From positions 1 through 64,000 of the forward strand of contig JACQQF010000037.1 in NCBI GenBank assembly GCA_016207095.1: a stretch of DNA of 64,000 nt, in the 5' to 3' direction. Made by a program: the position numbers and the translations under genes. Position 1 is the stretch's first letter. Each line of letters starts with the position of its first letter. Below the pieces are notes generated by a model, which was not told the origin of the DNA, did no database searches, and saw nothing but the letters and a program-made list of their open reading frames with translations. The DNA is from Candidatus Methylomirabilota bacterium (GTDB lineage: Bacteria; Methylomirabilota; Methylomirabilia; Methylomirabilales; Methylomirabilaceae). Shown here piece after piece: positions 1 through 64,000 of this stretch.

Positions 1-137
1 CCGGTCTGGAGGCCGTCAACGCCACGATCCAGTGGGTCAAGAAGACGGCTCGGGGGTTCCGGAACGTCGAACACTTCAAGACGGCGATCTACTTTCACTG
101 CGGGGGACTCGATCTTTACCCACACGAAAGCCGGTAG
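1..137 (+). mobile_element. C-terminal fragment of ISL3-like transposase (cut by window edge)
   Basis: An open frame from base 3 to a TAG at 135-137 encodes about 44 residues, including the stretches [16 protein letters not shown] and [14 protein letters not shown]. These resemble the end of ISL3-family transposases (DDE type). Only the tail is visible, so intactness cannot be judged. No clear terminal inverted repeat follows the stop; the sequence runs directly into the 3' side of an antitoxin-like gene on the other strand, so the element may have inserted into or beside that gene. Family assignment is from memory of the conserved tail. Confidence 0.7.
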
Positions 138-332
138 AGCCTCAATTTTATTAGCCTTGGCCGTTTCTAGCCACGCCAACGCGGCCTCCTCGACGGCCTC
201 AAGAGCCTTTTGCTCCGTCTCTCCCCAGGCAGAACAGCCTCGGAGTTCCGGAACGACGGCGATATATCCTTCATCCTCTTCGCTATACCGGAGCACGATT
301 CGATACCTAAACGAGCGTCGTTTGCTTCGCAT
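1..332 (-). CDS. HicB-like antitoxin, 3' end overlapping the IS tail (partial)
   Basis: From ATG at 332 the minus frame starts [17 protein letters not shown], then [20 protein letters not shown] and a helix ending [17 protein letters not shown]. This is the partial RNase-H-like fold of HicB/UPF0150 antitoxins, with its typical GYIAxVPELxGCxAxGxT core. The native domain covers about 66 codons. The frame stays open through the antisense of the transposase to the window edge, so the present C-terminus is probably chimeric. No hicA toxin was found upstream (333-567), so the gene is solitary as seen here. HicB proteins usually repress their own promoter, and a palindrome lies just upstream. Confidence 0.7.
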
Positions 333-361
333 GTAGTCTTCCCTTTCTCAATGGTTGAACA

Positions 362-392
362 TGATACTATCTCGTATCAAACAAAAATGAAA
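362..392 (-). promoter_or_regulatory. Promoter and palindromic operator of the hicB-like gene
   Basis: Positions 362-379 read TGATAC, six bases, GTATCA: a perfect inverted repeat 30 bases upstream of the hicB-like ATG. On the minus strand it overlaps a possible -10 (TAGTAT, 369-364), with a weak -35 (TTTCAT, 392-387) at 17-base spacing. The arrangement suits HicB autorepression. This is inference from position and symmetry. Confidence 0.5.
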
Positions 393-567
393 GAGCAGCG
401 CTCGTTTCCCCTCACCCGAGCCCACTCCCACGCGGGGGAGAGGGAATTTTGTTTTGCGAATCTCTAACTCGGGACGCTAACTCAGGGTACTAGCATGGGG
501 CTGCAGGATAGTCAAGCAGCTCGGGTGCCGATAGCGAGGCACGGAGAGGGACGGGGATCGAAGGGGG

Positions 568-2613
568 TTAGCGTGAAAAGAGGCGACGAAGCCAACTGAA
601 GAACAACATCTCGCCTTCGGGACAGCTTTCCGTCGGTTCAGTCCCCTGGATGAAGATCTCGTCTACGCCGCCTGAACACCCGCTACCAACCCGCAGGCCG
701 CTCATCGGATCGATCTTTGCCGTCACGATCCCGGGAGGAGGCGCAAATGTCCTGGGCGGATGTCCGGCAGAGGCCTGCTCAATGAAAGATGTCCAGAGCG
801 GGAGCGCGGCCTGGGCGGCGGTCAGGCGTAGAGACGCCCCCGAATCGACTCCGACCCAGACCCCCGCCACCAGGTCGGGAGTATAGCCGACGAACCACGC
901 ATCCCGCAGATCGTTGCTTGTTCCGGTCTTCCCGGCCGCAGACCTGGCCAGACCGAGACGGCGGGCTGAAGCGGCAGTCCCCCGGTCGATTGCACCCTGG
1001 AGCAGAGACGTGACCAGGAATGCTGCCTGAGGCGAGGCCGCCCACCGGCGCTCGCGCCTCTCCTCGAACAGGACCCACCCCTTATCGTCGGTCACTTTCT
1101 TGATGGCGACCGGCTTGATCCACTCCCCTCCCCTTGCCAGGGTGCCGTAGGCAGCGGTGATCTCCAGCAGGCTGACCTCGGAGGCCCCGAGCAGCGTAGC
1201 CGGATTCGGACGGATGGGGCTCTCGATGCCGGAGGCCTTGGCCTGATCGATCACCCGCCTCAGCCCCACCTGCTCTGCGACTCGGAGCGTGGCGGTGTTC
1301 AAGGATCGCTCCAAGGCTTCGCGGACTCGGACCCTCCCGTAGTAGCGACGCTCGAAGTTTGCCGGCGTCCATTGCCGGCTCCCGACAGCCAGGGACACGG
1401 GACGATCCCCGACGACGGTTGCCGGTGTCAGGGCCGGCCCACCCCCTCCCCGGCTCGCCTCAAAGGCGGCAAGATAGATGAACGGTTTGAAGAGAGAGCC
1501 GGGCTGCCGCCGGGCCTGCACCGCGCGGTTGAACTGGCTTCTCTGATAGTTCCTTCCGCCGACCATTGCCTTGATGGCTCCCGTCTCCACGTCCAGCGCC
1601 ACCAGGCTCGCCTCCGCCGCATTCCCTGTTCCTCCTCCTCGGTGACCGTCGATCCCGCGCATCCCAAGCCTGACGGCCCGTTGAGCTGCCTGCTGCGCCT
1701 CCGGGTCGAGGGTCGTGAATACCTTCAGGCTCCTCGCCCTGGCGGAGACCGGGAGCTTCGCTTCGACCTCATGCCGTACGAACTCCAGGAAATGCGCCGC
1801 GTCCACCGTGAAACTCTTCGTAACACGGACCGGGTCTCTCAAGGCGCGACGGTACTCAGCGACGCTTAACTTCCCTTCCAAACGGAGACGCCGAAGGACC
1901 GAGTCTCGCCGCTCGCGAGCCCGCCGAGGAGAGGTGAAGGGGGAGGTCGTATTGGGTGACCGGATCATGCCCACCAGTAATGCGACCTCGGCAGGGCGTA
2001 GTCCTGAGGGCTCTTTCCCTAGGTAAAGGCGCGAGGCGGTCCCGATTCCGTGGACCTCCTGGATTCCCTGCTGCCCAAGGTACACCTCATTCAGGTAGCG
2101 TTCGAGGATCTCCTGCTTTGAGAGGGCTACCTCTAGAGTGAGAGCAAGGATCGCTTCCTTGATCTTCCGTGAGAACGTGCGCTCCCCACTGAGATAGCGC
2201 CCTCGAGCCAGTTGTTGGGTGAGGGTGCTCCCGCCCTGCCTGATTGCCCCGCTCCTTGCGTTGACCCATGCGGCCCTCGCGAGCGCCCTGAGGTCCACAC
2301 CCCGATGTTGGTAGAAACGCCGATCTTCCATAAGGAGAACGGCGTCGATCAAGAGTGGCGGGTACTCCCTCAGCAGCCGCTCTTCTCGCGCCTCGTAGGC
2401 CACACCCCGAAAGGCTGCGATCGGCTCGCGGGCCCCGTCGGCATAGATGACCATGCGGGTCCCGAACAGGCGGTCAGCGACGATCTGCCAGGCCGCCCAG
2501 GCCGCGGCGAACCCAACCACCAGCAGCAGTGCAGCCCCTACGACGATGACCATCCGGCCGAAGAAGGACATCTGTTCACTTGCCCTCTCATTCATTTCAT
2601 CGTTGCTTCTCAT
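568..2613 (-). CDS. Class A penicillin-binding protein (PBP1-type transglycosylase/transpeptidase)
   Basis: Bifunctional peptidoglycan synthase of 681 residues that polymerises lipid II glycans and cross-links the stems at the periplasmic face of the inner membrane. One N-terminal membrane helix (about residues 20-45) is followed by a GT51 domain with EDRRFYQHRGVD and QGGSTLTQQLARG, then a transpeptidase with the SxxK serine in PGSLFKPF, an SLN triad and KTGTSND. Length fits the PBP1b/PBP1c group without large insertions. Met1, Met7 and Met15 are all possible starts; none has a clear ribosome-binding site, so the start is uncertain. It stands alone, separated from the thiD operon by a repeat-rich gap. 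Confidence 0.92.
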   Translation of the reverse strand: MRSNDEMNERASEQMSFFGRMVIVVGAALLLVVGFAAAWAAWQIVADRLFGTRMVIYADGAREPIAAFRGVAYEAREERLLREYPPLLIDAVLLMEDRRFYQHRGVDLRALARAAWVNARSGAIRQGGSTLTQQLARGRYLSGERTFSRKIKEAILALTLEVALSKQEILERYLNEVYLGQQGIQEVHGIGTASRLYLGKEPSGLRPAEVALLVGMIRSPNTTSPFTSPRRARERRDSVLRRLRLEGKLSVAEYRRALRDPVRVTKSFTVDAAHFLEFVRHEVEAKLPVSARARSLKVFTTLDPEAQQAAQRAVRLGMRGIDGHRGGGTGNAAEASLVALDVETGAIKAMVGGRNYQRSQFNRAVQARRQPGSLFKPFIYLAAFEASRGGGGPALTPATVVGDRPVSLAVGSRQWTPANFERRYYGRVRVREALERSLNTATLRVAEQVGLRRVIDQAKASGIESPIRPNPATLLGASEVSLLEITAAYGTLARGGEWIKPVAIKKVTDDKGWVLFEERRERRWAASPQAAFLVTSLLQGAIDRGTAASARRLGLARSAAGKTGTSNDLRDAWFVGYTPDLVAGVWVGVDSGASLRLTAAQAALPLWTSFIEQASAGHPPRTFAPPPGIVTAKIDPMSGLRVGSGCSGGVDEIFIQGTEPTESCPEGEMLFFSWLRRLFSR

Positions 2614-3358
2614 CCAGTGTCAGAGCCTTCCCCGAACATCGAGCGGGCTATCCCGCGTACGTCCGCCTAGTCTCTGAGCAATGGGCATGCCAAGTCAGCA
2701 ACAAGGTGAAGGCGTGTAACTCATTGACAATAATCACTTCTCTCCCTCAGCCACTTTGGAGGACGGAACGGATTTGGCGCGGGAATGGGTACTAAAGCGT
2801 AACTTCTTCTCCGGTGCAGGGGAAATGACCCCAACGTAAGAGGCGGGAATTGATGACGCCATCGGCTTGCGGGGGGTATCGCGGAAGGGAGATCTATATA
2901 AAAATTACAGGCTGATGAAGGAAATCGGGATGTTGTACGTTGGAGCGTGATTCCCGGTAGTGAGTCAAATTGAAACCACCAACGGGTCATTCTGAGGCGT
3001 AGCCGAAGAATCTTTCTGTAAAGGCTGTGAGGTCGGAGATCCTTCGCGGAGTTTACACTGAGCGGAGCGAATGTGCTCAGGATGACGATTCTAGGGTGGC
3101 AGTTAGAATGACCCACTTCGTGACTCCCAAACGGCTTGCATATCGGAGGGAGCTTCGGGGATCAGGTTCAGGGGTCAGGCTCCGCACTGAGCCCTTCGAC
3201 GAAGCTCAGGACAGGCCTGTCGAAGTGGCAGGCCCGCTTCGGCAGGGCTCAGCGCAGGCTTCGATGACGCTCAGGACAGGCCGGGCTCAGGACAGGCCCT
3301 TCGATCCTTCGACGAGACTCAGGACAGGCTGGACTCAGGGCAGGCCCTTCGACGAGGC
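2614..3358. other. Repeat-rich intergenic region
   Basis: No convincing gene lies in these 745 bases. The first 370 bases show nothing recognisable. The rest holds two repeat structures listed separately (2986-3086 and 3191-3369). No tRNA or clear terminator was seen. Confidence 0.6.
2986..3086. repeat. Inverted-repeat element with GTCAT(T/C)CTGAG ends
   Basis: The block begins GTCATTCTGAG (2986-2996) and ends CTCAGGATGAC (3076-3086), the near reverse complement, with AGCCGAAGAATCTTT and GATCCTTCGCGGAG inside. It is about 100 bases long with no coding capacity, typical of dispersed palindromic intergenic repeats. Confidence 0.6.
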
Positions 3359-3369
3359 TCAGGGCAGGC
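3191..3369. repeat. Array of CTCAGGACAGGC-type short repeats
   Basis: About seven copies of CTCAGG(A/G)CAGGC occur in 180 bases, most joined to CCTTCGACGA. Spacing is irregular, so this is not a CRISPR array. Related copies lie at 7251-7343 and 8586-8669. The last copy runs into the next minus-strand gene and supplies its final codons and TGA stop. Confidence 0.7.
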
Positions 3370-4207
3370 GCCGGATGATCCATCGGCCGGGGAGCCCCTT
3401 CACCGCTTGATCGGGGACGCCGCGCCGCTCAGAGATCACGCGATCAAGGCCGGCCGTCACCTCAGAGATCGGCAGGGTCAAGAGACTGGCGATCAGGTCC
3501 GCTCGGCTATAATGAACGACCTCGATATGCTTTCGGACAAGGCGATACACCGCTTTGGCCCGATCGAGCTTCCGCGCAACCAAAACCTGCTCCTCCAGCC
3601 AGTAATCGAGCAGATCCCACCGATAACTGAACGAGGGGTCGTATCGCTCCTCCGTTTTCACAATCCAGAGGCCTCGCTGCAACTCCCCCATTGCCCGTTC
3701 GAACTCCCGGGTCTGCTCCGGCGCCTTCAGTCGGCAGATCGCCCGGAGCTCCGGGGTGTACTGCGGGTGCCTCTCCTGAAGCGCATCCATCACAACCTTA
3801 GCCGTCCTGGTCATACGGCCGGCACGGTAGTCGCTCAGATAGTCGCCACTCCCTTTCTCGTCGCGGATCAGCCGGAAGAAGGCGGGGAGGTATTCGAGGG
3901 AGACCAGGGTTGGCCGCCCCTTCAGCAGCTTGCCGTAATAGACCCGCTTTTTCGCCGGCAGCAGGTCCTTCAACAGCCAGGTGAGTCCGACGTATGGGTC
4001 AGTATGGGTATGCTTCGGGAAACGTGGGTTGCGGCGACCACATACAGCCACCCACAGGCACGGGAGCGGTTCACGGACGCGATGGAAGGTGGAGCAGAAG
4101 CCGATGTCGGTGATGAAGGCCAGGGCGGAGCGCTCGCCGCGGACCCGAAGCCTGGGAATCCGGCGGAAGGTTTTGTCTCGTAGTCGCTCGAGCGCCTCCC
4201 GCGTCAT
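3359..4207 (-). CDS. Unknown protein coupled to endonuclease V (possible DNA-repair partner)
   Basis: A 282-residue soluble, basic protein beginning MTREALERLRDKTFRRIP. No signal peptide or membrane helix is seen. The C-terminal half is helical and charged, with a possible winged-helix region around HYSRADLIASLLTLP and a nearby VISERRG stretch. I do not recognise the family with confidence; it may belong to proteins annotated 'AlkZ-related', but that is recollection, not evidence. The ATG overlaps the nfi stop (ATGA), so the two are probably translationally coupled. The last residues RRLP and the stop come from the adjacent repeat array, suggesting a worn or replaced 3' end. Confidence 0.7.
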   Translation of the reverse strand: MTREALERLRDKTFRRIPRLRVRGERSALAFITDIGFCSTFHRVREPLPCLWVAVCGRRNPRFPKHTHTDPYVGLTWLLKDLLPAKKRVYYGKLLKGRPTLVSLEYLPAFFRLIRDEKGSGDYLSDYRAGRMTRTAKVVMDALQERHPQYTPELRAICRLKAPEQTREFERAMGELQRGLWIVKTEERYDPSFSYRWDLLDYWLEEQVLVARKLDRAKAVYRLVRKHIEVVHYSRADLIASLLTLPISEVTAGLDRVISERRGVPDQAVKGLPGRWIIRRLP

Positions 4208-4899
4208 TGCACGCCGCTCCTCCCCGCTTTCGCCAGGAGCCTCGTCTCATTGACCAAGAGGTGAGCGCGCCGGGTCGGCTCGGGCAGTCGGTAGCCCCCA
4301 AAGGTATCGAGGACTGTCTGTACGGCGGCATCCAGACTGATCCGATCGCCCTGAGAAACATAGACCGGCGCCACGCCATGTCTGGTCCGCACGACTGCGC
4401 CGATCTGCTCGCCTCGATCGAGGAGCGGTTCGACGCTCCCTCGACGTGTGCGCGGCATCCGGTGCGTGCCCACCAGGAGGCTTTTCGCACAGCCGATCGA
4501 GGGGAGGTCGAGCAGCAAGCCCAGATGACACGCGATCCCAAAGCGACGAGGATGGGCAAGGCCGTGGCCATCGCAGATCAGGCAGTCCGGCCGCGTCTTA
4601 AGTTTGGTCCAGGCCTCGATGACGGCCGGCGTCTCTCGGAATGAAAGGAGCCCCGGGATGTACGGAAACCGGGCAGCGACAACCGACGTGGCGGTTTCCA
4701 GTACCTGCCGCCCGTTGCCGCTCATGACAACGACCCCGGCGAACATCAGGCGTGAGGCTTCATCGTACGAGACATCTATCCCGGCGACGGTCGCGAAGGG
4801 TCCGCCTCCATCGAGGCGAAGTCGAGCCCGAAGCTTTAGTTGGATCGCCATCGCCTCTCGCGGCGAGACATTCCATGGATGCAGGGCTCGAACGCGCAT
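4204..4899 (-). CDS. nfi: Endonuclease V (deoxyinosine 3' endonuclease)
   Basis: Repairs deaminated adenine by cutting the second phosphodiester bond 3' of deoxyinosine. The 231-residue product has the family's metal-binding acids at familiar positions: Asp42 in VAGIDVSY, Glu89 in PYIPGLLSFRE and Asp110 in CDGHG. It also has HPRRFGIACHLG, GCAKSLL, PVYVSQGDRISL and YRLPEPTRRAH. The length matches bacterial homologues. Its ATG shares one base with the thiD stop (TGATG) and its stop overlaps the next ATG, so it is the middle of a tightly coupled three-gene operon. Confidence 0.95.
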   Translation of the reverse strand: MRVRALHPWNVSPREAMAIQLKLRARLRLDGGGPFATVAGIDVSYDEASRLMFAGVVVMSGNGRQVLETATSVVAARFPYIPGLLSFRETPAVIEAWTKLKTRPDCLICDGHGLAHPRRFGIACHLGLLLDLPSIGCAKSLLVGTHRMPRTRRGSVEPLLDRGEQIGAVVRTRHGVAPVYVSQGDRISLDAAVQTVLDTFGGYRLPEPTRRAHLLVNETRLLAKAGRSGVQ

Positions 4900-5696
4900 C
4901 AGGGCTGTGAGAGGCCATGGGCGGCCGCCATAGGATCGGTCGGGCCGTACCCCTTCCCGAGCGAAAATCCATGGCGGATGGCGGCAGTGACGAACCGCTT
5001 GGCGGCCGCGACCGCTTCGGGCACCGCATTCCCCTTCGCCAAATGCGCGGCGATGGCAGCAGAGAACACACAGCCGGTCCCATGGGTGTGGGGTGTATCG
5101 ATCCGCTCGGCATCAAGTTCGGTGAAGGCATTCCCGTCGAACAGCAGATCGATTGCGCGACCCTGGAGGTGTCCCCCCTTCACGACGACGTATCTGGCGC
5201 CGAGCCGATGGATCTGCTGAGCTGCCTGCCGCATCTCTTCGATCCCGGTGATCGTGAGCCCCGACAGCGCCTCGGCCTCCGGAACGTTCGGCGTGACCAC
5301 AACGGCAAGCGGAAGGAGACGCTCGATGACCGCTTTGACCGCATCGGGTCGAAGGAGCGGCGCGCCGCTCTTGGCCACCATCACCGGATCGACCACCAAC
5401 AGCTCGATGCGGTGCGCCTTCACTTTCGCTGCAACGATGTCGATGATCCCGGCGTTGGAGAGCATCCCGGTCTTGGCGGCATCGATGGCGATATCTTCGA
5501 GGACCGAATCGATCTGTCGGCCGACGAACTCCGGCGGCAGGTCGTGGACCCCCTGGACGCCCACGGTGTTCTGGGCCGTCACGGATGTGATCGCCGATGT
5601 CCCGAAGACGCCCAGGGCGGCGAAGGTTTTCAGATCGGCCTGGATCCCCGCGCCGCCCCCGGAATCCGAGCCTGCAATGGTTAGCGCCCGGCGCAT
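4899..5696 (-). CDS. thiD: Hydroxymethylpyrimidine/phosphomethylpyrimidine kinase
   Basis: Phosphorylates HMP and then HMP-P to give HMP-PP for thiamine biosynthesis. The ribokinase-like fold is shown by [17 protein letters not shown], the KTGML segment, [22 protein letters not shown] and the anion-hole motif HGTGC. I chose ATG 5696 because GGGAGGT lies 9 bases before it; an upstream in-frame GTG (5714) would bury that site. It is first in the thiD-nfi-unknown operon. No TPP riboswitch fits in the short upstream gap. Confidence 0.95.
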
Positions 5697-5775
5697 TGAC
5701 TCAGCACCTCCCACGATTGGTTAGCCCATAAGCTAGGGTAACACTATTTGGAAGGCACCGCAGGACTCTTTTGCC

Positions 5776-7170
5776 TTACAGTTCCAGAGGCACATGCGAG
5801 ACAACGTATGGGTATTTCCCCGACGGAGTCCTGGGAATTTCCTCCACGTACTCCCATCGGAGCGTTACAGCCCCATCGAAGATCTGGTCGATCTCCGCAA
5901 TGAGCCGCCTGGTGTCGTCCTCCGCGTATCCATTCCCCCGGACGATCCTCACAAGTACCTCGTCCTTTCGCTCCTGGTAGAACTGCAGCTTCTCCACCGA
6001 GTGTGGTGGAAGAATGCTGGTCCAAAGCAAAATAGTTGGCACCACGACATATCCCCTTGGTGTGACGATGATGTCCCGCCCCCTTCCGCCAATGAGCGTA
6101 ATGGGCTGGGTGTTCCGACCGCAGAGACAGGCCGACTCGATCGGCGAGGCCAGATCGTTCATGTTGTACCGGATGAGCGGCATCGAGTAGTTCCCAAGGT
6201 GTGTCCCAACTATCTCCCCCACTTCACCCGACTTGCAGGGCCGCCCATTGCGGAGGATCTCAACATGGCTCAACTCGGGGACAACGTGATAGGTTCCTCG
6301 CTCGCATTGCAGCGCCGTAGCCACGTTCTCCCACATGTTGTACCAGTCATAGACCTTGCAGACAAAGGTCTCTTCCAGATAGTGCCGTTGCTCGTCGCCC
6401 AGCAGCTCACCCCCGGTGAGGACAGCCCGCAGCCGCAAACGAGCGCGAAGGGAATTGAGTGCGCGGGCAAGGAGAATCAGAACCGAAGGGAAGCCCCGGA
6501 GGAACTGGGGCCGAAAGCTGACGACGAGGTGGACGTACTCCCGGAGGCGACGATCGTCCAGCCTCGCCGCGTTGAGGAACAACTCCCTCTCAGAGCGGTC
6601 GAGCGCATGAGGGGTGTTGACATCGTAGGTTGCAGGCCGATCGCCATAGGGTTGCCAGAAGAGGACCGAGCGGTCCCCCGGCCTCCACCCCGCCCATTGC
6701 CTCCGAAGCAGCGACATCATGTTCCAGAGGGCGCGGGTGCGACCATCCAGATAGAGGCTGACCGGTTTCCCGGTCGTCCCTCCGGTCTGGACCAGCTTCG
6801 GCGAGAATCGCCGCGCGTTCCGGGCCACGAACCGCTCCCATTGATCGACCAGGGTCCATCGGTCAATCAGGGGAAATTGGTCAAGCACACGAAACCCCTC
6901 GCCCCGCATGACGGATACCTTGGTTCCGGAGGCCTCCCTATAGGCGGGAACTCGCTCTAGGGCGTGTCGGAGAATCCTCTCGAGGCGCCGTTCCTGATAC
7001 CGACGGATCTGCTCTTGCGGCAGCCACTGGCGTCTGAGCATCTTGAGGTAGCGGAGGACGAACTGAGGGCCGGATTCTCGAGCCCGACGGATAAGCTCAG
7101 GCCAGGGAGCGTTCGCCAGTTCCTCGATCGGGTTCATGCGGCTCGGCCGGCTTCCTTGGGCGTTCAACAT
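5776..7170 (-). CDS. Phenylacetate-CoA-ligase-like adenylating enzyme (PaaK/CapK family)
   Basis: A 464-residue ANL-superfamily protein. The AMP-binding motif QTGGTTGKPVSLYLD, YNMWENVA, MPLIRYNMNDLA and the hinge region IGGRGRDIIV are present, with a C-terminal GKYPYVVSH lysine. The PaaK/CapK branch activates carboxylic acids; members near glycosyltransferase genes are often labelled CapK in polysaccharide loci. Its neighbour here is a disrupted glycosyltransferase on the same strand, so an envelope-polysaccharide role is more likely than phenylacetate catabolism, for which no paa genes are seen. Met12 (7137) is an alternative start. Confidence 0.8.
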   Translation of the reverse strand: MLNAQGSRPSRMNPIEELANAPWPELIRRARESGPQFVLRYLKMLRRQWLPQEQIRRYQERRLERILRHALERVPAYREASGTKVSVMRGEGFRVLDQFPLIDRWTLVDQWERFVARNARRFSPKLVQTGGTTGKPVSLYLDGRTRALWNMMSLLRRQWAGWRPGDRSVLFWQPYGDRPATYDVNTPHALDRSERELFLNAARLDDRRLREYVHLVVSFRPQFLRGFPSVLILLARALNSLRARLRLRAVLTGGELLGDEQRHYLEETFVCKVYDWYNMWENVATALQCERGTYHVVPELSHVEILRNGRPCKSGEVGEIVGTHLGNYSMPLIRYNMNDLASPIESACLCGRNTQPITLIGGRGRDIIVTPRGYVVVPTILLWTSILPPHSVEKLQFYQERKDEVLVRIVRGNGYAEDDTRRLIAEIDQIFDGAVTLRWEYVEEIPRTPSGKYPYVVSHVPLEL

Positions 7171-7250
7171 CTGACTACGCCCAAGCAGATACCTTCACGC
7201 CGTTAGTGTAGTGAATCACAAATAACTTAGCAATGAACCGTTCGGGCTGA

Positions 7251-7343
7251 TCCTTCGACGCGCTCAGGATGTCGAAGCCTGTCCTGAGCAACGTCGAAGG
7301 GCCCAGATCACGCGCCCTTCGACTGGCTCAGGGCGAACGTGAC
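7251..7343. repeat. Dispersed CCTTCGAC/CTCAGG repeat
   Basis: Two copies of the CCTTCGAC-n-GCTCAGG unit flank an inverted copy (CCTGTCCTGAGC). This is the same family as 3191-3369 and 8586-8669. It fills most of the gap between the PaaK-like gene and the glycosyltransferase. Confidence 0.65.
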
Positions 7344-7364
7344 TGTAAAGGAATTTAAGAGGCA

Positions 7365-8462
7365 CTACATTAGCGAGGTGCGATCCTTGACGGCGTCGTT
7401 GAGTGCCGCCTCATACGCCAGCGCCAGTTGATCCCAGTTGAACCGTTGTTCGACGACCTCTCTTGCCCTCGTGCCCAGGCGAGATCCCAAGGTCGGATCG
7501 CCGAGTATTCGGGTGATCCCTTCGGCAAAACCATCCGGGCTCTTCTAAACCGCCAGGCAGCATCCCTCCGGCAGCGATAGGTCATAGTCAGCATTTGGGA
7601 CAATGACCGGCTTGCCGCATGCCATATATTCAAAGATCGAGAGGGCGGCCACGCTCCTCAAGGGGTAGACACAGATGTCTGAGGCTAGGATCAGGCGTGG
7701 AATCTCTGCGTATGGCCTGTATCCTGCGAAGACAACGTGTTTCGCGAGGTCCAGGCTCGCGCTGAGGTCTTGCAGGTGGTGGAGCACAGTGCCATCCCCG
7801 ACAACGACGAGGCTCGCATCAGGGTGTCTCCGGACCACCTCCTGCATCGCCTCGATCACGTTCTGGAGATCAAAGCTCCTGTTGACCTTGCCCGAGTAGA
7901 GGATCACTCGTCGCCCGGCAAGGCCCCATTCCGCCAGCAGCCCGAGATCTTTTACGCCTGGGCGAAAGAGATCCGAGTCGGCACCATTCGAGATCAGCCG
8001 CAGCCGATCCGTCTTCACTCCAGCCTCCAGGCAGAACCGCCTTCGTAGGTCATCGACGGCGATAACTTGGTCGGCGAGACGCGGAAGCAGGCGCTCCAGG
8101 AGGCGGACGGTGCCGAGGTTACGATACCCGTAATCCCGCCGACGCAAGAAGGAATAGTTATCTCGAAAGTCAAAGACAAATGGGATCCGCTTTGCCAGGG
8201 CGGCGATCGACGCCACCACGCCAGCCTCGATCGAGTCTGCAACAATGAGATCCGGCTCGATGGATTTCAACTGAGGAATAGCCTGCAGGACCCCCATCGG
8301 ATAGGAGAGATAGGGCGAACGTGGGCGAGAACTCGGGGAGATCTTGACCTGCAGGACCTGGTGGCCGAGCTTCTCTAGGCGGGAAAAGAGATGAAAGTCC
8401 CTTTGGGGGAACTTCTCAAAGATTCTCGTGATTGGCGCGACAGAAACCCTACAGATCTTCAT
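7365..8462 (-). pseudogene. Family 4 glycosyltransferase interrupted by an in-frame TAG
   Basis: From ATG 8462 a group 1 (GT4/GT-B) glycosyltransferase reads MKICRVSVAPITRIFEKF, VFDFRDN, LISNGADSDLFRPG, VILYSGKVNRSFDLQN, VVGDG and EYMACGKPVIVPNADYDL, the nucleotide-sugar site. Codon 306 is TAG (7547-7545). The same frame then continues for 59 codons, with KSPDGFAEGITRILGDP and RAREVVEQRFNWDQLA, the normal GT4 C-terminus, to a second TAG at 7367-7365. A single nonsense change or a sequencing error would explain this. The frame is open upstream to 8552 (TTG), but similarity begins at 8462. The truncated 305-residue product lacks the last helices that pack against the N-domain. Confidence 0.85.
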
Positions 8463-8585
8463 TGGAATGGGAGGAACATACCGGCCCTCGGCGGCCATGT
8501 CAACCGCGACGGGATGTTGGTCGAAGGCTGGGATTCCGGCAAGACTGCGCAATCTCTCTGAGATTCCTTGCCCCGCTCGGAACGA

Positions 8586-8669
8586 CCCTTCGACTCGGCT
8601 CAGGGCAGGCCTTTCAGGTCAGAGTGCGGAGCCTGCCTTGAGCGAAGCCGAAGGGCTTCACTCGTAATG
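8586..8669. repeat. Inverted pair of CCTTCGAC/CTCAGGGCAGGC repeats
   Basis: One forward copy (CCTTCGACTCGGCTCAGGGCA, from 8586) is followed by an inverted copy (GCCTGCCTTGAGCGAAGCC), able to form a long hairpin between the glycosyltransferase and gcvPB. The rest of the gap to 8771 shows nothing else. Confidence 0.65.
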
Positions 8670-8771
8670 ACAATTCATATCTTTGGATCTCGGGCTTGCT
8701 CCCAGGTTCCGGGAAGAAAGAAAAAGGGGCAAGATTCTTCATTGCCCCTACGAGTGTTCGTGACGACAGGC

Positions 8772-10280
8772 TCAGCGTGCGCTTTCCTCTACCGGCCCCT
8801 TCCCTTTCCAACGGAGATTCGGTTGGCGAGCGGCCTTCACCTCGTCCAGACGCGCGATCTTGGTCTTATGCGGCGCGGACCGTACCAATTCCGGCTCGCG
8901 CTCGGCCTCCTCGGCGATCTTTTTCATGGCGGCGATGAATTGATCGAGCGTCTCCTTGCTCTCGGTCTCGGTCGGCTCGATCATTAAGGCGCCCCTGACG
9001 ATCAGCGGGAAGTAGATGGTCGGCGGGTGGAAGCCATAGTCCATCAGCCGCTTGGCGATATCCAGGGTGTGGACATCGTGCGGGATCTGGCGCGCGTCGG
9101 AGAAGACGCACTCATGTTTGCAAAACTTGTCGTATGGCAGATGGTAGTGACCTTTGAGCTGCTTCATCAAGTAATTCGCATTGATGACGGCCACCTCGGC
9201 CACGCGGCGCAGTCCCGACGGACCCAGCGAACGGATGTAGGCGTAGGCCCGGACGAGCGCCGCGAAATTCCCGTAAAAGGCGCGGACCTTGCCGACGCTG
9301 GACGGCAGGTTGTGATTCAGGACGAACCGGCCACCCTTCCTCTCGACGACCGGAACCGGCATGAAGGGAGCGAGGTGCGCCTTGAGCCCGACCGGCCCGG
9401 CGCCCGGACCCCCACCTCCGTGCGGGACAGAAAACGTCTTGTGGAGGTTGAACTGGAGAACATCGATCCCCGTATCGCCCGGCCTGGAGATCCCCATGAT
9501 GGCATTCAGGTTGGCGCCGTCGCAGTAGACTTGTCCGCCTTTGCCGTGAACGATCTTGGCGATCTCGGCGATATGCTCCTCGAACAGGCCCAAGGTGTTG
9601 GGGTTGGTTACCATGATGGCGGCGACGTCCTCGTCCATTGCCTCAGCGACCGCGTGAGGTTCCACGCAGCCCTTCGGCCCCGACTTGATCTGGATCACCT
9701 GATAGCCGCAGAGAGCGGAGCTGGCCGGATTCGTTCCGTGGGCGGAATCAGGGACCAAGACACGCTTGCGCGGGTTCCCCTTGGACTCCAGATAGGCCCG
9801 GATCAGCATCATTCCCAACAGCTCTCCATGGGCACCGGCTGCCGGTTGAAGTGAGACACGCTCCATCCCGCTCACCTCGGCCAGATACTGCTCCAACTCG
9901 AACATCAACTGCAGGGCGCCCTGGGCCAGGGATTCCGGCTGATACGGGTGGGCGCGGGAGAACCCGGGCAGCCGCCACACCTCCTCGTTGATCTTCGGGT
10001 TGTACTTCATGGTGCAGGACCCCAACGGATAGAAGCCGAGGTCCACTCCGTAATTCCATTGCGACATCCGGGTGAAGTGGCGCACGACCTCAACCTCGGA
10101 CAGCTCGGGAAAACCCGGGATATCATGACGAAGGAGCTTCTTCGGAAGGAGCCGCTCCGGCTTCACCTCCGGGACATCGCTCTCCGGGAGTGAACAGGCG
10201 GTCCTCCCCTTGGACCCTTGGTCGAAGAGGAGCGGCTCATGGAATGCAAGCCCCTGGATGCCGATCGTCTCGTCCTTCAT
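8772..10280 (-). CDS. gcvPB: Glycine dehydrogenase (decarboxylating) subunit 2
   Basis: The C-terminal half of the split P-protein of the glycine cleavage system, which decarboxylates glycine on PLP and passes aminomethyl to lipoyl-GcvH. The product is 502 residues from ATG 10280. The PLP lysine lies in NLHKTFSVPHGGGGPG; YPLGSCTMKYNP and DSAHGTNPAS are also typical. The ATG overlaps the gcvPA stop (ATGA); an upstream in-frame start at 10358 lies inside gcvPA and is rejected. The stop TGA lies in a GACAGGCTCAG sequence resembling the local repeat family. Confidence 0.96.
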   Translation of the reverse strand: MKDETIGIQGLAFHEPLLFDQGSKGRTACSLPESDVPEVKPERLLPKKLLRHDIPGFPELSEVEVVRHFTRMSQWNYGVDLGFYPLGSCTMKYNPKINEEVWRLPGFSRAHPYQPESLAQGALQLMFELEQYLAEVSGMERVSLQPAAGAHGELLGMMLIRAYLESKGNPRKRVLVPDSAHGTNPASSALCGYQVIQIKSGPKGCVEPHAVAEAMDEDVAAIMVTNPNTLGLFEEHIAEIAKIVHGKGGQVYCDGANLNAIMGISRPGDTGIDVLQFNLHKTFSVPHGGGGPGAGPVGLKAHLAPFMPVPVVERKGGRFVLNHNLPSSVGKVRAFYGNFAALVRAYAYIRSLGPSGLRRVAEVAVINANYLMKQLKGHYHLPYDKFCKHECVFSDARQIPHDVHTLDIAKRLMDYGFHPPTIYFPLIVRGALMIEPTETESKETLDQFIAAMKKIAEEAEREPELVRSAPHKTKIARLDEVKAARQPNLRWKGKGPVEESAR

Positions 10281-11626
10281 CGCGCACCTCCCATCGCCTT
10301 GCAGAGCGCGTCGATCTCCTCTCGACTGTTCTCTTCCGTGACACAGAGAAGCAAGCAATCAGCGAGCTCCGGATAAAATCGCCCCAGCTCCATCCCACCG
10401 ATAATCCTCTTTCCCAGCAACGCCCGGTTCACCTGAGCCGGCTTCCGCTTTTTTGACCTAACGACGAATTCGTTGAAGGTCGGTCCGGAAAATCGCACGT
10501 CATATCCCCGGAGCTTGGAGAACGCCGCCTTGGCGTAGGCGGTCTTGCGAAGGTTCAGCAGCGCGAGTTCTCTGAGGCCGGTCCGGCCCAGCAAAGAAAG
10601 ATAGACGGTGGCCGTCAGGGCGCAGAGTCCTTCGTTGGTGCAGATGTTCGATGTGGCCTTTTCCCGACGGATGTGCTGCTCGCGGGTGGAGAGCGTCAGG
10701 ACATAGCCGATCCGTCCATGCTTGTCTTCGGTCTGTCCGACGAGGCGACCGGGCATGCTCCGAAGGTACGCCTCCTTCGTTGCAAAGAAGCCGAGGTAGG
10801 GGCCGCCGAAATTCAGGTGGTTCCCGAACGATTGGCCCTCCCCAACGACGATGTCGGCCCCGGATTCTCCCGGGGATCTGACGATCCCGAACGAGATCGG
10901 CTCGGGCACGGCCACGACCAAGAGGGCGTCGGCGGCATGCGCAGCCTCGGCGATCTCCTCCAACATCTCCAGGGCCCCGAAGAAATTCGGGCTCTGGACC
11001 ACGACACAGGAGGTTCTGGGCGAAAGCGCCGCCTTCATCTGCTTGAGATCGGTGGTGCCTTTGTCGGTGTAGGGGAGCTCGATCAGGCGCAGGCCGAGCT
11101 TGTTGGCGTAGGTCCCACATACCATCCGGTACTCAGGATGGACGGCGCGAGGCATCAGCACTTCCTGGCGGCCGTTGATTCGGTGAGCCATCAGGACCGC
11201 CTCGGCCAATGCGGAGGAGCCGTCGTACATCGAGGCATTGGCGATCTCCATGCCGGTGAGCTGGCAGATCAGCGTCTGGTATTCGTAGATCGCTTGGAGC
11301 GTCCCCTGCGAGATCTCCGGCTGATACGGAGTGTAGGCGGTGTAGAACTCGGATCGAAAGACCAGATGCGAGACGGCGGCAGGGATGAAGTGATTGTAGG
11401 CGCCGGCACCGAGGAACGACGAGTACCGATCCACGTCGGCGTCCTTGCCGGCCAACGCATCCATCTGCCTCTTGAGCCCGCTCTCAGAGAGCGGGGGAGG
11501 CAGATCCAGACCCCGTTTTAACCGCAGCTTGGGAGGGATATCGGCGAACAGCTCCTCACTCGATCGAACGCCGATGGCATCAAGCATCGTGCGGCAATCG
11601 GCCTCGGTGTTCGGGATGTACCGCAT
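10277..11626 (-). CDS. gcvPA: Glycine dehydrogenase (decarboxylating) subunit 1
   Basis: The N-terminal half of the split P-protein, 449 residues. Seen: MRYIPNTEADCRTMLDAIGV, SFLGAGAYNHFIPAAV, FYTAYTPYQPEISQGTLQ, the YDGSSALAEA segment and GGPYLGFFATKE. It forms an alpha2-beta2 enzyme with GcvPB. Its ATG shares one base with the gcvH stop (TGATG), so H, PA and PB are one coupled unit. Split P-proteins are widespread outside Proteobacteria such as E. coli, which carries a fused gcvP. Confidence 0.96.
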   Translation of the reverse strand: MRYIPNTEADCRTMLDAIGVRSSEELFADIPPKLRLKRGLDLPPPLSESGLKRQMDALAGKDADVDRYSSFLGAGAYNHFIPAAVSHLVFRSEFYTAYTPYQPEISQGTLQAIYEYQTLICQLTGMEIANASMYDGSSALAEAVLMAHRINGRQEVLMPRAVHPEYRMVCGTYANKLGLRLIELPYTDKGTTDLKQMKAALSPRTSCVVVQSPNFFGALEMLEEIAEAAHAADALLVVAVPEPISFGIVRSPGESGADIVVGEGQSFGNHLNFGGPYLGFFATKEAYLRSMPGRLVGQTEDKHGRIGYVLTLSTREQHIRREKATSNICTNEGLCALTATVYLSLLGRTGLRELALLNLRKTAYAKAAFSKLRGYDVRFSGPTFNEFVVRSKKRKPAQVNRALLGKRIIGGMELGRFYPELADCLLLCVTEENSREEIDALCKAMGGAR

Positions 11627-12012
11627 CAGTGACCCTCCGCCGCCAGATAGGCCTTATACTTCTCAGCCGTCATCAGATCGCGCAGCTCCTTGGGCTCCGC
11701 AATCTTGACCACGATCATCCACCCCTGGCCGTAGGGGTCGCTATTGATCTGTTCCGGCTTCGACTCGAGCGAGGAGTTGACCTCCAGCACCTGACCGGTC
11801 ACGGGACAGTAGAGGTCGGAGACCGCCTTCACCGACTCCACGACACCGAACGTCTCCATCTGCCGGAGCGGCTTGCCGACCTTCGGCAGCTCCACGAAGA
11901 CGACGTCGCCGAGCTGGCTCTGGGCAAAGTGGGTGATCCCGACCCGTCCTTGATCCCCCTCGAGCTTGATCCATTCGTGTTCCTTGGTATAGTGTAGGCC
12001 CTCCGGGTACAT
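11626..12012 (-). CDS. gcvH: Glycine cleavage system H protein
   Basis: A lipoyl carrier of 128 residues that shuttles the aminomethyl group between P- and T-proteins. The lipoylated residue is Lys62 in GVVESVKAVSD; LHYTKEHEW, VGITHFAQSQLGDVVFVELP and the C-terminal SDPYGQGWMIVV are family landmarks. A ribosome-binding site (GAGG) sits just upstream of ATG 12012. Lipoylation would need lipA/lipB or lplA, which are not in this window. Confidence 0.97.
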   Translation of the reverse strand: MYPEGLHYTKEHEWIKLEGDQGRVGITHFAQSQLGDVVFVELPKVGKPLRQMETFGVVESVKAVSDLYCPVTGQVLEVNSSLESKPEQINSDPYGQGWMIVVKIAEPKELRDLMTAEKYKAYLAAEGH

Positions 12013-12185
12013 GATGCCCTCCTCACAGAGTTCATGGTTCAGGGTTCATGGTTCACAGTAAGAACAGGTGAACGAGGAAACCGAGCTACCTGAGACCGAA
12101 GCCGTTCGGAACATCCACATCGAAGCCGCGAAGCTGTTCTGCTATGGGTTCTCTATGAACTCGCGACGATGAACTATGAACGCTC
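12013..12185. repeat. GTTCATGGTTCA-type low-complexity repeat between gcvT and gcvH
   Basis: Bases 12030-12058 are tandem-like copies of GTTCATGGTTCA(G/C), and TTCATAGTTCATC-type units recur near 12150-12180. The repeat splits gcvT from gcvHPAPB. The same text appears upstream of ftsZ (45584-45708). No promoter or terminator is clear. Confidence 0.55.
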
Positions 12186-13292
12186 TTACCGGGGCCTTCT
12201 GTAGAAGGGCGTCTGGACCACTTTCGCGGCGACCGGATTGTTTCGAATCATGACCTCAAACTCGGTGCCCACGGCCGCGTGCTCCGCTGTCACGTACCCG
12301 AGCCCGATGTTCTTTCCGAGCCACGGGGCCGGGCTCCCGCTGGTCACCTCGCCGATCACGTTCCCACCCTTGACGATCGGATAATGAGAGCGGGCGATCC
12401 CACGTGCGACCATTTCAAAGCCGACCAGTTTTCGGCGGACCCCTTCCGCCTTCTGCCGGGCCAGCACCTCACGACCGATGAAGTCTCCCTTCTCCAGCTT
12501 CACGATCCAGCCGAGATCGGCCTCGAGGACCGTATGTCGGTCGTCGATGTCGTTGCCGTAGAGGGCCATCTTTGCCTCGAGACGCAATGTGTCGCGCGCC
12601 CCGAGCCCGCACGGTTGCAGGCCCGAGGGGGTGCCCGCCTCGACCAGGGCGTTCCAGAGGCGAACGGCGTGATCGGACCGAGTGTAGATTTCGAAGCCAT
12701 CCTCGCCGGTATAGCCTGTCCGGGAGATGCAGCAGTCCACACCGAGGACCTTCCCTTCGGCGAACCAGTAATACCTGATTTTCCCTAACTCGACGGGGGT
12801 AAGCTTCTGGAGGGTCTCCTGCGCCTTGGGTCCCTGAAGGGCCAACAGGGCGACCTCATCGCTGGCATTTCGTACATGGCTGGTGGGTACGATATGGTCG
12901 CGGACCCAGGCAAAGTCCTTCTCGATGTTCGAAGCGTTCACCGTCAGGCAGTAGTAGTCGTCCGCGAACTTGTACACCGTCACATCATCGACGAAGGTCC
13001 CCTCCGGGGTCGTAAGGACTGAATACTGCACCTGGCCGACGCCGAGCCGTGAGGCATCGTTCGTGGTAATGCGCTGGACCGCCGCCAGAGCCCCGCGACC
13101 CTTGATCTCGAACTCTCCCATATGCGAGACATCGAACAGGCCCACCTTGCTCCTGACGGCCCGGTGCTCCTCCAGAATCCCGGCATACTGGACCGGCATC
13201 TCCCAGCCACCGAATGGGACCATCTTGGCGCCAAGCTGCCGATGGACGTCGAAGAGAGGGGTCCGCTTCAGGGGTCCGGCGGGCTCGCTCAT
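12186..13292 (-). CDS. gcvT: Aminomethyltransferase (glycine cleavage T protein)
   Basis: Transfers the methylene group from aminomethyl-GcvH to tetrahydrofolate and releases ammonia. The 368-residue product has the folate-binding GcvT domain (KRTPLFDVHRQLGAKMVPF, GLFDVSHMGEFEIKG, RITTNDAS) and the C-terminal barrel (GEVTSGSPAPWLGKNIGLG, a classic signature). It leads the gcv cluster and ends 173 bases before gcvH. A glycine riboswitch was looked for upstream and not found. Confidence 0.96.
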   Translation of the reverse strand: MSEPAGPLKRTPLFDVHRQLGAKMVPFGGWEMPVQYAGILEEHRAVRSKVGLFDVSHMGEFEIKGRGALAAVQRITTNDASRLGVGQVQYSVLTTPEGTFVDDVTVYKFADDYYCLTVNASNIEKDFAWVRDHIVPTSHVRNASDEVALLALQGPKAQETLQKLTPVELGKIRYYWFAEGKVLGVDCCISRTGYTGEDGFEIYTRSDHAVRLWNALVEAGTPSGLQPCGLGARDTLRLEAKMALYGNDIDDRHTVLEADLGWIVKLEKGDFIGREVLARQKAEGVRRKLVGFEMVARGIARSHYPIVKGGNVIGEVTSGSPAPWLGKNIGLGYVTAEHAAVGTEFEVMIRNNPVAAKVVQTPFYRRPR

Positions 13293-13759
13293 ACGCTAGG
13301 CTCCCGGCTTAAGACGATGCACGGCTCACACGCGGCGTTCACGGCAGGGCCCGATCTCGGCGATCGCATCATGGTCGAACTAACGCATGTGAGGGTGAAG
13401 GGGGGCAACGAGTGAGGAACGTTGTTTCAGCTACGGGCCGATCTTCAAAGATTATCCCATCTTTGTCAAGGGAAAAGTGGGCGGACTCTGATGCCGAATC
13501 GAACGAAATTTCTCCCTCCCGTCTCCTTTGCGCTCCTGTTGCGATTTCGTCAGAGTAGCTGTTGCAAAAGCGGTGGTGATACACTACGATCGTGAAGCCC
13601 GCGTGAGGGTTTTCAGGCTTCACGTTCCGGGTTGTGGCCTCTGCATTCCATGTTCCAAGTTCCCGGTTCCGTGTTCCAAGTAGAAGCACATTGGACGGCG
13701 GGCAACCCAGACGCGGCAAGATCAGGGCCCAAATCCCCTTGTCCCAAGGAGACTGATTG
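13293..13759. other. Intergenic region between divergent gcvT and the polyketide synthase gene
   Basis: There is no gene in these 467 bases. A perfect 9-bp stem (CGTGAAGCC at 13591-13599 with GGCTTCACG at 13616-13624) has no T-run after it. Bases 13645-13680 carry GGTTCC/TTCCAAG low-complexity repeats like those near murC/murG. On the minus strand TTGACA lies near 13468, with only a weak -10, as a possible gcvT promoter. Confidence 0.5.
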
Positions 13760-14785
13760 ATGGCTCATCCGAGAATCATCGCCCTCGCAACCGCCAATCC
13801 CGTAGCCCAGTTTTCCCAGGAAGAGCTCCTTACCATCTCTCCCTACACCGACGAGCGACGGCGCGGCTTTTTCCTGCACAGCGGGATCGAGCGCCGGCAC
13901 CTCTACTTGGATAAGACGAGCTTCCGCCCGACCGAGACGACTGATGAGCTCAACGCGCGGTACCGCGAGGGGAGCATCGAGATCGGCTGCAAGGCGATCC
14001 GACGCGCCTTGGAGCTGGCGGCGTGCTCCGCCCAAGAGATCGACTTCCTGGCCACCACCTCATGCACCGGCCGGCTGTGCCCCGGTCTCGATGCCTACTT
14101 CGTCCGGGAGTTTCGGATGAAGGAGGGGATTCAGCGGGTCCACGTGGGAGACATGGGGTGCGCGAGCGCGATGATCGCGCTACAACAAGCCCATAACTAC
14201 CTGATCGCCTTTCCCGGCCATCGCGCGCTGATCGTCTCGGCGGAGATCTGTTCCTCCACGTACTACCTCGATGACTCGCTTGAGACCGCAGTGGCCAACG
14301 CCATCTTCGCGGACGGGGCCGCTGCCGCCATCCTGGCGTCAGAGGGCCCTGGGATCGAAGTGCTGGGCCACATGAGCCTGGTGCGTCCGGAATACCTCGG
14401 GTTGATGGGGTTCACCTATCCCAATGGACGACCCCGCATCCTCTTGTCCAAAGAGATCCGGGGGATCGCGACCTCGATGATCAAGACGCTCACGGAGGGG
14501 ATCCTGGCTCGCTATCACCTGAAGCAGGAGGAGATCCGATTCTGGGTCCTCCACTCCGCCGGAAGGGGAGTGCTTGAACGGGCGCAGCGGGCGATGCGGC
14601 TCAGCGACGACGATCTGGCCTTCTCCCGAGGGGTGCTTCGGCAATATGGGAACATGTCATCCGCCACAGCGCTCTTCGTTTTGAACGAGGTGGTCAAGTC
14701 CGGACAGGCATCTCCGGGCGACCTCGGGCTTATGATTGCGCTCGGCCCGGGCTTTTGCGCCGAGGGAGCGCTGCTTCGGTGGTGA
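13760..14785 (+). CDS. Type III polyketide synthase (chalcone/stilbene synthase family)
   Basis: A homodimeric ketosynthase that extends a CoA-linked starter with malonyl-CoA without acyl carrier protein. The 341-residue product holds the catalytic triad Cys134 (GDMGCASAMIAL), His265 (WVLHSAGRGVLERA) and Asn298 (YGNMSSATALFVL), plus the C-terminal GPGFCAEGALL. ATG 13760 follows AAGGAGA. It is somewhat shorter than plant enzymes (about 390) but in the bacterial range. A methyltransferase overlaps its stop, and a thioesterase and two small-molecule enzymes follow, so it probably heads a small specialised-metabolite operon. The product (pyrone, resorcinol or other) cannot be predicted by eye. 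Confidence 0.93.
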   Translation: MAHPRIIALATANPVAQFSQEELLTISPYTDERRRGFFLHSGIERRHLYLDKTSFRPTETTDELNARYREGSIEIGCKAIRRALELAACSAQEIDFLATTSCTGRLCPGLDAYFVREFRMKEGIQRVHVGDMGCASAMIALQQAHNYLIAFPGHRALIVSAEICSSTYYLDDSLETAVANAIFADGAAAAILASEGPGIEVLGHMSLVRPEYLGLMGFTYPNGRPRILLSKEIRGIATSMIKTLTEGILARYHLKQEEIRFWVLHSAGRGVLERAQRAMRLSDDDLAFSRGVLRQYGNMSSATALFVLNEVVKSGQASPGDLGLMIALGPGFCAEGALLRW

Positions 14786-15513
14786 CCGCCTTGGGACCAC
14801 TCCCCCGGCTGCAAGGGGTCGCCGAGCTGCTCGACCGCCCGGACAACTCCGACGAAGAGGTCCGTGAAAATCTCCAGGACATCGAGCGACTGAACCGATA
14901 CTTCGGGGGCGCGCGTACGGCCCTGCTGCACCTGAGCCGGATGATCACCGAGCGCTCGCAGACCCGGCTCACGATCCTGGACATCGCCACCGGAGGGGCC
15001 GACATTCCCCGCACCATCTGCCGGTGGGCCAGGCGGCAACGGCTGGGCGTGACCATCGAGGCCGTGGACCGAAGCCACCAGGTCCTGGCTGCTGCTGCCG
15101 AATGGTCAGCAGGCTATCCGGAGATCCGACTGCGGCAGGAGGAGGCGCCGCCTCTTCCCTACCCGGACGACAGCTTCGACTATGTCCTCTGTTCCCTCTT
15201 CTTTCACCACCTCACCGAGGCCCAAGGAATCCACCTCTTGTGGGAGATGAGACGTGTGGCTCGGCACGGGTTGATCGTGAACGACCTGATGCGAAGCAGG
15301 CGTGCCCGCCTCCTCACAGGGATCGCCACCCGGCTCCTGTCTGGGAATCACTTGACCCGCCACGACGGCCCGATGTCGGTCCTTCGTGGGTTCAGATCGG
15401 AGGAACTACTCCACATGTCGATCGAGGCCGGCCTGGGTGACGTGAGGATCAGCCTCCACCCCTGGTTTCGGATCGCCCTGGTCAACGAGATCACGCCTTG
15501 CGCTGGGCGGTAG
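14782..15513 (+). CDS. Class I SAM-dependent methyltransferase
   Basis: About 243 residues from GTG 14782, which overlaps the synthase stop (GTGA). The SAM-binding motif I is LTILDIATGGADIPRTI; a downstream acidic segment (IEAVDRSHQVL) and DDSFDYVLCSLFFHHL complete a Rossmann methyltransferase of the UbiE/Methyltransf_11 type. Coupling to the type III synthase suggests it methylates the polyketide or a quinone made from it. A longer in-frame TTG start (14755) inside the synthase is less likely. Confidence 0.85.
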   Translation: MTALGPLPRLQGVAELLDRPDNSDEEVRENLQDIERLNRYFGGARTALLHLSRMITERSQTRLTILDIATGGADIPRTICRWARRQRLGVTIEAVDRSHQVLAAAAEWSAGYPEIRLRQEEAPPLPYPDDSFDYVLCSLFFHHLTEAQGIHLLWEMRRVARHGLIVNDLMRSRRARLLTGIATRLLSGNHLTRHDGPMSVLRGFRSEELLHMSIEAGLGDVRISLHPWFRIALVNEITPCAGR

Positions 15514-15697
15514 AGGCACATGGCACGCCGACGTCCCCGATTCTCCTGCTGGGCCGTCTCACTCCCTGACTTGCAGGTTCTGCGCGATCACGAGAAGGAT
15601 CGCGAGACGATGCTCTTCGATACATCTAGACGCCAACGACGCGAAAGGCCGATTGCCCTGACGCAGCATCCAGGTACTCGATGAGGAGGTTACGCCG

Positions 15698-16171
15698 ATG
15701 GCCCTGGCCGTGACAGAGCGCGAGCTGCAACTGCTCCTGTCGGAATCTCCCTTTACCAGCATCTACGGATTCCGACTGCACGCCATCGCCGAGGGTCAGT
15801 GCACCCTCGACGTGCCGTTCCAGACCGCGTTCGAGCGGCCGGGCGGCCTCGTGAGCGGTCCGGTGTTCATGGCCGCCGCCGACGTGGCCATGTGGCTGGC
15901 CCTGTTGACCCGCCTCGGCCCCGCGGACGGCTCAGTGACCGTCGAGATGAAGACGAACTTTCTCAGCGCGGCGAAGCAAGAAGACTTTCGGTGTACGGCG
16001 AAAATCCTGAAGTTGGGGAAGCGCCTCGTCTATGGGGTGGCGGAGTGTGTCACTCGCGAGGGCACCCTGCTGACGCACCACACCCTGACCTACTTTCGGC
16101 CGGACTCCGCCCAGCAGCCGGCCGCACCGCAGTCAGCGGGGAAACCTCGGAAGCCGGGGAGGCGGAGTTGA
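15698..16171 (+). CDS. PaaI-family hotdog thioesterase
   Basis: 157 residues with the hotdog signature: LDVPFQTAFERPGGLVSGPVFMAAADVAMW, here split as LDVPFQTAFERPGG and VSGPVFMAAADVAMWLAL, then VTVEMKTNFLSAA. Such enzymes hydrolyse acyl-CoA thioesters. GAGGAGG precedes ATG 15698. The stop overlaps the next gene's TTG start (TTGA). The upstream gap 15514-15697 shows nothing recognisable. In this cluster it may release the polyketide or recycle CoA esters. Confidence 0.85.
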   Translation: MALAVTERELQLLLSESPFTSIYGFRLHAIAEGQCTLDVPFQTAFERPGGLVSGPVFMAAADVAMWLALLTRLGPADGSVTVEMKTNFLSAAKQEDFRCTAKILKLGKRLVYGVAECVTREGTLLTHHTLTYFRPDSAQQPAAPQSAGKPRKPGRRS

Positions 16172-17061
16172 TCGACATTCGGGCTGAGACGTTTGACGGG
16201 ACCTTTCTGTTTGCCCCACACTACGCCGACATCAACGGCTTTGAGATGCACTTCGTGGACGAGGGCCGCGGTGAACCGATCGTGCTGGTGCACGGGGATC
16301 CCACCTGGGGGTACCTGTACCGCACATTCATTCCGATCCTCTCACAGCGTCGTCGCTGCATTGTGCCGGATCATATGGGCATGGGCAAGTCTGGTGTGCC
16401 ACAGGACCCGTACCCCTACCGGCTGCGGCATCACGTCGCGAACCTCGAAGCCCTGTTGCTGCATCTGGAACTACACGAGATGACGTTGGTCCTGCACGAC
16501 TGGGGCGGGCCGGTTGGGTTGGGGTTCGCGACCCGCCACCCCGACCGAATCAAACGCCTCGTTCTCATGAACACCTGGGCGTGTGCCCCCTGGCCGGGTG
16601 GCCCCTTGCCGAGGCTGTTAGAACTGATCCGTTCCAAACGAGGGGAAAAGTTCGTGTTGGAGAAGAATGGCTACCTGGAACCCGCACTAGTGGGCACCAC
16701 GCATCGGCCGGAGAACCTGACGAAGACGGTGCTGGACGCCTATCGTGCCCCGTTCCCCACGCCCGAGTCCCGCCTCGCCCTGCTGTGTTGGTCGCGCGAC
16801 ATCCCCGTTCACGAGACCGATCCCTCCTACTCGGAGATGAAGCGGATTGAAGCGGCGCTGGTCCGCTTCAGCGGGACGCCGACGCTCTTGGTGTGGGGTA
16901 TGAGGGACCCGGTCCTTCCCGAATCGGTCCTGCGCACGTGGCAGCGGATCTACCCACAGGCGACGACAGCCGAGATCGAAGACGCGAGCCATTTCCTGCA
17001 GGAAGACGCGCCGAAACGGATCGTCCTCTGTATCGAGGAATTTCTGGAGACCAACCCGTAG
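16168..17061 (+). CDS. Haloalkane dehalogenase/OleB-like alpha/beta hydrolase
   Basis: I start this 297-residue protein at TTG 16168: GGGAGGCGGAG lies directly upstream and the codon overlaps the thioesterase stop; the frame is open much further upstream but antisense-like there. Seen: oxyanion motif VHGDPTWGYLYRTF, nucleophile Asp111 in VLHDWGGPVGLG, a later acid in VWGMRDPVLP and the His in EDASHFLQED. An Asp nucleophile in HDWGG marks the haloalkane dehalogenase branch, which includes OleB beta-lactone decarboxylases of olefin synthesis. No oleACD genes are present, so the substrate is unknown. Confidence 0.85.
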   Translation: MIDIRAETFDGTFLFAPHYADINGFEMHFVDEGRGEPIVLVHGDPTWGYLYRTFIPILSQRRRCIVPDHMGMGKSGVPQDPYPYRLRHHVANLEALLLHLELHEMTLVLHDWGGPVGLGFATRHPDRIKRLVLMNTWACAPWPGGPLPRLLELIRSKRGEKFVLEKNGYLEPALVGTTHRPENLTKTVLDAYRAPFPTPESRLALLCWSRDIPVHETDPSYSEMKRIEAALVRFSGTPTLLVWGMRDPVLPESVLRTWQRIYPQATTAEIEDASHFLQEDAPKRIVLCIEEFLETNP

Positions 17062-17149
17062 GTGCGAAGATGGGAAGATCGGCGGGCTCGGTTCGCTTGC
17101 GTGTTCCTACGTTCACAGACCAACTTCAAACTCTACACGAGGAGACCCC

Positions 17150-17533
17150 ATGCCACTGGTGCGCATCTCGCTTCGGGAGGGCAAGCCCGAAACGTACCGT
17201 CGAGCACTTGCCGATGGCATTCATCGAGCAATGGTTGAGACCATCAACGTCCCTCCATTGGACCGGTTCCAGGCCATCACTGAACATCCCGCCCAGAGCT
17301 TGATCTACGATCCGGCCTATCTGGGAATTGTGCGGAGCGATAATGTGGTGTTCGTGCAGATCATACTCAACGCCGGGCGCTCCACGGAGCAGAAGCGGGC
17401 GCTCTATGCCCGGATGGCCGAGTTGCTCCAGGCGAGTCCCGGGTTGCGCCCCCAAGATCTGCTGATCAGTTTGGTTGAGGTCTCGCGAGAGAACTGGTCA
17501 TTCGGCAATGGGCAAGCTCAGTATGCTGTCTAG
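17150..17533 (+). CDS. Tautomerase-superfamily protein
   Basis: 127 residues beginning MPLVRISLREGKPETYRRAL; removal of Met exposes the catalytic Pro1 of 4-oxalocrotonate tautomerase relatives. QAITEHPAQSLIYDP and the VEVSRENWSFGNG tail match the longer single-chain tautomerases. GAGGAGACC precedes ATG 17150. It is last in the apparent synthase-methyltransferase-thioesterase-hydrolase series, with an 88-base gap, so co-transcription is likely but not certain. Confidence 0.85.
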   Translation: MPLVRISLREGKPETYRRALADGIHRAMVETINVPPLDRFQAITEHPAQSLIYDPAYLGIVRSDNVVFVQIILNAGRSTEQKRALYARMAELLQASPGLRPQDLLISLVEVSRENWSFGNGQAQYAV

Positions 17534-17761
17534 TACCGTCGGCTCGCCCAGTGGCCTTCGCTGAGTGTGGCACTGCGTGCAGGTTGGAAAGATTCCCCCC
17601 TCCTGTCAAGGACGCCGAACCTTTATAGGCCTGCCAACCTTCTCACCTACACACTCACGAACGAACCGTCATCGGGTCACCCGGCCGCCGGTCGGCGCGC
17701 CGCTCGTCCACCTTCCCGACGCCCACTGTTGGACCATAGCGAACCTCCTCGTTGCCATGGA

Positions 17762-18214
17762 TTATCTGATCGCAAGCTTTCCCTTGTGATCGAGCGGGGT
17801 GATAACCGGGAAGCGGGTACAGCCAAAATCGAAGACCCCCGAACGCTCCGCCAGGAACTCGACGGTCGCCTCCTGCCCCGGCTCCAGGTAGCGCCTGATC
17901 CCGAGGTCCGGAATGGAGAAGACATGCCTGACGCCATCGCTACGAACGGTCAGCGTGACCAGTGCCGATCTCCCCTCCCGGTCCACGGCCAAAACCGAGG
18001 GCTCGCACCGATAGTTACGGGCGATCATCGTGAAGGAGAGTCGCTTCGCGCTGGCCGGTGCACCGGTGGGTGGGAAGGTCTCCGGAAACAGGCCGGCACA
18101 GCCTGCGTTGGCAATGGCCAGGAGCAGCCAGGACCACACGCCACGACGCCTTGCTCTGGTCTTCTTGGTTGTCGAGCTTCCTCTGCTACCCATCCTGACG
18201 ACGAACAGTAGCAT
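17762..18214 (-). CDS. Cupredoxin-like lipoprotein
   Basis: 150 residues. A basic N-terminus and hydrophobic stretch end in the lipobox ANAGCAG, so an outer- or periplasm-facing lipoprotein is expected. The second half (RYLEPGQEATVEFLAERSG, then VFDFGCTRFPVITPLDHKG) resembles the last strands of cupredoxins such as CuA or plastocyanin-like domains, with one Cys and one His near the usual copper loop but no complete ligand set. Met8 (18193) is an alternative start. It converges with the tautomerase gene and is divergent from the regulator. Bases 17534-17761 carry nothing recognisable. Confidence 0.6.
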   Translation of the reverse strand: MLLFVVRMGSRGSSTTKKTRARRRGVWSWLLLAIANAGCAGLFPETFPPTGAPASAKRLSFTMIARNYRCEPSVLAVDREGRSALVTLTVRSDGVRHVFSIPDLGIRRYLEPGQEATVEFLAERSGVFDFGCTRFPVITPLDHKGKLAIR

Positions 18215-18305
18215 AGTGACCGAGACATTTCAATCGGCGGGTGAGGAATGGGACTTCACAAATTCGGCGAAAGACCCTATGATGTGACCGCGTCGAGGAG
18301 GTCTT

Positions 18306-19700
18306 GTGGCAAGGGTTATGGCAAAAGCGAAGATCCTGATTGCCGATGACGAATCCACCTCACGGCGAGGGCTTCAAGAGCTGCTCGGGAGCTGGGGGTA
18401 TGAGGTGGCTGCTGCGGCTGACGGCGAGGAGGCTCTGGAGAAGGCATCCGAGTTCCGGCCGGCCCTCGTGATCACCGACCTCGTCATGCCGAAGATGGAT
18501 GGCCTCGCCCTTCTTCACGCGCTCAAGGATGACGCCGCTTCGCCCTCACTGATCATCCTAACCGGACAGGGCACCATCGAGACCGCGGTCGAGGCGATGC
18601 GGGAGGGGGCCTACGACTATATCACCAAGCCGGTCGATGTGGGAAGGCTGCGGCTCCTGGTGGAAAAGGCCCTCGAGCGAGCTGCGGTCTTGAAGGAGGT
18701 CAAACTCCTCCGCCATCAAGTCCGCCACCTGGGTCGGTTCGGGAGGCTGGTCGGGAATACGCAAGGCATGAAAGAGTTCTATCGGTTGATGGAGCTGGCA
18801 GCCCCCAGCACGGCGCCGGTCCTTATTTGGGGAGAGAGCGGGACGGGGAAGGAGTTGGCGGCCCGAACGATCCACGATCTCTCGCCTCGCAAGCAGGCCC
18901 CCTTCGTCCCAATCAACTGCGCCGCCATTCCGGAGACGCTGCTTGAAAGCGAGATCTTGGGTCACGAGAGGGGGGCATTCACCGGCGCCACGGACAGGAG
19001 GATGGGCTGTTTTGAGATGGCCGACGGCGGGACCATCTTCTTGGACGAGGTGGCAGAGATGAAGGTCCCTACCCAGGCGAAGTTTCTCAGGATCCTCCAG
19101 GAGGGGAGTTTTCGCCGGCTGGGCGGCAAGACCGAAATACGCGTGGATGTTCGGATCGTCGCCGCCACTAACAAGGACCCGGCTCAAGCGGTCCACGACG
19201 GCCTGCTTCGCGAGGACCTCTATTACCGGCTCAATGTCTTCGGTCTCCATCTTCCCCCGCTGCGGGAGCGACGAGAGGACATCCCGCTCCTCGTCCAATC
19301 GTTCCTCGAAGAGTTTAACGCCAAATACGGAAAGGCGGTCCGCGGTGTGGACGAGGGGACCCTGACCTTCTTCACCCAGCATGATTGGCCCGGCAACGTC
19401 CGGGAGTTGCGAAACGTGCTGGAGCGGGCGATCCTCGTGACCCAAGGCAATATGATCGTCCCCGCCGACCTGCCGCCAGACTTCCGGGCGCAACGTCACG
19501 GGCAGGCGCCAGAACTGGTCCTCCACGTCGGAACGACTATCGATGCAGCGGAAAAGAGCTTGATCATGAAAACCTTGGAGCGGACCAACCAGAACAAGAC
19601 GCGGGCCGCAGAGATACTTGGGATCAGCCTCAAGACACTGCACAACAAGCTGGCTCGCTACCGGGAAGGGTCCTCCTCCACGGCGGAGGCCAAGGAATAA
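18306..19700 (+). CDS. Sigma-54-dependent response regulator (NtrC family)
   Basis: 464 residues. Receiver domain with phospho-acceptor Asp58 (LVITDLVMPKMDG) and the conserved Lys in ITKPVDV; AAA+ domain with Walker A GESGTGKE (176-183), the sigma-54 contact loop GAFTGA (223-228) and TIFLDEVAEM; C-terminal Fis-type helix-turn-helix (TRAAEILGISLKTLHNKL). GTG 18306 has GAGGAGG six bases upstream. A kinase gene follows after 4 bases, and a sigma-54-type promoter with an upstream palindrome lies 2.5 kb downstream. Confidence 0.96.
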   Translation: MARVMAKAKILIADDESTSRRGLQELLGSWGYEVAAAADGEEALEKASEFRPALVITDLVMPKMDGLALLHALKDDAASPSLIILTGQGTIETAVEAMREGAYDYITKPVDVGRLRLLVEKALERAAVLKEVKLLRHQVRHLGRFGRLVGNTQGMKEFYRLMELAAPSTAPVLIWGESGTGKELAARTIHDLSPRKQAPFVPINCAAIPETLLESEILGHERGAFTGATDRRMGCFEMADGGTIFLDEVAEMKVPTQAKFLRILQEGSFRRLGGKTEIRVDVRIVAATNKDPAQAVHDGLLREDLYYRLNVFGLHLPPLRERREDIPLLVQSFLEEFNAKYGKAVRGVDEGTLTFFTQHDWPGNVRELRNVLERAILVTQGNMIVPADLPPDFRAQRHGQAPELVLHVGTTIDAAEKSLIMKTLERTNQNKTRAAEILGISLKTLHNKLARYREGSSSTAEAKE

Positions 19701-19704
19701 GACG

Positions 19705-21510
19705 ATGGCGCTCGGCATCCGCGGCAAGGAAGTCCTCGGGGTCACGCTCCTGGTCCTCCTGATCGTCTCGCTCATGACCGTCGTCCACCTCTCAACGACG
19801 ACTCGGCTGGTGGTACAGGACGCGGCGGAGAAGGGGCACTTACAGGCTCAACAGATCTTCTCAGGTAGCACCCGGGCGCTCGCTCGCGCTACGGGGAGTC
19901 GCCCACAGGAGGCGCTGCGACGGGACCCCGAGCTCCGCGCCCTGCTCGATTCGAGCATCGGCTACTCCCCCCACCTGCTGTACGCCATGATCACTGACCG
20001 CTCGGACACAATCCTGGTGCACACCCAGCGCTCGCGGCAAGGGCAGAAGGCAGCCGCCCGCCCCCAGATCCAGCGACTGGCCGAGATAACCCCACTCAAG
20101 CAGCTCGCGAAGCTGGCCTGGAGCCGACAGGTTTTCGAGACGACCCTGCCGCTCAGTCTCAATGACCAGCCCTTTGGAGCGATCAGGTTGGGTCTTGCGG
20201 GAAGTCTCCTCTGGCGCGAGCTATCCGCCGCCGTCCGGCAAAGCCTGCTGCTGGTAGGCCTCGCCTTCCCTCTCGCCTGGGTTGTGGCTCTCGGCCTCTC
20301 GAACCTGGTCGTGAAGCCGCTGCGCCAGATTGCCCTAGGGGTTGATCGGATGGCGCGCGGCGAGTTCGACGCGCCCTTCGCCTCCGATCGTGACGATGAA
20401 TTAGGACAGATCGCCACAAAGCTCAACCTGCTGGGACGCCAGATCCAAGAGGACCGATCCTCACTGCTGAGCGAGAAGGCCACGCTGGAGGGGATCGTTC
20501 ATCGCCTCGAAGATGCGATCATCCTTTTGAACAGAGAACAGGCCATCATCTTCGCCAATGCGGCGGCCGAAGATCTGCTGGCGCGGCCCCTCGTGGAGGC
20601 GGCCGGCCAGCCGGTACGGGATGTGCTGGGCTCCACTCATCCGCTGGCAGAGGCGGTCAGTGACGCCTTCTCACGCCAGCAGCCGATACGGAACCTTCCC
20701 CTGAAGCTGGCAGGCGACCCCGCCACACCCCTTGACATGCTCGCCTCCGTCTATCCGGTTCTGGACGAGGGCGGAATCGTTGGAGGCATGATCCTCCTGA
20801 AAAACGTCGAGCCGCTCCGCCACATCCAGTCGCTCGTTGACTACTCTCGGAAACTGGCCGATCTTGGAAAGCTGACCTCCGGGGTCGCACACGAGGTCAA
20901 AAATCCGCTCAACGCCATGAGTATTCATCTTGAGCTTCTAAAGCAAAAGCTTCATGATCCCTCCCCGGAAGTGACGCGAAACCTGGAGGTTTTGGGAGGG
21001 GAGATCCACCGACTTGACCGCGTTGTGCAAGGCTTTCTCCGATTCCTGCGCCCCCAGACGCTACAGCTCCTTCCGCTGGACCTGAATAAGCTCCTCGGGG
21101 AGGTCGCGCACCTGGCCCAGATGCAAGGCGCACATGGTGGGGTCAGTATTGTCGTCGATCTCGACCACGAGATCCTTGCCATCAACGGCGACGAAGAGTT
21201 GCTTCGGCAGGCCTTTCTCAATCTGGTCCTTAATGCCTGCCAGGCGATGCCTCATGGGGGAACGGTAACGCTCTCCACCGAGCGCACTCCCCAGGGAACA
21301 ACTCGAGCCCATGTGATCGATCAGGGGGTGGGCATCCCCGCCGAAGAACTCGACAAGATCTTCCGTCTCTACTACACAACCAAGCCGGATGGGAATGGCA
21401 TTGGGCTGTCGCTCGTCTACCGTATCGTCCAGATGCACGGGGGCAGCATCGACGTGGAGTCGGAGGTGGGGCGAGGGACGACAATGACCGTCACCTTTCC
21501 CTCCACCTAA
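19705..21510 (+). CDS. Membrane sensor histidine kinase (NtrB-like, HAMP-PAS)
   Basis: 601 residues from ATG 19705. Two membrane helices (about 10-32 and 180-200) enclose a periplasmic sensor region of about 150 residues; then HAMP, a PAS-like segment (IVHRLEDAIILLNREQAII), the HisKA box with His396 (GVAHEVKNPLNAMS) and the ATPase with NGDEELLRQAFLNLVLNA and DQGVGIPAEELDKIF. It is the partner of the upstream regulator, four bases away. The frame is open upstream to 19618, inside the regulator gene; I reject that start. Confidence 0.95.
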   Translation: MALGIRGKEVLGVTLLVLLIVSLMTVVHLSTTTRLVVQDAAEKGHLQAQQIFSGSTRALARATGSRPQEALRRDPELRALLDSSIGYSPHLLYAMITDRSDTILVHTQRSRQGQKAAARPQIQRLAEITPLKQLAKLAWSRQVFETTLPLSLNDQPFGAIRLGLAGSLLWRELSAAVRQSLLLVGLAFPLAWVVALGLSNLVVKPLRQIALGVDRMARGEFDAPFASDRDDELGQIATKLNLLGRQIQEDRSSLLSEKATLEGIVHRLEDAIILLNREQAIIFANAAAEDLLARPLVEAAGQPVRDVLGSTHPLAEAVSDAFSRQQPIRNLPLKLAGDPATPLDMLASVYPVLDEGGIVGGMILLKNVEPLRHIQSLVDYSRKLADLGKLTSGVAHEVKNPLNAMSIHLELLKQKLHDPSPEVTRNLEVLGGEIHRLDRVVQGFLRFLRPQTLQLLPLDLNKLLGEVAHLAQMQGAHGGVSIVVDLDHEILAINGDEELLRQAFLNLVLNACQAMPHGGTVTLSTERTPQGTTRAHVIDQGVGIPAEELDKIFRLYYTTKPDGNGIGLSLVYRIVQMHGGSIDVESEVGRGTTMTVTFPST

Positions 21511-21533
21511 CCTCGCGCATGAGAGGCAGAGTC

Positions 21534-21932
21534 ATGGCCCGGCCAACCCTGATCGCCGTGCTGAGCCTTCTCCTGGCGACTGGCTGTGCTCAGATTCAAT
21601 CGATATTTGCGCCGAGTCCACCGCCACGGCCGCCTCGGCCCGCTCACCCGGAGCGACGGGAGCCGCCACCCTTGCTGTCCCCCCAGGTCAGCCCCGAACT
21701 GGAGGGGAGGCTCATGGATGAGGCGAACGCGAAGATCCAGGGGGCGGAGCGGACGCTGCAGTCGATTGACACCGGGAAACTAGCGAACGATCAACAGGAA
21801 ACGTACCAGACCATTGACAGCTTTCTCTCCCAGGCAAGGGAGGCCCTCGCTCGAAAAGACTTTCCTCAAGCCCTCAATTTGGCCCAGAAGGCGCAGATAC
21901 TCTCCAGCGAACTCTCTAAAGCCCTCCGCTAG
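21534..21932 (+). CDS. Small lipoprotein, possibly regulated with the two-component system
   Basis: 132 residues from ATG 21534. The signal is followed by lipobox LLATGCAQ; a proline-rich linker (SPPPRPPRPAHP) precedes a helical domain (LEGRLMDEANAKIQGAERTL and LSQAREALARKDFPQALNLA), which looks like a short TPR/coiled-coil hairpin. It lies 23 bases after the kinase, so it is probably in the same operon and could act at the periplasmic side of the pathway. Function unknown. Confidence 0.75.
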   Translation: MARPTLIAVLSLLLATGCAQIQSIFAPSPPPRPPRPAHPERREPPPLLSPQVSPELEGRLMDEANAKIQGAERTLQSIDTGKLANDQQETYQTIDSFLSQAREALARKDFPQALNLAQKAQILSSELSKALR

Positions 21933-22125
21933 CCTTCAATTCGAGCAAACCATCAAGTCAGTAGAATTTACATCCTTGAAAACGTTCTTGCGAGCGGTCC
22001 TTCAAATGGCCATCCGACCGGCGCTCCCGACAATACGACTTCCCCGGATCATTCCACTGGGAAAAAACTACCCATAGAATGCCCGCAGTCCCACTATCCG
22101 GTAAACGTGATATCGCTTGCACGTT

Positions 22126-22141
22126 CTGTAGTCAGCTACAG
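22126..22141. promoter_or_regulatory. Candidate enhancer palindrome for the NtrC-type regulator
   Basis: CTGTAG TCAG CTACAG is a perfect 16-base inverted repeat located 56-71 bases before the -24 element of the downstream sigma-54-type promoter, a plausible place for an upstream activating site. One copy was seen. The link to the regulator at 18306 is inferred. Confidence 0.45.
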
Positions 22142-22196
22142 GAGAACCCTTTATTTAGTAGTCTTTACAGGTCAGCCATCCTCCAAACTCCACCTC

Positions 22197-22212
22197 TGGC
22201 ATGCGGGTTGCC
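22197..22212 (+). promoter_or_regulatory. Sigma-54-type promoter (-24/-12)
   Basis: TGGCATGCGGGTTGCC matches the consensus TGGCACG-N4-TTGC, with GG (22198-22199) and GC (22210-22211) separated by exactly ten bases. It lies about 80 bases before the glycine-zipper lipoprotein ATG and just downstream of an NtrC-type regulator/kinase pair. Confidence 0.65.
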
Positions 22213-22291
22213 TCTTTCTAGGTGCGTGCAGGTTTAGGTCGATGACGCGTTGAGAAATTGTCATCAACCCATATGGAAGGAGGCAAGCCCG

Positions 22292-22531
22292 ATGAAGAAA
22301 ACATTGATCAGGCGGATCGTAGTGGCGGTGCTCGTGCTGGCCTTCGCCACAGGGTGTGCCGGGATGTCTACGCGACAGCAACAGGCCCTGAGCGGCGGTG
22401 CCATAGGTGCGGGAGCGGGCGTGGCCCTCGGCGCGATTGCTGGCGCTCCGCTCACCGGTGCCCTCATAGGCGCTGGTGCGGGCGGCATTACAGGCGCCCT
22501 GTGGGAGGACATCAAGAAATCGCTGCGTTGA
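22292..22531 (+). CDS. Glycine-zipper lipoprotein
   Basis: 79 residues from ATG 22292 (preceded by GGAAGGAGGC). Signal peptide, lipobox FATGCAG, then a glycine-zipper hairpin (GGAIGAGAGVALGAIAGAP, GALIGAGAGGITGAL). Such YMGG/OsmB-like proteins insert in or rest on the outer membrane and are often stress-induced. The sigma-54-type promoter upstream suggests control by the nearby two-component system. Confidence 0.85.
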   Translation: MKKTLIRRIVVAVLVLAFATGCAGMSTRQQQALSGGAIGAGAGVALGAIAGAPLTGALIGAGAGGITGALWEDIKKSLR

Positions 22532-22650
22532 CGCTGGTAACGGACGAATCGGAAATAACGTGTTTGAGTCTGTCGTTCCCTCTGGCGGCAATCCAGAGTT
22601 CAACAGCGCACGGCGGTTAAGTATCGCAGGTCAAGAAGGAGGGAGATGCG

Positions 22651-22863
22651 ATGTCACAGAACGCGAAGGCGCTTCTGCTTGCTAGCACGCTCATCCTTGT
22701 AAGCGCTGTCGGGGTCATGTACCTCAACACCGAGCGGGCGGCCGCTACCAAGCAGGTGACGATGACATCTGGCCAATTGATGACCCAGAGGGCGGGTACC
22801 CGACACTCCGCCTCGGTCTATGGTTTGCCGGCGCAGATAACGCCCATTTCCACTCGGAAATGA
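22651..22863 (+). CDS. Small membrane-anchored protein, unknown
   Basis: 70 residues, MSQNAKALLLASTLILVSAV..., with one N-terminal membrane helix and a polar tail. GAAGGAGGGAG lies well placed before ATG 22651, which supports real translation. I recognise no family. It follows the glycine-zipper gene by 119 bases and precedes a strong terminator, so it is probably the last gene of this transcript. Confidence 0.6.
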   Translation: MSQNAKALLLASTLILVSAVGVMYLNTERAAATKQVTMTSGQLMTQRAGTRHSASVYGLPAQITPISTRK

Positions 22864-22984
22864 GGCGGCATCCGCGAGACTCCAGACCATGGCCGGGAAA
22901 CCCTATCGGTGGCACCACGACTGATTCAGTCCTGACACACCAAGTCTCCTAGCAGGGACCGGACTCTAACCCCTCCCTGCTTTC

Positions 22985-23040
22985 GACGGCCTCTCCGACT
23001 TGTTTCGCCTCCCCCGGGTCGGAGAGGCCGTCTGTTTTGT
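22985..23040 (+). terminator. Rho-independent terminator
   Basis: A perfect 15-bp stem pairs GACGGCCTCTCCGAC (22985-22999) with its complement at 23018-23032 around an 18-base loop, followed by TGTTTTGT. It closes the lipoprotein/small-protein transcript. Confidence 0.88.
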
Positions 23041-23377
23041 CCCTCCCGCCTTCTCTCTCGCTGCTTGATCCGAGTATGCCCGTCCATCAGGCCGTGCCCG
23101 TGATTCGATGCGGGATAAATAAGCGTTGCACTGAAGGGTTCGATGTGATAGCGTTAAAGCTATCTTGGAATTGCGGGGACCCAACAGCGGGCTGCAACTC
23201 TGAGATGGAGATGCGTTCCATCCGCTCGGCGGTGCTGGCGGCCCTCCCATTTTGGTGGAGATGAGTCCCACCGGGCTGGCTACCGCGGAGCAGTTTCTAC
23301 CTCTTCTCCCCCGCACAGAGTAGCATCAGGCCATCAGTAGTAACTCGTCACCCGTGAGATCAGGGGGGAGGATCGCC
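23041..23377 (+). other. Candidate structured leader before the chelatase-like operon
   Basis: No gene is assigned here. Three local hairpins can be drawn: GATAGC/GCTATC (23147-23164), GATGGA/TCCATC (23204-23222) and GGTGG/CCACC (23254-23272). A 19-codon open frame (23205-23264) ends PFWWR and stops inside the third hairpin. The layout resembles an attenuator-type leader but matches no riboswitch I know; cobalamin and TPP motifs are absent. All of this is speculative. Confidence 0.3.
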
Positions 23378-24421
23378 ATGCAGCAAACGCTTTTTCCCTT
23401 TAGCGCCATTGTGGGCCAGGAAGAGATGAAACTGGCACTCCTGGTCAATGCCGTCGACCCTTCCATTGGCGGGGTCCTCATCCGCGGCCACAAGGGCACG
23501 GCAAAGTCCACCGCCGTGCGAGGACTTGCGGAGCTGCTGCCCCCGGAGCGAGTGGTCGCCCGGTGTGCCTTCCGCTGTCACCCGGAGATGTCGGAGGACT
23601 GGTGTCCTGCCTGCCAAGAGCGGGCATCGAAGGGTGAGCCACTCCCCGTGGGCGACGAAGCGACCCCGGTGGTGGACCTTCCGCTGAATGCTTCAGAGGA
23701 CCGGGTCGTGGGTTCGCTCGACTTGGAGGTAGCCCTGAAACAGGGGGAGCGGGCGTTCCAACCCGGCCTGTTGGCCGCAGCCCATCGTGGGATCCTTTAT
23801 GTGGACGAGGTGAACCTGCTGGAAGATCACCTGGTGGATATCCTCTTGGACGTCGCGGCCTCCGGGGTGAACGTCGTTGAGCGCGAGGGGATAGCCTACA
23901 GCCACCCGGCTCGGTTTCTTCTCGTCGGGACGATGAACCCCGAGGAGGGAGACCTTCGGCCGCAGCTTCTGGATCGGTTCGGCCTCTGCGTCGAAGTAGA
24001 AACGGCTACGGGCCGCGAGACCAGGCGGGCGGTGGTAGAACGAGCCTTGGCGTTCCAGCGAAACGCCGACCCGTTTCGACAGATATGGGAGGAAGCCCAA
24101 GAGGCGCTCCGCTCCAGGATCCGGCAGGCCCGCCACCAGGTCCGCTCCAATCAACCCAACCCGGACCTGATAGACTTTGTGGCCAGGGTCGCGGAAGAAG
24201 TAGGAGTGGATGGGCACCGGGCAGAAATCGCCATGCTGAAGACCGCGGTGGCAGCCGCCGCCCTGGCAGGGCGGTCAGAGCCCGACCCGATGGAATTGCG
24301 GGACGCCATGGCCCTGGCCCTGCGCCACCGGGTCAAGCGGCTTCCGATGGAACAGGCTTCGCTTGACCTGGCAGCCCTTGACCGATTTGCAGGGGAATTC
24401 CTGGCACGGAGGCATCTTTGA
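23378..24421 (+). CDS. Mg/Co-chelatase-type AAA+ ATPase (ChlI/BchI-like)
   Basis: 347 residues from ATG 23378 (GGGGAGG upstream). Walker A in IRGHKGTAKSTAVRG, Walker B in GILYVDEVNLLEDHLVDILL, and MNPEEGDLRPQLLDRFGLCV identify the chelatase/MoxR-like AAA+ clade. Four cysteines (CAFRC and CPAC around residues 66-88) may bind a metal, as seen in several chelatase I subunits. The family's known roles are hexameric motors driving metal insertion, working with a VWA D-subunit, which follows here. No catalytic H/CobN subunit or tetrapyrrole gene is present, so a non-chelatase, chaperone-like role is possible. Confidence 0.9.
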   Translation: MQQTLFPFSAIVGQEEMKLALLVNAVDPSIGGVLIRGHKGTAKSTAVRGLAELLPPERVVARCAFRCHPEMSEDWCPACQERASKGEPLPVGDEATPVVDLPLNASEDRVVGSLDLEVALKQGERAFQPGLLAAAHRGILYVDEVNLLEDHLVDILLDVAASGVNVVEREGIAYSHPARFLLVGTMNPEEGDLRPQLLDRFGLCVEVETATGRETRRAVVERALAFQRNADPFRQIWEEAQEALRSRIRQARHQVRSNQPNPDLIDFVARVAEEVGVDGHRAEIAMLKTAVAAAALAGRSEPDPMELRDAMALALRHRVKRLPMEQASLDLAALDRFAGEFLARRHL

Positions 24422-24446
24422 GGAGGTGAAGTTACGCGAGGATCCC

Positions 24447-25535
24447 GTGCAGGTTTTGGCGCCAACTCGCGACTTCACAGAGGCACCTCCGGACGGCAGG
24501 CTGGCCAGTCCAGCGGCGCCAATAGGGGGTCTCGCGCAATACACTCCCGCCCCCTGGGAGGGACTGGAGGGTGAGTTCTCATCTGGGGATGGCCATGCAG
24601 GCGGGGGTTCAGCCCGCGCGTGCGACTGTGACCTGGATATCTGCTCGCATCACCGGGACGATAACCCTGCCGCCGCCCGTCTGACTTTCGACGAGGACCT
24701 GATCCGCGAGACGCTCCTCGGCTTCAATCCCCGATGGCTCTTGCCACCCAAAAATCGCCGGGAGCGGGATGCGTCCGGCAAGCGGAGTCAGGCAACAAGC
24801 CGGCAGGCCCGTGGTCGTCACATCCGCAGCGTCCCTCTGACTCAATCGCGCGACATCGCCTGGCCTGCCACAATCCGGGCAGGAGCGGTACACCGAATGC
24901 GACGCCCACGCGGCCCCCTGGCCATCCCACTTGCTCCGGCCGACTTGTTCGCCAAGATCCGAAGGCGGAAGGTGGGCAACCTTCTCCTTTTCGTCATGGA
25001 CACCAGCGCCTCTATGGGAGTTCAGCGCCGGGCCATCGCGACCCAGGCGGCGATCATGGCGATCCTCCTCGACGCGTATCAGCGACGAGACCGGGTCGGG
25101 CTCGTCGTGTTCCGGGACCAGCAGGCTGAGGTCGTCCTACAACCCACGAATAGCGTGGACCTTGCGCGGCGCGCATTTGAGCGAATGGAGCTTGGCGGCA
25201 CGACACCGCTATCGGCAGGACTAATGGCCGCTCTTCGGATCGTGGAGCGGGAGGGCCGACGCAAACGCGACCTGGCTCCCTTGCTGATCATTCTCACCGA
25301 TGGCCAGGCAAACATCTCCCAAGGAGATCAGGACCCACTGGAAGAAGCGCTTCTTGTGGCACGGCACATGCGGGCGAAACGGGTGGGCGGGGTGGTCTTG
25401 GGGACTGAGGTAGCGGCGAGTCAACAGGCGCCGTTACGAGCCCTGGCAAGCGCCCTGGGGGCAGGCTACGTTCCTATGGGGGAGATCACGCACCGGGCAA
25501 TCCTGACCGCTATCCGTAGCCTTCAGTCGCGGTGA
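24447..25535 (+). CDS. VWA-domain protein, chelatase D-subunit-like
   Basis: About 362 residues if GTG 24447 is the start; another GTG (24426) or TTG within the previous gene are alternatives. A low-complexity N-terminus (with CDCDLDIC) leads to RGRHIRSVPL and IRRRKVGNLLLFVMDTSASMG, the linker and MIDAS DxSxS motif (about residues 185-189) of ChlD/BchD, then VGLVVFRD, GGTTPLSAGL and LIILTDGQAN. It lacks the AAA-like N-domain of full ChlD and must rely on the adjacent ATPase. The pair resembles other MoxR-VWA modules that remodel client proteins. Confidence 0.88.
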   Translation: MQVLAPTRDFTEAPPDGRLASPAAPIGGLAQYTPAPWEGLEGEFSSGDGHAGGGSARACDCDLDICSHHRDDNPAAARLTFDEDLIRETLLGFNPRWLLPPKNRRERDASGKRSQATSRQARGRHIRSVPLTQSRDIAWPATIRAGAVHRMRRPRGPLAIPLAPADLFAKIRRRKVGNLLLFVMDTSASMGVQRRAIATQAAIMAILLDAYQRRDRVGLVVFRDQQAEVVLQPTNSVDLARRAFERMELGGTTPLSAGLMAALRIVEREGRRKRDLAPLLIILTDGQANISQGDQDPLEEALLVARHMRAKRVGGVVLGTEVAASQQAPLRALASALGAGYVPMGEITHRAILTAIRSLQSR

Positions 25536-25655
25536 CAGCCGCCCCTGCTTCGAACATCCTCGTGAGCCTCTCGGGCCAGGGGATCATCAACCTCATGCCG
25601 TGTTGACGAGGTGAGCAGGGAACATGTCGAGAGCGACCGCACGACGATCTGGGGA

Positions 25656-25683
25656 TTGACTTGTGATCTCGCCATTTGATACT
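25656..25683 (+). promoter_or_regulatory. Possible sigma-70 promoter
   Basis: TTGACT (25656-25661) and GATACT (25678-25683) with 16-base spacing lie in the 273-base gap before the alpha/beta hydrolase. This is a moderate match that could drive the downstream genes separately from the ATPase/VWA pair. Nothing else is seen in 25536-25808. Confidence 0.35.
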
Positions 25684-25808
25684 CTGGGAGCCGTCCCGCC
25701 CCTCGCATGGCTACCCGTAAGTGAGTGACAAAGGGGCTTGTCAAGTCATCGATGTGAGATCCGCGGGCGCAATCGTTGCCCTTTGCTGCGTGATAGGGGG
25801 AAGCTGAG

Positions 25809-26579
25809 GTGGCGATTGAACTGGTGAGGACTGATGACCTGATGTCCGCCGACGGGCATCGAGTGCCAGGTTATCTTTTCACTCCCTCCAAGGCGATGGC
25901 CGGTGCGGTCCTGATCCATGGATACGGCGGCTGTAAAGAACAGATGCTGGGCTTGGCGGCCAGGCTGAGCGAATCCGGATTCTCCGCGCTTTGTCTCGAC
26001 CTCAGAGGGCATGGCGAGCACCCGGCCCCGCTGGGGAGTGGATTGCTTCTGGACCTCGAAGCGGGCATCGCTCGCCTTCGTCCTACCGGGCGGACGATCG
26101 CCATCGGTCACAGCCTTGGGGCAAGGCTTGCCTTGATGAGTTCTGCAGATGTGCTGGTGGCCATCTCCCCGGCGCTTCCGTCCCAACCATCCGAGGAGGG
26201 GCGCCAGATGCTCCTCCATTTTGGGAGCACGGCGGTTCGAGCCGTCTCTCCGGGCCAGATCCTTCAACTGTTGCAGGAGATGGGACCGGTCCCTTCATTC
26301 GCGCGGCCGAAGCTGCTGATCCACGCCAAGGGCGACATCCCATCCCTCATTGAAGGCATCGCAACCCTTGCCAGGTCGCAGCCTGGGGCCCTTCTATGGG
26401 AAATCGAGCTGGACCAGCACCGGGAGGCTCCTCTGAACCAGGGGATCCTGGGATATCTCCCCCGATGGTTCAACCACCTCGATCTGAAGTTCAATAGAGA
26501 GCTGCTGAACGATCTTCCATCCCGAGTATTGCGGGTCTTGAATCAGGCGGCTGTCTCGCCCCCGACGTCATCTCACTGA
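25809..26579 (+). CDS. Alpha/beta hydrolase
   Basis: 256 residues from GTG 25809 (GGGGGAAG upstream). Oxyanion region VLIHGYGGCKEQM, LDLRGHGEH, nucleophile Ser in AIGHSLGARLAL; the acid is probably in LIHAKGDIPS and a late His in ELDQHREAP. It is a small serine hydrolase of the dienelactone hydrolase/acylpeptidase-like type. Substrate unknown. It sits between the ATPase/VWA pair and the uncharacterised genes, all on one strand. Confidence 0.85.
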   Translation: MAIELVRTDDLMSADGHRVPGYLFTPSKAMAGAVLIHGYGGCKEQMLGLAARLSESGFSALCLDLRGHGEHPAPLGSGLLLDLEAGIARLRPTGRTIAIGHSLGARLALMSSADVLVAISPALPSQPSEEGRQMLLHFGSTAVRAVSPGQILQLLQEMGPVPSFARPKLLIHAKGDIPSLIEGIATLARSQPGALLWEIELDQHREAPLNQGILGYLPRWFNHLDLKFNRELLNDLPSRVLRVLNQAAVSPPTSSH

Positions 26580-26663
26580 ACGGGAGGGCGAGGCGGTCAT
26601 CTCCGCGTGGATTCCAGTGGCGCGTCGTTGGCACCCGGCTGGTTGCGGCCAGCGGTAAGAGCG

Positions 26664-27464
26664 ATGAGTGACGATGTGGTCGAGATCCGAGGCCAGAAGG
26701 TGACCCTCTATCGGGACGGGCCAGATGGGCCCCGCCTGGATCGGAAGGTCCATCTCGGCGACTTTCTCCAGGCGGTTGCTTCCACGCATCCGGGTCCGAT
26801 GAAGGACCGCTATCTATTCTTGCCTAGCGGGACTCGGTTGGTGCAGGTCAAAGGGGCCAGCACCATCCTGGTCATCGAACAGCCGCCCCAGGTTCGACAG
26901 ATCCGATGGAGCAATGAACGGATGGGCAAGGGAGGATCGTACGCCTCATATCGACTGGCCTTTCCCTATATGGTCTACGTCGTCACGTTCTACCGGGGCG
27001 AGTTCGAGGATCTTCGCCTTTACCACAGGACGGCCCCGCTGCGGGCCGGGAATGACCCCGTGTGCCTGAGCAACCTGATGAACGTGCAGGCCGATCTCGG
27101 CCTTCCCTCCTGCGCGAGAGCCTGCCTCCGCGGCCGACCCTCCGGCCTGACCGACCTGCCGTTCGCCGGGCAGGTGGAAGGTCTGCTGACCTATTTTTGG
27201 ACCTCCGGGTTCAATATGGACATCGAAGGGAACTGCTTTGAGAGAGCCCGAGTCCTCGACCCGCGCATCTCCAGCATGGAGGCTTGGCAGCAGGCGAGCG
27301 AGGCGGACCCCCTCTTCCCTCTAGAGGTGGCGTGGGAGTTGGCGGCACCCAGCCTCCAGGAAGAGGTGGACCGGCAGTGCGCCCTCCGCCATAATTATCT
27401 GAATCCGATCAGCAGCGCATCCGGTGTCGCCGATCTGCTGTACCGACTGGAAGAGACCGGGTAG
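26664..27464 (+). CDS. Protein resembling prokaryotic E2 family D (ubiquitin-conjugating-like fold)
   Basis: 266 residues from ATG 26664. I see a run of strands (RYLFLPSGTRLVQV, STILVIEQPPQVRQIRW, FPYMVYVVTFYRG at 100-112), then RAGNDPVCLSNLMNVQADLG and CARACLRG (Cys154), and a helix LLTYFWTSGFN. The order of strands, proline/NV loop and following cysteine recalls PRTRC-type protein B (prokaryotic E2 family D) sequences from memory. It carries eight or so other residues unlike that family, and no E1 (ThiF), JAB peptidase or ubiquitin-like gene is nearby. The fold call is inference; the gene itself is well supported by packing in the operon. Confidence 0.45.
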   Translation: MSDDVVEIRGQKVTLYRDGPDGPRLDRKVHLGDFLQAVASTHPGPMKDRYLFLPSGTRLVQVKGASTILVIEQPPQVRQIRWSNERMGKGGSYASYRLAFPYMVYVVTFYRGEFEDLRLYHRTAPLRAGNDPVCLSNLMNVQADLGLPSCARACLRGRPSGLTDLPFAGQVEGLLTYFWTSGFNMDIEGNCFERARVLDPRISSMEAWQQASEADPLFPLEVAWELAAPSLQEEVDRQCALRHNYLNPISSASGVADLLYRLEETG

Positions 27465-27483
27465 CTAGAGAGAGAAGGGAGCC

Positions 27484-27822
27484 ATGAGCGACAAAGATCG
27501 CATCCGGATGGAGGAACGATACGGACTGTTGGGGACCGGGACCAGCGAACTCACCGTCCAGGGCCGCCGGTACGACCTCTATGAGCTGCTAAAGGCTATT
27601 GGGGAAGATTATCACGATATCCGTCCGATCGACGCCAAGGAACTCGAACCGGGGACACGCTTCGCCCTCCGAGTCTTTGACGTCGAGGAGCGGATGGTCG
27701 TCGCCTTTGAGTTCGACGCCCAATTTCGCTCCTTAAAGGAGGACCACGTGCACATCGCAGAGTGGATGGGCGACGACTATTACGAATTCAATTGGGGGAT
27801 CTGGTGTCCCGACTCCGTATGA
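27484..27822 (+). CDS. Small acidic protein, unknown
   Basis: 112 residues, strongly acidic, no signal or membrane helix. It contains TVQGRRYDLYELLKAIGEDY and LRVFDVEERMVVAFEFDAQF, suggesting an alpha+beta fold, and an aromatic C-terminus (DDYYEFNWGIW). No family recognised. It begins 19 bases after the E2-like gene (GAAGGGAGCC before ATG) and ends 12 bases before the next, so it belongs to the same operon. Confidence 0.75.
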   Translation: MSDKDRIRMEERYGLLGTGTSELTVQGRRYDLYELLKAIGEDYHDIRPIDAKELEPGTRFALRVFDVEERMVVAFEFDAQFRSLKEDHVHIAEWMGDDYYEFNWGIWCPDSV

Positions 27823-27834
27823 GGGTCTCATCCC

Positions 27835-29214
27835 ATGAATGAGCATCCCCGCATAGAACCACAACGCCAATATATTCAGTCCAGGGCGGAGGACCTGCTG
27901 GGACGGGTTGAGTCGATGACCGATGAGGAGCTCCGGTGGACGGTGCGCCTCTTCGCAGACTGCCTGGACCCGACCGAGCGCGAGGGGCTGCTTCGGGGTT
28001 ACAACGAATATCTTCGCCTCGAGGACCTGCAGCGCTTCGTGAGCGGGTTTGTCCCCAGGTACACTGAGCGCGCGCTGGTGGACCTTGAGACCAAACGGAT
28101 GGCCGACGGCTCAAGGCTTGATGAACTGACTGACGAGGAGTTACAAAGCATGTCGTTGGCGGAGAAGTGGGGGCTGCTGGAGCGTCACACTAGCGGTCTG
28201 GTCGGCTACAAGCTTCGCCGGGAGCTCGCCAGGCTCTTTATGTGCGGGAATTACGACCTGTACCATGGCTCCGGCCTCTCGGAATCGTCGGTGGAGTTCC
28301 CGATCTACCATCAGGTGCAGGAGCGATTGATGGGCCTTCCCGAGGACCAGGTTCTCGCCCTGGCGGCTCGCGTGCAGGAGATGACCGCCGGCCTCGACCA
28401 ACTCTCGCCCGAGCAGGCAGACGAGGTCCTGGCAAGGATCCGCTCGGCGATCGGCGGGAGTGTTGACGTTCACCAACCCATGGAGTCTTTGGTGGGCGGG
28501 CGGATGGCGAAACTTCCACTGGTGACTGAACCGACCACGGCCGAGCTGGCGGCGGATGTGAAAGAAGCCATAGGAACCATGACTCCCGAGGAACTCAAGC
28601 GGTCTTTTTTCGTCCTCCTCGACCTCATGACCCTGGAGGAGATCCGGAGAGATCTGTCCCCGCTTCAGGGGCAGTATCAATCCGCACACAACATCCCGCC
28701 AGAGATTCTGTCCGCCCTCGTCCCGATCATCGCGGCCAAGCTGGGTGACCGAAACCTCTGCGATTTCGCCGACCGATACCGAAACGGCCGAATGCTCGCC
28801 ATGCCGCCCGTGGGTGACCAAGTCTGGTCACTTCTGCCCACGGACGAGCGCCTGAAGCTGCTGGAGCAGGACAACGACCGTATGGATCTGGCGCAGAGCT
28901 CACGCCATCTTGCCAAGATCTTCTTGAGCCTGGAGTACCGGTCCCTCTTCGATCCGGATGCGCAGGTGAGGATCCTCGAGTCAAATGGATACCAGCGCCT
29001 GGTCAGCAAGCTGTTCCTGGACTTTGGACAACCCGAGGAGGGCCGGCGTCTGCGTGAATTGAACCGAGTTGTCAGTCGGATGATGCTCGAGGCCGAGGCG
29101 ACACCTGAAGCAGACCGGGACAACCGGCTGCTGCAGATTCGGAAGGTGATCGGGACCGCACTCGACCTCCCGGACGAACAAATCTTCGCTGGCACGAAAG
29201 GACGCGAGCCATGA
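27835..29214 (+). CDS. Large helical protein, unknown
   Basis: 459 residues, soluble, predicted almost all helical with acidic surfaces. Two similar motifs recur: LLGRVESMTDEELRWTV / LMGLPEDQVLALAARV / IGTMTPEELKRSFFVLL, each a 'MTxEEL' helical unit, which suggests repeats built on one hairpin. No catalytic motif was found. It may be a scaffold. Its TGA overlaps the next gene's ATG (ATGA), showing translational coupling. Not recognised as any family. Confidence 0.75.
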   Translation: MNEHPRIEPQRQYIQSRAEDLLGRVESMTDEELRWTVRLFADCLDPTEREGLLRGYNEYLRLEDLQRFVSGFVPRYTERALVDLETKRMADGSRLDELTDEELQSMSLAEKWGLLERHTSGLVGYKLRRELARLFMCGNYDLYHGSGLSESSVEFPIYHQVQERLMGLPEDQVLALAARVQEMTAGLDQLSPEQADEVLARIRSAIGGSVDVHQPMESLVGGRMAKLPLVTEPTTAELAADVKEAIGTMTPEELKRSFFVLLDLMTLEEIRRDLSPLQGQYQSAHNIPPEILSALVPIIAAKLGDRNLCDFADRYRNGRMLAMPPVGDQVWSLLPTDERLKLLEQDNDRMDLAQSSRHLAKIFLSLEYRSLFDPDAQVRILESNGYQRLVSKLFLDFGQPEEGRRLRELNRVVSRMMLEAEATPEADRDNRLLQIRKVIGTALDLPDEQIFAGTKGREP

Positions 29215-29414
29215 CCCGCTGGGAATATCAGGACCGGATGTTCATGTTCAAGGAAACCAAGGAGGGGCTCCAGACCGACCTGGGTTGGCTGAACGAGACG
29301 GGCGCCGAAGGGTGGGAACTGGCCGGCTCGGTGCCCTTGATTGCGCCCAACCGCGATGGGGTCGCCTACGGGACAGTGGGTGCGTTGCTGATCCTCAAGC
29401 GCCCGATCGGTTGA
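29211..29414 (+). CDS. DUF4177-like small protein
   Basis: 67 residues: MTRWEYQDRMFMFKE, then LNETGAEGWELAGSVPL and LLILKRPI. The pattern WEY...LN..G.EGWEL...LKR matches the small DUF4177 family, whose function is unknown. Coupled by ATGA to the preceding gene and 10 bases before the next. Confidence 0.75.
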   Translation: MTRWEYQDRMFMFKETKEGLQTDLGWLNETGAEGWELAGSVPLIAPNRDGVAYGTVGALLILKRPIG

Positions 29415-29424
29415 GGTCGAATTC

Positions 29425-30411
29425 ATGCAACTGCCGTCAGAAGAGCTATTGGCCTCCGTCCTGGCCGAGACAGAACAGGCGAGGGCTACAGAGGATCGGG
29501 ATGCTCTGGCGGCCTCGCTGTTTCGAATGGCGACACTCTACCGGCAGCGTGGTGAGGCGATGAAAGCGATCACGCCTCTGAAGGAACTCCTTGCCTTGCA
29601 GGAAGAGACCCAGGATCATCAGGTGATGATTCCAACCCTGCTCTTTCTCGGCGACCTCTACCGACGCCAGGGAGGGTGGCATCAGGCGCTGGCTCTGTAC
29701 GACCGGGCCTGTGCCATGCAGGAGGCGGCAGGCGACAAGACCGCCATGGCCGCCACCATTGGCAGCATGGGTGTGGCATACGAGGGGATGGAGATGTGGG
29801 AGCAGGCGCTCACGACCTATCGCCAGAGCCTGGCCCTCAAGGAGTCGCTTGGTGACCTTGTCGGGGTCGCCCTGATCTGGAACAACATCGGGAACGTCGA
29901 GGCAAAGCGGCGCCGGTTCGAGGAGGCGTTCACCTCGTATGGCAAGAGCCTGGCCATCCAGGAGAGAGCTGAAGACAGGCTTGGTCAATCGATGACGCTC
30001 GCCAATCTGGCAAGCCTCCATCAGCGGCGCGGCGAGTGGGAGGAGGCCACCCTCCGATATCGCGAATGCCTTTCCCTCGTGGGAAAAGAGGATCCTCAGC
30101 GAAGGGCCGCGGCCTTGAACGGCTTGGGATTCGTGCGAAAGAAGGTGGGTGATCTCGAGGGGGCCATCGCAGCCTACGAGGAAGCCCTTCGGCTGCTTGA
30201 AGCGTCCGGAGATCACTTGCGGTCAAGTGTCATCCTCCACAACATGGCCCTCATCCATGAGGAACGGAACGAATGGCGGGACGCGCTTCGCCTGATGGAA
30301 CAGGTCATTTCGATCGATAAGCGGATCGGCCACCCCGATTTGAAACAGGATATGGAGGTCTTTCGTCGAATCCGTTTGAAGCTTGATGTGGAGCGCGATG
30401 CGCATCAGTAG
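29425..30411 (+). CDS. Tetratricopeptide-repeat protein
   Basis: 328 residues forming about seven or eight TPR units of the TPR_12 kind, for example GEAMKAITPLKELLALQEET, EMWEQALTTYRQSLALKESL, RRFEEAFTSYGKSLAIQERA and GDLEGAIAAYEEALRLLEAS. Repeats are close to 40 residues and span nearly the whole chain, so this is a protein-binding scaffold. No signal peptide. Repeat homology between units is also visible in the DNA. Within the operon it could recruit clients or bridge the other unknown proteins. Confidence 0.9.
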   Translation: MQLPSEELLASVLAETEQARATEDRDALAASLFRMATLYRQRGEAMKAITPLKELLALQEETQDHQVMIPTLLFLGDLYRRQGGWHQALALYDRACAMQEAAGDKTAMAATIGSMGVAYEGMEMWEQALTTYRQSLALKESLGDLVGVALIWNNIGNVEAKRRRFEEAFTSYGKSLAIQERAEDRLGQSMTLANLASLHQRRGEWEEATLRYRECLSLVGKEDPQRRAAALNGLGFVRKKVGDLEGAIAAYEEALRLLEASGDHLRSSVILHNMALIHEERNEWRDALRLMEQVISIDKRIGHPDLKQDMEVFRRIRLKLDVERDAHQ

Positions 30412-30441
30412 CGCCGCCGTCGCTTCGAAGGAATACGCCGG

Positions 30442-30855
30442 GTGAAACAGGCAACGCGAGGCGATGCCCACCGATGGATCGCTGAGGCGGAGAAGGATAT
30501 CAAGGACGCCGAGATGTTGCTCCGGCATGAGGGCTACTATCCCCTGTGCCGGTTGGCCTACCTGGCAGCGGCAAAGACGATGCGCGGATTGTTACTGGGA
30601 ATGGGCCAACCATTCCCGGAGGAGGCCGACCTCGCCGCTTTGAGTCAGCAGGTCTCATTGGTCGAGCCAACGCTGGGAGTAGTGACGCAGTCCCTCGACC
30701 CGTTGCAGCGATTCGCACCGCCAGCGCCGACAGCCGGTCCTGAGGCAACGCCGCTCCCTCCTCCCCTCTATAGCAGGGAAGCGGCGAAGCGGGCCATCGC
30801 CCTAGTTCGACAGGCAGTCGCCGAGGTCAAGCGATCCCTGACCGCGTTGTCATGA
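30442..30855 (+). CDS. HEPN-like protein without the RNase motif
   Basis: 137 residues from GTG 30442 (GAAGGAA upstream). The first half, HRWIAEAEKDIKDAEMLL and YPLCRLAYLAAAKTMRGLLL, matches the first two helices of HEPN domains; a Pro-rich insert and a last helix (REAAKRAIALVRQAVAEV) follow. The Rx4-6H motif of HEPN ribonucleases is not visible, so a binding rather than cleaving role is more likely. No nucleotidyltransferase (MNT) partner is adjacent. Confidence 0.6.
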   Translation: MKQATRGDAHRWIAEAEKDIKDAEMLLRHEGYYPLCRLAYLAAAKTMRGLLLGMGQPFPEEADLAALSQQVSLVEPTLGVVTQSLDPLQRFAPPAPTAGPEATPLPPPLYSREAAKRAIALVRQAVAEVKRSLTALS

Positions 30856-30885
30856 GGTCGGTCTTTTAGGAGGATCCTGACGGTC

Positions 30886-31164
30886 ATGAAGCGATACTTG
30901 CAATTGCTGGGAGAGATGAGGAACTACCAGTTGCCCCAGGCGAAGAGCGCTGTGCAGGAGATGGAACCTGATGATGAACTGGTGATTGTCGTGCCGGACC
31001 AATCGATGGCCGAGACGATCCAGCAGTGGGCAACAGGCCAGGGCTACACCGTCTCCAATCCCAAAAGGAGCGGGGAAGGGATGACCCGATGGCAAGTCAC
31101 GGTCCAAAAGGCCGTTGCGCCGGGAGAGAGACCGCCAGCCGGAGCGCCGGCCCTTCCTGCCTGA
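30886..31164 (+). CDS. TusA/SirA-like protein lacking the catalytic cysteine
   Basis: 92 residues: YQLPQAKSAVQEMEPDDELV then PDQSMAETIQQWATGQGYTV and RWQVTVQK. Strand-helix order and the DD..T..I..W....G match the TusA fold, but the CPxP motif that carries persulfide sulfur is replaced by QLPQ. AGGAGG precedes ATG 30886. A sulfur-relay role is therefore unlikely; it may be a structural homologue. Confidence 0.6.
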   Translation: MKRYLQLLGEMRNYQLPQAKSAVQEMEPDDELVIVVPDQSMAETIQQWATGQGYTVSNPKRSGEGMTRWQVTVQKAVAPGERPPAGAPALPA

Positions 31165-31176
31165 ATCTCACAAGAA

Positions 31177-31569
31177 ATGGAATCGCTCGGGGCGTCGGAG
31201 GTGTTCGCAACCTGGGTTGGCAAGCTCCTCAGGCCATTTCTCCTAGAACTGCTGGAGCGGAAGGGCAACAGACAGCCGACGGAGGCCGATCTGCAAGCGG
31301 CGTTCGAGGCGCTCTGGCCGGAATGCTCGACAAAGCTGATGGTCCAGGAGCCCTGGATGGGAACGGTCCGGTTCAAGAGCCTTGCGCGCTACCAGCCAGA
31401 AGAATTCGAGGCCATGGTCTTGGATCCGATGGGCTGTTTGAGTGAACGGTTCGGGGGCGGGAAGTTCAAGGTGAACTTCTACCAAGGCATGAATTTTCTC
31501 GCCACCCGGAACTTCAAGCCTGAAGGCGAGGCGAAGTGGAGAGAGATGCCGGAGTTACAAGAAGACTGA
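31177..31569 (+). CDS. Unknown protein at the end of the operon
   Basis: 130 residues, soluble; helical N-half (FATWVGKLLRPFLLELLERK, RQPTEADLQAAFEALWPECS) and a C-half with aromatic residues (YQGMNFLATRNFKPEGE). No family recognised. It starts 12 bases after the TusA-like gene with no strong ribosome-binding site, so coupling may be needed. A structured repeat follows its stop. Confidence 0.65.
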   Translation: MESLGASEVFATWVGKLLRPFLLELLERKGNRQPTEADLQAAFEALWPECSTKLMVQEPWMGTVRFKSLARYQPEEFEAMVLDPMGCLSERFGGGKFKVNFYQGMNFLATRNFKPEGEAKWREMPELQED

Positions 31570-31628
31570 AGCGCACGTCCCTCGTTGCTCCAACACCCGC
31601 TACTAACCATCCCTCCGACTTCTCCTTC

Positions 31629-31774
31629 GTGCCGGGTCAAGAAACGAGCATAGCAAGGCGCGGCCCTTGGCGCCGCACCCACTGCGCGGGTACCCGGCGT
31701 ACTTTTTGGGATACGTCGCAGGGAGTGCGCCAAGGGCCGCAACGCCGCTAGGCGAGGTTTAATTGGGCCGGCAC
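31629..31774. repeat. Structured repeat element, copy A
   Basis: Ends GTGCCGGGTCAA and TTGGGCCGGCAC are near-perfect inverted repeats. Inside, a 14-bp stem pairs GCGGCCCTTGGCGC with GCGCCAAGGGCCGC, and a hairpin GGCGTA...TACGTC is followed by GCAGGGAG. Copy B (63166-63317) shares AAGAAACGAGC, the TACGTCGCAGGGAG hairpin flank and CGCTAGGCGA, with base changes that mostly preserve pairing. It could be a structured RNA, a miniature transposon or both. Confidence 0.65.
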
Positions 31775-31784
31775 CCTATTACAC

Positions 31785-32048
31785 CTAGCCTTTTCCCAGC
31801 AAATGCGCGTCCATCTCCTTCTGGGCTTCACGAAGCGTCACGTAGGGCGTTCGCTTGCTGACCTGCTCCTGCCGGTGGCCGCAGCCGGAGCACTGCACGA
31901 CGTACACCGCCTCCAGATAATAGTGTCCGCAGTTGGGATCGGCGGGATCGTCCGCGAGCGCGATCCGATCGAAGGAATCGATGCGACGGAGAGGAGGATC
32001 GTCACGGTGGCATCGTCTGCAACGGAACTGGTCCGCTCGTTCGGCCAA
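31785..32048 (-). CDS. Small zinc-ribbon protein
   Basis: 87 residues from TTG 32048 (GGAGG upstream). Two Cys pairs, FRCRRCHRDD and VVQCSGCGHRQEQ, with the insert PNCGHYYLEAVYV, form a zinc ribbon. It follows the U32 genes by 77 bases on the same strand. It could be a nucleic-acid-binding or iron/zinc-dependent accessory protein of that operon. Family not recognised. Confidence 0.65.
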   Translation of the reverse strand: MAERADQFRCRRCHRDDPPLRRIDSFDRIALADDPADPNCGHYYLEAVYVVQCSGCGHRQEQVSKRTPYVTLREAQKEMDAHLLGKG

Positions 32049-32125
32049 TCAATGCCTCCGGCGCTTAAGGGCCGACACGGCTCGCGCCGCGTCGGCTCCT
32101 CTTTGCTGGCGGAACAGCGACTGTC

Positions 32126-33103
32126 TCAATGACGGCGAATCGCGGCAACAGGTATCCTGCCCTCGGCCAGCAACGCCTGCGTTCCCCTACTCCGCTGCGC
32201 GTCCCGTCCGGGCTGGATCGCGGCCAAACGCCCCTTCCACGGCACGAGGTCGAACCGCTCGCCCTTCGGATGCGCCTCATACGTGTCGATCAGGTCGCGG
32301 TAGAACTTGACGATAGCGCCCACGAGGGACACGGCGTACTCGCGGCCCTGGATCTTCAGGCAGTGGACACCTAGGTCGATCAGGTGCGGGACATCGTCCA
32401 AGAGGAAGAATGCGTCGTTCTTGAGGGCGACGTGGTCCTCCCACTTGGTGTCGCCGCTGTAGAGCTGCCAGTCCTCCAAACAGACCCTGTAATCAAGGCC
32501 ACCCCGGTTCGGGCTCCCCTTGAAGAGGTCTTTGCCTCCATCGTCGATCGTTCGCTCAAGCCGATGATAGGGTGACATCCAGCACTTACCGAGATAGGTG
32601 TAACAGTAGTTGGCGTGGATCAGGATCTCAATCCCTACGTCGAGCTGCTCCTTGCGGGAGGCAAGCTCCCTGAGAGTCAGTTTCGTGTCCGCCACCACCT
32701 GCGAGACACCGATCTCCCGATAGAAGGCCACGTCAGCGTTGTTCAAGATGTTGGCCCCGATGCTGGCGTGGATGGTCAACTCGGGGAAATGCCGGTGGAC
32801 GACCGCAATCGCCCCGACATCGGTCATAATGGCCCCATCGGCACCGTACCCAACGAGGGTCTCCATTCGGCGCAAGAGGTCCGGGATCTCCCTGGACTGC
32901 ATGTTCGTGTTGAAGGCCACCCGGAGCTTCGCGCCGCCATCGTGGGCGATCCGGATCGAGTCTCGGACAGCGGCGTCGTCCATCTCGAAGGCGTCGCGGC
33001 GGCGGCTCCATCCGCGAGGTCCGACATAGATGGCATTCGCCCCGTTCCCGACCGCCTCCGCGACCATCTCCAGATTGCCCGCGGGAGCTAACAGCTCGAT
33101 CAT
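32126..33103 (-). CDS. U32-family protein, UbiU-like (third of three)
   Basis: 325 residues from ATG 33103 (AAAGGAGTG upstream; ATGA overlap with the previous stop). MIELLAPAGNLEMVAEAVGNGANAIYVG is the U32/UbiU N-terminus (shown as MIELLAPAGNLEMV then GNGANAIYVG). VAFNTNMQ, IHASIGANILNNADVAFY and cysteines in HANYCYTYLGKCWMSP and DYRVC could ligate a [4Fe-4S] cluster. The known UbiU-UbiV pair carries out oxygen-independent hydroxylation of ubiquinone precursors; related U32 proteins hydroxylate rRNA or tRNA. The substrate here is unknown. Confidence 0.85.
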   Translation of the reverse strand: MIELLAPAGNLEMVAEAVGNGANAIYVGPRGWSRRRDAFEMDDAAVRDSIRIAHDGGAKLRVAFNTNMQSREIPDLLRRMETLVGYGADGAIMTDVGAIAVVHRHFPELTIHASIGANILNNADVAFYREIGVSQVVADTKLTLRELASRKEQLDVGIEILIHANYCYTYLGKCWMSPYHRLERTIDDGGKDLFKGSPNRGGLDYRVCLEDWQLYSGDTKWEDHVALKNDAFFLLDDVPHLIDLGVHCLKIQGREYAVSLVGAIVKFYRDLIDTYEAHPKGERFDLVPWKGRLAAIQPGRDAQRSRGTQALLAEGRIPVAAIRRH

Positions 33104-34113
33104 CGAATCACTCCTTTCACCTGAGAGAGTTGAAGGAGGTCTGTACCGGGCCGCCCCGGCCCCGAGGCCTCCGCCCAACGCCGCGCGCCCAGGTACTCCA
33201 TTCCCGACCCCCCGAAGTAAAAGCCGTTGCAGAGGCCGACCCGAGCATGGTTTCTGAGCGTGTTCCACCACCCCTCTTCCATGCCGTTCATTCCTGCGAC
33301 AGCCTGCTTCAGCGCCTCACGGTAGACCCTGCCGACCTCCAGCCGATAGGCGGGACTCTCCGAGACCGCCTCGATCCGAAAACAATCACGCCCCTCCGCC
33401 ACAAGCTGGGGGAGGTGCTCCAGCATGCAGACATCCCGTCCGCTCAGGACCCCTTTCCCTATTGACTTCATCGCCCAGTCGCCCTGCTTGAGGAAGAGAT
33501 CCTGCTGGCAGAGGTCGGGACACTTCACCCCCCATGCCTCCTCATAGTCCAAGAGGAAACAGTGATCCGAAATGCCAAGCGGCATCTTCCCGTGAACCAG
33601 CAGCTCCATCGGAAGCCCGACCTGGCGCTGGATCTGACCGATCTCCTCCAGGCTCAACTCGTAGTTGGGGGTGATCCGCATCGCCCCGAATCGCTTGAGG
33701 ACTTCGGCGCCGGCATCGGTGTAGACGTTTGCGAGCCCGCCGATGTGGACCGGCAGGCCGGGGTGTGTTTCGTGGACGATCTTCAGCACCCCGAGATTAT
33801 GGACCTCGACCGCATCGGCGCCAGCCTCGACGGCCACCGCCAGAGCCTTGCGGAGCTTCGGAAGAAAATCGTTCCGCGGGGCGGCGTACGAGGTGACGTA
33901 CGCCCTCTTGCCCTGAACTTTAACAGCCGCGATCGCTTCCCGAAGGTCATCGAGATGCTCCAGTAGGTTCGCCTCGTATAGCCGGCACGTGATATTGCCC
34001 AAATAGATCGCGTCGTACGGGCTCAGGTCTGAGGCCTTGAGGTCACGCAGATTCGAGATCGTTGTATTCAGCTCAAACGACCGGGTCACCCAGTCTCCTT
34101 CCCCACACGTCAT
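33100..34113 (-). CDS. U32-family protein, UbiV-like
   Basis: 337 residues from ATG 34113, which overlaps the preceding stop (ATGA). YDAIYLGNITCRL, HGKMPLGISDHCFLLDY and VKCPDLCQQD give four cysteines spaced as in UbiV (an early Cys, then HCF and CxxxC). Length and the missing LLAPAGN start also fit UbiV rather than UbiU. C-terminal tail is longer than E. coli UbiV, with GRDVCMLEHLP and a DCFRIEAVSE barrel strand. It lies between two UbiU-like genes, so heteromeric complexes are plausible. Confidence 0.8.
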   Translation of the reverse strand: MTCGEGDWVTRSFELNTTISNLRDLKASDLSPYDAIYLGNITCRLYEANLLEHLDDLREAIAAVKVQGKRAYVTSYAAPRNDFLPKLRKALAVAVEAGADAVEVHNLGVLKIVHETHPGLPVHIGGLANVYTDAGAEVLKRFGAMRITPNYELSLEEIGQIQRQVGLPMELLVHGKMPLGISDHCFLLDYEEAWGVKCPDLCQQDLFLKQGDWAMKSIGKGVLSGRDVCMLEHLPQLVAEGRDCFRIEAVSESPAYRLEVGRVYREALKQAVAGMNGMEEGWWNTLRNHARVGLCNGFYFGGSGMEYLGARRWAEASGPGRPGTDLLQLSQVKGVIR

Positions 34114-35045
34114 CGGCGCGCCACCGTCCAGGACGGCTCGAGCGAGGGTTCCTGGAAGGTGGGAAGGGGGGTTGTATCCATCCATGCATCGATCGCCGCC
34201 CGGTAGCGGCGAACGAGCGGGGCAAGCAGGTCCGGTGAAAGACTTCTGCCCTGGAGCTTGACCACATCGACGCCGGCATCCAGGACATCAGACAGGTCGT
34301 TGATGGGACTGATCTGGCGGCTGGGCAACAGGCGCTTCGTCACCTGCTGTCCGTCCAGGTAAAGACCCCACGGCTGCTCGCAGACCTTGAAGCAGACACC
34401 GGCGCCTCCACGCTTCATGCTGCCGACGAGCCGGCTCCCCTCTCCGTGCACCTCTGCCAGGGGAGTCGGATTAAGACGGTAATAGCTTGGCATCCAACAT
34501 TTGCCCAGCAGGATGAACTCCTCCACCATGTGGATCATAACCTCGGTCATCACGTCCGGGACCTGCGCGATGGCGCGGAGCTCATCCAGGGAAAGGGTGC
34601 CGGGCAGGACGACCGCATCGGCCCCCAGATCGCGGTAGAAGGCGACATCTGCCTCGTTCATGGCTGCACACCCGATGCTCGCGGTGATGCACAACGCCGG
34701 GTAGCGAGCCCGCAGTTCCTCCAGAAGACCTGGGTCGTTGACGATGACGCCATCGATCCCCCAGCCGATCAGCTCAGCGACTCGACCGAGGAGGTATCGC
34801 CGTTGGGTTCGGCGAGGGATGGTGTTGAGTGCAACTCGGACTCTTCGAGACCGGGCATGGGCAGTCTTGAGAACCTCCTGAAGCTCTTCCGAGGTCAGCT
34901 CGCCTTTTGCCCCGCCGCGGCTCCATCCCTTGAGACCGACGTAGATGGCGTCGGCGCCGGACTCGAAGGCTGCCACGGCAGCAGTCGGGTCACCGGCGGG
35001 CGCAAGGAGGATCGGCGCATCTGCCCGATGGAGAATTAGTGACAT
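34110..35045 (-). CDS. U32-family protein, UbiU-like (first of three)
   Basis: 311 residues. APILLAPAGDPTAAVAAFES and GADAIYVGLKGWS are the U32 N-terminal strand-helix; VALNTIPRR, CITASIGCAAMNEADVAFY, LLGKCWMPSYYRL and GVCFKVCEQPW provide a cysteine set near that of UbiU. VVKLQGRSLSP is the late barrel strand. Its start codon is 7 bases from an operator copy (35052-35067) that overlaps the GGGAG ribosome-binding site. It heads the three-gene U32 operon, directly after the IclR regulator gene. Confidence 0.85.
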   Translation of the reverse strand: MSLILHRADAPILLAPAGDPTAAVAAFESGADAIYVGLKGWSRGGAKGELTSEELQEVLKTAHARSRRVRVALNTIPRRTQRRYLLGRVAELIGWGIDGVIVNDPGLLEELRARYPALCITASIGCAAMNEADVAFYRDLGADAVVLPGTLSLDELRAIAQVPDVMTEVMIHMVEEFILLGKCWMPSYYRLNPTPLAEVHGEGSRLVGSMKRGGAGVCFKVCEQPWGLYLDGQQVTKRLLPSRQISPINDLSDVLDAGVDVVKLQGRSLSPDLLAPLVRRYRAAIDAWMDTTPLPTFQEPSLEPSWTVARR

Positions 35046-35051
35046 CGTATC

Positions 35052-35067
35052 GTTCTCCCTGTCGAAC
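35052..35067 (-). promoter_or_regulatory. IclR-type operator, site 3 (before the U32 operon)
   Basis: On the minus strand GTTCGACAGGGAGAAC, nearly identical to site 2 (35944-35959) and sharing GTTC...GAGAAC with site 1 (35925-35940). It covers the ribosome-binding site of the first U32 gene, so a bound regulator would block expression. Confidence 0.65.
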
Positions 35068-35104
35068 GAAAACTAGGGCAGGGTAGCACCCATTCCAGGG
35101 TGAG

Positions 35105-35899
35105 TCAAGTGGAAAGTGGCGATGTCGGCTCGGCCCCGCCCATGGCGTGGGTGATCAGAGAGGCCACCTCTCGCACCTTCCGTCCATAGCGAGGCAGGCG
35201 GCGGGGCGGCATCGCAGATCCGAAGCCGACGAGGCCGATCGTCAGGACGGGATGCCCCTGATGGTCGAAGATCGCAGCGGCCACACTATTGATCCCAGCC
35301 TGGATCTCTCCTAGGCTTGCCGCATAACCACGGCGCTTGGCTTCTTCCACCTCCCGCCTGACCCTAGCCAGCACCGACCCTCTCCGCCCCCGCTGGCCGA
35401 GCACGATCTCCGCCCGGAGCACCCGCTCGATGTCGGATTCCCGCATACGGCACAGAAGACTCCTTCCCATGGCCCCAGAGACCAGCGGCAGCACTTGGCC
35501 CAGCGGGACCGTGACACGGAAATCATCCAGCACCTCCGCCTTGTCAATGACCACCACCTTGTCTTGAACGAGGCGTCCCAACAGAGAGGTCAGCCGCATC
35601 TCCTCGAACAGATCGACCAGAAACGGCTTGGCCACAACGGCGCCGCTGGCGGCGGCCGCGACCGCCCCACCCAGCTCAATCAGCGCCGTGCCAAGCGAGT
35701 ATTTCTTGGTTACCTGGTCGTAGGCGACCAAGGCGTGCCGCTCCAGTGTTCGCAAGATGGTGAAACAAGTGCTCTTGTTGACCTGGACCCCTCGGCTTAA
35801 CTCCGACACCCCCCAGGGCCGGTGATTGCGCTCTTTGAGGAAGCGGAGTAGCCTGATCGCGTGCTCCAGGGCCGGAACCCGATATCCCTCTGCCGCCAT
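35105..35899 (-). CDS. IclR-family transcriptional regulator
   Basis: 264 residues from ATG 35899. Winged helix (ALEHAIRLLRFLKERN, WGVSELSRGVQVNKSTCFTIL, with the second half FTILRTLERHALV) and a C-terminal effector domain (GRLVQDKVVVIDKAE, GAMGRSLLCRM, YAASLGEIQAGINSVAAAIF) define IclR. An upstream frame to 35953 would run through the operators and is unlikely. Two palindromic sites upstream and one before the U32 operon point to autoregulation plus control of those genes. IclR members usually sense small carboxylates or aromatics. Confidence 0.93.
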   Translation of the reverse strand: MAAEGYRVPALEHAIRLLRFLKERNHRPWGVSELSRGVQVNKSTCFTILRTLERHALVAYDQVTKKYSLGTALIELGGAVAAAASGAVVAKPFLVDLFEEMRLTSLLGRLVQDKVVVIDKAEVLDDFRVTVPLGQVLPLVSGAMGRSLLCRMRESDIERVLRAEIVLGQRGRRGSVLARVRREVEEAKRRGYAASLGEIQAGINSVAAAIFDHQGHPVLTIGLVGFGSAMPPRRLPRYGRKVREVASLITHAMGGAEPTSPLST

Positions 35900-35924
35900 A
35901 TGGACGATTTCCAGACTGTTATTC

Positions 35925-35959
35925 GTTCTCTCTAGAGAACATCGTTCTCCCAATCGAAC
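35925..35959 (-). promoter_or_regulatory. Two IclR-type operators (sites 1 and 2)
   Basis: Site 1, 35925-35940, is a perfect 16-bp palindrome GTTCTCTCTAGAGAAC. Site 2, 35944-35959, reads GTTCGATTGGGAGAAC on the minus strand. Starts are 19 bases apart, about two helical turns, upstream of the regulator's ATG. Confidence 0.7.
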
Positions 35960-36091
35960 ATTTCTAGCAGTGAAGGGCGGGCCTCGTCAAGAGGAAAGGA
36001 AACCTGGAAACGGAACGGCCTGGAGTTCAATTGTCCACTGACTCCAGGCCGCTGAGATTGCTGCGTGGGGGCTTTCGGATGGCGTACCGAT

Positions 36092-37762
36092 TTATTTGGC
36101 CTTTGCCTTGTCTTGCTCCCGCTGGCGGAGGACCCGGCGGAGAAGCTTGCCGGTCCCGGGCCCGCCAGGACCGGGTGCCCGAGGCATCTGGTCGGTGAAC
36201 TCGACCTCCCTCGGCAACTTGTAGACGGCGACCTTCCCCTTGCAGAACTCTATCAGCTGCGCCTTGAGGGCTTCGGAGGGCTGCTGCCCCGATTTGAGAG
36301 CGACGAAGGCCTTGGTCTTCTGGCCCATGACCGGGTCCGGTACGCCAACAATCCCCGCGTCTGCGACTGCGGGATGTGTCACCAGGACATCCTCGATCTC
36401 CTCGGGGCCGATCCTGTACCCCGAACTCTTGATGAGATCGTCCTCACGCGCCAGGAACCAGATGTAGCCATCCTCGTCCATGCTGACCATATCCCCCGCG
36501 CGGCACCAGCCATCCTTCACAGCGCTGCGCTGCTTTTCCGGGTCGCGCCAATAGATCGTCCCCGTGGGGCCCCTTGCCCAAAGCTGGCCGCTTTCACCCG
36601 GCTTACAATCCTTCCCCTCTTCGTTGACAACTCGCAGCTCGTAGCCCGGGATCGCCGGCCCGATCGATCCCGGCTTGACCTTGCGGGTCGCCGCCGAGCT
36701 GATGAAAACAAACATCATCTCGGTGGTTCCGAGCCCCTCGAAGATCTCCTGCCCAAACTTCCCCTTCCAATCGAGGTATGTCTGGGCGGTCAACGACTCG
36801 CCTCCGCCCGTGCAGGTCTTGAGCGAGCTGAGGTTGAACCGCTTCCCGGCGTCCGGAACCTGGAGCAACTTCCGATAGGCGGTCGGAAGGGCCGAAAGAA
36901 TGCTGACCTTATGGTTCTGGATCGTCTCAAACATCCCATCCGGGGTGAAGCGCGGCAGGAGCGACAGGGCCGCGCCGAATCGATAGGGAATGGTGGCCGC
37001 GGCGGAATAGCCGGCCGCCATGGACAGAGGGGCGGCGCTAAGCAGCACGTCATTTTCCGTGAGACGCCAGCAGTGTTTGCCGAAGCCATCGGGGACGATG
37101 AGGGCTTCCTCCATGAAATGGGCCGTCCCCTTCGGCAGCCCGGTCGTCCCGGAGGTAAAGAGAAGTACCGAGACATCCATGCGATCCCTCCGCACAGGGT
37201 CGCACGTCGGCTCGCCGGAATCGAGCAGCTCCTGATATAGGAGATATCCCTTCTTCTTGATCTCCTCCGCGTCGCCGCCGACAACGATAATGTGCTTCAC
37301 CGTTTTCAGTTCAGGCTTCGCTTTCTCAAGCTCCTCCAGCAGTGTCGCGGCGACGATGACCGCCTTGACCTCAGCATTGTTGAACACGTGGGCGATCTCG
37401 GCCCTGGAAAAGAGAACGGAGGTCGGCAGGACTACGGCGCCGATCTTCAGCACGGCGAAGTTCGCCACGATCGCCGGCGGGATATTCGGTAGGCGCAACG
37501 CGAGCCGATCGCCCTCCTCGATCCCGAGCTTCTTCAGCGCACTCCCCAGCTTGTTGACCTGGGCTAAGAGGGCTTTATAGGGGATTCTCTTGTCATCGAA
37601 ACAGAGCGCCACCCGGTCCCCCTTGCCCGCGGCGACGGTCTTGTCCAACAACTCCTCGGTGCTATTCAGCCGCTGAGGGATATGCTTGAACTCCGGTAGC
37701 GTGTAGATGCGCTGCGGCCTGAGCTCGCTCGGCGGCAGGTAGTCGGCCGGTATCTTCCCCAT
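36092..37762 (-). CDS. Acyl/aryl-CoA ligase (benzoate-CoA-ligase-like)
   Basis: 556 residues, ANL superfamily. Phosphate loop LLFTSGTTGLPKGTAHF, GLGTTEMMF, the hinge GYIWFLAREDDLIKSSGYRIG and the acyl-adenylate motifs are clear; close in style to benzoate or 2-aminobenzoate CoA ligases, probably forming a thioester from a carboxylate, ATP and CoA. Odd feature: the motif before the catalytic lysine reads MPRAPGPGGPGTGKLLRR, with extra Gly/Pro residues compared with the usual PRTxTGKxxRR. ATG 37762 follows GGGGGAGACG and lies nine bases after the upstream gene. Likely last gene of the CoA-transferase operon. Confidence 0.9.
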   Translation of the reverse strand: MGKIPADYLPPSELRPQRIYTLPEFKHIPQRLNSTEELLDKTVAAGKGDRVALCFDDKRIPYKALLAQVNKLGSALKKLGIEEGDRLALRLPNIPPAIVANFAVLKIGAVVLPTSVLFSRAEIAHVFNNAEVKAVIVAATLLEELEKAKPELKTVKHIIVVGGDAEEIKKKGYLLYQELLDSGEPTCDPVRRDRMDVSVLLFTSGTTGLPKGTAHFMEEALIVPDGFGKHCWRLTENDVLLSAAPLSMAAGYSAAATIPYRFGAALSLLPRFTPDGMFETIQNHKVSILSALPTAYRKLLQVPDAGKRFNLSSLKTCTGGGESLTAQTYLDWKGKFGQEIFEGLGTTEMMFVFISSAATRKVKPGSIGPAIPGYELRVVNEEGKDCKPGESGQLWARGPTGTIYWRDPEKQRSAVKDGWCRAGDMVSMDEDGYIWFLAREDDLIKSSGYRIGPEEIEDVLVTHPAVADAGIVGVPDPVMGQKTKAFVALKSGQQPSEALKAQLIEFCKGKVAVYKLPREVEFTDQMPRAPGPGGPGTGKLLRRVLRQREQDKAKAK

Positions 37763-37771
37763 CGTCTCCCC

Positions 37772-38143
37772 CTACTTGTTCAGAAGGTTCTGCAACGCTT
37801 CCTCGACCCCAACGAGACGGCCCAGGTCCTTGTCGCTTCGAGGGTACACCTCTTCTGGATAGCGGTCTCCTTCTTTGGCGTAGATCAACAGGGCCGGGAC
37901 CGCCTTCCCGAACTCCTCCTCCAGCGCCCCCTTTGCGCCGAAGACCGCCCGCTTGCTGGCGCTCGGTCCCGTCACCGCCGCATTATATTTCATGAACCCC
38001 GGAGGGCTGACTTCGACATCGATAGCGCTGGCGTTCACCCCCTTTACCTTCAACTTCTCGCACAATTCGATCGCCTTGCCGTTATCGCAAGAGAATTGCG
38101 ACCCCGGAGTGACTTTACTGCTGTAGTAGAAGTCAACTTTCAT
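37772..38143 (-). CDS. Unknown small protein in the CoA-transferase operon
   Basis: 123 residues from ATG 38143 (GAGGAGAAG upstream): MKVDFYYSSKVTPGSQFSCD, then KAIELCEKLKVKGVNASAID, VPALLIYAKEGDRYPEEVYP and a terminal helix. The beta-alpha-beta start with cysteines at about 19 and 28 is reminiscent of thioredoxin-like or ArsD-like folds but is not diagnostic. Nine bases separate it from the ligase. Function unknown. Confidence 0.7.
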   Translation of the reverse strand: MKVDFYYSSKVTPGSQFSCDNGKAIELCEKLKVKGVNASAIDVEVSPPGFMKYNAAVTGPSASKRAVFGAKGALEEEFGKAVPALLIYAKEGDRYPEEVYPRSDKDLGRLVGVEEALQNLLNK

Positions 38144-38396
38144 TGCGCTCTTCTCCTCTGTGTTGAGCCTCGAATGCGTTTCGCGGGATGCTTGGCGAGC
38201 CGAAACGGTTGAAGCGATTTGCGCGCGTCTCGCACGCCAAGCGGATCCGGTCAAGGCGTCAACCGTCTATCGTACACGCTTCAGAAAGAAGGCCACGGCC
38301 CCGAAGTTAGGGACCGTGGCCTTCAGTGCCTTGTAACTCCGCCGATTGCCCAAGGTATGGGGCCGCGCAGGCCGAAGTTGGCAATGAGGCGAGCCG

Positions 38397-38552
38397 CTAT
38401 GCGCCGGGCTTCCACCCCTTAGGGATGATCCGCACGTACGGGTATTCGATCTTGGTGCAGTAGCCGTCGTACGCCTTCGCGACAATCGGATCCAATGCCG
38501 GCTCGAAGCACTCCGGCGTCGCATGGATCGGGCAGTTCTGTTTTCCAGCCAT
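38397..38552 (-). CDS. 51-residue cysteine-containing protein
   Basis: A short gene with GGAGGTG six bases before ATG 38552: MAGKQNCPIHATPECF, a middle region, then YDGYCTKIEYPYVRII and a TAG stop. Cysteines at 7, 15 and 32 and His10 could bind a metal. Position inside the operon, a good ribosome-binding site and GC-third codon use support a real gene. It recalls the size class of small enzyme subunits, but no family is recognised. Confidence 0.6.
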   Translation of the reverse strand: MAGKQNCPIHATPECFEPALDPIVAKAYDGYCTKIEYPYVRIIPKGWKPGA

Positions 38553-38644
38553 CCAGACACCTCCTTCTTCCCCCGGGGATTCCCCAGAGGGAGCCCGGAC
38601 GGGGTCAGAGGGCCCCGTCCGGGCTTTCTCGGTTCATGGGGAGA

Positions 38645-39052
38645 TTACTTGTACGGCCTCCCTTCCAGGATGAACTTCGGCCGGCTGCCGACCAAGTCCT
38701 CTGGCTTGAGTGGGCCACCACTTACCAGCTTGCCCCGAACGTTCTTGTAGATCGGGATCGGTTTGCCCTGGAAGTCGGGTCGGGCCTTGGGGGCCTCACT
38801 GACCTTGTCGGCCGACCTCCAGTCCTTCTTATAGTCTTTGGTCTGGGCGAATCCGGGCAGCTTGTCATGCGGCGCCGTGGCCGCCGTCGGCCCACTCACC
38901 CGCGTGCCGTTGTTGATCTCAACAGCCCAGATCGCGTCGCACCCTGCGCACTTCACCTTCCCTTTGAAGAACCAGAAGGTGAAAGGGTCCAGGTAGTTCA
39001 GCGCCTGGCACTTGGAGCACTCCAGAATCAGAGAGCAATTTGCAAAGGACAT
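38645..39052 (-). CDS. Zinc-ribbon protein in the CoA-transferase operon
   Basis: 135 residues from ATG 39052 (AGGAGGGTTGCTG upstream). MSFANCSLILECSKCQALNY and GKVKCAGCDAIWAVE hold CxxC...CxxC, a zinc ribbon or rubredoxin-like site at the N-terminus; the remainder is basic and Pro-rich (QGKPIPIYKNVRGKLV). It is unlike DUF35, the usual zinc ribbon of acyl-CoA thiolase partners. Probably an accessory subunit of the neighbouring CoA-transferases or ligase. Confidence 0.7.
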   Translation of the reverse strand: MSFANCSLILECSKCQALNYLDPFTFWFFKGKVKCAGCDAIWAVEINNGTRVSGPTAATAPHDKLPGFAQTKDYKKDWRSADKVSEAPKARPDFQGKPIPIYKNVRGKLVSGGPLKPEDLVGSRPKFILEGRPYK

Positions 39053-39073
39053 CAGCAACCCTCCTTTCGAGCC

Positions 39074-40438
39074 TTAGATGATGTCTTGGGACTCCAACTC
39101 TTTGATCTTCGCCTTCGAGAAGCCACAGAGCTTGGAGAGGATATACTCGTTATCGGCGCCGACCGGCTTGAAGGCCCACTTATGCCGCGGTGGGGTCTCC
39201 GACGCCATGAAGACCGGACCCTGGCTGAAGACCTCGCCGAAGGTCGGGTCGTCGATGAAGTGCACGTTCCCCCGCTGCAGGAAGTGCTCGCTGGTCGAAA
39301 CCTCCTTGCTGTTCATTACTCGCTGCGCGTTGATGCCGTTCTTGTGCATGAACTCCTCGACCTGTTCCTTGGTCTTGTCCTTGGCCCAGACCTCGAGCGC
39401 CTCATACAACGCCGGCTGGTTCTCGGCCTTGACCCGGTCGTCGTGAGTCGGGAACTTCTTGGCCAGGTCGTCGCGGCCGACCGCCTTCATCAGCTTGGCA
39501 TAATCGGCATCGGTGTAGGCGCTGACCAGGCAGAAGCCCTCTTCCGCCTCCGCCGGAAACTGCGAGCCCGGATAGGACGACTTCCCGCACCTGATGACCC
39601 CATGCACGGCCAGCAGCGGGTCCCAGTTGCCCCAGCGCTGCGCGACCAGGCCGTGCCGGCCGAACAGGGCAATGGCATCGGACAGGTGGCGCTGCGCCCC
39701 CTGGACCTGGGAGTATTCGAAGAAGTCGCCGACGCCGGAGACATTGTCGCGCCAGTAGAGCGCTGCAATGCACTGGAACGCCCCCATCATCCCGCCCCAG
39801 TAATCCATGATCCAGATCGTGTGCTTGGACGGGAGGCCGCTGGGGAACTTGCCTTCGTAGCCGGGGATCTTGACCGGCCACCCGGTGACAGAGAAGCACC
39901 CACCCTGGGCCTGGCCCAGGATGTCGTAGGACGCCCGCTTTCGGCCTGGACCCCAGCCGCCGAACCCGCCCAACCACTGGTAGATGATCCGGGGATTGAT
40001 CTGGCTGAGCTGCCGGTAGCCGATCCCCCAGCGGTCGAACGTCCCGGCCCGGTAGTTCTCGCAGACGATGTCCGACTTGGCGCCCAACATCTTGACGATC
40101 TCCTGCCCCTCGGGCTTGTGGAAATCGACGGAGAGGAAATACTCGTTGTGATTCGCCCCGAAGAATCCGAGCCCCGTCCCCTTGTCAGGTAACCACTTGG
40201 AGAGCGGATAAAGCAACGGCTCGTTAAACGGGGTGGTATGACGCATCGGCTCTCCGCGCCGTGGAAGCTCGATCTTGATCACCTCGGCCCCCAGCTCCGC
40301 CAGGTAGTTGGCGGCGGAGGGACCCAGGATGTACTGCGTCATGGAGAGCGCCCGAACCCCTTTGAGGGGCTCCGGCTTGCTAAAGACTTTCTTCGGGTCG
40401 AAGGCATCCCGACAATACTCTTCAAAGGACATCGCCAT
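39074..40438 (-). CDS. Class III CoA-transferase (CaiB/BaiF family), second of pair
   Basis: 454 residues from ATG 40438, which shares a base with the previous stop (TAATG). GPSAANYLAELGAEVIKIE and IVCENYRAGTFDRWGIGY are family landmarks; the catalytic Asp is probably Asp172 in ASYDILGQAQGG, which forms the aspartyl-CoA anhydride. Similar but not identical to its neighbour, so a heteromer like the paired benzylsuccinate CoA-transferase BbsE/BbsF is possible. Substrate unknown. A zinc-ribbon gene follows after 21 bases. Confidence 0.92.
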   Translation of the reverse strand: MAMSFEEYCRDAFDPKKVFSKPEPLKGVRALSMTQYILGPSAANYLAELGAEVIKIELPRRGEPMRHTTPFNEPLLYPLSKWLPDKGTGLGFFGANHNEYFLSVDFHKPEGQEIVKMLGAKSDIVCENYRAGTFDRWGIGYRQLSQINPRIIYQWLGGFGGWGPGRKRASYDILGQAQGGCFSVTGWPVKIPGYEGKFPSGLPSKHTIWIMDYWGGMMGAFQCIAALYWRDNVSGVGDFFEYSQVQGAQRHLSDAIALFGRHGLVAQRWGNWDPLLAVHGVIRCGKSSYPGSQFPAEAEEGFCLVSAYTDADYAKLMKAVGRDDLAKKFPTHDDRVKAENQPALYEALEVWAKDKTKEQVEEFMHKNGINAQRVMNSKEVSTSEHFLQRGNVHFIDDPTFGEVFSQGPVFMASETPPRHKWAFKPVGADNEYILSKLCGFSKAKIKELESQDII

Positions 40439-41850
40439 TAGATTACCCCCTTTCCCTTCAGACCGTCCATGTCGGCCTTGGTGAGGCCCAGCAGGCGGCG
40501 GTAGACGTCGTCGTTGTCTTGTCCGGTCGGCCGGCCGATCCACTTGACGCGGCCTGGCGTCCGGTATCCGAGGAAGGCCGAGCTCCCGATCAGCACCGGG
40601 CCGTAGTTCTGGTCGTCGATGACCTCCATGTGGCCCCGATACTTATAGTGCGGGGTCTCGCACACCTCGTCGAAGAACGAGACGCCGCCCGAGGCCACTT
40701 CTTCAGCCTGGAGTTTCGTCTCGGCCTCATATCGAGTGTTGTCCTTGAACCATTCAGAAAGGGTGGTGTAGGTCTCCACCTGCATGTAGTGGGGAAGCCG
40801 GTCGGTGACCACCTTGAGCTTCGGGTCCTCGATGATGTGCTGCTCAAGGGCTGGTTGGTCCTTGCCGACTGTCTTCCAGATGCGGAACCAGAGGCGGTCG
40901 TGGCCTCCGCCGACCATGATCTGACCGTCCTTACACGGGTTCACCGCATAGATGTTGATCGCCAGGTCCCAGTTGCCGTAGCGGGGCCGGATGCTGCCAT
41001 CCATGCCGTACCAGCCCCAGTTGTAGTCGAGGATCCGGATGACCCCATTGGCCGCCGTGGCCTCGATGAACTGCCCACGCCCTGACACCTTCTCCCGGTA
41101 GTAGAGGGCGGTCATGATCCCGATCGCGGCCGAGGTGCCGCCGACCTGGTCGCACATCCACCAGCCGGATCGAGTCGGTGTCCCACCGAACGACTTCGGC
41201 GCGCCCGTCCCGTGCACGAAGCCGCAGGCGGCTTGCGCTGTCGGGTCCAGGTTGCCTGGCCTATCCTTCATCGGGCCCCACTGGCCAAGCTGTCCCACCC
41301 AGCAGTAGACCAGGCGGGGATTGATCTGCGAGAGCTGGCGGTAGCCGATCCCTTTGGCATCCCAGTCACCGGGGGGGGCGTTCTCGATGATCACGTCGGC
41401 TTGCACAGCGAGCTTCTTGAGCAGCTCCCGCCCTTCGGCCGTCTCCAGATTGAGGGTGACTGACTGCTTGCTGCGGGCCTCGGTCAGGAACCGCGCCCCG
41501 ACCTCCCCGCCGTGAGTGTCCTTGAACATATACTCCTTGCGGCCGAACGGGGTCAGCTTGCGTAGCGGGTCTCCGCCGATCGGCTCCACCATGATGACCT
41601 CGGCCCCCTTCTCCGAAAAGAGCGAGGAGCACCAATGTCCGATGACCATGTTGCTGGTGCAATCCAAGACCCTGACGCGGTCCAGGGCCTCTGGCTTCTT
41701 GAAGTTCTCGCTCTGTCGCAGGGCCGACTCAAGCCAGAGCGCATACTCCTTCTTCTGGTCGCTCTCCCCCTGATAGACCTCATCGGGAGTGGGGGTTGCG
41801 ACCGCCGGCCAGGGCAGGACTGGAATATTTGGCTTCTTCTGGTCTGCCAT
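40438..41850 (-). CDS. Class III CoA-transferase (CaiB/BaiF family), first of pair
   Basis: 470 residues. VRVLDCTSNMVIGHWCS and KGAEVIMVEPIGGDPLRKL begin the family fold; DVIIENAPPGDWDAKGIGY and Asp202 in PGNLDPTAQAACG mark the active site. The N-terminus has a 55-residue extension before the conserved region. A palindrome (41956-41967) lies about 100 bases upstream. It is the first gene of the operon. Confidence 0.92.
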   Translation of the reverse strand: MADQKKPNIPVLPWPAVATPTPDEVYQGESDQKKEYALWLESALRQSENFKKPEALDRVRVLDCTSNMVIGHWCSSLFSEKGAEVIMVEPIGGDPLRKLTPFGRKEYMFKDTHGGEVGARFLTEARSKQSVTLNLETAEGRELLKKLAVQADVIIENAPPGDWDAKGIGYRQLSQINPRLVYCWVGQLGQWGPMKDRPGNLDPTAQAACGFVHGTGAPKSFGGTPTRSGWWMCDQVGGTSAAIGIMTALYYREKVSGRGQFIEATAANGVIRILDYNWGWYGMDGSIRPRYGNWDLAINIYAVNPCKDGQIMVGGGHDRLWFRIWKTVGKDQPALEQHIIEDPKLKVVTDRLPHYMQVETYTTLSEWFKDNTRYEAETKLQAEEVASGGVSFFDEVCETPHYKYRGHMEVIDDQNYGPVLIGSSAFLGYRTPGRVKWIGRPTGQDNDDVYRRLLGLTKADMDGLKGKGVI

Positions 41851-41955
41851 GCTTTACCCTCCTGTCTTTCATCCAGTTGAGAGATCCAACCCGAACGGGA
41901 TACAACTCGAAGTTCCAAGCACGCCCTTACTACACCCCTGAGATCCAGAAATCGT

Positions 41956-41967
41956 TTGACCTGTCAA
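41956..41967. promoter_or_regulatory. Palindrome upstream of the CoA-transferase operon
   Basis: TTGACCTGTCAA is a perfect 12-bp palindrome. On the minus strand it also provides TTGACA as a possible -35, but no good -10 follows at 17 bases. It could be an operator for the adjacent IclR regulator. Nothing else stands out in the 218-base gap 41851-42068. Confidence 0.35.
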
Positions 41968-42068
41968 TCACCCCCATCCTCAAGACCGGAAGTAAAGCTT
42001 CCGGGAAAGGCTTTTTCAAACACCGAATAATCTCGCCTCCAACCCACAATAAAACGCTGTTCTACTCA

Positions 42069-42872
42069 CTAACTCGGCACCACACCGATCTCGTACCCAA
42101 GGCGTTCAGAGATCTTCTCCCCCGCCTCTTTGACGAGTGGGACCAGTTCCTTCTCGATCCGCTCCATGGAGAACCGAGAGAGTGGCCCAGACAGGCCAAC
42201 GCTGGCCACGACCTTGTGAGAGTAGTCTCTGACAGGAGCAGCAAGACACCGCACTCCTAACTCAAACTCTTCATTATCCAAGACGAACCCCACCTTCGCA
42301 ACCTCCCGGAGATGTTCCCTAAGCGCCTCGGGGCTCACGATGGTGTTCTCGGTGAGCTTGCGCAGCGGTGTGTCTTTGAAGAGTAGTTGCAACCGATCAG
42401 CCGATTCAAAGGCCAATTGGACCTTCCCTGCAGCGGTGCAGTGTGCTGGAAGGCGCTGTCCCAGTCGAAGCACGATCCGAACGGTCTGACTGGTCTCGTG
42501 CATGAGAACATAGATGACATCGGAACCGTCCAGAATAGCGAGATTGGCGGTTTCATCGCATTTGTTGACGAGCTCCTCGAGGATCGGCCTGGCCTGACGC
42601 CGAAGGCCAAGATGGTGGAGGAAAACATTTGCGATCTCGAATGTCTTGATTCCAAGGCGATAGTTTCCGCTTTTTCTGTCCTGCTCGATGTAGCCGCGAA
42701 CCTCAAGTGTGGCCAGCAGCCGGAACACATTATTCTTGTGCAGATTGAGCTTCTGCGCTAACTCCGTGACCCCCAATTCCTCTGCGCTAAAGTCGAATGA
42801 CTCCAGGATATCAAGCGCTCGGTCTACCGACTGGACGACATAATCAGCCTTCTCCTTCTTCCGATGCTCCAT
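42069..42872 (-). CDS. IclR-family transcriptional regulator (second)
   Basis: 267 residues from ATG 42872. N-terminal winged helix (VQSVDRALDILESFDFSAEE, LGVTELAQKLNLHKNNVFRL) and effector domain (GSDVIYVLMHETSQTVR, LPAHCTAAGKVQLAF, ELGVRCLAAPVRDYSHKVVA). A strong promoter lies 107-135 bases upstream. It directly precedes the CoA-transferase operon on the same strand, so control of that operon is the natural guess. Different operator from the first IclR is expected, since the GTTC...GAGAAC motif is not seen here. Confidence 0.93.
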   Translation of the reverse strand: MEHRKKEKADYVVQSVDRALDILESFDFSAEELGVTELAQKLNLHKNNVFRLLATLEVRGYIEQDRKSGNYRLGIKTFEIANVFLHHLGLRRQARPILEELVNKCDETANLAILDGSDVIYVLMHETSQTVRIVLRLGQRLPAHCTAAGKVQLAFESADRLQLLFKDTPLRKLTENTIVSPEALREHLREVAKVGFVLDNEEFELGVRCLAAPVRDYSHKVVASVGLSGPLSRFSMERIEKELVPLVKEAGEKISERLGYEIGVVPS

Positions 42873-42978
42873 GCAGGCCTCACAATCCCTCCGAAGGAGA
42901 AAACTATTCCTGCCCGGAGAGCATCCTCTTCTGGCTCTACATCGGCTTGGATTCAGGGGAGGGGAAAGACGCTTGGGG

Positions 42979-43007
42979 ACTATAAAATAATGTTCTATTT
43001 CTGTCAA
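42979..43007 (-). promoter_or_regulatory. Sigma-70 promoter of the second IclR gene
   Basis: On the minus strand TTGACA (43007-43002), 17 bases, TATAGT (42984-42979), in an AT-rich stretch. A near-consensus vegetative promoter and the clearest in the window. Confidence 0.8.
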
Positions 43008-43079
43008 GGAAAAAATTAAACGCCATTACAAAAGCGAATGTGAACTACTGAGGCGGGCCTTAGGAGGACCCTTCCCCGC

Positions 43080-43778
43080 TCAGGCCTCCACCCTATTGCC
43101 GAAGATCGCCGTGCCGATCCGCACCAGCGTCGCCCCCTCTTCAATGGCGACCTCGAAGTCATTGCTCATCCCCATCGAAAGGTGGCGGAGCCGGTAGTCG
43201 GGATGGGTATCAGCCGCTTCATCTCGCAATAGGCGGAGCCTTCGAAAGAAGGGGCGGGCGTCCTGAGGGTTCCTGTGAAACGGTGGGATGGCCATCAATC
43301 CTTCGATGGTCAGGTGGGCATAGGCGCGGCAGGCCTGGAGTAACGGGAGAAGCTCGCTCTCGTGAAGGCCGGACTTGTCCGATTCTCCTCCCAGGTTGAC
43401 TTCGATCAGCGCCCGAACCTGCTTCCGCAGTGCCGCCCCATGCCGGTCCATGGAGGCGGCGAGTTTTACCGAGTCGAGGGAGTGGATGAGGTCGAACAGC
43501 TCGACGGCAAGCTTACTCTTGTTCGTCTGAAGGGTGCCGACAAGGTGCCACTGAGTGGAGGGTGAACCGAGAAGGGCGACTTTCCCCTTTGCCTCTTGGA
43601 CCCGATTCTCGCCAAACACCTTAAGGCCGGCGTCAAGCGCCTCACGGATTTGGGACACCGCCACGCTTTTTGTGACGGCGACGAGTTCCACACCATTCGG
43701 ATCCCGATCGGACCGGCCGGCCGCCTCGGCGATTCGCCGCCTCACCTGCTCGATCCGCTCTCGGACCCCTCCTCCCAC
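43080..43778 (-). CDS. PLP homeostasis protein (YggS/PROSC family)
   Basis: 232 residues. The PLP lysine is in [45 protein letters not shown] and [23 protein letters not shown] are all family signatures. These TIM-barrel proteins buffer PLP and amino/keto-acid metabolism; the gene often lies near division genes, as here downstream of ftsZ. The normal QxNK motif is TNKSK. Start GTG 43778 is chosen from family length. Confidence 0.95.
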
Positions 43779-43926
43779 GCTCGCCGCCCCCTTTCCCTTA
43801 CCCTAACAGAACGGAACGCCGAGCGTCAACGAGAGAGGCGTGATGGGCGGGGCGCGGCACGTTGAAGGGAACGTCAGCGATCTCCTTTCCGGGCAGACCG
43901 CCGCAACCCTTATTCCCGCCGCCCGC

Positions 43927-44118
43927 TTAGGATGCGCTGTCCTGGTTGCTGCGAGCCCTAAGCTCTGCGATCCCCTCGAACCGCAAGATCCGCCGACAGT
44001 TCGGACAGACATTCTTTATTCCGCCGATCGTCGCCAGGCAGTGCGGACAGGTGAGACCCGAGCCGCCTGGAAGCAGAAGCCATCGTATCAGTTCGCTGAA
44101 GCGTCGCCCTCTATCCAT
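43927..44118 (-). CDS. Small zinc-ribbon protein downstream of ftsZ
   Basis: 63 residues with TCPHCLATIGG and VCPNCRRILRFEG, a double CxxC zinc ribbon, preceded by a basic and hydrophobic start (ELIRWLLLPGGSG). It lies between the ftsZ-distal repeat element and yggS on the same strand. The regular cysteine spacing favours a real gene; no family is recognised. Confidence 0.5.
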   Translation of the reverse strand: MDRGRRFSELIRWLLLPGGSGLTCPHCLATIGGIKNVCPNCRRILRFEGIAELRARSNQDSAS

Positions 44119-44163
44119 CGTCTCTCCCGAATGTGCCAGGGATCCAACTTCCTCCTTGATCCC

Positions 44164-44384
44164 TAATGCCGTTCCAACTCGTTACGGCCAACCGCTGACA
44201 GGTATCCTGCAGCGGTTGTTCAACGATCGCTTTCCCTAGTGCCGTTCCAACCATCCGGCTTCACGACACACAATGATGTGTGGGCAACTTACTCGGCCTG
44301 TGAATGGTGTCATTGTTCGTCCCAAAAAAGGTTGGAACGGCAACTAACCTCGCCCCTTTGGCATCAATGGTTGGAACGGCACTA
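44164..44384. repeat. Nested inverted-repeat element (copy C) downstream of ftsZ
   Basis: Four copies of one 16-base unit: TAATGCCGTTCCAACT (44164), TAGTGCCGTTCCAACC (44237), and inverted at 44330-44346 and 44369-44384. Inside are hairpins AACCGCTG/CAGCGGTT near 44190-44217 and CACACA/TGTGTG near 44268-44283. The outer end supplies the TAG stop of ftsZ. The unit resembles the ends of copies A and B (TAGTGCCG-n2-CCAA). Confidence 0.75.
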
Positions 44385-45560
44385 ATCGGCCTTCCGACGC
44401 AGGAAGGTCGGGATATCCAGTTCGTCCTCATCAATGTCGCGGGATTTGAGTTGTTCAAGATCACGAAGCCTGAGCTGTTCATCCGACGCCTCGCTTCCGA
44501 CCGATCCACGCTTCCTGAGGAAGCCCCCTCGTTCGGCCGCCCTTGCCGTGTAGGCCTTCATCTCGACCATGTTTGACGGTTCCTCTCCTCTCGCTGAGAG
44601 CGCGACATCGAACCCCGTGGCGATCACGGTCACCCGAACATCGTTGTTCAGCGATTCGTCGATCACGGCCCCGAAGATGATATTGGCATCGGGATGGGCC
44701 GACTTGCAGATGGCGGAACTCGCCTCGTTCACCTCGTAGAGCGATAGCGAGGGGCCGCCGGTAATGTTGATGAGGACGCCTTTGGCGCCGTCGATGGCGA
44801 CGTTCTCCAGGAGGGGGCTACTGATGGCTTTGGAGGCCGCCTCCTGAGCTGCGTTCTCGCCGGACGCGGTCCCGATCCCCATCATGGCGATCCCACGCTC
44901 CGACATAATGGTCTTCACATCGGCGAAGTCGAGGTTGATCAGGCCCGGCACTACAATGAGGTCCGCAATCCCCTGGACCGCCTGTCGCAGGATCTCATCA
45001 GCAAGCTTGAAGGCATCCATCATGGGGGTATGCCGCTCGACCACTTGGAGGAGTCGTTGGTTCGGGATGGTGATCAAGGTGTCGACGCACTCGCGCAGCG
45101 CCTGGAGCCCCCGCTCTGCGTGGAGCTCTCGGACCTTGCCCTCGAACTGGAACGGCTTCGTCACGACCCCGACGGTCAGGATGCCCAACTCCTTGGCCAG
45201 ATTGGCCATAATAGGCGCCGCGCCGGTTCCCGTCCCTCCTCCGAGACCGGCGGTGATAAAGACCATATCCGCGCCGTCCAGGAGGGTCAGGATCTTGTCG
45301 GTATCCTCAATCGCCGCGTTCCGCCCAATCTCCGGATTGGCGCCCGCCCCGAGCCCTTTGGTCAGGTTCGCGCCGATCTGAAGCTTCCCTGCAACCGGCG
45401 ACAGCTTCAACGCCTGCGTATCGGTGTTGACGACGAAAAACTCGACGCCGGCGAAGTTTGCCGCCAACATCCGGTTCACCGCGTTGGATCCGCCGCCCCC
45501 GACCCCGATCACCTTGATCTTGGCCACGTGCCCGGCATCGACCTCCATCTCGAACGGCAT
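44382..45560 (-). CDS. ftsZ: Cell division protein FtsZ
   Basis: 392-residue tubulin-like GTPase that forms the Z-ring. GTP-binding loop [13 protein letters not shown], the N-terminal [16 protein letters not shown] and the T7-loop region [11 protein letters not shown] are present. The C-terminal peptide [14 protein letters not shown], which binds FtsA, is intact. AGGAGGCGCGG precedes ATG 45560. The TAG stop is part of the adjacent repeat. It closes the dcw cluster. Confidence 0.98.
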
Positions 45561-45583
45561 CCGCGCCTCCTTACGTGAAAGGT

Positions 45584-45708
45584 GTTAACGGTTCACGGTT
45601 CATGGTTCATGGTTCACAGAGGAAAGCGTTCACGGTTTAACGTTCACTGTTAACGGACAGGAAAAAACACGTCGATTCTTCTTCCGGTCAACTGTCAACT
45701 GTGGACCG
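45584..45708. repeat. GTTCATGGTTCA-type low-complexity repeat upstream of ftsZ
   Basis: Tandem-like GGTTCACGGTTCATGG units followed by GTTCACTGTTAACGG and CAACTGTCAACTGTGG, filling the ftsA-ftsZ gap. Same text family as 12030-12058. Possible hairpins between GTTAACGG and related units; no clear promoter. Confidence 0.6.
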
Positions 45709-45715
45709 TCAACCC

Positions 45716-46951
45716 TCATAAAAAATCGCTGAACCACTGCATCATCCGCTTGATCACCTTGTCCACCAATGTTCGCTCCGAGAACTTGTCGAAGCGTCGG
45801 TGATCCAGGTGGTCCCTTCCGTACAGCACCAGGCCGACCCCGGTCGCGTACATGGGGGAGCTGACGACCTCCTTCAGGCCGCCGACGCCCGTCGGCATCC
45901 CCAGTCGAACCGGAAGGTCGAACAGCTGTTCGGCCAGCTCCGGCACCCCCTCCATGATCGAAGAACCGCCCGTGACCACCACTCCGGCAGCCACCTGCCG
46001 CATGAAGCCGGCCCGGCGAACCTCCAGCTCGACCAGCGTGAAGATCTCCTCCATTCTCGGCTGGACGATCTCGCAGAGCATCTGGCGCGACAGAAGGCGG
46101 GGCTTTCGGCCGCCGACGCTCGGGACCTCCACGACCTCCTCGCTGCTCACCAAGGACGCCAGGGCGCAGCCAAACTGGCGCTTGATCTCCTCTGCAGAGT
46201 GAGGGGGGGTCCTGAGCCCGATGGCGATGTCGTGGGTCAGATGGTCCCCGCCCAGCGAGAGCACCGCGGTATGGCGGATGCTGCCGTCAACGAATACGGC
46301 AATGTCCGACGTCCCACCGCCGATGTCCACCAGGAGCACGCCAAGCTCCTTCTCGTCGGCGGTGAGGGTCGCCTCGCTAGAGGCCAACGGCTGCAGGACG
46401 ATGTCCCGAACCTCCAGCCCGGCCCGGGCGGCGCACTTGATGATATTCTCCGCCGACGCGATGGCGCCCGTCACAATATGCACCTCGGCCTCGAGCCGAT
46501 GGCCGCTCATCCCAAGCGGCTCCTTCACCCCTCCCTGATCGTCGATGATAAACTCCTGCGGGATGATGTGAATCACCTTGCGATCGGCCGGAAGCGTGAC
46601 CGCCTTCGCCGCCTCGATGACCCTATCGACATCGGCTTGCGTGACCTCTTGGTTTTTGCCAGAGACCGCGATGACCCCTCGGCTGTTGAGCCCCTTTATA
46701 TGACCCCCAGCGATCCCCACGAACGCGGAGTCCAGGGAGATGCCGGCCATTGCCTCAGCCGCCTCGACCGCTTTCTTGATTGAGTCAACCGTCCCATCGA
46801 TGTTGACAACCACCCCCTTCCTCAATCCTCTCGAAGGGTTGGTCCCGCAACCGATGATCTCAACCCCGCTCTCCGTGACCTCCGCGACGATCACGCAGAT
46901 CTTCGTCGTGCCGATGTCCAGCCCGGTGACGATCTCGGCTCCCTTGGTCAC
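45716..46951 (-). CDS. ftsA: Cell division protein FtsA
   Basis: 411-residue actin-like protein tethering FtsZ to the membrane. EIVTGLDIGTTKICVIVAEV is the phosphate-1 motif (seen as VTGLDIGTTKICV), LLVDIGGGTSDIAVF phosphate-2 and VVTGGSSIMEGV the adenosine motif. A C-terminal amphipathic helix (VIKRMMQWFSDFL) serves as membrane anchor. GTG 46951 overlaps the ftsQ stop (GTGA). Confidence 0.97.
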   Translation of the reverse strand: MTKGAEIVTGLDIGTTKICVIVAEVTESGVEIIGCGTNPSRGLRKGVVVNIDGTVDSIKKAVEAAEAMAGISLDSAFVGIAGGHIKGLNSRGVIAVSGKNQEVTQADVDRVIEAAKAVTLPADRKVIHIIPQEFIIDDQGGVKEPLGMSGHRLEAEVHIVTGAIASAENIIKCAARAGLEVRDIVLQPLASSEATLTADEKELGVLLVDIGGGTSDIAVFVDGSIRHTAVLSLGGDHLTHDIAIGLRTPPHSAEEIKRQFGCALASLVSSEEVVEVPSVGGRKPRLLSRQMLCEIVQPRMEEIFTLVELEVRRAGFMRQVAAGVVVTGGSSIMEGVPELAEQLFDLPVRLGMPTGVGGLKEVVSSPMYATGVGLVLYGRDHLDHRRFDKFSERTLVDKVIKRMMQWFSDFL

Positions 46952-47730
46952 GCCTCCCCCCCCTTCGGAATCGGCTTGATGATGATCTTATCGGCGAAAC
47001 GGAGATCGGCATATTCCAGCTCGCGAAGGCTGATCGCACGAATCCGGAGCACCCTGGCGAGCCGATCCAACTGCCAACGCAAGGCGTCCTCTTGGACACG
47101 TAGATACGGCATCCCGTGGCCCAGCGAGACGGTGCAGCTCCCGTCGCCCTCCAGCCGGATCTCACGGGCCTGGACCCCGGCCCCAAGGGCGTCTTGCTGA
47201 AACTGCCGCCACAGGCGCGAACCCTGCTCAAGGCGAGCCGCGTCGAGTCGGTCACCCGCGCTGAGAGGCTGGTCAACGTTGATTCTCAGGATCGGAAGGT
47301 TAGACATCTCCTCAACACGCGCGTCCTTCAGAATCATCCCGTCGTCGCTCACGAGAAAAGCGTGATCGGTCAACACAACCGCTCGAGGCGTCCGCTCCGA
47401 CACCCGAATGAACAAGCTTGACGGAAGACGGCGGCTCACACTGGCCGCTTTGATCCAAGGGTTGCGCATGATACGCCCGGCCAGACCGCTCAGGTCTACC
47501 TCAAGCATGCTCGCATTGGGCGGCAGGCCGAGGCTCTGGATGACCGACACAGTGGGCACTCGCCGGTTCCCCTCAACAACGAGATCGGTGATCTGAAAGT
47601 AGCGCAAACGTAGCAGGCGCGGAACCTCCCGGCGACCGACCTGCCCGAGCGTGACCAGAACCGCAAGAAGGACAATCGGCACCGCAACCTTCCGCATCCG
47701 AGGACCGATCAGGGCCGCAAGGCGCCTCAC
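46948..47730 (-). CDS. ftsQ: Cell division protein FtsQ
   Basis: Bitopic divisome protein linking early and late proteins. One membrane helix (VAVPIVLLAVLVTLGQVG), then a POTRA domain (YFQITDLVVEGNRRVPTV) and an FtsQ beta-domain with WIKAASVSRRLPSSLFIRV. The start is unclear: no ribosome-binding site precedes the GTG at 47730 or the ATG at 47697, and the frame runs back into murB to 47907. I give 260 residues from 47730 as a working choice. Confidence 0.85.
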   Translation of the reverse strand: MRRLAALIGPRMRKVAVPIVLLAVLVTLGQVGRREVPRLLRLRYFQITDLVVEGNRRVPTVSVIQSLGLPPNASMLEVDLSGLAGRIMRNPWIKAASVSRRLPSSLFIRVSERTPRAVVLTDHAFLVSDDGMILKDARVEEMSNLPILRINVDQPLSAGDRLDAARLEQGSRLWRQFQQDALGAGVQAREIRLEGDGSCTVSLGHGMPYLRVQEDALRWQLDRLARVLRIRAISLRELEYADLRFADKIIIKPIPKGGEA

Positions 47731-47803
47731 GCGCCAGATGCGCCCCGGCCGTGCCGACGCGAGCCTCAGGAAGCGCCGGCTCGGGCGAAACGCGGCCTCG
47801 TCC

Positions 47804-48727
47804 TCAGCGCGCGATGGGCGATCCGACGACCCGAATCTCCAGTTCAAGCGCCACCCCTGTTTTGGCCCGTACCTCGGTCCCGGCCCGGTCAACCAACCAG
47901 AGCACATCTGCCGCCGTCGCGCCGCCGAGATTCACGATGAAGTTCCCATGTTTGTCGGAGATTTGCGCGGCGCCGCGCCGGAGCCCCTTGAGCCCTGCCA
48001 ACTCCACCAGACGCCCGGCGAAGTCGCCGGGAGGGTTCTTAAAGATGCAACCGGCCGACCGATACTCCACAGGCTGCGTCAGGTTTCTTTTGACCAGTAA
48101 CCTCGAGATCGTCCGCCGAATCTCCACCGGCGCTCCCTTCCGGAGAGCGAACGCGGCCTCCACAACAACGACCCCTCTCGGGAGGGCACAGTTCCTGTAG
48201 GACACACTCATTTCTTGTCGTTGTAGCACCCGCTCTTCGCCCGAGCAGTCCACCACGCGGACCCACTCGAGATGATCGAGGACCGTCCCCGATGGCGTCC
48301 CGGCGTTTCCCAGGATCGCCCCCCCAACCGTTCCCGGCACTCCGGTCAGCCCCTCGAGACCGGTCAGGCCACTTCTCGCCGAGAGGGCCAACAGACGGCT
48401 TGTTCGCACGCCTGCCCCGCAACGGATCAGGCCCTCAATCGCTGAGAGGTCCAGAAACGTTCGCGAGAGATTGATAACCACCCCTTCGACGCCTCCGTCC
48501 AGCACCAGCATATTGCTGCCGCCACCCAGGACCAGGGCGGGCACGGATTCGTCCCGCGCAACCTTGAGCAACGCTTTCAGATCCTCGAGGTCGGCAGGGT
48601 AGACCATCACCTCGGCCGGGCCGCCGATCCGGAAATAGGTGTGACGAGAGAGCGGTTCTTCAATCAGGACGTTTCCTCTGATCACGCCCTGGAGCCTCTC
48701 TCTTAGCCTCAACGCGTCCTTTACCAT
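47804..48727 (-). CDS. murB: UDP-N-acetylenolpyruvoylglucosamine reductase
   Basis: FAD enzyme reducing UDP-GlcNAc-enolpyruvate to UDP-MurNAc. 307 residues with HTYFRIGGPAEVMVYP, the FAD loop VLGGGSNMLV, GLTGVPGTVGGAILGNAG and SAGCIFKNPPGDFAGRLVE. At the position of the proton-donating serine of E. coli MurB (S-G/A-G-S-F/V-FKNP) this protein has Cys. The Tyr loop typing suggests a type II enzyme. ATG 48727. Confidence 0.96.
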   Translation of the reverse strand: MVKDALRLRERLQGVIRGNVLIEEPLSRHTYFRIGGPAEVMVYPADLEDLKALLKVARDESVPALVLGGGSNMLVLDGGVEGVVINLSRTFLDLSAIEGLIRCGAGVRTSRLLALSARSGLTGLEGLTGVPGTVGGAILGNAGTPSGTVLDHLEWVRVVDCSGEERVLQRQEMSVSYRNCALPRGVVVVEAAFALRKGAPVEIRRTISRLLVKRNLTQPVEYRSAGCIFKNPPGDFAGRLVELAGLKGLRRGAAQISDKHGNFIVNLGGATAADVLWLVDRAGTEVRAKTGVALELEIRVVGSPIAR

Positions 48728-48777
48728 CCCAGCGACCGTTACAGTTCCTGTCGTTGCGGTTTCTTCCCCACAGCGTC

Positions 48778-48857
48778 TGGGGTTCAGGGGATAGGGTGTA
48801 GGGTATTAGTAAGGTTGCTGTTCTCCTCTCAACCCTAAACCCTCCACCCTACACCTT
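48778..48857. repeat. GGGTGTAGGGT imperfect hairpin repeat between murB and murC
   Basis: GGGGATAGGGTGTAGGGTATTA faces CCCTCCACCCTACACCTTAT across a short loop, forming a long imperfect hairpin. The distal arm contains the murC stop codon (TAG within GGTGTAGGGT). Confidence 0.65.
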
Positions 48858-50243
48858 ATTCGCAGATACCGCTCCAGCTTCAAGACGATGCACGATCTCC
48901 TCGCAAGCTTTCCAGATGTCGCCCGCGCCCATGGTGATGACCAGATCGCCCGGACGGGCCAGCTCAAGCACCAGATCCGGAACCTCCTCCTTGCGCTCGA
49001 CGAACAGGACCTCGGGTCGGCCCCGGCGTCCGATCCCTTCGGCGATCTGACGTCCCGAGATCCCCGCGATCGGGGCCTCCCCAGCCGGATAGATCTCGGT
49101 GACGATGATCCGGTCTGCAAGGTCGAATGCCGACACGAAGTCGGACAGCAATGCCTGGGTCCGGGTGTAACGGTGGGGCTGGAAGACGGCGATCACCCGA
49201 CGGCCAAAGCCTTCCGTGGCCGCTCTCAGCGTGGCTTGGATCTCAGCCGGGTGATGGGCGTAGTCGTCCACCACCATGATGCCCCGCGGTGTCCCCCTTA
49301 CCTGGAAGCGGCGGGACACGCCGGAGAACTCGCCAAGCGCCGCACGAATCACGGCGAATCCGATCTCCAGCTCGAGGCCCACGGCCACCGCCGCCAAGGC
49401 ATTGGAGACATTGTGCAGGCCCGGCACCCTGAGCTCCAGCTCTCCCAGGTGCTGCCCCTTCTCACGGACCTTGAACGTCGAAGCCAGCCCCTGAAACGAG
49501 ACCCCCTCCGCCGTGACGTCAGCCTCTGTCGTCAGCGCGTACGACACCACTCGCTTCTGCACCCTGGGCAGCAAGTTACGGATATGCGGCTGATCCAGAC
49601 AGAGAACGGCCGCGCCGTAGAAGGGAACCTTATTGATGAATTCGAGAAACGTCTCCTCGATCTGGCGCAGGTCACGGTAGTAGTCCAGGTGCTCGGCATC
49701 GATCGTGGTCACGACCGCGATGGTGGGGGCGAGTTTGAGGAAGGATCCATCGCTCTCGTCCGCCTCCGCAACCATGAACTCCCCCCGCCCGAGCTTCGCA
49801 TTGCTCCCCAGCGCATCCAGCCTGCCGCCGATGACCACCGTCGGGTCAAGCCCGCCCTTTGCCAGGACCGCGGCGACCATGGAGGTCGTCGTGGTCTTGC
49901 CATGCGTTCCGGCCACCGCGACGCCGTACTTCATTCGCATCAGCTCCGCGAGCATCTCGGCCCGCTGAATGATCGGGATCGAATGGGCCTTGGCGGCCAG
50001 AATCTCGGCGTTCTCAGGCGAGACCGCCGAGGATCGGACCACCACATCGGCACCCCGCACGTGGGCCGGATCGTGCCCGATCCGGACGGCGACGCCAAGC
50101 CCCTGCAGGCGAAGGGTGTGTTCCGACGCTTTCAGGTCGGAGCCACTCACCTGATAGCCAAGATTGTGGAGGACCTCGGCGATCCCGCTCATCCCGACCC
50201 CGCCGATCCCGACGAAATGAATGCGCCGGATCTTCTTAAACAT
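48849..50243 (-). CDS. murC: UDP-N-acetylmuramate--L-alanine ligase
   Basis: 464 residues. HFVGIGGVGMSGIAEVL is the UDP-binding start, VAGTHGKTTTTSMVAAVL the P-loop, EADESDGSFLKL and DDYAHHPAEIQATL family signatures. Adds L-Ala to UDP-MurNAc in the cytoplasm. Its ATG lies inside the 3' end of murG (8-base overlap), and its TAG stop falls in a repeat. Confidence 0.98.
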   Translation of the reverse strand: MFKKIRRIHFVGIGGVGMSGIAEVLHNLGYQVSGSDLKASEHTLRLQGLGVAVRIGHDPAHVRGADVVVRSSAVSPENAEILAAKAHSIPIIQRAEMLAELMRMKYGVAVAGTHGKTTTTSMVAAVLAKGGLDPTVVIGGRLDALGSNAKLGRGEFMVAEADESDGSFLKLAPTIAVVTTIDAEHLDYYRDLRQIEETFLEFINKVPFYGAAVLCLDQPHIRNLLPRVQKRVVSYALTTEADVTAEGVSFQGLASTFKVREKGQHLGELELRVPGLHNVSNALAAVAVGLELEIGFAVIRAALGEFSGVSRRFQVRGTPRGIMVVDDYAHHPAEIQATLRAATEGFGRRVIAVFQPHRYTRTQALLSDFVSAFDLADRIIVTEIYPAGEAPIAGISGRQIAEGIGRRGRPEVLFVERKEEVPDLVLELARPGDLVITMGAGDIWKACEEIVHRLEAGAVSANKV

Positions 50244-51450
50244 GCTCTTCGCAGTTCCAGGTTCCGGGTTCCGGGTTCCAAGTGTGACTTGAGCGCTTCT
50301 TCAACATGGAACCTGGCACTTGGAACTTGGAACAATCTTTGAACTTGGCACCTGGCACCTGGCGCGCGGCTAGTACGACGAGGTCGGCCAGGCGTGATGC
50401 CGCGTCTGGTGTTGCCAGGGCCTTCGCTCGTTGTCCCATGGCCTCTATCAGCCCCCTGTCGCGAAGGAACGACCGGATGATCTCGGCCACATCGGCACCG
50501 TTCAGCTTGCTGTCCAACAGCATGTGCGCTCCCCCAGTGGCAACCAGCGCCTCCGCATTCCGTTGCTGATGATCATTGGCAGCGAAGGGAAACGGCACGA
50601 GGATCGACGGCTTCCCGAGCGCGCAGAGCTCCGCCACGGTGCTGGCACCCGCCCGACAGAGGCAGAGATCGGCGGCGGCGTAGACCAAGGCCATTTCCCA
50701 AAAGAAGGGCTCCACCACCGCTCGATGGCCTGACGCCTGGTATGCACCGCGGACCTGGCCAAGGTCGCGGGAGCCTGTTGAATGGAGAAACTGGAGATGC
50801 CCCCGCTCGGCCTCAAGCAGGGGAAGCGCCTCCAACACGGCCTGGTTCAATCGATGAGCCCCCTGGCTGCCACCGAAGATCAACAGGGTGAACCGATCCG
50901 GATCAAGGCCGAGCCGCGTCGCCGCCGCGACCCGGTCCACGCCGAACAGTTCTGTTCGAACGGGATTGCCGGTCACCCGAACCTTACCCTTCGGAAAGAA
51001 GACCGACGTCCTTTCGAAGGCGACAGCCACGAGATCGACGATCCTTCCGAGCCACCGGTTGGCGAGGCCGGGAAAGGCGTTCTGTTCGTGGATGATGGTC
51101 GGGATCCTGGCGAGCACCCCCGCCAGCACCATAGCGACGGAGGCATAGCCGCCAAGTCCGACGACGGTGTCGGGGCGGAACCGTTGAAGGATCGACCGCG
51201 ATCGGACGAGACCCGACGGGATCAGCGCGAGGCTTCGAAGGCGCTGAGGCAGTCTCTTGCCCTGCAGCCCGGATGCCCTGATCCCTTCGAAGTCCCAGCC
51301 GCCCTTGGCCAGCAGGGACGCCTCGATCCCCCCCTCGGCGCCGACGAAAAGAAGGGCGGAGTCCGGAAACCTGGACCTCAGCTCCTGGGCCAACGCAATG
51401 GCAGGGAAGAGGTGCCCTCCTGTCCCACCCCCAGCGATGAGGACTCTCAC
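50236..51450 (-). CDS. murG: Undecaprenyldiphospho-muramoylpentapeptide GlcNAc-transferase with repeat-derived tail
   Basis: 404 residues from GTG 51450 (overlapping the ftsW stop, GTGA). RVLIAGGGTGGHLFPAIALA, FVGAEGGIEASLL, HEQNAFPGLANRWL, GGSQGAHRLNQ and RAGASTVAELCALGKPSILV are diagnostic. It makes lipid II from lipid I at the inner face of the membrane. The conserved protein ends near LADLVVLAAR; about 40 further residues (for example NPEPGTWNCEEHV) are encoded by GGTTCC/CCAGG repeats that extend the frame into murC. Confidence 0.97.
   Translation of the reverse strand: MRVLIAGGGTGGHLFPAIALAQELRSRFPDSALLFVGAEGGIEASLLAKGGWDFEGIRASGLQGKRLPQRLRSLALIPSGLVRSRSILQRFRPDTVVGLGGYASVAMVLAGVLARIPTIIHEQNAFPGLANRWLGRIVDLVAVAFERTSVFFPKGKVRVTGNPVRTELFGVDRVAAATRLGLDPDRFTLLIFGGSQGAHRLNQAVLEALPLLEAERGHLQFLHSTGSRDLGQVRGAYQASGHRAVVEPFFWEMALVYAAADLCLCRAGASTVAELCALGKPSILVPFPFAANDHQQRNAEALVATGGAHMLLDSKLNGADVAEIIRSFLRDRGLIEAMGQRAKALATPDAASRLADLVVLAARQVPGAKFKDCSKFQVPGSMLKKRSSHTWNPEPGTWNCEEHV
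50240..50366. repeat. GGTTCCGGGTTCCAAG-type repeat hairpins at the murG/murC junction
   Basis: Units CCAGGTTCCGGGTTCC and GGTTCCAAGTG have inverted partners GGAACCTGG and CACTTGGAA within 100 bases, and CACCTGG(C) recurs. The block encodes the tail of murG. Same family as 13645-13680 and 53930-54010. Confidence 0.65.
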
Positions 51451-52562
51451 GAAGGCCGACTCCTCGTCACCTGGAAGCGGGATATGCTCAGGAGGATCCC
51501 CATGCCCAGGAGCGTGGTGACCAGAGAGGACCCGCCGAAGCTGATGAACGGCAGGGGCACACCGGTCGTGGGGAGCAGCCCGGTGACCACGCCAAGGTTG
51601 ATGGCCGCCTGTGAGACGATGGCAAAGGTGACTCCCATCGCCGCATAGGTGCCAAACAGGTCCGGCGCGCGCAGGGCAATCCGGACCCCGCGCCACAGAA
51701 GGATACCAAAGAGGAGGATCACCAGCAGGGCCCCGATGAGACCGATCTCCTCGCCAACGATGGCGAAGATAAACTCGGTGTGAGACTCCGGCAGGTAGAA
51801 GAGTTTCTGGATACTATCGCCAAGCCCACGCCCCAGGATCCCGCCCGGACCCAACGCGTAGAACGACTGGTGGATCTGGTAGCTTGCCTTGGAGGAGGCG
51901 CGGGCCGGATCCATGATAGCCAGCAGCCTGGCCTGGGCGTAGGGGTGAGCCAGCATCAGCAGATAGCAGAGAGCCCCAAGGGCGAAGAGCGCAGCGCCCA
52001 GTTGTGTCAGACGGACTCCGCCAACGAAGCACAGGGCCATGGCCGCAAGCAGCAGCACGGCCGCTGTCCCAAAGTTGGGCTGCAGCACGATCAGTCCGAA
52101 GAAGAGTCCGGAGAGGAGAAGAGGTGGCAGGAACCCCTGAACAAAACTCTCCACGCGATCGGCCCTCCCGGCGAAAAACTTGGCCAGGAGCAGAATCAGG
52201 GAAAGTTTCGCGAGTTCGGAAGGTTGAAAGGAGAACCCGAACATCCGGAGCCAGCGTCGCGCGCCGTTGACCTTGACCCCAACAGACGGGATCAGGACCA
52301 GGAGCAAGAGCAGAAACGAGGCCAGGAACACCACGGGGGCATACCGCTGGAATGCGCGGTAATCGTGGTACATGGCCCAGACCATTACCGCCAACCCGAC
52401 CACGGCCCAGAGGAGCTGCTTCTTCAAAAAAAACAATGGGTCGCCGTATTTCATCTGGGCCTTGATGGCGCTCGAACTGTAGACCATCACGACACCGACC
52501 CCGACCAGGAGGAGGGAAACGGTACACAGCAGCCGATCATAGGGAAGCCGCTTGGCAGTCAC
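51447..52562 (-). CDS. ftsW: Lipid II polymerase/divisome protein FtsW
   Basis: 371 residues, SEDS family, about ten membrane helices. GVGVVMVYSSSAIKAQ, QPSELAKLSLILLLAKFFAG, LQPNFGTAAVLL and LPTTGVPLPFISFGGSSL are the conserved stretches. It polymerises septal peptidoglycan together with FtsI. GTG 52562 overlaps the murD stop (GTGA). Confidence 0.97.
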   Translation of the reverse strand: MTAKRLPYDRLLCTVSLLLVGVGVVMVYSSSAIKAQMKYGDPLFFLKKQLLWAVVGLAVMVWAMYHDYRAFQRYAPVVFLASFLLLLLVLIPSVGVKVNGARRWLRMFGFSFQPSELAKLSLILLLAKFFAGRADRVESFVQGFLPPLLLSGLFFGLIVLQPNFGTAAVLLLAAMALCFVGGVRLTQLGAALFALGALCYLLMLAHPYAQARLLAIMDPARASSKASYQIHQSFYALGPGGILGRGLGDSIQKLFYLPESHTEFIFAIVGEEIGLIGALLVILLFGILLWRGVRIALRAPDLFGTYAAMGVTFAIVSQAAINLGVVTGLLPTTGVPLPFISFGGSSLVTTLLGMGILLSISRFQVTRSRPS

Positions 52563-53914
52563 GACGCGAGCCTCCGGACCGCCTCCTTGAAGACCCGTCC
52601 TCGGTCCTCGAAGTCGGCAAACATGTCGAAGCTGGCGCAGGCCGGTGAGAGCAGGACAACCTCTCCGGGCGATGCGACCGACGCAGCGCGCTGGACCGCC
52701 TCCTCAAGACTGCCGGCCTCCTCCATGGCACAGACGCCATCGAGTTGAGCCTGCAGCTTTCCCGCCGCCTGGCCAATCAAGATCAGGCGCTTGACCCGCT
52801 CCCGAACCAGGGGCGCAAGGGGGGTGAAGTCGCTCATCTTATCCTGTCCACCAGCGATGAGCACAAGCGGGACAGTGAAGCTCTCAAGGGAGCGGGCCAC
52901 CGCCCCGACGTTCGTCCCCTTGGAATCATTGACATACTGAACGCCGTCGACCTCGGCGACGAATTCCAGTCGGTGTTCAAGTCCCTCAAACCGGACAAGT
53001 GCCCTCCGAATCGCCTTCGTCGGCGCGCCAACCAACGCTGCGGCGAGGCTGGCAGCGAGGGCATTCTCCAGATTATGCAGCCCCTGAATCCTTACCTCGT
53101 TCCATCGGCAGATGGTCTCCCGCGTCCCCGACAAGGCGACGATGAGCTGATCCGCGTCGAGGTAGGCGCCCTCGGCAAGGCGTTGCCTCCGGCTAAACGT
53201 CACCCTCTTCGCGACGGCCTTCCGCGCCGCGTCGAGGACCATCGGGTCGTCAGCATTCACGACGGCGACATCCGACGGCGCTTGGTTCTCAAAGATGCGC
53301 GCCTTGGCCTGGTAATAGTCCTCGACCCTGTCATACCGATCCAAATGATCCGGGGCCAGGTTCAGAAGCAGGGCAACGTGTGGTCGAAACCGCTCGATCG
53401 TCTCCAACTGAAAGCTCGACAACTCCGTCACCACCAGGTTGCCTGCGGGCAGGCCTGGTGCGACCCCGCACAGCGGGGTGCCGATGTTGCCGGCCACGTG
53501 CGAAGGCAGACCGGCTTCCTTCAGGATGGCGCCTAAGAGGGTGGTGGTCGTGCTCTTGCCATTCGTCCCGGTCACCCCGAGGAAGGTGGCTTGGCTACAC
53601 CGGAAGGCCAGCTCTACCTCGCCGATGAGTGGGATACCGGCTGCCCGGACTCGCTGAAACAGCGGCCCGCGGAGATCAACCCCAGGGCTCACGACGATGA
53701 GATCGGCCGAGAGCAAGCGGTCTGTATGATGCCCACCCAATTCGAGGATGACCCCATCTCGCTCCAGGCCGTCCAGATCGCCGTCAAGCTCACGCTCTCC
53801 TCGCTGATCGGTGCCGATGACGGATGCGCCCCGCTTAAGCAGTAGACGACAGGCCGCCTCCCCGGAGCGCGCAAGCCCAACGACCACCACCCGCTTACCA
53901 GTCAGATCCAGCAT
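52559..53914 (-). CDS. murD: UDP-N-acetylmuramoylalanine--D-glutamate ligase
   Basis: 451 residues from ATG 53914 (MLDLTGKRVVVVGLARSGEA). P-loop VTGTNGKSTTTTLLG, LAPDHLDRYDRVEDYYQAK, NDSKGTNVGAVARSL and the C-terminal SPACASFDMFADFEDRG are characteristic. Four codons further upstream an alternative start exists at 53926. Confidence 0.97.
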   Translation of the reverse strand: MLDLTGKRVVVVGLARSGEAACRLLLKRGASVIGTDQRGERELDGDLDGLERDGVILELGGHHTDRLLSADLIVVSPGVDLRGPLFQRVRAAGIPLIGEVELAFRCSQATFLGVTGTNGKSTTTTLLGAILKEAGLPSHVAGNIGTPLCGVAPGLPAGNLVVTELSSFQLETIERFRPHVALLLNLAPDHLDRYDRVEDYYQAKARIFENQAPSDVAVVNADDPMVLDAARKAVAKRVTFSRRQRLAEGAYLDADQLIVALSGTRETICRWNEVRIQGLHNLENALAASLAAALVGAPTKAIRRALVRFEGLEHRLEFVAEVDGVQYVNDSKGTNVGAVARSLESFTVPLVLIAGGQDKMSDFTPLAPLVRERVKRLILIGQAAGKLQAQLDGVCAMEEAGSLEEAVQRAASVASPGEVVLLSPACASFDMFADFEDRGRVFKEAVRRLAS

Positions 53915-53929
53915 GGCTACCGCCATGCA

Positions 53930-54010
53930 GTTCCGGATTCCGGGTTCCGGGTAGGGGCGACCCGCCGGGTCGCCCCTACACCTGAAACGCCGGATTTGGA
54001 ACTCGAAACT
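53930..54010. repeat. GGTTCC repeat plus perfect 13-bp hairpin between mraY and murD
   Basis: GTTCCGGATTCCGGGTTCC is followed by GTAGGGGCGACCC (53951-53963), a GCC loop and the exact complement (53967-53979). The hairpin has no T-run, so it is a repeat rather than a standard terminator, although it could weaken transcription into murD. Confidence 0.7.
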
Positions 54011-54023
54011 TCTCTCAACACCC

Positions 54024-55109
54024 TCACCTCAGCTTCAATGTGGTGAGGGAGAGAAGGGCAAGGATGAATGAGATAATCCAGAATCGGACGATGATCTTGG
54101 GCTCTGCCATCCCGTTCAGCTCGTAGTGGTGATGGATCGGCGCCATTCGGAAGACTCGCCTGCCGGTCGCTCGATAGGAGAAGACCTGGAGGATGACCGA
54201 GATCGCTTCCACCACGAAGACCCCGCCCACGATAAGCAAGAGTAGCTCGTTCTTCACCAGGATGGCCATGGTTGCCAGGGCGGCCCCCAGCGCCAGTGAT
54301 CCCGTATCGCCCATGAAGAGCTGGGCGGGGTACGCGTTGAACCACAGGAATCCAAGACTCGCGCCCACGATGGCCCCGCCGAAGACGGTCAGCTCGGAAC
54401 TCCCTTTCACGAAGATCACTTGGAGGTAGCGGGCGATGGTGGCATGTCCAGCAACGTAGGCGAGGACTGTGTACGAGGCGGAGGCCATCAGGATCGGGCC
54501 GATGGCCAGCCCATCCAGTCCGTCGGTCAGGTTGACGGCGTTCGAGCTACCAACAATGACCAGGGCAACGAACAGCACGTACGCCCACCCCAGGTCGGGC
54601 ATCCAGCGCTTGAAGAACGGGATCGCCAACTTGGTGGTGAAGGAATCCACCGGCATGACATAGAGGAGGTAGACGCCGATCATCAGGCCAGGGATCAGCT
54701 GCCAGATCAGCTTTGTCCTGACCGAGAGTCCCTTGCTGCTCTTGCCGACCACTTTTACATAGTCATCGGCGAAGCCAACTCCCCCCATCCAGGCCGCGCA
54801 GAAGAGCGCCAGCCAGACGTACCGATTCGTAAGATTCGCCCAGAGCAGCGTGGAGGTGAAAATCGAGGTCAGTATCAGGAGACCTCCCATCGTGGGCGTC
54901 CCCGCTTTCTTCAAATGGCTCTCCGGGCCATCGTGCCTGATGCTCTGGCCGATCTGCGACTCACGCAGCTTGCGGATGAGGAGGGGTCCCAGCAGGAGGC
55001 TGAACAAGAGTGCGGTGAGAATGGCGCCCGCCGTACGGAAGGTGACGTACCGGAAGACATTGAAGATGATGTAGGTCTGGTGCAACGGGAAGAGGAGATG
55101 GTATAACAC
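54024..55109 (-). CDS. mraY: Phospho-N-acetylmuramoyl-pentapeptide-transferase
   Basis: 361 residues, ten membrane helices. [20 protein letters not shown] with the catalytic Asp pair, [25 protein letters not shown] and [20 protein letters not shown] are all present. It transfers phospho-MurNAc-pentapeptide to undecaprenyl phosphate, forming lipid I. GTG 55109 start. Confidence 0.98.
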
Positions 55110-55135
55110 TGAATCCTTGTCCTCCGTTAGTACAT

Positions 55136-55204
55136 AGGGTTGAGGGTTTAGGGTCTAGGGTTGAGAGGGGTCCTTCTACCCTCCACCCTAGACCCTATAC
55201 CCTC
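55136..55204. repeat. TAGGGT-type hairpin repeat between ddl and mraY
   Basis: AGGGTCTAGGGT (55150-55161) pairs perfectly with ACCCTAGACCCT (55185-55196), within a longer run of TTGAGGGTTTAGGGTCTAGGG. Related to 48778-48857. Confidence 0.7.
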
Positions 55205-55207
55205 GGC

Positions 55208-56518
55208 TCACTTGCCTGGCGTTACCAAGTGCCGGCGATCCACCAACGCCCTGCCTTCTTTCGACTCGAACTGGGTGACGCGCTTTTCCCGATGGGCCTC
55301 AAGCGCCAACTCAACCAGTCGGCAGACAAGTTCTGTCGGCTTGATCCCGCTGGCCTCCCAGAGAGCAAAGGAGAGAGACCCGGGCATGGTGTTGATCTCA
55401 TTCACGAAGGGCTCCATCTTGGTGGCATCGATGAGGACATCGACGCGAGAGATCCCGCGCGAGTCGATTGCCTCAAAGGCCTCTCTTGCCAGACGCCGGA
55501 CCTCTTCAGCGAGCAGATGGGGAAGCCTGGCGGGGATGATGCTCGGGGCAAGGTCGGCGCTCCCCGGTTGCGTATTCTCCGAATACTTCTCTTGATAACT
55601 GACGATCGAACCGGAGCGGACCAGCTCCTCGCACTCGGAAACGTTCAGGGTATGGTTCCCGAGAACGCCGACCTGGACTTCAAGCCTATTCTCAACGGCC
55701 CGCTCCACCAACACGCGCTGGCTGAAGCGCATCGCCGTCCGCAAGGCGACCAAGGCCCCTGCCGCATCGCTCGCCATCGCGATGCCGATGCTCGAGCCCG
55801 CCACCGCCGGCTTCACCACTACAGGATACTGAAGCCGGCTCTCCAGCGCCTTCAGGACTGCAGCCTCATCCTCCAAGATCTGCCTTCGCGTGAACGCTAT
55901 GCCCTCAACGACGGGAAGACCGGCGCCGCGGAACACCAGCTTGGAGACAATCTTATCCATTCCAACCGCCGAGGCGACCACGCCAGCACCGACGTACGGG
56001 AGATCCGCCAGTTCACACAGGCCTTGTATACTGCCATCCTCCCCGTGCGTCCCATGGATGACCGGAAAGGCGACATCGATCGTAGGATGGAGCTGCCTGC
56101 CCAGCCACGCTCTCCGTTCCTGGCCGGACACAAGCGAGCCCACCGACGGGTCGGGCGCCAGGAACAGCGGTTGAGCTCCCTTGGCCTGCTGACCGCGGTC
56201 AAGATTCTGGAGTTGCGGCGCGTATCGCTCTCTGCTCAGCCTCAGCTTTTCCGCATCGATCTTGGCCTTCTCAGCGGGTGCCACATGCGCGCTGAGGTCA
56301 GCAAGCCTCCGAATCTCCGTGTCAACGGACAGCAGGTCCCGAACCGCCTCGCCGGCCAGCCAGGTGCCCTCCGCGGTCAGGAAGATGGGGACGGTCTCAA
56401 ACTGGTCCTGCAATCTCAGCAGGACTTCGTACACCTTGCTGGCGGTCATCACCGAGACTTCTCTCTCGACGGAGCGACTTCCGAAGATCAGGCCTATTCG
56501 TTTGACGGCGCTACTCAT
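55208..56518 (-). CDS. ddl: D-alanine--D-alanine ligase, long form
   Basis: 436 residues, ATP-grasp. RIGLIFGSRSVEREVSVMTA, VIHGTHGEDGSIQGLCELAD, VVKPAVAGSSIGIAMA and NEINTMPGSLSFALWEASG are the family signatures. It is about 70-120 residues longer than many Ddl enzymes owing to an insertion around residues 65-140 (rich in charged residues, with KIDAEKLRLSRERYA), as in long VanA/DdlA-like forms. Its ATG overlaps the murF stop (ATGA); location between murF and mraY is slightly unusual since ddl often lies near ftsQ. Confidence 0.96.
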   Translation of the reverse strand: MSSAVKRIGLIFGSRSVEREVSVMTASKVYEVLLRLQDQFETVPIFLTAEGTWLAGEAVRDLLSVDTEIRRLADLSAHVAPAEKAKIDAEKLRLSRERYAPQLQNLDRGQQAKGAQPLFLAPDPSVGSLVSGQERRAWLGRQLHPTIDVAFPVIHGTHGEDGSIQGLCELADLPYVGAGVVASAVGMDKIVSKLVFRGAGLPVVEGIAFTRRQILEDEAAVLKALESRLQYPVVVKPAVAGSSIGIAMASDAAGALVALRTAMRFSQRVLVERAVENRLEVQVGVLGNHTLNVSECEELVRSGSIVSYQEKYSENTQPGSADLAPSIIPARLPHLLAEEVRRLAREAFEAIDSRGISRVDVLIDATKMEPFVNEINTMPGSLSFALWEASGIKPTELVCRLVELALEAHREKRVTQFESKEGRALVDRRHLVTPGK

Positions 56519-58191
56519 GACAGTTCCAGGTAGGTATCAGGCAGACGATTTTCATACAGAAGGATATCGCCCTGCCGGACGATGTCCTTCAGACAGTCTG
56601 CTACCTCATCGCTATGTCGGGCCACCAACACATGACTGTCAGGGAAGCCGCCCTTGCGAAGCCCCTCGCGCAGCGGCAGCGTCTGCGTCGGCCCAACAAG
56701 CACCACGTAGTCGCAGACTGCCGCGGCAGCCTGACCCAAGCGGCGGTTTTCCTCGGCCTCGATCCGGCCCAACTCCACCAAGCCCGGCGTGATCAAGATC
56801 TTCGCGCCGCCCCCGAACTGACCCAGGACCTCCAGGGCCATCTGGGCGCCCCGAGGATTGGCGTTGGCCACATCGATCAGCTTGACGAGGCCACCCTCTT
56901 CCCGAACCTCAAGGCGCTTTGGCGCCGGCGTCAGCGACGCGACCCCCGCCCGAATCTCCTCCAGAGGCACGCCGCACTCCAGGGCCGCGGCCACAGCGCC
57001 CAGAATGTTGGCAATGTTCAGATTCCCCAACAGCTTGGTCTCAAGCAGAGCTGTGCCAGCCTCGGTCTGCACACAGAAGGCCGAACCTCTACTGGAGGTT
57101 TTGATGTTCTTCCCCCTGACATCCAAGGTCCTCGCGTCCTCGCCGATCCCATAGATGATTGTTCGCCTGCCTTCCCGCCTCGCGCGATCGATCAGAGGCA
57201 CGCAGCCCGGGTCATCGGCGTTCATGATCGCCACGCCATCCGGTGGGAGCGAGGCGATCAGCTCGTACTTCGTCTCGGCAATCCGCTCGGGCGTGCCGAA
57301 CCGCTCGAGATGCTGGACCCCCACCGCCGTGAGGATACCAAGCCTGGGTCGGAGGAATGCGCAGACCTCTCGGATCTCGCCTGGACCATAGGCGGCTACC
57401 TCGACAACGAAGAACCGGTGGTCGTCACGAAGGTCCTCACGGACGATCCGGGTAATGCCCATGGTCGTGTTGACACCGTCCGGGGTTTTCAAGACCGGGT
57501 AACGCCTCCCAAGCAAAGCAGCGGTGATGAACTTCGTCGTTGTTTTGCCATAGCTGCCCGTGATCCCCACGACCTGTCCGGGATACGTGCGCATGCGGTG
57601 TGCGGCCTGAAGGACAAATCGCCCGTTGATTGCCCGCTCCAGCGGAGTCAGCAGCAGATTCGCCAACAGGACCGTTCCCGCTGCCACCTCGGAGGCGACT
57701 GCCAACCCGGCGGCCAGGCTTATAGCAACGGCGAGAGCACCTGAGCCGACCGCAAGCCGGGAGAGCAGTCCCAGAACAAGCATCTGGATCGCAAGCACGA
57801 TGGCCAGGCCCAGGATGAGAGTGGCGATACTAAGACGGACAGCGCGGGTCGTGAACTGCAGGCGTTGGCTCACCTGAAGGGAGGACCGACGTGCCGCAAG
57901 CCACATCCCGGCTGCCACCCAGACCACGTAAAACACAACGACAGGGAGGTGAAGGGTTGCGAAGACGAGCCCGGCAGCAAGGACCGCTGTCTGGACGAGG
58001 GCCTCCCGAGCGTCGAGTACGATCCTCCAGTGCCGGGGGATCCAGCCGCACAGGCGGGAGCTCCTGTAGCGTTCCAGCTGCGCAAGATACACGAAGTCCA
58101 GATGCCGCTTCGCCGCCACCACTCCATACGACAGAAGCGATTCCGCGGCCCGGTAGAAGAGGCGAGGCGGGCGCGCCAACGGTGAAGCCAT
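56515..58191 (-). CDS. MurF-type Mur ligase with N-terminal membrane domain
   Basis: 558 residues from ATG 58191 (GGGGAGG upstream; TGATG overlap with the hydrolase stop). The first 190 residues hold hydrophobic segments at about 64-100 and 119-180, four or more membrane helices, in place of the soluble UDP-MurNAc-binding domain. Then a complete Mur ligase core: VVGITGSYGKTTTKFI (P-loop about 212-220), TPDGVNTTMGITR, FVVEVAAYGPGEIREV, NADDPG and the C-domain with DVANANPRGAQMALEVL. Gene order implies it supplies the D-Ala-D-Ala ligation step, but a different substrate cannot be excluded. Confidence 0.8.
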   Translation of the reverse strand: MASPLARPPRLFYRAAESLLSYGVVAAKRHLDFVYLAQLERYRSSRLCGWIPRHWRIVLDAREALVQTAVLAAGLVFATLHLPVVVFYVVWVAAGMWLAARRSSLQVSQRLQFTTRAVRLSIATLILGLAIVLAIQMLVLGLLSRLAVGSGALAVAISLAAGLAVASEVAAGTVLLANLLLTPLERAINGRFVLQAAHRMRTYPGQVVGITGSYGKTTTKFITAALLGRRYPVLKTPDGVNTTMGITRIVREDLRDDHRFFVVEVAAYGPGEIREVCAFLRPRLGILTAVGVQHLERFGTPERIAETKYELIASLPPDGVAIMNADDPGCVPLIDRARREGRRTIIYGIGEDARTLDVRGKNIKTSSRGSAFCVQTEAGTALLETKLLGNLNIANILGAVAAALECGVPLEEIRAGVASLTPAPKRLEVREEGGLVKLIDVANANPRGAQMALEVLGQFGGGAKILITPGLVELGRIEAEENRRLGQAAAAVCDYVVLVGPTQTLPLREGLRKGGFPDSHVLVARHSDEVADCLKDIVRQGDILLYENRLPDTYLELS

Positions 58192-58958
58192 CACCTCCCC
58201 CCTCGACACAGGAAGTCCCTCACGAGCTTGCGGAAGCGTTCAGGCATGTCTACAAACGGAAAATGGCCGGCCCCTTCCATGATCTCTAACTGGGAGCCCC
58301 GAATCCCACCCGCTATGATCTCCATTGAGGATCTCGATACCTCAAGATCCCTGTCGCCCCAGATGATCAGCGTGGGGGCCTGGACAGAGGAGAGGATATC
58401 CCTCAGATCTTCGTTGACCACCCTGACCAAGGTCCTTCGCATCTGTCCTGCGCTTCGGTAGTCACGTGATCCTACCCTTTGATGGACCGTGGAAAGGATT
58501 CGCTCGCCCAGTCTTCCCCAGATGGGACATGAAAAGACCCGCTTCGCCAGCTTGGCCGCTCCAACCTTGAGATAGTAGCGCGGCCCGAGGTTCCCTCGGA
58601 TCCCCGCGCTGGCCACAAGGACGAGGCGTCGAACCCTATGTGGACTCTGCGCTGCCAGGGCGAGTGCGATTCGCCCGCCGAACGAATGACCAAGAAGGTT
58701 CGCAAACGCGATACCATTCGATCCCATGAACGCCTCGACATGGGCCGCGTACTCTCGGGTCCCCCATGCTGCAGGAGGAGGGGGGGTCCACCCGAATCCC
58801 GGCAAGTCGATGGCAAGGACCCGGAACTGATCCTCCAGGGCCTTGGCGATGCCGCCCAGTGATTCGGCAGATGTGCCCCACCCGTGGAGCAAGACGACTG
58901 GTTCACCCTCCCCACAAAGAGTAAAATGGGTGTCCAGGTCATTGACACGTGTCAGCAC
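58191..58958 (-). CDS. Alpha/beta hydrolase inside the dcw cluster
   Basis: 255 residues from GTG 58958. EPVVLLHGWGTSAESLGGIA, VLAIDLPGFGWT, nucleophile Ser in LLGHSFGGRIALALA, acid in LIIWGDRDLEVS and His in GAGHFPFVDMPE make a complete catalytic triad. No signal peptide. Not a standard dcw gene; it is translationally coupled to the membrane-type murF, suggesting the two arrived or act together. Substrate unknown. Confidence 0.88.
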   Translation of the reverse strand: MLTRVNDLDTHFTLCGEGEPVVLLHGWGTSAESLGGIAKALEDQFRVLAIDLPGFGWTPPPPAAWGTREYAAHVEAFMGSNGIAFANLLGHSFGGRIALALAAQSPHRVRRLVLVASAGIRGNLGPRYYLKVGAAKLAKRVFSCPIWGRLGERILSTVHQRVGSRDYRSAGQMRRTLVRVVNEDLRDILSSVQAPTLIIWGDRDLEVSRSSMEIIAGGIRGSQLEIMEGAGHFPFVDMPERFRKLVRDFLCRGGR

Positions 58959-58967
58959 ACCACCACC

Positions 58968-59459
58968 TCATGGCCCGCTGGAACGTCTCGATTCCCTTTC
59001 CCCGGCCGTGAGGATGGCCGCCGAGATCGACGCCGCCCCGTCAGCCTGATGCCCCGCGGTCAAGGGCTCACGCCGGACCGTCCTTATACTGCCCGGCCCT
59101 CGGCTGCCCGCTCGTGCCGCGACTGTTGCGAGCAGAGAAGGACGCGGCTGTTGGTAAGGCCGGTAGTCTGTCCAGGGGGCCCGAACGGAATCGTCCGCCT
59201 GGATCGCGGCGGCCGCGTGAAGGATGGGGTGATCTGAGAGTTGGGAACAGACGGCGTCGCGGAGGCGCTTCGTCACTACCTGTGAGGGAGAGGCGTCTCT
59301 ACCCGGGCGCTGGCTCGAGGAGGCGATGAACAGATCGGCTGGCTTCGGCGTCAGGGCATCGGTGAAGGAGGCTGCACTCTCCGACTGCAGATCGCCCCAA
59401 CGCAGCAGCCCGGAGGGCACGGACGCCATCTCGCTCGCCCGGACCCTATACGCCATCAT
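58968..59459 (-). pseudogene. Decayed N-terminus of a canonical murF
   Basis: Directly after murE (ATG overlapping the TGA) a 163-codon frame starts MMAYRVRASEMASVPSG, then LLRWGDLQ and TPKPADLFIASSSQRPG, resembling the MurF N-domain pattern (EMA...G.L.WGD...STDSR...PGDLFIA). IQADDSVRAPW echoes the later VDDTLRAL segment. The rest is Arg/Ser/Pro-rich and matches no protein; the P-loop is not intact in any frame. Position (murE-murF slot) and start coupling support a relic. It could instead be a retained small protein providing the substrate domain in trans. Confidence 0.5.
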
Positions 59460-60961
59460 CCTCTCCCGAACCCCAGCTCTCGAAGCGCCTCCCGTGCCAC
59501 CTGCCGGTCGTCGAAAGGGATCGTGCGATCCTGGAGGATCTGATAGGTCTCGTGACCCTTCCCGGCGATCACCACCATGTCGCCTCGCTGCGCCAGCGAG
59601 AGGGCCTCGCGAATCGCCATCGCTCGATCAGAAATTATAACATACCCCTTACCCGGACCCCACACCTTTTTCGCTCCTGCCTCGATCTCCTGAATGATCC
59701 GTTGAGGGTCTTCTCCGCGAGGGTTGTCGGAGGTAATCACGGTGAAATCAGCCAGCCGGAGCGCGACCTCTCCCATCAGAGGCCGCTTCGCTCGATCCCG
59801 ATCGCCACCGCATCCGAACAGGACGATCAGGCGGCCCTGGCAGCATTCTCTCGCCATCTCAAGGACGCGACCTAAGGCGTCGGGGGTATGCGCATAATCG
59901 ACCATGACTCCGAACTCCTGCCCCTCCTCCACCCGCTCGCAGCGTCCAGGGACATGCCGTAACTCAGAGATCCCTTCGGCCACCTCCGCAAGGCTCGCCC
60001 CCAGGTGCAGCCCTGTCGCCGCGGCCGCCAGGACGTTGGACAGATTGTAGCGTCCCAGCAGGGAGGAGTGGATCGCCGTCGCCCCCCACGGGGTCTGGAG
60101 CCGACAGCGAACGCCATCCCGGGTGATGTGGATCTCCGTCGCCGCGAGGTCCGCCTGTTGCGTCAGACTGTAGGTATAATGTCGGGTGCGAGCTGCCCTG
60201 AGAAACAACGGGGCGGCGGGATCGTCGAGGTTGATCACCGCCGCCTTTTCCGTGGATTTGGTTGCGTCGGCCCCGAGGCCTTCAAACAGGGAGAGCTTGG
60301 CTCTTTGGTACGCCTCCATGGTGCCGTGAAAGTCAAGATGATCCTGGGTGAGGTTGGTGAACACCGCGACATCGAACTCGCAGCCGTCGACGCGATGTAG
60401 AGCCAACGCGTGGGATGACACCTCCATCACGGCGCTGTCGGCCCGCAGCAGTACCATCCGCGCGAGGAGCTCTTGAAGGTCGGAGGCCTCCGGTGTCGTC
60501 CTCGCCGCGTCCATCTCTATCCCCTCACTGCGATACGCGATGGTGCCGACCAGTCCAACCTGATGCCCGGCACGCTGCAGCAGCGACTCGATCAGGTAGG
60601 TGGTGGTGGTCTTGCCGTTGGTTCCAGTCACACCCACCAGGGTGAGCCTTCGTGAAGGATGATCGTAGAACCGGCTGGCGGCCAGGGCAAGCCCCTTCCG
60701 GGAGTCGCTCACCCTCACCACCGTCCCGCCACGCAGTACAGATTCTGGCAGATCGATTCGCTCTACAAGCGCCGCCACGGCCCCCGCTGCCCAGGCGGTG
60801 GGGAGAAAGTCGTGGCCATCCAGGGCGAACCCCCTGATGCAGACAAAGAGATCCCCGGGGTTGATCTGTCTGGAATCGTACCGGACCCCTCCGACATCCA
60901 CATCGAGGGGACCGTGGAGGACCTGATACTCAGTCCCTTCAATTAAGGCGAGAAGCCGCAC
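59456..60961 (-). CDS. murE: UDP-MurNAc-tripeptide synthetase (meso-diaminopimelate adding)
   Basis: 501 residues from GTG 60961, overlapping ftsI by 23 bases. VRYDSRQINPGDLFVCIRG, P-loop VGVTGTNGKTTTTYLIES, YAHTPDALGRVL and the specificity motif DNPRGEDP, which selects meso-diaminopimelate rather than lysine. The carbamoylated Lys sits in a KLSLFEGL region. This supports a diderm-type stem peptide. Confidence 0.97.
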   Translation of the reverse strand: MRLLALIEGTEYQVLHGPLDVDVGGVRYDSRQINPGDLFVCIRGFALDGHDFLPTAWAAGAVAALVERIDLPESVLRGGTVVRVSDSRKGLALAASRFYDHPSRRLTLVGVTGTNGKTTTTYLIESLLQRAGHQVGLVGTIAYRSEGIEMDAARTTPEASDLQELLARMVLLRADSAVMEVSSHALALHRVDGCEFDVAVFTNLTQDHLDFHGTMEAYQRAKLSLFEGLGADATKSTEKAAVINLDDPAAPLFLRAARTRHYTYSLTQQADLAATEIHITRDGVRCRLQTPWGATAIHSSLLGRYNLSNVLAAAATGLHLGASLAEVAEGISELRHVPGRCERVEEGQEFGVMVDYAHTPDALGRVLEMARECCQGRLIVLFGCGGDRDRAKRPLMGEVALRLADFTVITSDNPRGEDPQRIIQEIEAGAKKVWGPGKGYVIISDRAMAIREALSLAQRGDMVVIAGKGHETYQILQDRTIPFDDRQVAREALRELGFGRG

Positions 60962-62744
60962 CGAGCATCCCCTCTGCCAGCCGAAACGGCCCCCCGGCGG
61001 CTGGTGAGATCCTGAGATACTTCAGCGACTCCCTGGCGATCTCACGGAACGTCGGGGCGGCGATCGATCCACCCCACTGCAGTATCTTCGGCTCGTCGAT
61101 GACCACGATGATCGCCAGTCGTGGCTGCTCGGCCGGGACAAACCCGACAAATGACGCCATTACCTTCTGGCGGGAGTAGCGGCCGGTCGCGCGCTCCAAT
61201 TTCTGGGAGGTCCCTGTCTTCCCAGCCACCTCGAACCCCTGAACTGCAGCCGCCTTCCCCGTCCCGTCCGTGACAACCCCCTTGAGGATGTTCGTGAGGG
61301 TCCTGGCTGTTCCCTCTGCGATCACCCGCCGGAGCTGCACGGGTGAGCCTCGGCGGACAACCCTGCCGTCGGCTGCCTTGAGCGACCCGGCGACATACGG
61401 ACGGACCAGTGTGCCACCGTTCGCCACCGCGCTCACTGCCACCAGCATCTGTAGGGGGGTGACCGAGAGCTCCTGCCCGATGGAGAGGGAGGCCAGGGAC
61501 AGAGCCGACCAATCCTTCGGGCGTCGGATCCTGCCGGGCGTTTCGCCAGGCAGATCGATGCCGGAACGATTCCCGAACCCGAAGCCGCTGATGTAATCAT
61601 AATAGAGGCTCTTGCCCAGCCGCATGCCGACCTTGATGGCGCCGACATTGCTCGAATGCGTTAGCACCTCAGAGAAGGTGATGATCCCGAATCGTTCGTG
61701 ATCGCGGATCATGATCCCGCCTACCTCTATGGCCCCATCCTCGCCGTTCAGCCGATCTCCGGGCCGCACGAGCCGCTCCTCCAGAGCCGCGGCCCCCACG
61801 ACGATCTTGAAGGCCGACCCCGGCTCATAGTAATCGGCCACTGCCCGGTTCCGCCGGGCAAACGAGGAGGCCTCGGCGTAGTGGTTGGGGTTGAAGGTCG
61901 GGTAGTTGGCGAGTGCCAGAATCTCGCCGGTCAGCGGGTCCATGACGATGGCGGTGCCGCTGGAGGCCTGAGACTTCGCCACAGCCGCCTCCAGCTCCCG
62001 CTCCGTGACGTATTGGATCACCTCGTCAATTGTCAGGTACAGATCGCACCCCTGCGCTTCGTCCGCCTCCTCCCTGAAGATCGGCCGGCCCAACGCATCC
62101 TGCTCTCGCACGACCCACTTCGGCTTTCCGGCCAGGCAGTCGTCGTACTGGAGCTCCAGCCCTTCCAGTCCCCGGTCGTCCATCCCCACGAAACCCAGCA
62201 GGTGCGCCCCCAGCTCCTGTTTTGGATAGAACCGCTTGCTTTCAGCGATGCTCGCGATCCCCCTGAGGTCCAGTTGCGAGACGGCCGTCGCCTCCTCGGG
62301 GGAAACCCGTCGCTTGATCCAAACAAAGGGTTTATCTGATTTCAACCGCTCAAGAACCTTTTGGGCAGGCAGGCCCAGTGCCTTGGCCAGGTCGGACGCG
62401 GCTCGCTCCCGGTTCTCCACCTGGGGAGGTTGGGCGAAGATCGAGGAGACCCGAAGGCTGCCGACAAACTCTCGGCCGTTGCGGTCATAGATCGTTCCGC
62501 GGCGCGAGACCAGCGGAACCAGCCGCCGGTACTGCCGGTTGGCCGCCTCTACCAGCTTCGGATACTGATGCACCTGTAGGGAAAAGAGGCGACCGGAGAT
62601 GATGGCGAGGGCTGCGGCGAGCGAGAGAAACAGCACGATCATCCGGCGCCGATGTCGACCCCGCGAGTCTGAGGAGGGCTTCACATCGGTCTGCAACGAT
62701 GACGCCCTACGCGTACGCTTGTTGTGCTGGGTCGGCAATATCAT
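60939..62744 (-). CDS. ftsI: Septal transpeptidase (class B PBP, FtsI/PBP3)
   Basis: 601 residues. Short basic N-terminus, one membrane helix (MIVLFLSLAAALAIISGRLF), a pedestal domain, and the transpeptidase with the active Ser in YEPGSAFKIVV, the SSN motif in LTHSSNVGAIKVG and KTGTSQK. No PASTA domain at the C-terminus. Works with FtsW. ATG 62744 starts 13 bases after ftsL. Confidence 0.97.
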   Translation of the reverse strand: MILPTQHNKRTRRASSLQTDVKPSSDSRGRHRRRMIVLFLSLAAALAIISGRLFSLQVHQYPKLVEAANRQYRRLVPLVSRRGTIYDRNGREFVGSLRVSSIFAQPPQVENRERAASDLAKALGLPAQKVLERLKSDKPFVWIKRRVSPEEATAVSQLDLRGIASIAESKRFYPKQELGAHLLGFVGMDDRGLEGLELQYDDCLAGKPKWVVREQDALGRPIFREEADEAQGCDLYLTIDEVIQYVTERELEAAVAKSQASSGTAIVMDPLTGEILALANYPTFNPNHYAEASSFARRNRAVADYYEPGSAFKIVVGAAALEERLVRPGDRLNGEDGAIEVGGIMIRDHERFGIITFSEVLTHSSNVGAIKVGMRLGKSLYYDYISGFGFGNRSGIDLPGETPGRIRRPKDWSALSLASLSIGQELSVTPLQMLVAVSAVANGGTLVRPYVAGSLKAADGRVVRRGSPVQLRRVIAEGTARTLTNILKGVVTDGTGKAAAVQGFEVAGKTGTSQKLERATGRYSRQKVMASFVGFVPAEQPRLAIIVVIDEPKILQWGGSIAAPTFREIARESLKYLRISPAAGGPFRLAEGMLGAASRLN

Positions 62745-62756
62745 ACCCCTCGAAAC

Positions 62757-63107
62757 CTACTGAAGCAGAATGACTTGACCCGACACCGGGCTCGTGAGTC
62801 CAAGCTGACGCCGGCCGATCTCCTCTACGCGGCGAAGAGACTTGAGGCGGGCGACCTCAAAGCGCAACTCGTTTTCTTGTCGAACGAGGGCGAGACGCTC
62901 CGCTTGAAGATGTTGGATCTCGTACCCCAGCCGAACGACCTGGATGCGCTGCCACACATAGAAGAGTACCCCAAACAGGACGAGGCATGCCAGACACAGC
63001 GAGGGAAGGAGATCCCATCTTCGGATCTGATCGACCCGCGGTTTCAAAAAGCCGCTCGCCCTGTCCCGGCCGAGCGCCGTAAGTGCGGGGATGCCTCGCA
63101 CTCTCAC
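62757..63107 (-). CDS. ftsL: Cell division protein FtsL
   Basis: 116 residues from GTG 63107 (GGAGGTGAGCG upstream). Basic N-terminus, one membrane helix (LLPSLCLACLVLFGVLFYVW), then a coiled coil (LGYEIQHLQAERLALVRQEN) and RRVEEIGRRQLGL, the usual FtsL end. Identified mainly by position between rsmH and ftsI plus this architecture. Confidence 0.88.
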   Translation of the reverse strand: MRVRGIPALTALGRDRASGFLKPRVDQIRRWDLLPSLCLACLVLFGVLFYVWQRIQVVRLGYEIQHLQAERLALVRQENELRFEVARLKSLRRVEEIGRRQLGLTSPVSGQVILLQ

Positions 63108-63165
63108 CGCTCACCTCCTTTAGAGTCGCTCCAACTATTTCGCCCCAAGTTGGTCGGCACCCCCC

Positions 63166-63317
63166 CTGCCGGTCTAAGAAACGAGCCGGGAACCCACCGA
63201 AGGTGGGTGCAGGCGCGGCCTCCGGGGCCGAACGAGACGTACGTTTCCGGGTACGTCGCAGGGAGCGCCACGGGGTGAGGCCTGGCCGCTAGGCGAAGTT
63301 GATTGGACCGGCACTAG
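63166..63317. repeat. Structured repeat element, copy B, between rsmH and ftsL
   Basis: TGCCGGTCTAA (63167-63177) pairs with TTGGACCGGCA (63303-63313). Inside: perfect hairpins ACCCACC/GGTGGGT and GACGTAC/GTACGTC, the latter followed by GCAGGGAG, then CGCTAGGCGAAGTTGATT. Shares its skeleton with copy A (31629-31774). The right end (CGGCACTAG) contains the rsmH stop codon TAG on the minus strand. Confidence 0.7.
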
Positions 63318-64000
63318 AGGCGCTCCGCTGCCCGGAGCTTGGCGCTGCGTGCGCGGGGATTGGCCTCGGTCTCCCCGCCGGTGGGGACGATCGGCCGTTT
63401 GGTCAGGACCCGGAGAAACGGCGGCTCCGACCGCGCCAGGCTCCGAAGCGTCTCCTTCGCGATCCGATCCTCCAGGGAATGAAAGCTGATCACGCATAAG
63501 CGGCCTGCCGGTGCAAGCAGTGAGACGGCGTCCCGCAGCCCCCGCGTAAGCGCCTGTAGTTCATCATTGACGGCAATGCGCAATGCTTGGAACGTCCGGG
63601 TCGCCACATGAATGCGCCTCGGCCAAGCCCGCCTTGGGACTGTCTCGGCCACGAGGCGCGCGAGATGGACAGTGAAGGTGAGGGGCCGCTGCCGACGCTC
63701 GTCGACGATCCGCGCCGCGATCCGCCTCGCGAACCGCTCCTCGCCGTAGTCCCAGAGGATCCTGGCGATCTCGCGCTCCGGCAGATCGGCGAGCAGCTCC
63801 GCCGCCGTCTTCCCGGCTCCCCGACGATCCATTCGCATATCGAGTGGTCCATCCCGGCTGAAGCTGAATCCCCTGGAGGGGTCGTCCAGTTGAAAGGACG
63901 ACAGTCCCAGATCAAATAGGATCCCGACAAATGGGCCCCAGCCGTTGTCAGCCGCGATGGCGCCCAGCATCGAGAAGTCACCCTGAAGGAGCTGGACCCG
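63314..64000 (-). CDS. rsmH: 16S rRNA (cytosine(1402)-N(4))-methyltransferase (5' end beyond window)
   Basis: The frame is open to the window edge, reading RVQLLQGDFSMLG at the edge; about 228 residues are seen. ILFDLGLSSFQLDDPSRGFS, the DMRMDR segment, WDYGEERFARRIA, TFQALRIAVNDEL and VISFHSLEDRIAKETL are RsmH signatures. It methylates C1402 of 16S rRNA and usually opens the dcw cluster after mraZ. The stop TAG is supplied by the adjacent repeat. Confidence 0.97.
   Translation of the reverse strand, partial: RVQLLQGDFSMLGAIAADNGWGPFVGILFDLGLSSFQLDDPSRGFSFSRDGPLDMRMDRRGAGKTAAELLADLPEREIARILWDYGEERFARRIAARIVDERRQRPLTFTVHLARLVAETVPRRAWPRRIHVATRTFQALRIAVNDELQALTRGLRDAVSLLAPAGRLCVISFHSLEDRIAKETLRSLARSEPPFLRVLTKRPIVPTGGETEANPRARSAKLRAAERL

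Follow-up and report, generated by a model that had tools for sequence, protein, structure and literature searches.

A strongly diverged E2-like protein with partners encoded elsewhere in its genome suggests a hitherto undescribed ubiquitin-like tagging system split over two loci in Methylomirabilota

Can a protein that resembles an E2 enzyme still take part in conjugation when no E1 enzyme, ubiquitin-like protein (Ubl) or JAB peptidase is encoded beside it? The question is raised by E2q, a gene in the window analysed here, a 64,000-nucleotide stretch of a Candidatus Methylomirabilota genome. A preliminary description of this DNA likened its product to PRTRC protein B (PRTRC-B), placed it outside a PRTRC cassette and suggested that it might be without conjugation chemistry. 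We find that E2q is very likely E2-like and that a loss of conjugation chemistry is unlikely; with its partners encoded elsewhere in the genome, it suggests that Methylomirabilota have a ubiquitin-like tagging system, spread over two loci, that has not been described before. The features discussed are collected in Table 1.

Table 1. Positions of E2q, its neighbours and related features at other loci (positions without a locus prefix refer to the window)
Feature	Position	Strand	Description and evidence
AAA_A	23378..24421	+	Mg-chelatase/cobaltochelatase-type (ChlI-like) AAA+ ATPase; TIGR02442 N-half 6.5e-140, Mg_chelatase, AAA_lid_2
VWA_A	24363..25535	+	ChlD-like VWA protein; VWA_2 8.3e-14, TIGR02442 C-half
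ABH	25809..26579	+	alpha/beta-hydrolase; Abhydrolase_6 4.7e-12
E2q	26664..27464	+	266 aa, diverged Prok-E2_D/PRTRC-B-like protein; ORF, 20-member alignment, profile-profile match
o112	27484..27822	+	small protein, no family; gene directly after E2q
o459	27835..29214	+	no significant Pfam/NCBIfam family; synteny
TPR protein	29425..30411	+	TPR_12 1.7e-42; final conserved gene of the type-A cassette
HEPN protein	30442-30855		just 3' of the window cassette
TusA-like sulfurtransferase	30886-31164		just 3' of the window cassette
Three ORFs in a row	32126-35045	-	U32-family peptidase-like (UbiU/UbiV-like by eye)
JAB_A	L073:7532-8233		JAMM protein on contig C23 (G000:C23)
E2q copy, family f6	L036:4286-5089	-	neighbours are another kind of TPR protein and ABC-2 transporter genes
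Ubl-o112 fusion ORF	L095 6413-7042	-	family f5
Ubl-o112 fusion ORF	L096:507-1196	+	family f5

The E2q reading frame is intact from ATG to stop. A GTG lies in frame at 26607, 5' of the ATG, and the starts of aligned homologs agree with the ATG. The nearest relative, from a Candidatus Methylomirabilota MAG (L001), shares 83% amino acid identity. The two genes differ at 31, 20 and 98 sites in codon positions 1, 2 and 3, respectively, with 76 synonymous and 46 amino-acid-changing codons; since the differences fall mostly in third positions, E2q is a protein gene under selection. Of the 95 Methylomirabilota genomes searched, 17 have a homolog, and all of these belong to a single order of 35 genomes. 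Family scans returned no Pfam or NCBIfam match for E2q, PF14460 included, and a scan of phage-defence models no PADLOC match. No relatives were found in IMG/VR by scans with one PRTRC-B protein and with the E2q alignment, and comparisons of E2q with phages and of its paralog E2q_B with plasmids gave no significant match.

To relate E2q to PRTRC-B, we compared a profile of 20 E2q homologs, covering both paralog groups (type A and type B), with one of 16 PRTRC-B/Prok-E2_D proteins from plasmids of Pseudomonadota, Deinococcota, Cyanobacteriota, Bacteroidota and Nitrospirota. The profiles aligned over 168 columns with a P value of 9.7e-6 and a score of 43.8, at an hhalign probability of 82.6, that is, not above 95. 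In this alignment, C154 of E2q (codon 27123-27125) pairs with C147, the invariant catalytic cysteine of PRTRC-B, and N140 (codon 27081-27083) with N139, its invariant active-site asparagine. The top score among 200 column-shuffled PRTRC-B profiles was 23.4, against 43.8 for the real one; reversed profiles scored about 14 against E2q, and unrelated profiles 16 or less. The type-A and type-B subsets each match PRTRC-B on their own, at 6.6e-5 and 1.8e-5, respectively. With both active-site residues aligned, clean controls and independent subset matches, the likeness to PRTRC-B noted in the preliminary description is borne out.

Strict membership of the PRTRC-B family is another matter. PF14460 and TIGR03737 gave no match up to an E value of 10 in the genome of the window, and PF14460 found nothing in 94 genomes of the phylum Methylomirabilota, in searches whose positive control, a plasmid, matched at 2.2e-31. 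The asparagine and cysteine lie 14 residues apart in E2q and 8 in PRTRC-B, owing to a six-residue insert in the active-site loop. A spacing of 8 also separates the asparagine of the eukaryotic HPN motif from the catalytic cysteine. A glycine follows at C+3 in E2q (C-L-R-G), unlike the C-x-G of PRTRC-B. Position 184 is asparagine in 19 of the 20 homologs, where PRTRC-B has a downstream histidine described by Iyer, Burroughs and Aravind (2006, PMC1779556) as absolutely conserved in operon type 6d. In our comparison set, the three cyanobacterial Prok-E2_D proteins (L081, L086 and L087) lack this histidine and carry FN[RSK]D instead. Because E2q stays below the family cut-off and departs from PRTRC-B in both the Asn-Cys spacing and the histidine, we place it outside PRTRC-B; judged by these comparisons, it is a diverged sister family. 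By profile comparison, it is homologous to Prok-E2_D, and it probably works in a like manner.

Residues P101, R118, R122, P125, N137, L138, N140, R152 and C154 are invariant in all 20 E2q homologs, as are G157, F178, W179, F183, F192, R194, W208 and W224. The FPYMVYVV strand, the NV loop, the ACLRG segment and the aromatic helix were all located in E2q as initially described. The two cysteines singled out at that stage fared differently: Cys154 is present in 20/20 homologs, and Cys134 in 3/20, its place otherwise taken by L, Y, F or S. Three residues N-terminal of C154, 18 of the homologs have a second cysteine (CRAC, a CxxC arrangement), which in the window E2q and L001 is displaced by one residue (C150) to give CxxxC.

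No ThiF-type E1, JAB or Ubl gene lies beside E2q or elsewhere in the 64-kb window, so that the absence first reported holds for the window; it does not hold for the genome. Contig C16 (L022) encodes a 43% identical paralog, E2q_B, in the gene order AAA_B - E2q_B - JAB_B - E1 - Ubl. The E1, of the ThiF family, matches PRTRC_ThiF at 4.5e-19, and the homolog of JAB_B at locus L030 matches PRTRC_A at 1.5e-8. Plasmid PRTRC loci are ordered C-F-B-A-ThiF; the C16 cassette is therefore collinear with B-A-ThiF. The Ubl, the only one in this genome, has 90 residues and ends in FVRLAGEKG. Its predicted structure follows a beta-beta-alpha-beta-beta-beta order, with MoaD, NEDD8 and ubiquitin as best PDB matches (Foldseek, probability 1.00). 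As its sequence profile does not match PRTRC-C significantly (P 0.068), we base the Ubl assignment on the predicted fold, the gene position and the C-terminal glycine. The JAMM motif HxH-x7-S-x2-D is intact both in JAB_B and in JAB_A, which is encoded on contig C23, apart from all other cassette genes. By eye, the neighbours of JAB_A resemble housekeeping genes (ffh, trmD, rplS and rnhB).

The window itself carries a different set of neighbours, the type-A cassette. AAA_A and VWA_A adjoin E2q in families f1 and f4; the MIDAS motif DTSAS is present in VWA_A, whose start codon is uncertain. The hydrolase ABH, with an invariant GHSLG motif, is conserved directly 5' of type-A E2q. On the other side, o112 has no Pfam or NCBIfam match, and o459 is kept after it in the type-A loci of f1, f3, f4 and f5; neither matches the PRTRC-F or PRTRC-E profiles. 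Homologs of the HEPN and TusA-like genes that follow the cassette are absent from the other loci retrieved.

Across the 35 genomes of the order, the presence of E2q goes with that of its putative partners. Ubl occurs in 15 of the 17 genomes with E2q and in 2 of the 18 without (Fisher 5e-6), E1 in 15/17 against 1/18 (6e-7) and JAB_A in 14/17 against 3/18 (1.5e-4), all three values being uncorrected for phylogeny. Within the genus of the window, E2q is present in three of the 15 genomes, the same three that carry Ubl, E1 and JAB_A. With E1, Ubl and JAB encoded in trans and co-occurring with E2q, the view that E2q lies outside a conjugation system is not supported.

The distribution of genes between the two loci varies. 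Genomes of family f4, such as G017 (96% complete), have an E1 locus that reads AAA_B-JAB_B-E1-Ubl without E2q, and their sole E2q lies in the type-A locus with AAA_A and VWA_A directly after it; there, the window-type E2q is therefore the only candidate E2. Genomes G026 and G023 of family f3 also have an E1 locus without E2q, together with a type-A locus holding two E2q copies with Ubl between them. In family f5, Ubl (ending in FVRYAGEKG) is fused in a single ORF to a homolog of o112, which forms the C-terminal part. That E2q and Ubl shift between loci, and that Ubl and o112 are fused, argues that both loci belong to a single system. An apparent profile match between o112 and Ubl was traced to ORFs extended upstream, its true basis being the f5 fusion. 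The f6 copy of E2q represents a third setting. We also noted that at L023, L034 and L035 the Ubl gene is flanked by two E2q copies in one type-A operon and that its product extends C-terminally beyond GEKG.

We consider it probable that E2q is a diverged E2 that takes Ubl from an E1 encoded in trans onto Cys154 and passes it to targets of the AAA/VWA/TPR locus. The ThiF-type E1 encoded on the other contig would charge the 90-residue Ubl, E2q would accept it as a thioester on Cys154, and the Ubl would then be conjugated to targets handled by the AAA, VWA and TPR proteins of the E2q locus. A JAMM metalloprotease (JAB) may trim or remove the tag, and the AAA+ unfoldase AAA_B, the AAA_A-VWA_A pair or both may remodel the tagged proteins. 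The homology to PRTRC-B, the alignment of Cys154 and Asn140, the partners of the paralog, the co-occurrence and the f5 fusion are the computed support for this reading. More tentatively, and with somewhat less than even confidence, we envisage a two-locus Ubl network in which a cassette of E1, Ubl, JAB and AAA+ unfoldase cooperates with a ChlI/ChlD-type AAA-VWA locus bearing its own E2 and o112, and which may route tagged proteins to AAA+ remodelling without a proteasome.

Alternatively, the window E2q could be a non-catalytic E2 fold, similar to RWD or UEV domains, that would bind Ubl or tagged targets without a covalent link and bring in the AAA/VWA proteins, leaving E2q_B as the sole catalytic E2. 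It is E2q_B that lies beside E1, Ubl and JAB in this genome, the window protein has another residue in place of the downstream histidine and carries the loop insert, and its AAA/VWA surroundings would suit an adaptor. Cys154 is nevertheless invariant in both paralog groups, and in f4, which keeps E1, Ubl and JAB intact and has the type-A protein as its sole E2q, any E2 of the set would have to be this protein. The f4 genomes thus disfavour a loss of chemistry for the E2q family, and we regard the adaptor role as unlikely for the window protein.

Structure prediction bears on whether E2q has an E2 fold at all. The AlphaFold2 model from the 20-sequence alignment (pLDDT 76.8) places beta strands first, then a weak loop from Asn to Cys, then helices. 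Foldseek found no UBC structure for this model in the PDB; in BFVD, it matched three uncharacterised viral predicted proteins with a probability of 1.00. A sequence profile of PRTRC-B itself detected no solved homolog among known structures, and the missing UBC match therefore does not refute the fold. A Cys-containing beta protein that keeps company with Ubl genes by chance, its Cys/Asn match being convergent, would explain why E2q has neither a UBC nor a family match and an hhalign probability below 95. We judge this very improbable: the paralog sits in the conserved B-A-ThiF order beside PRTRC_A-like and PRTRC_ThiF-like neighbours, shuffled and reversed controls fail, both subsets match independently, and the PDB search had no solved PRTRC-B homolog that it could have found. 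Least probable of all is an accessory to sulfur transfer or metal cofactors, with E1 and Ubl as a ThiF/ThiS-like relay and the CxxC and the ChlI/ChlD-like AAA/VWA proteins serving metal insertion: the CRAC motif of 18/20 homologs, the chelatase-type AAA_A/VWA_A pair and the TusA-like gene downstream are countered by JAMM proteases and a Ubl-o112 fusion that indicate protein tagging, by the change to CxxxC in the window E2q and L001, and by the absence of TusA homologs from the other fetched loci.

PRTRC-type Ubl conjugation in bacteria has been recognised from gene order; to our knowledge, no function has been established for it. Here, PRTRC-like parts lie outside the plasmid PRTRC cassette and together with AAA+ unfoldases, with the E2 separated from the E1 locus in some lineages and an f5 fusion that resembles ubiquitin fusion precursors. 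Should the E2 prove functional, bacteria would have a Ubl pathway that is linked to unfoldases and has no tie to any known system of phage defence.

The closest known relative is PRTRC-B/Prok-E2_D (TIGR03737, PF14460) of operon type 6d (PMC1779556), which E2q resembles in the 168-column homology with aligned cysteine and asparagine, and whose cassette the C16 locus resembles in its B-A-ThiF order, PRTRC_A-like JAB, PRTRC_ThiF-like E1 and small Ubl with a C-terminal glycine. E2q differs from PRTRC-B in falling below every family cut-off, in the six-residue insert between Asn and Cys, in reading CRACLRG rather than VCxG and in having Asn184 for the histidine. Unlike the PRTRC cassette, the present system is split over two loci, both with AAA+ ATPases, has no PRTRC-E or -F match and carries E1, JAB and Ubl beside E2q_B rather than beside the window E2q. 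A Pseudomonas plasmid that also carries PRTRC encodes an AAA ATPase, a DUF3150 protein and a VWA protein in a row (L064:33581-37535), an echo of the AAA/VWA pairing in the window. The phage-defence systems BilABCD and CBASS Cap2/Cap3 share the general E1-E2-Ubl-JAB logic, and the C16 E1 weakly matches PADLOC E1-E2 models (8e-6); here, however, E1 and E2 are separate proteins, the Ubl is single, no cGAS-like gene was seen and E2q has no PADLOC match. Lastly, among putative cobaltochelatases of the ChlI-ChlD type and MoxR/VWA-like remodellers, AAA_A and VWA_A match the N- and C-terminal parts of TIGR02442; in the window, these parts are separate genes and share their locus with an E2-like protein.
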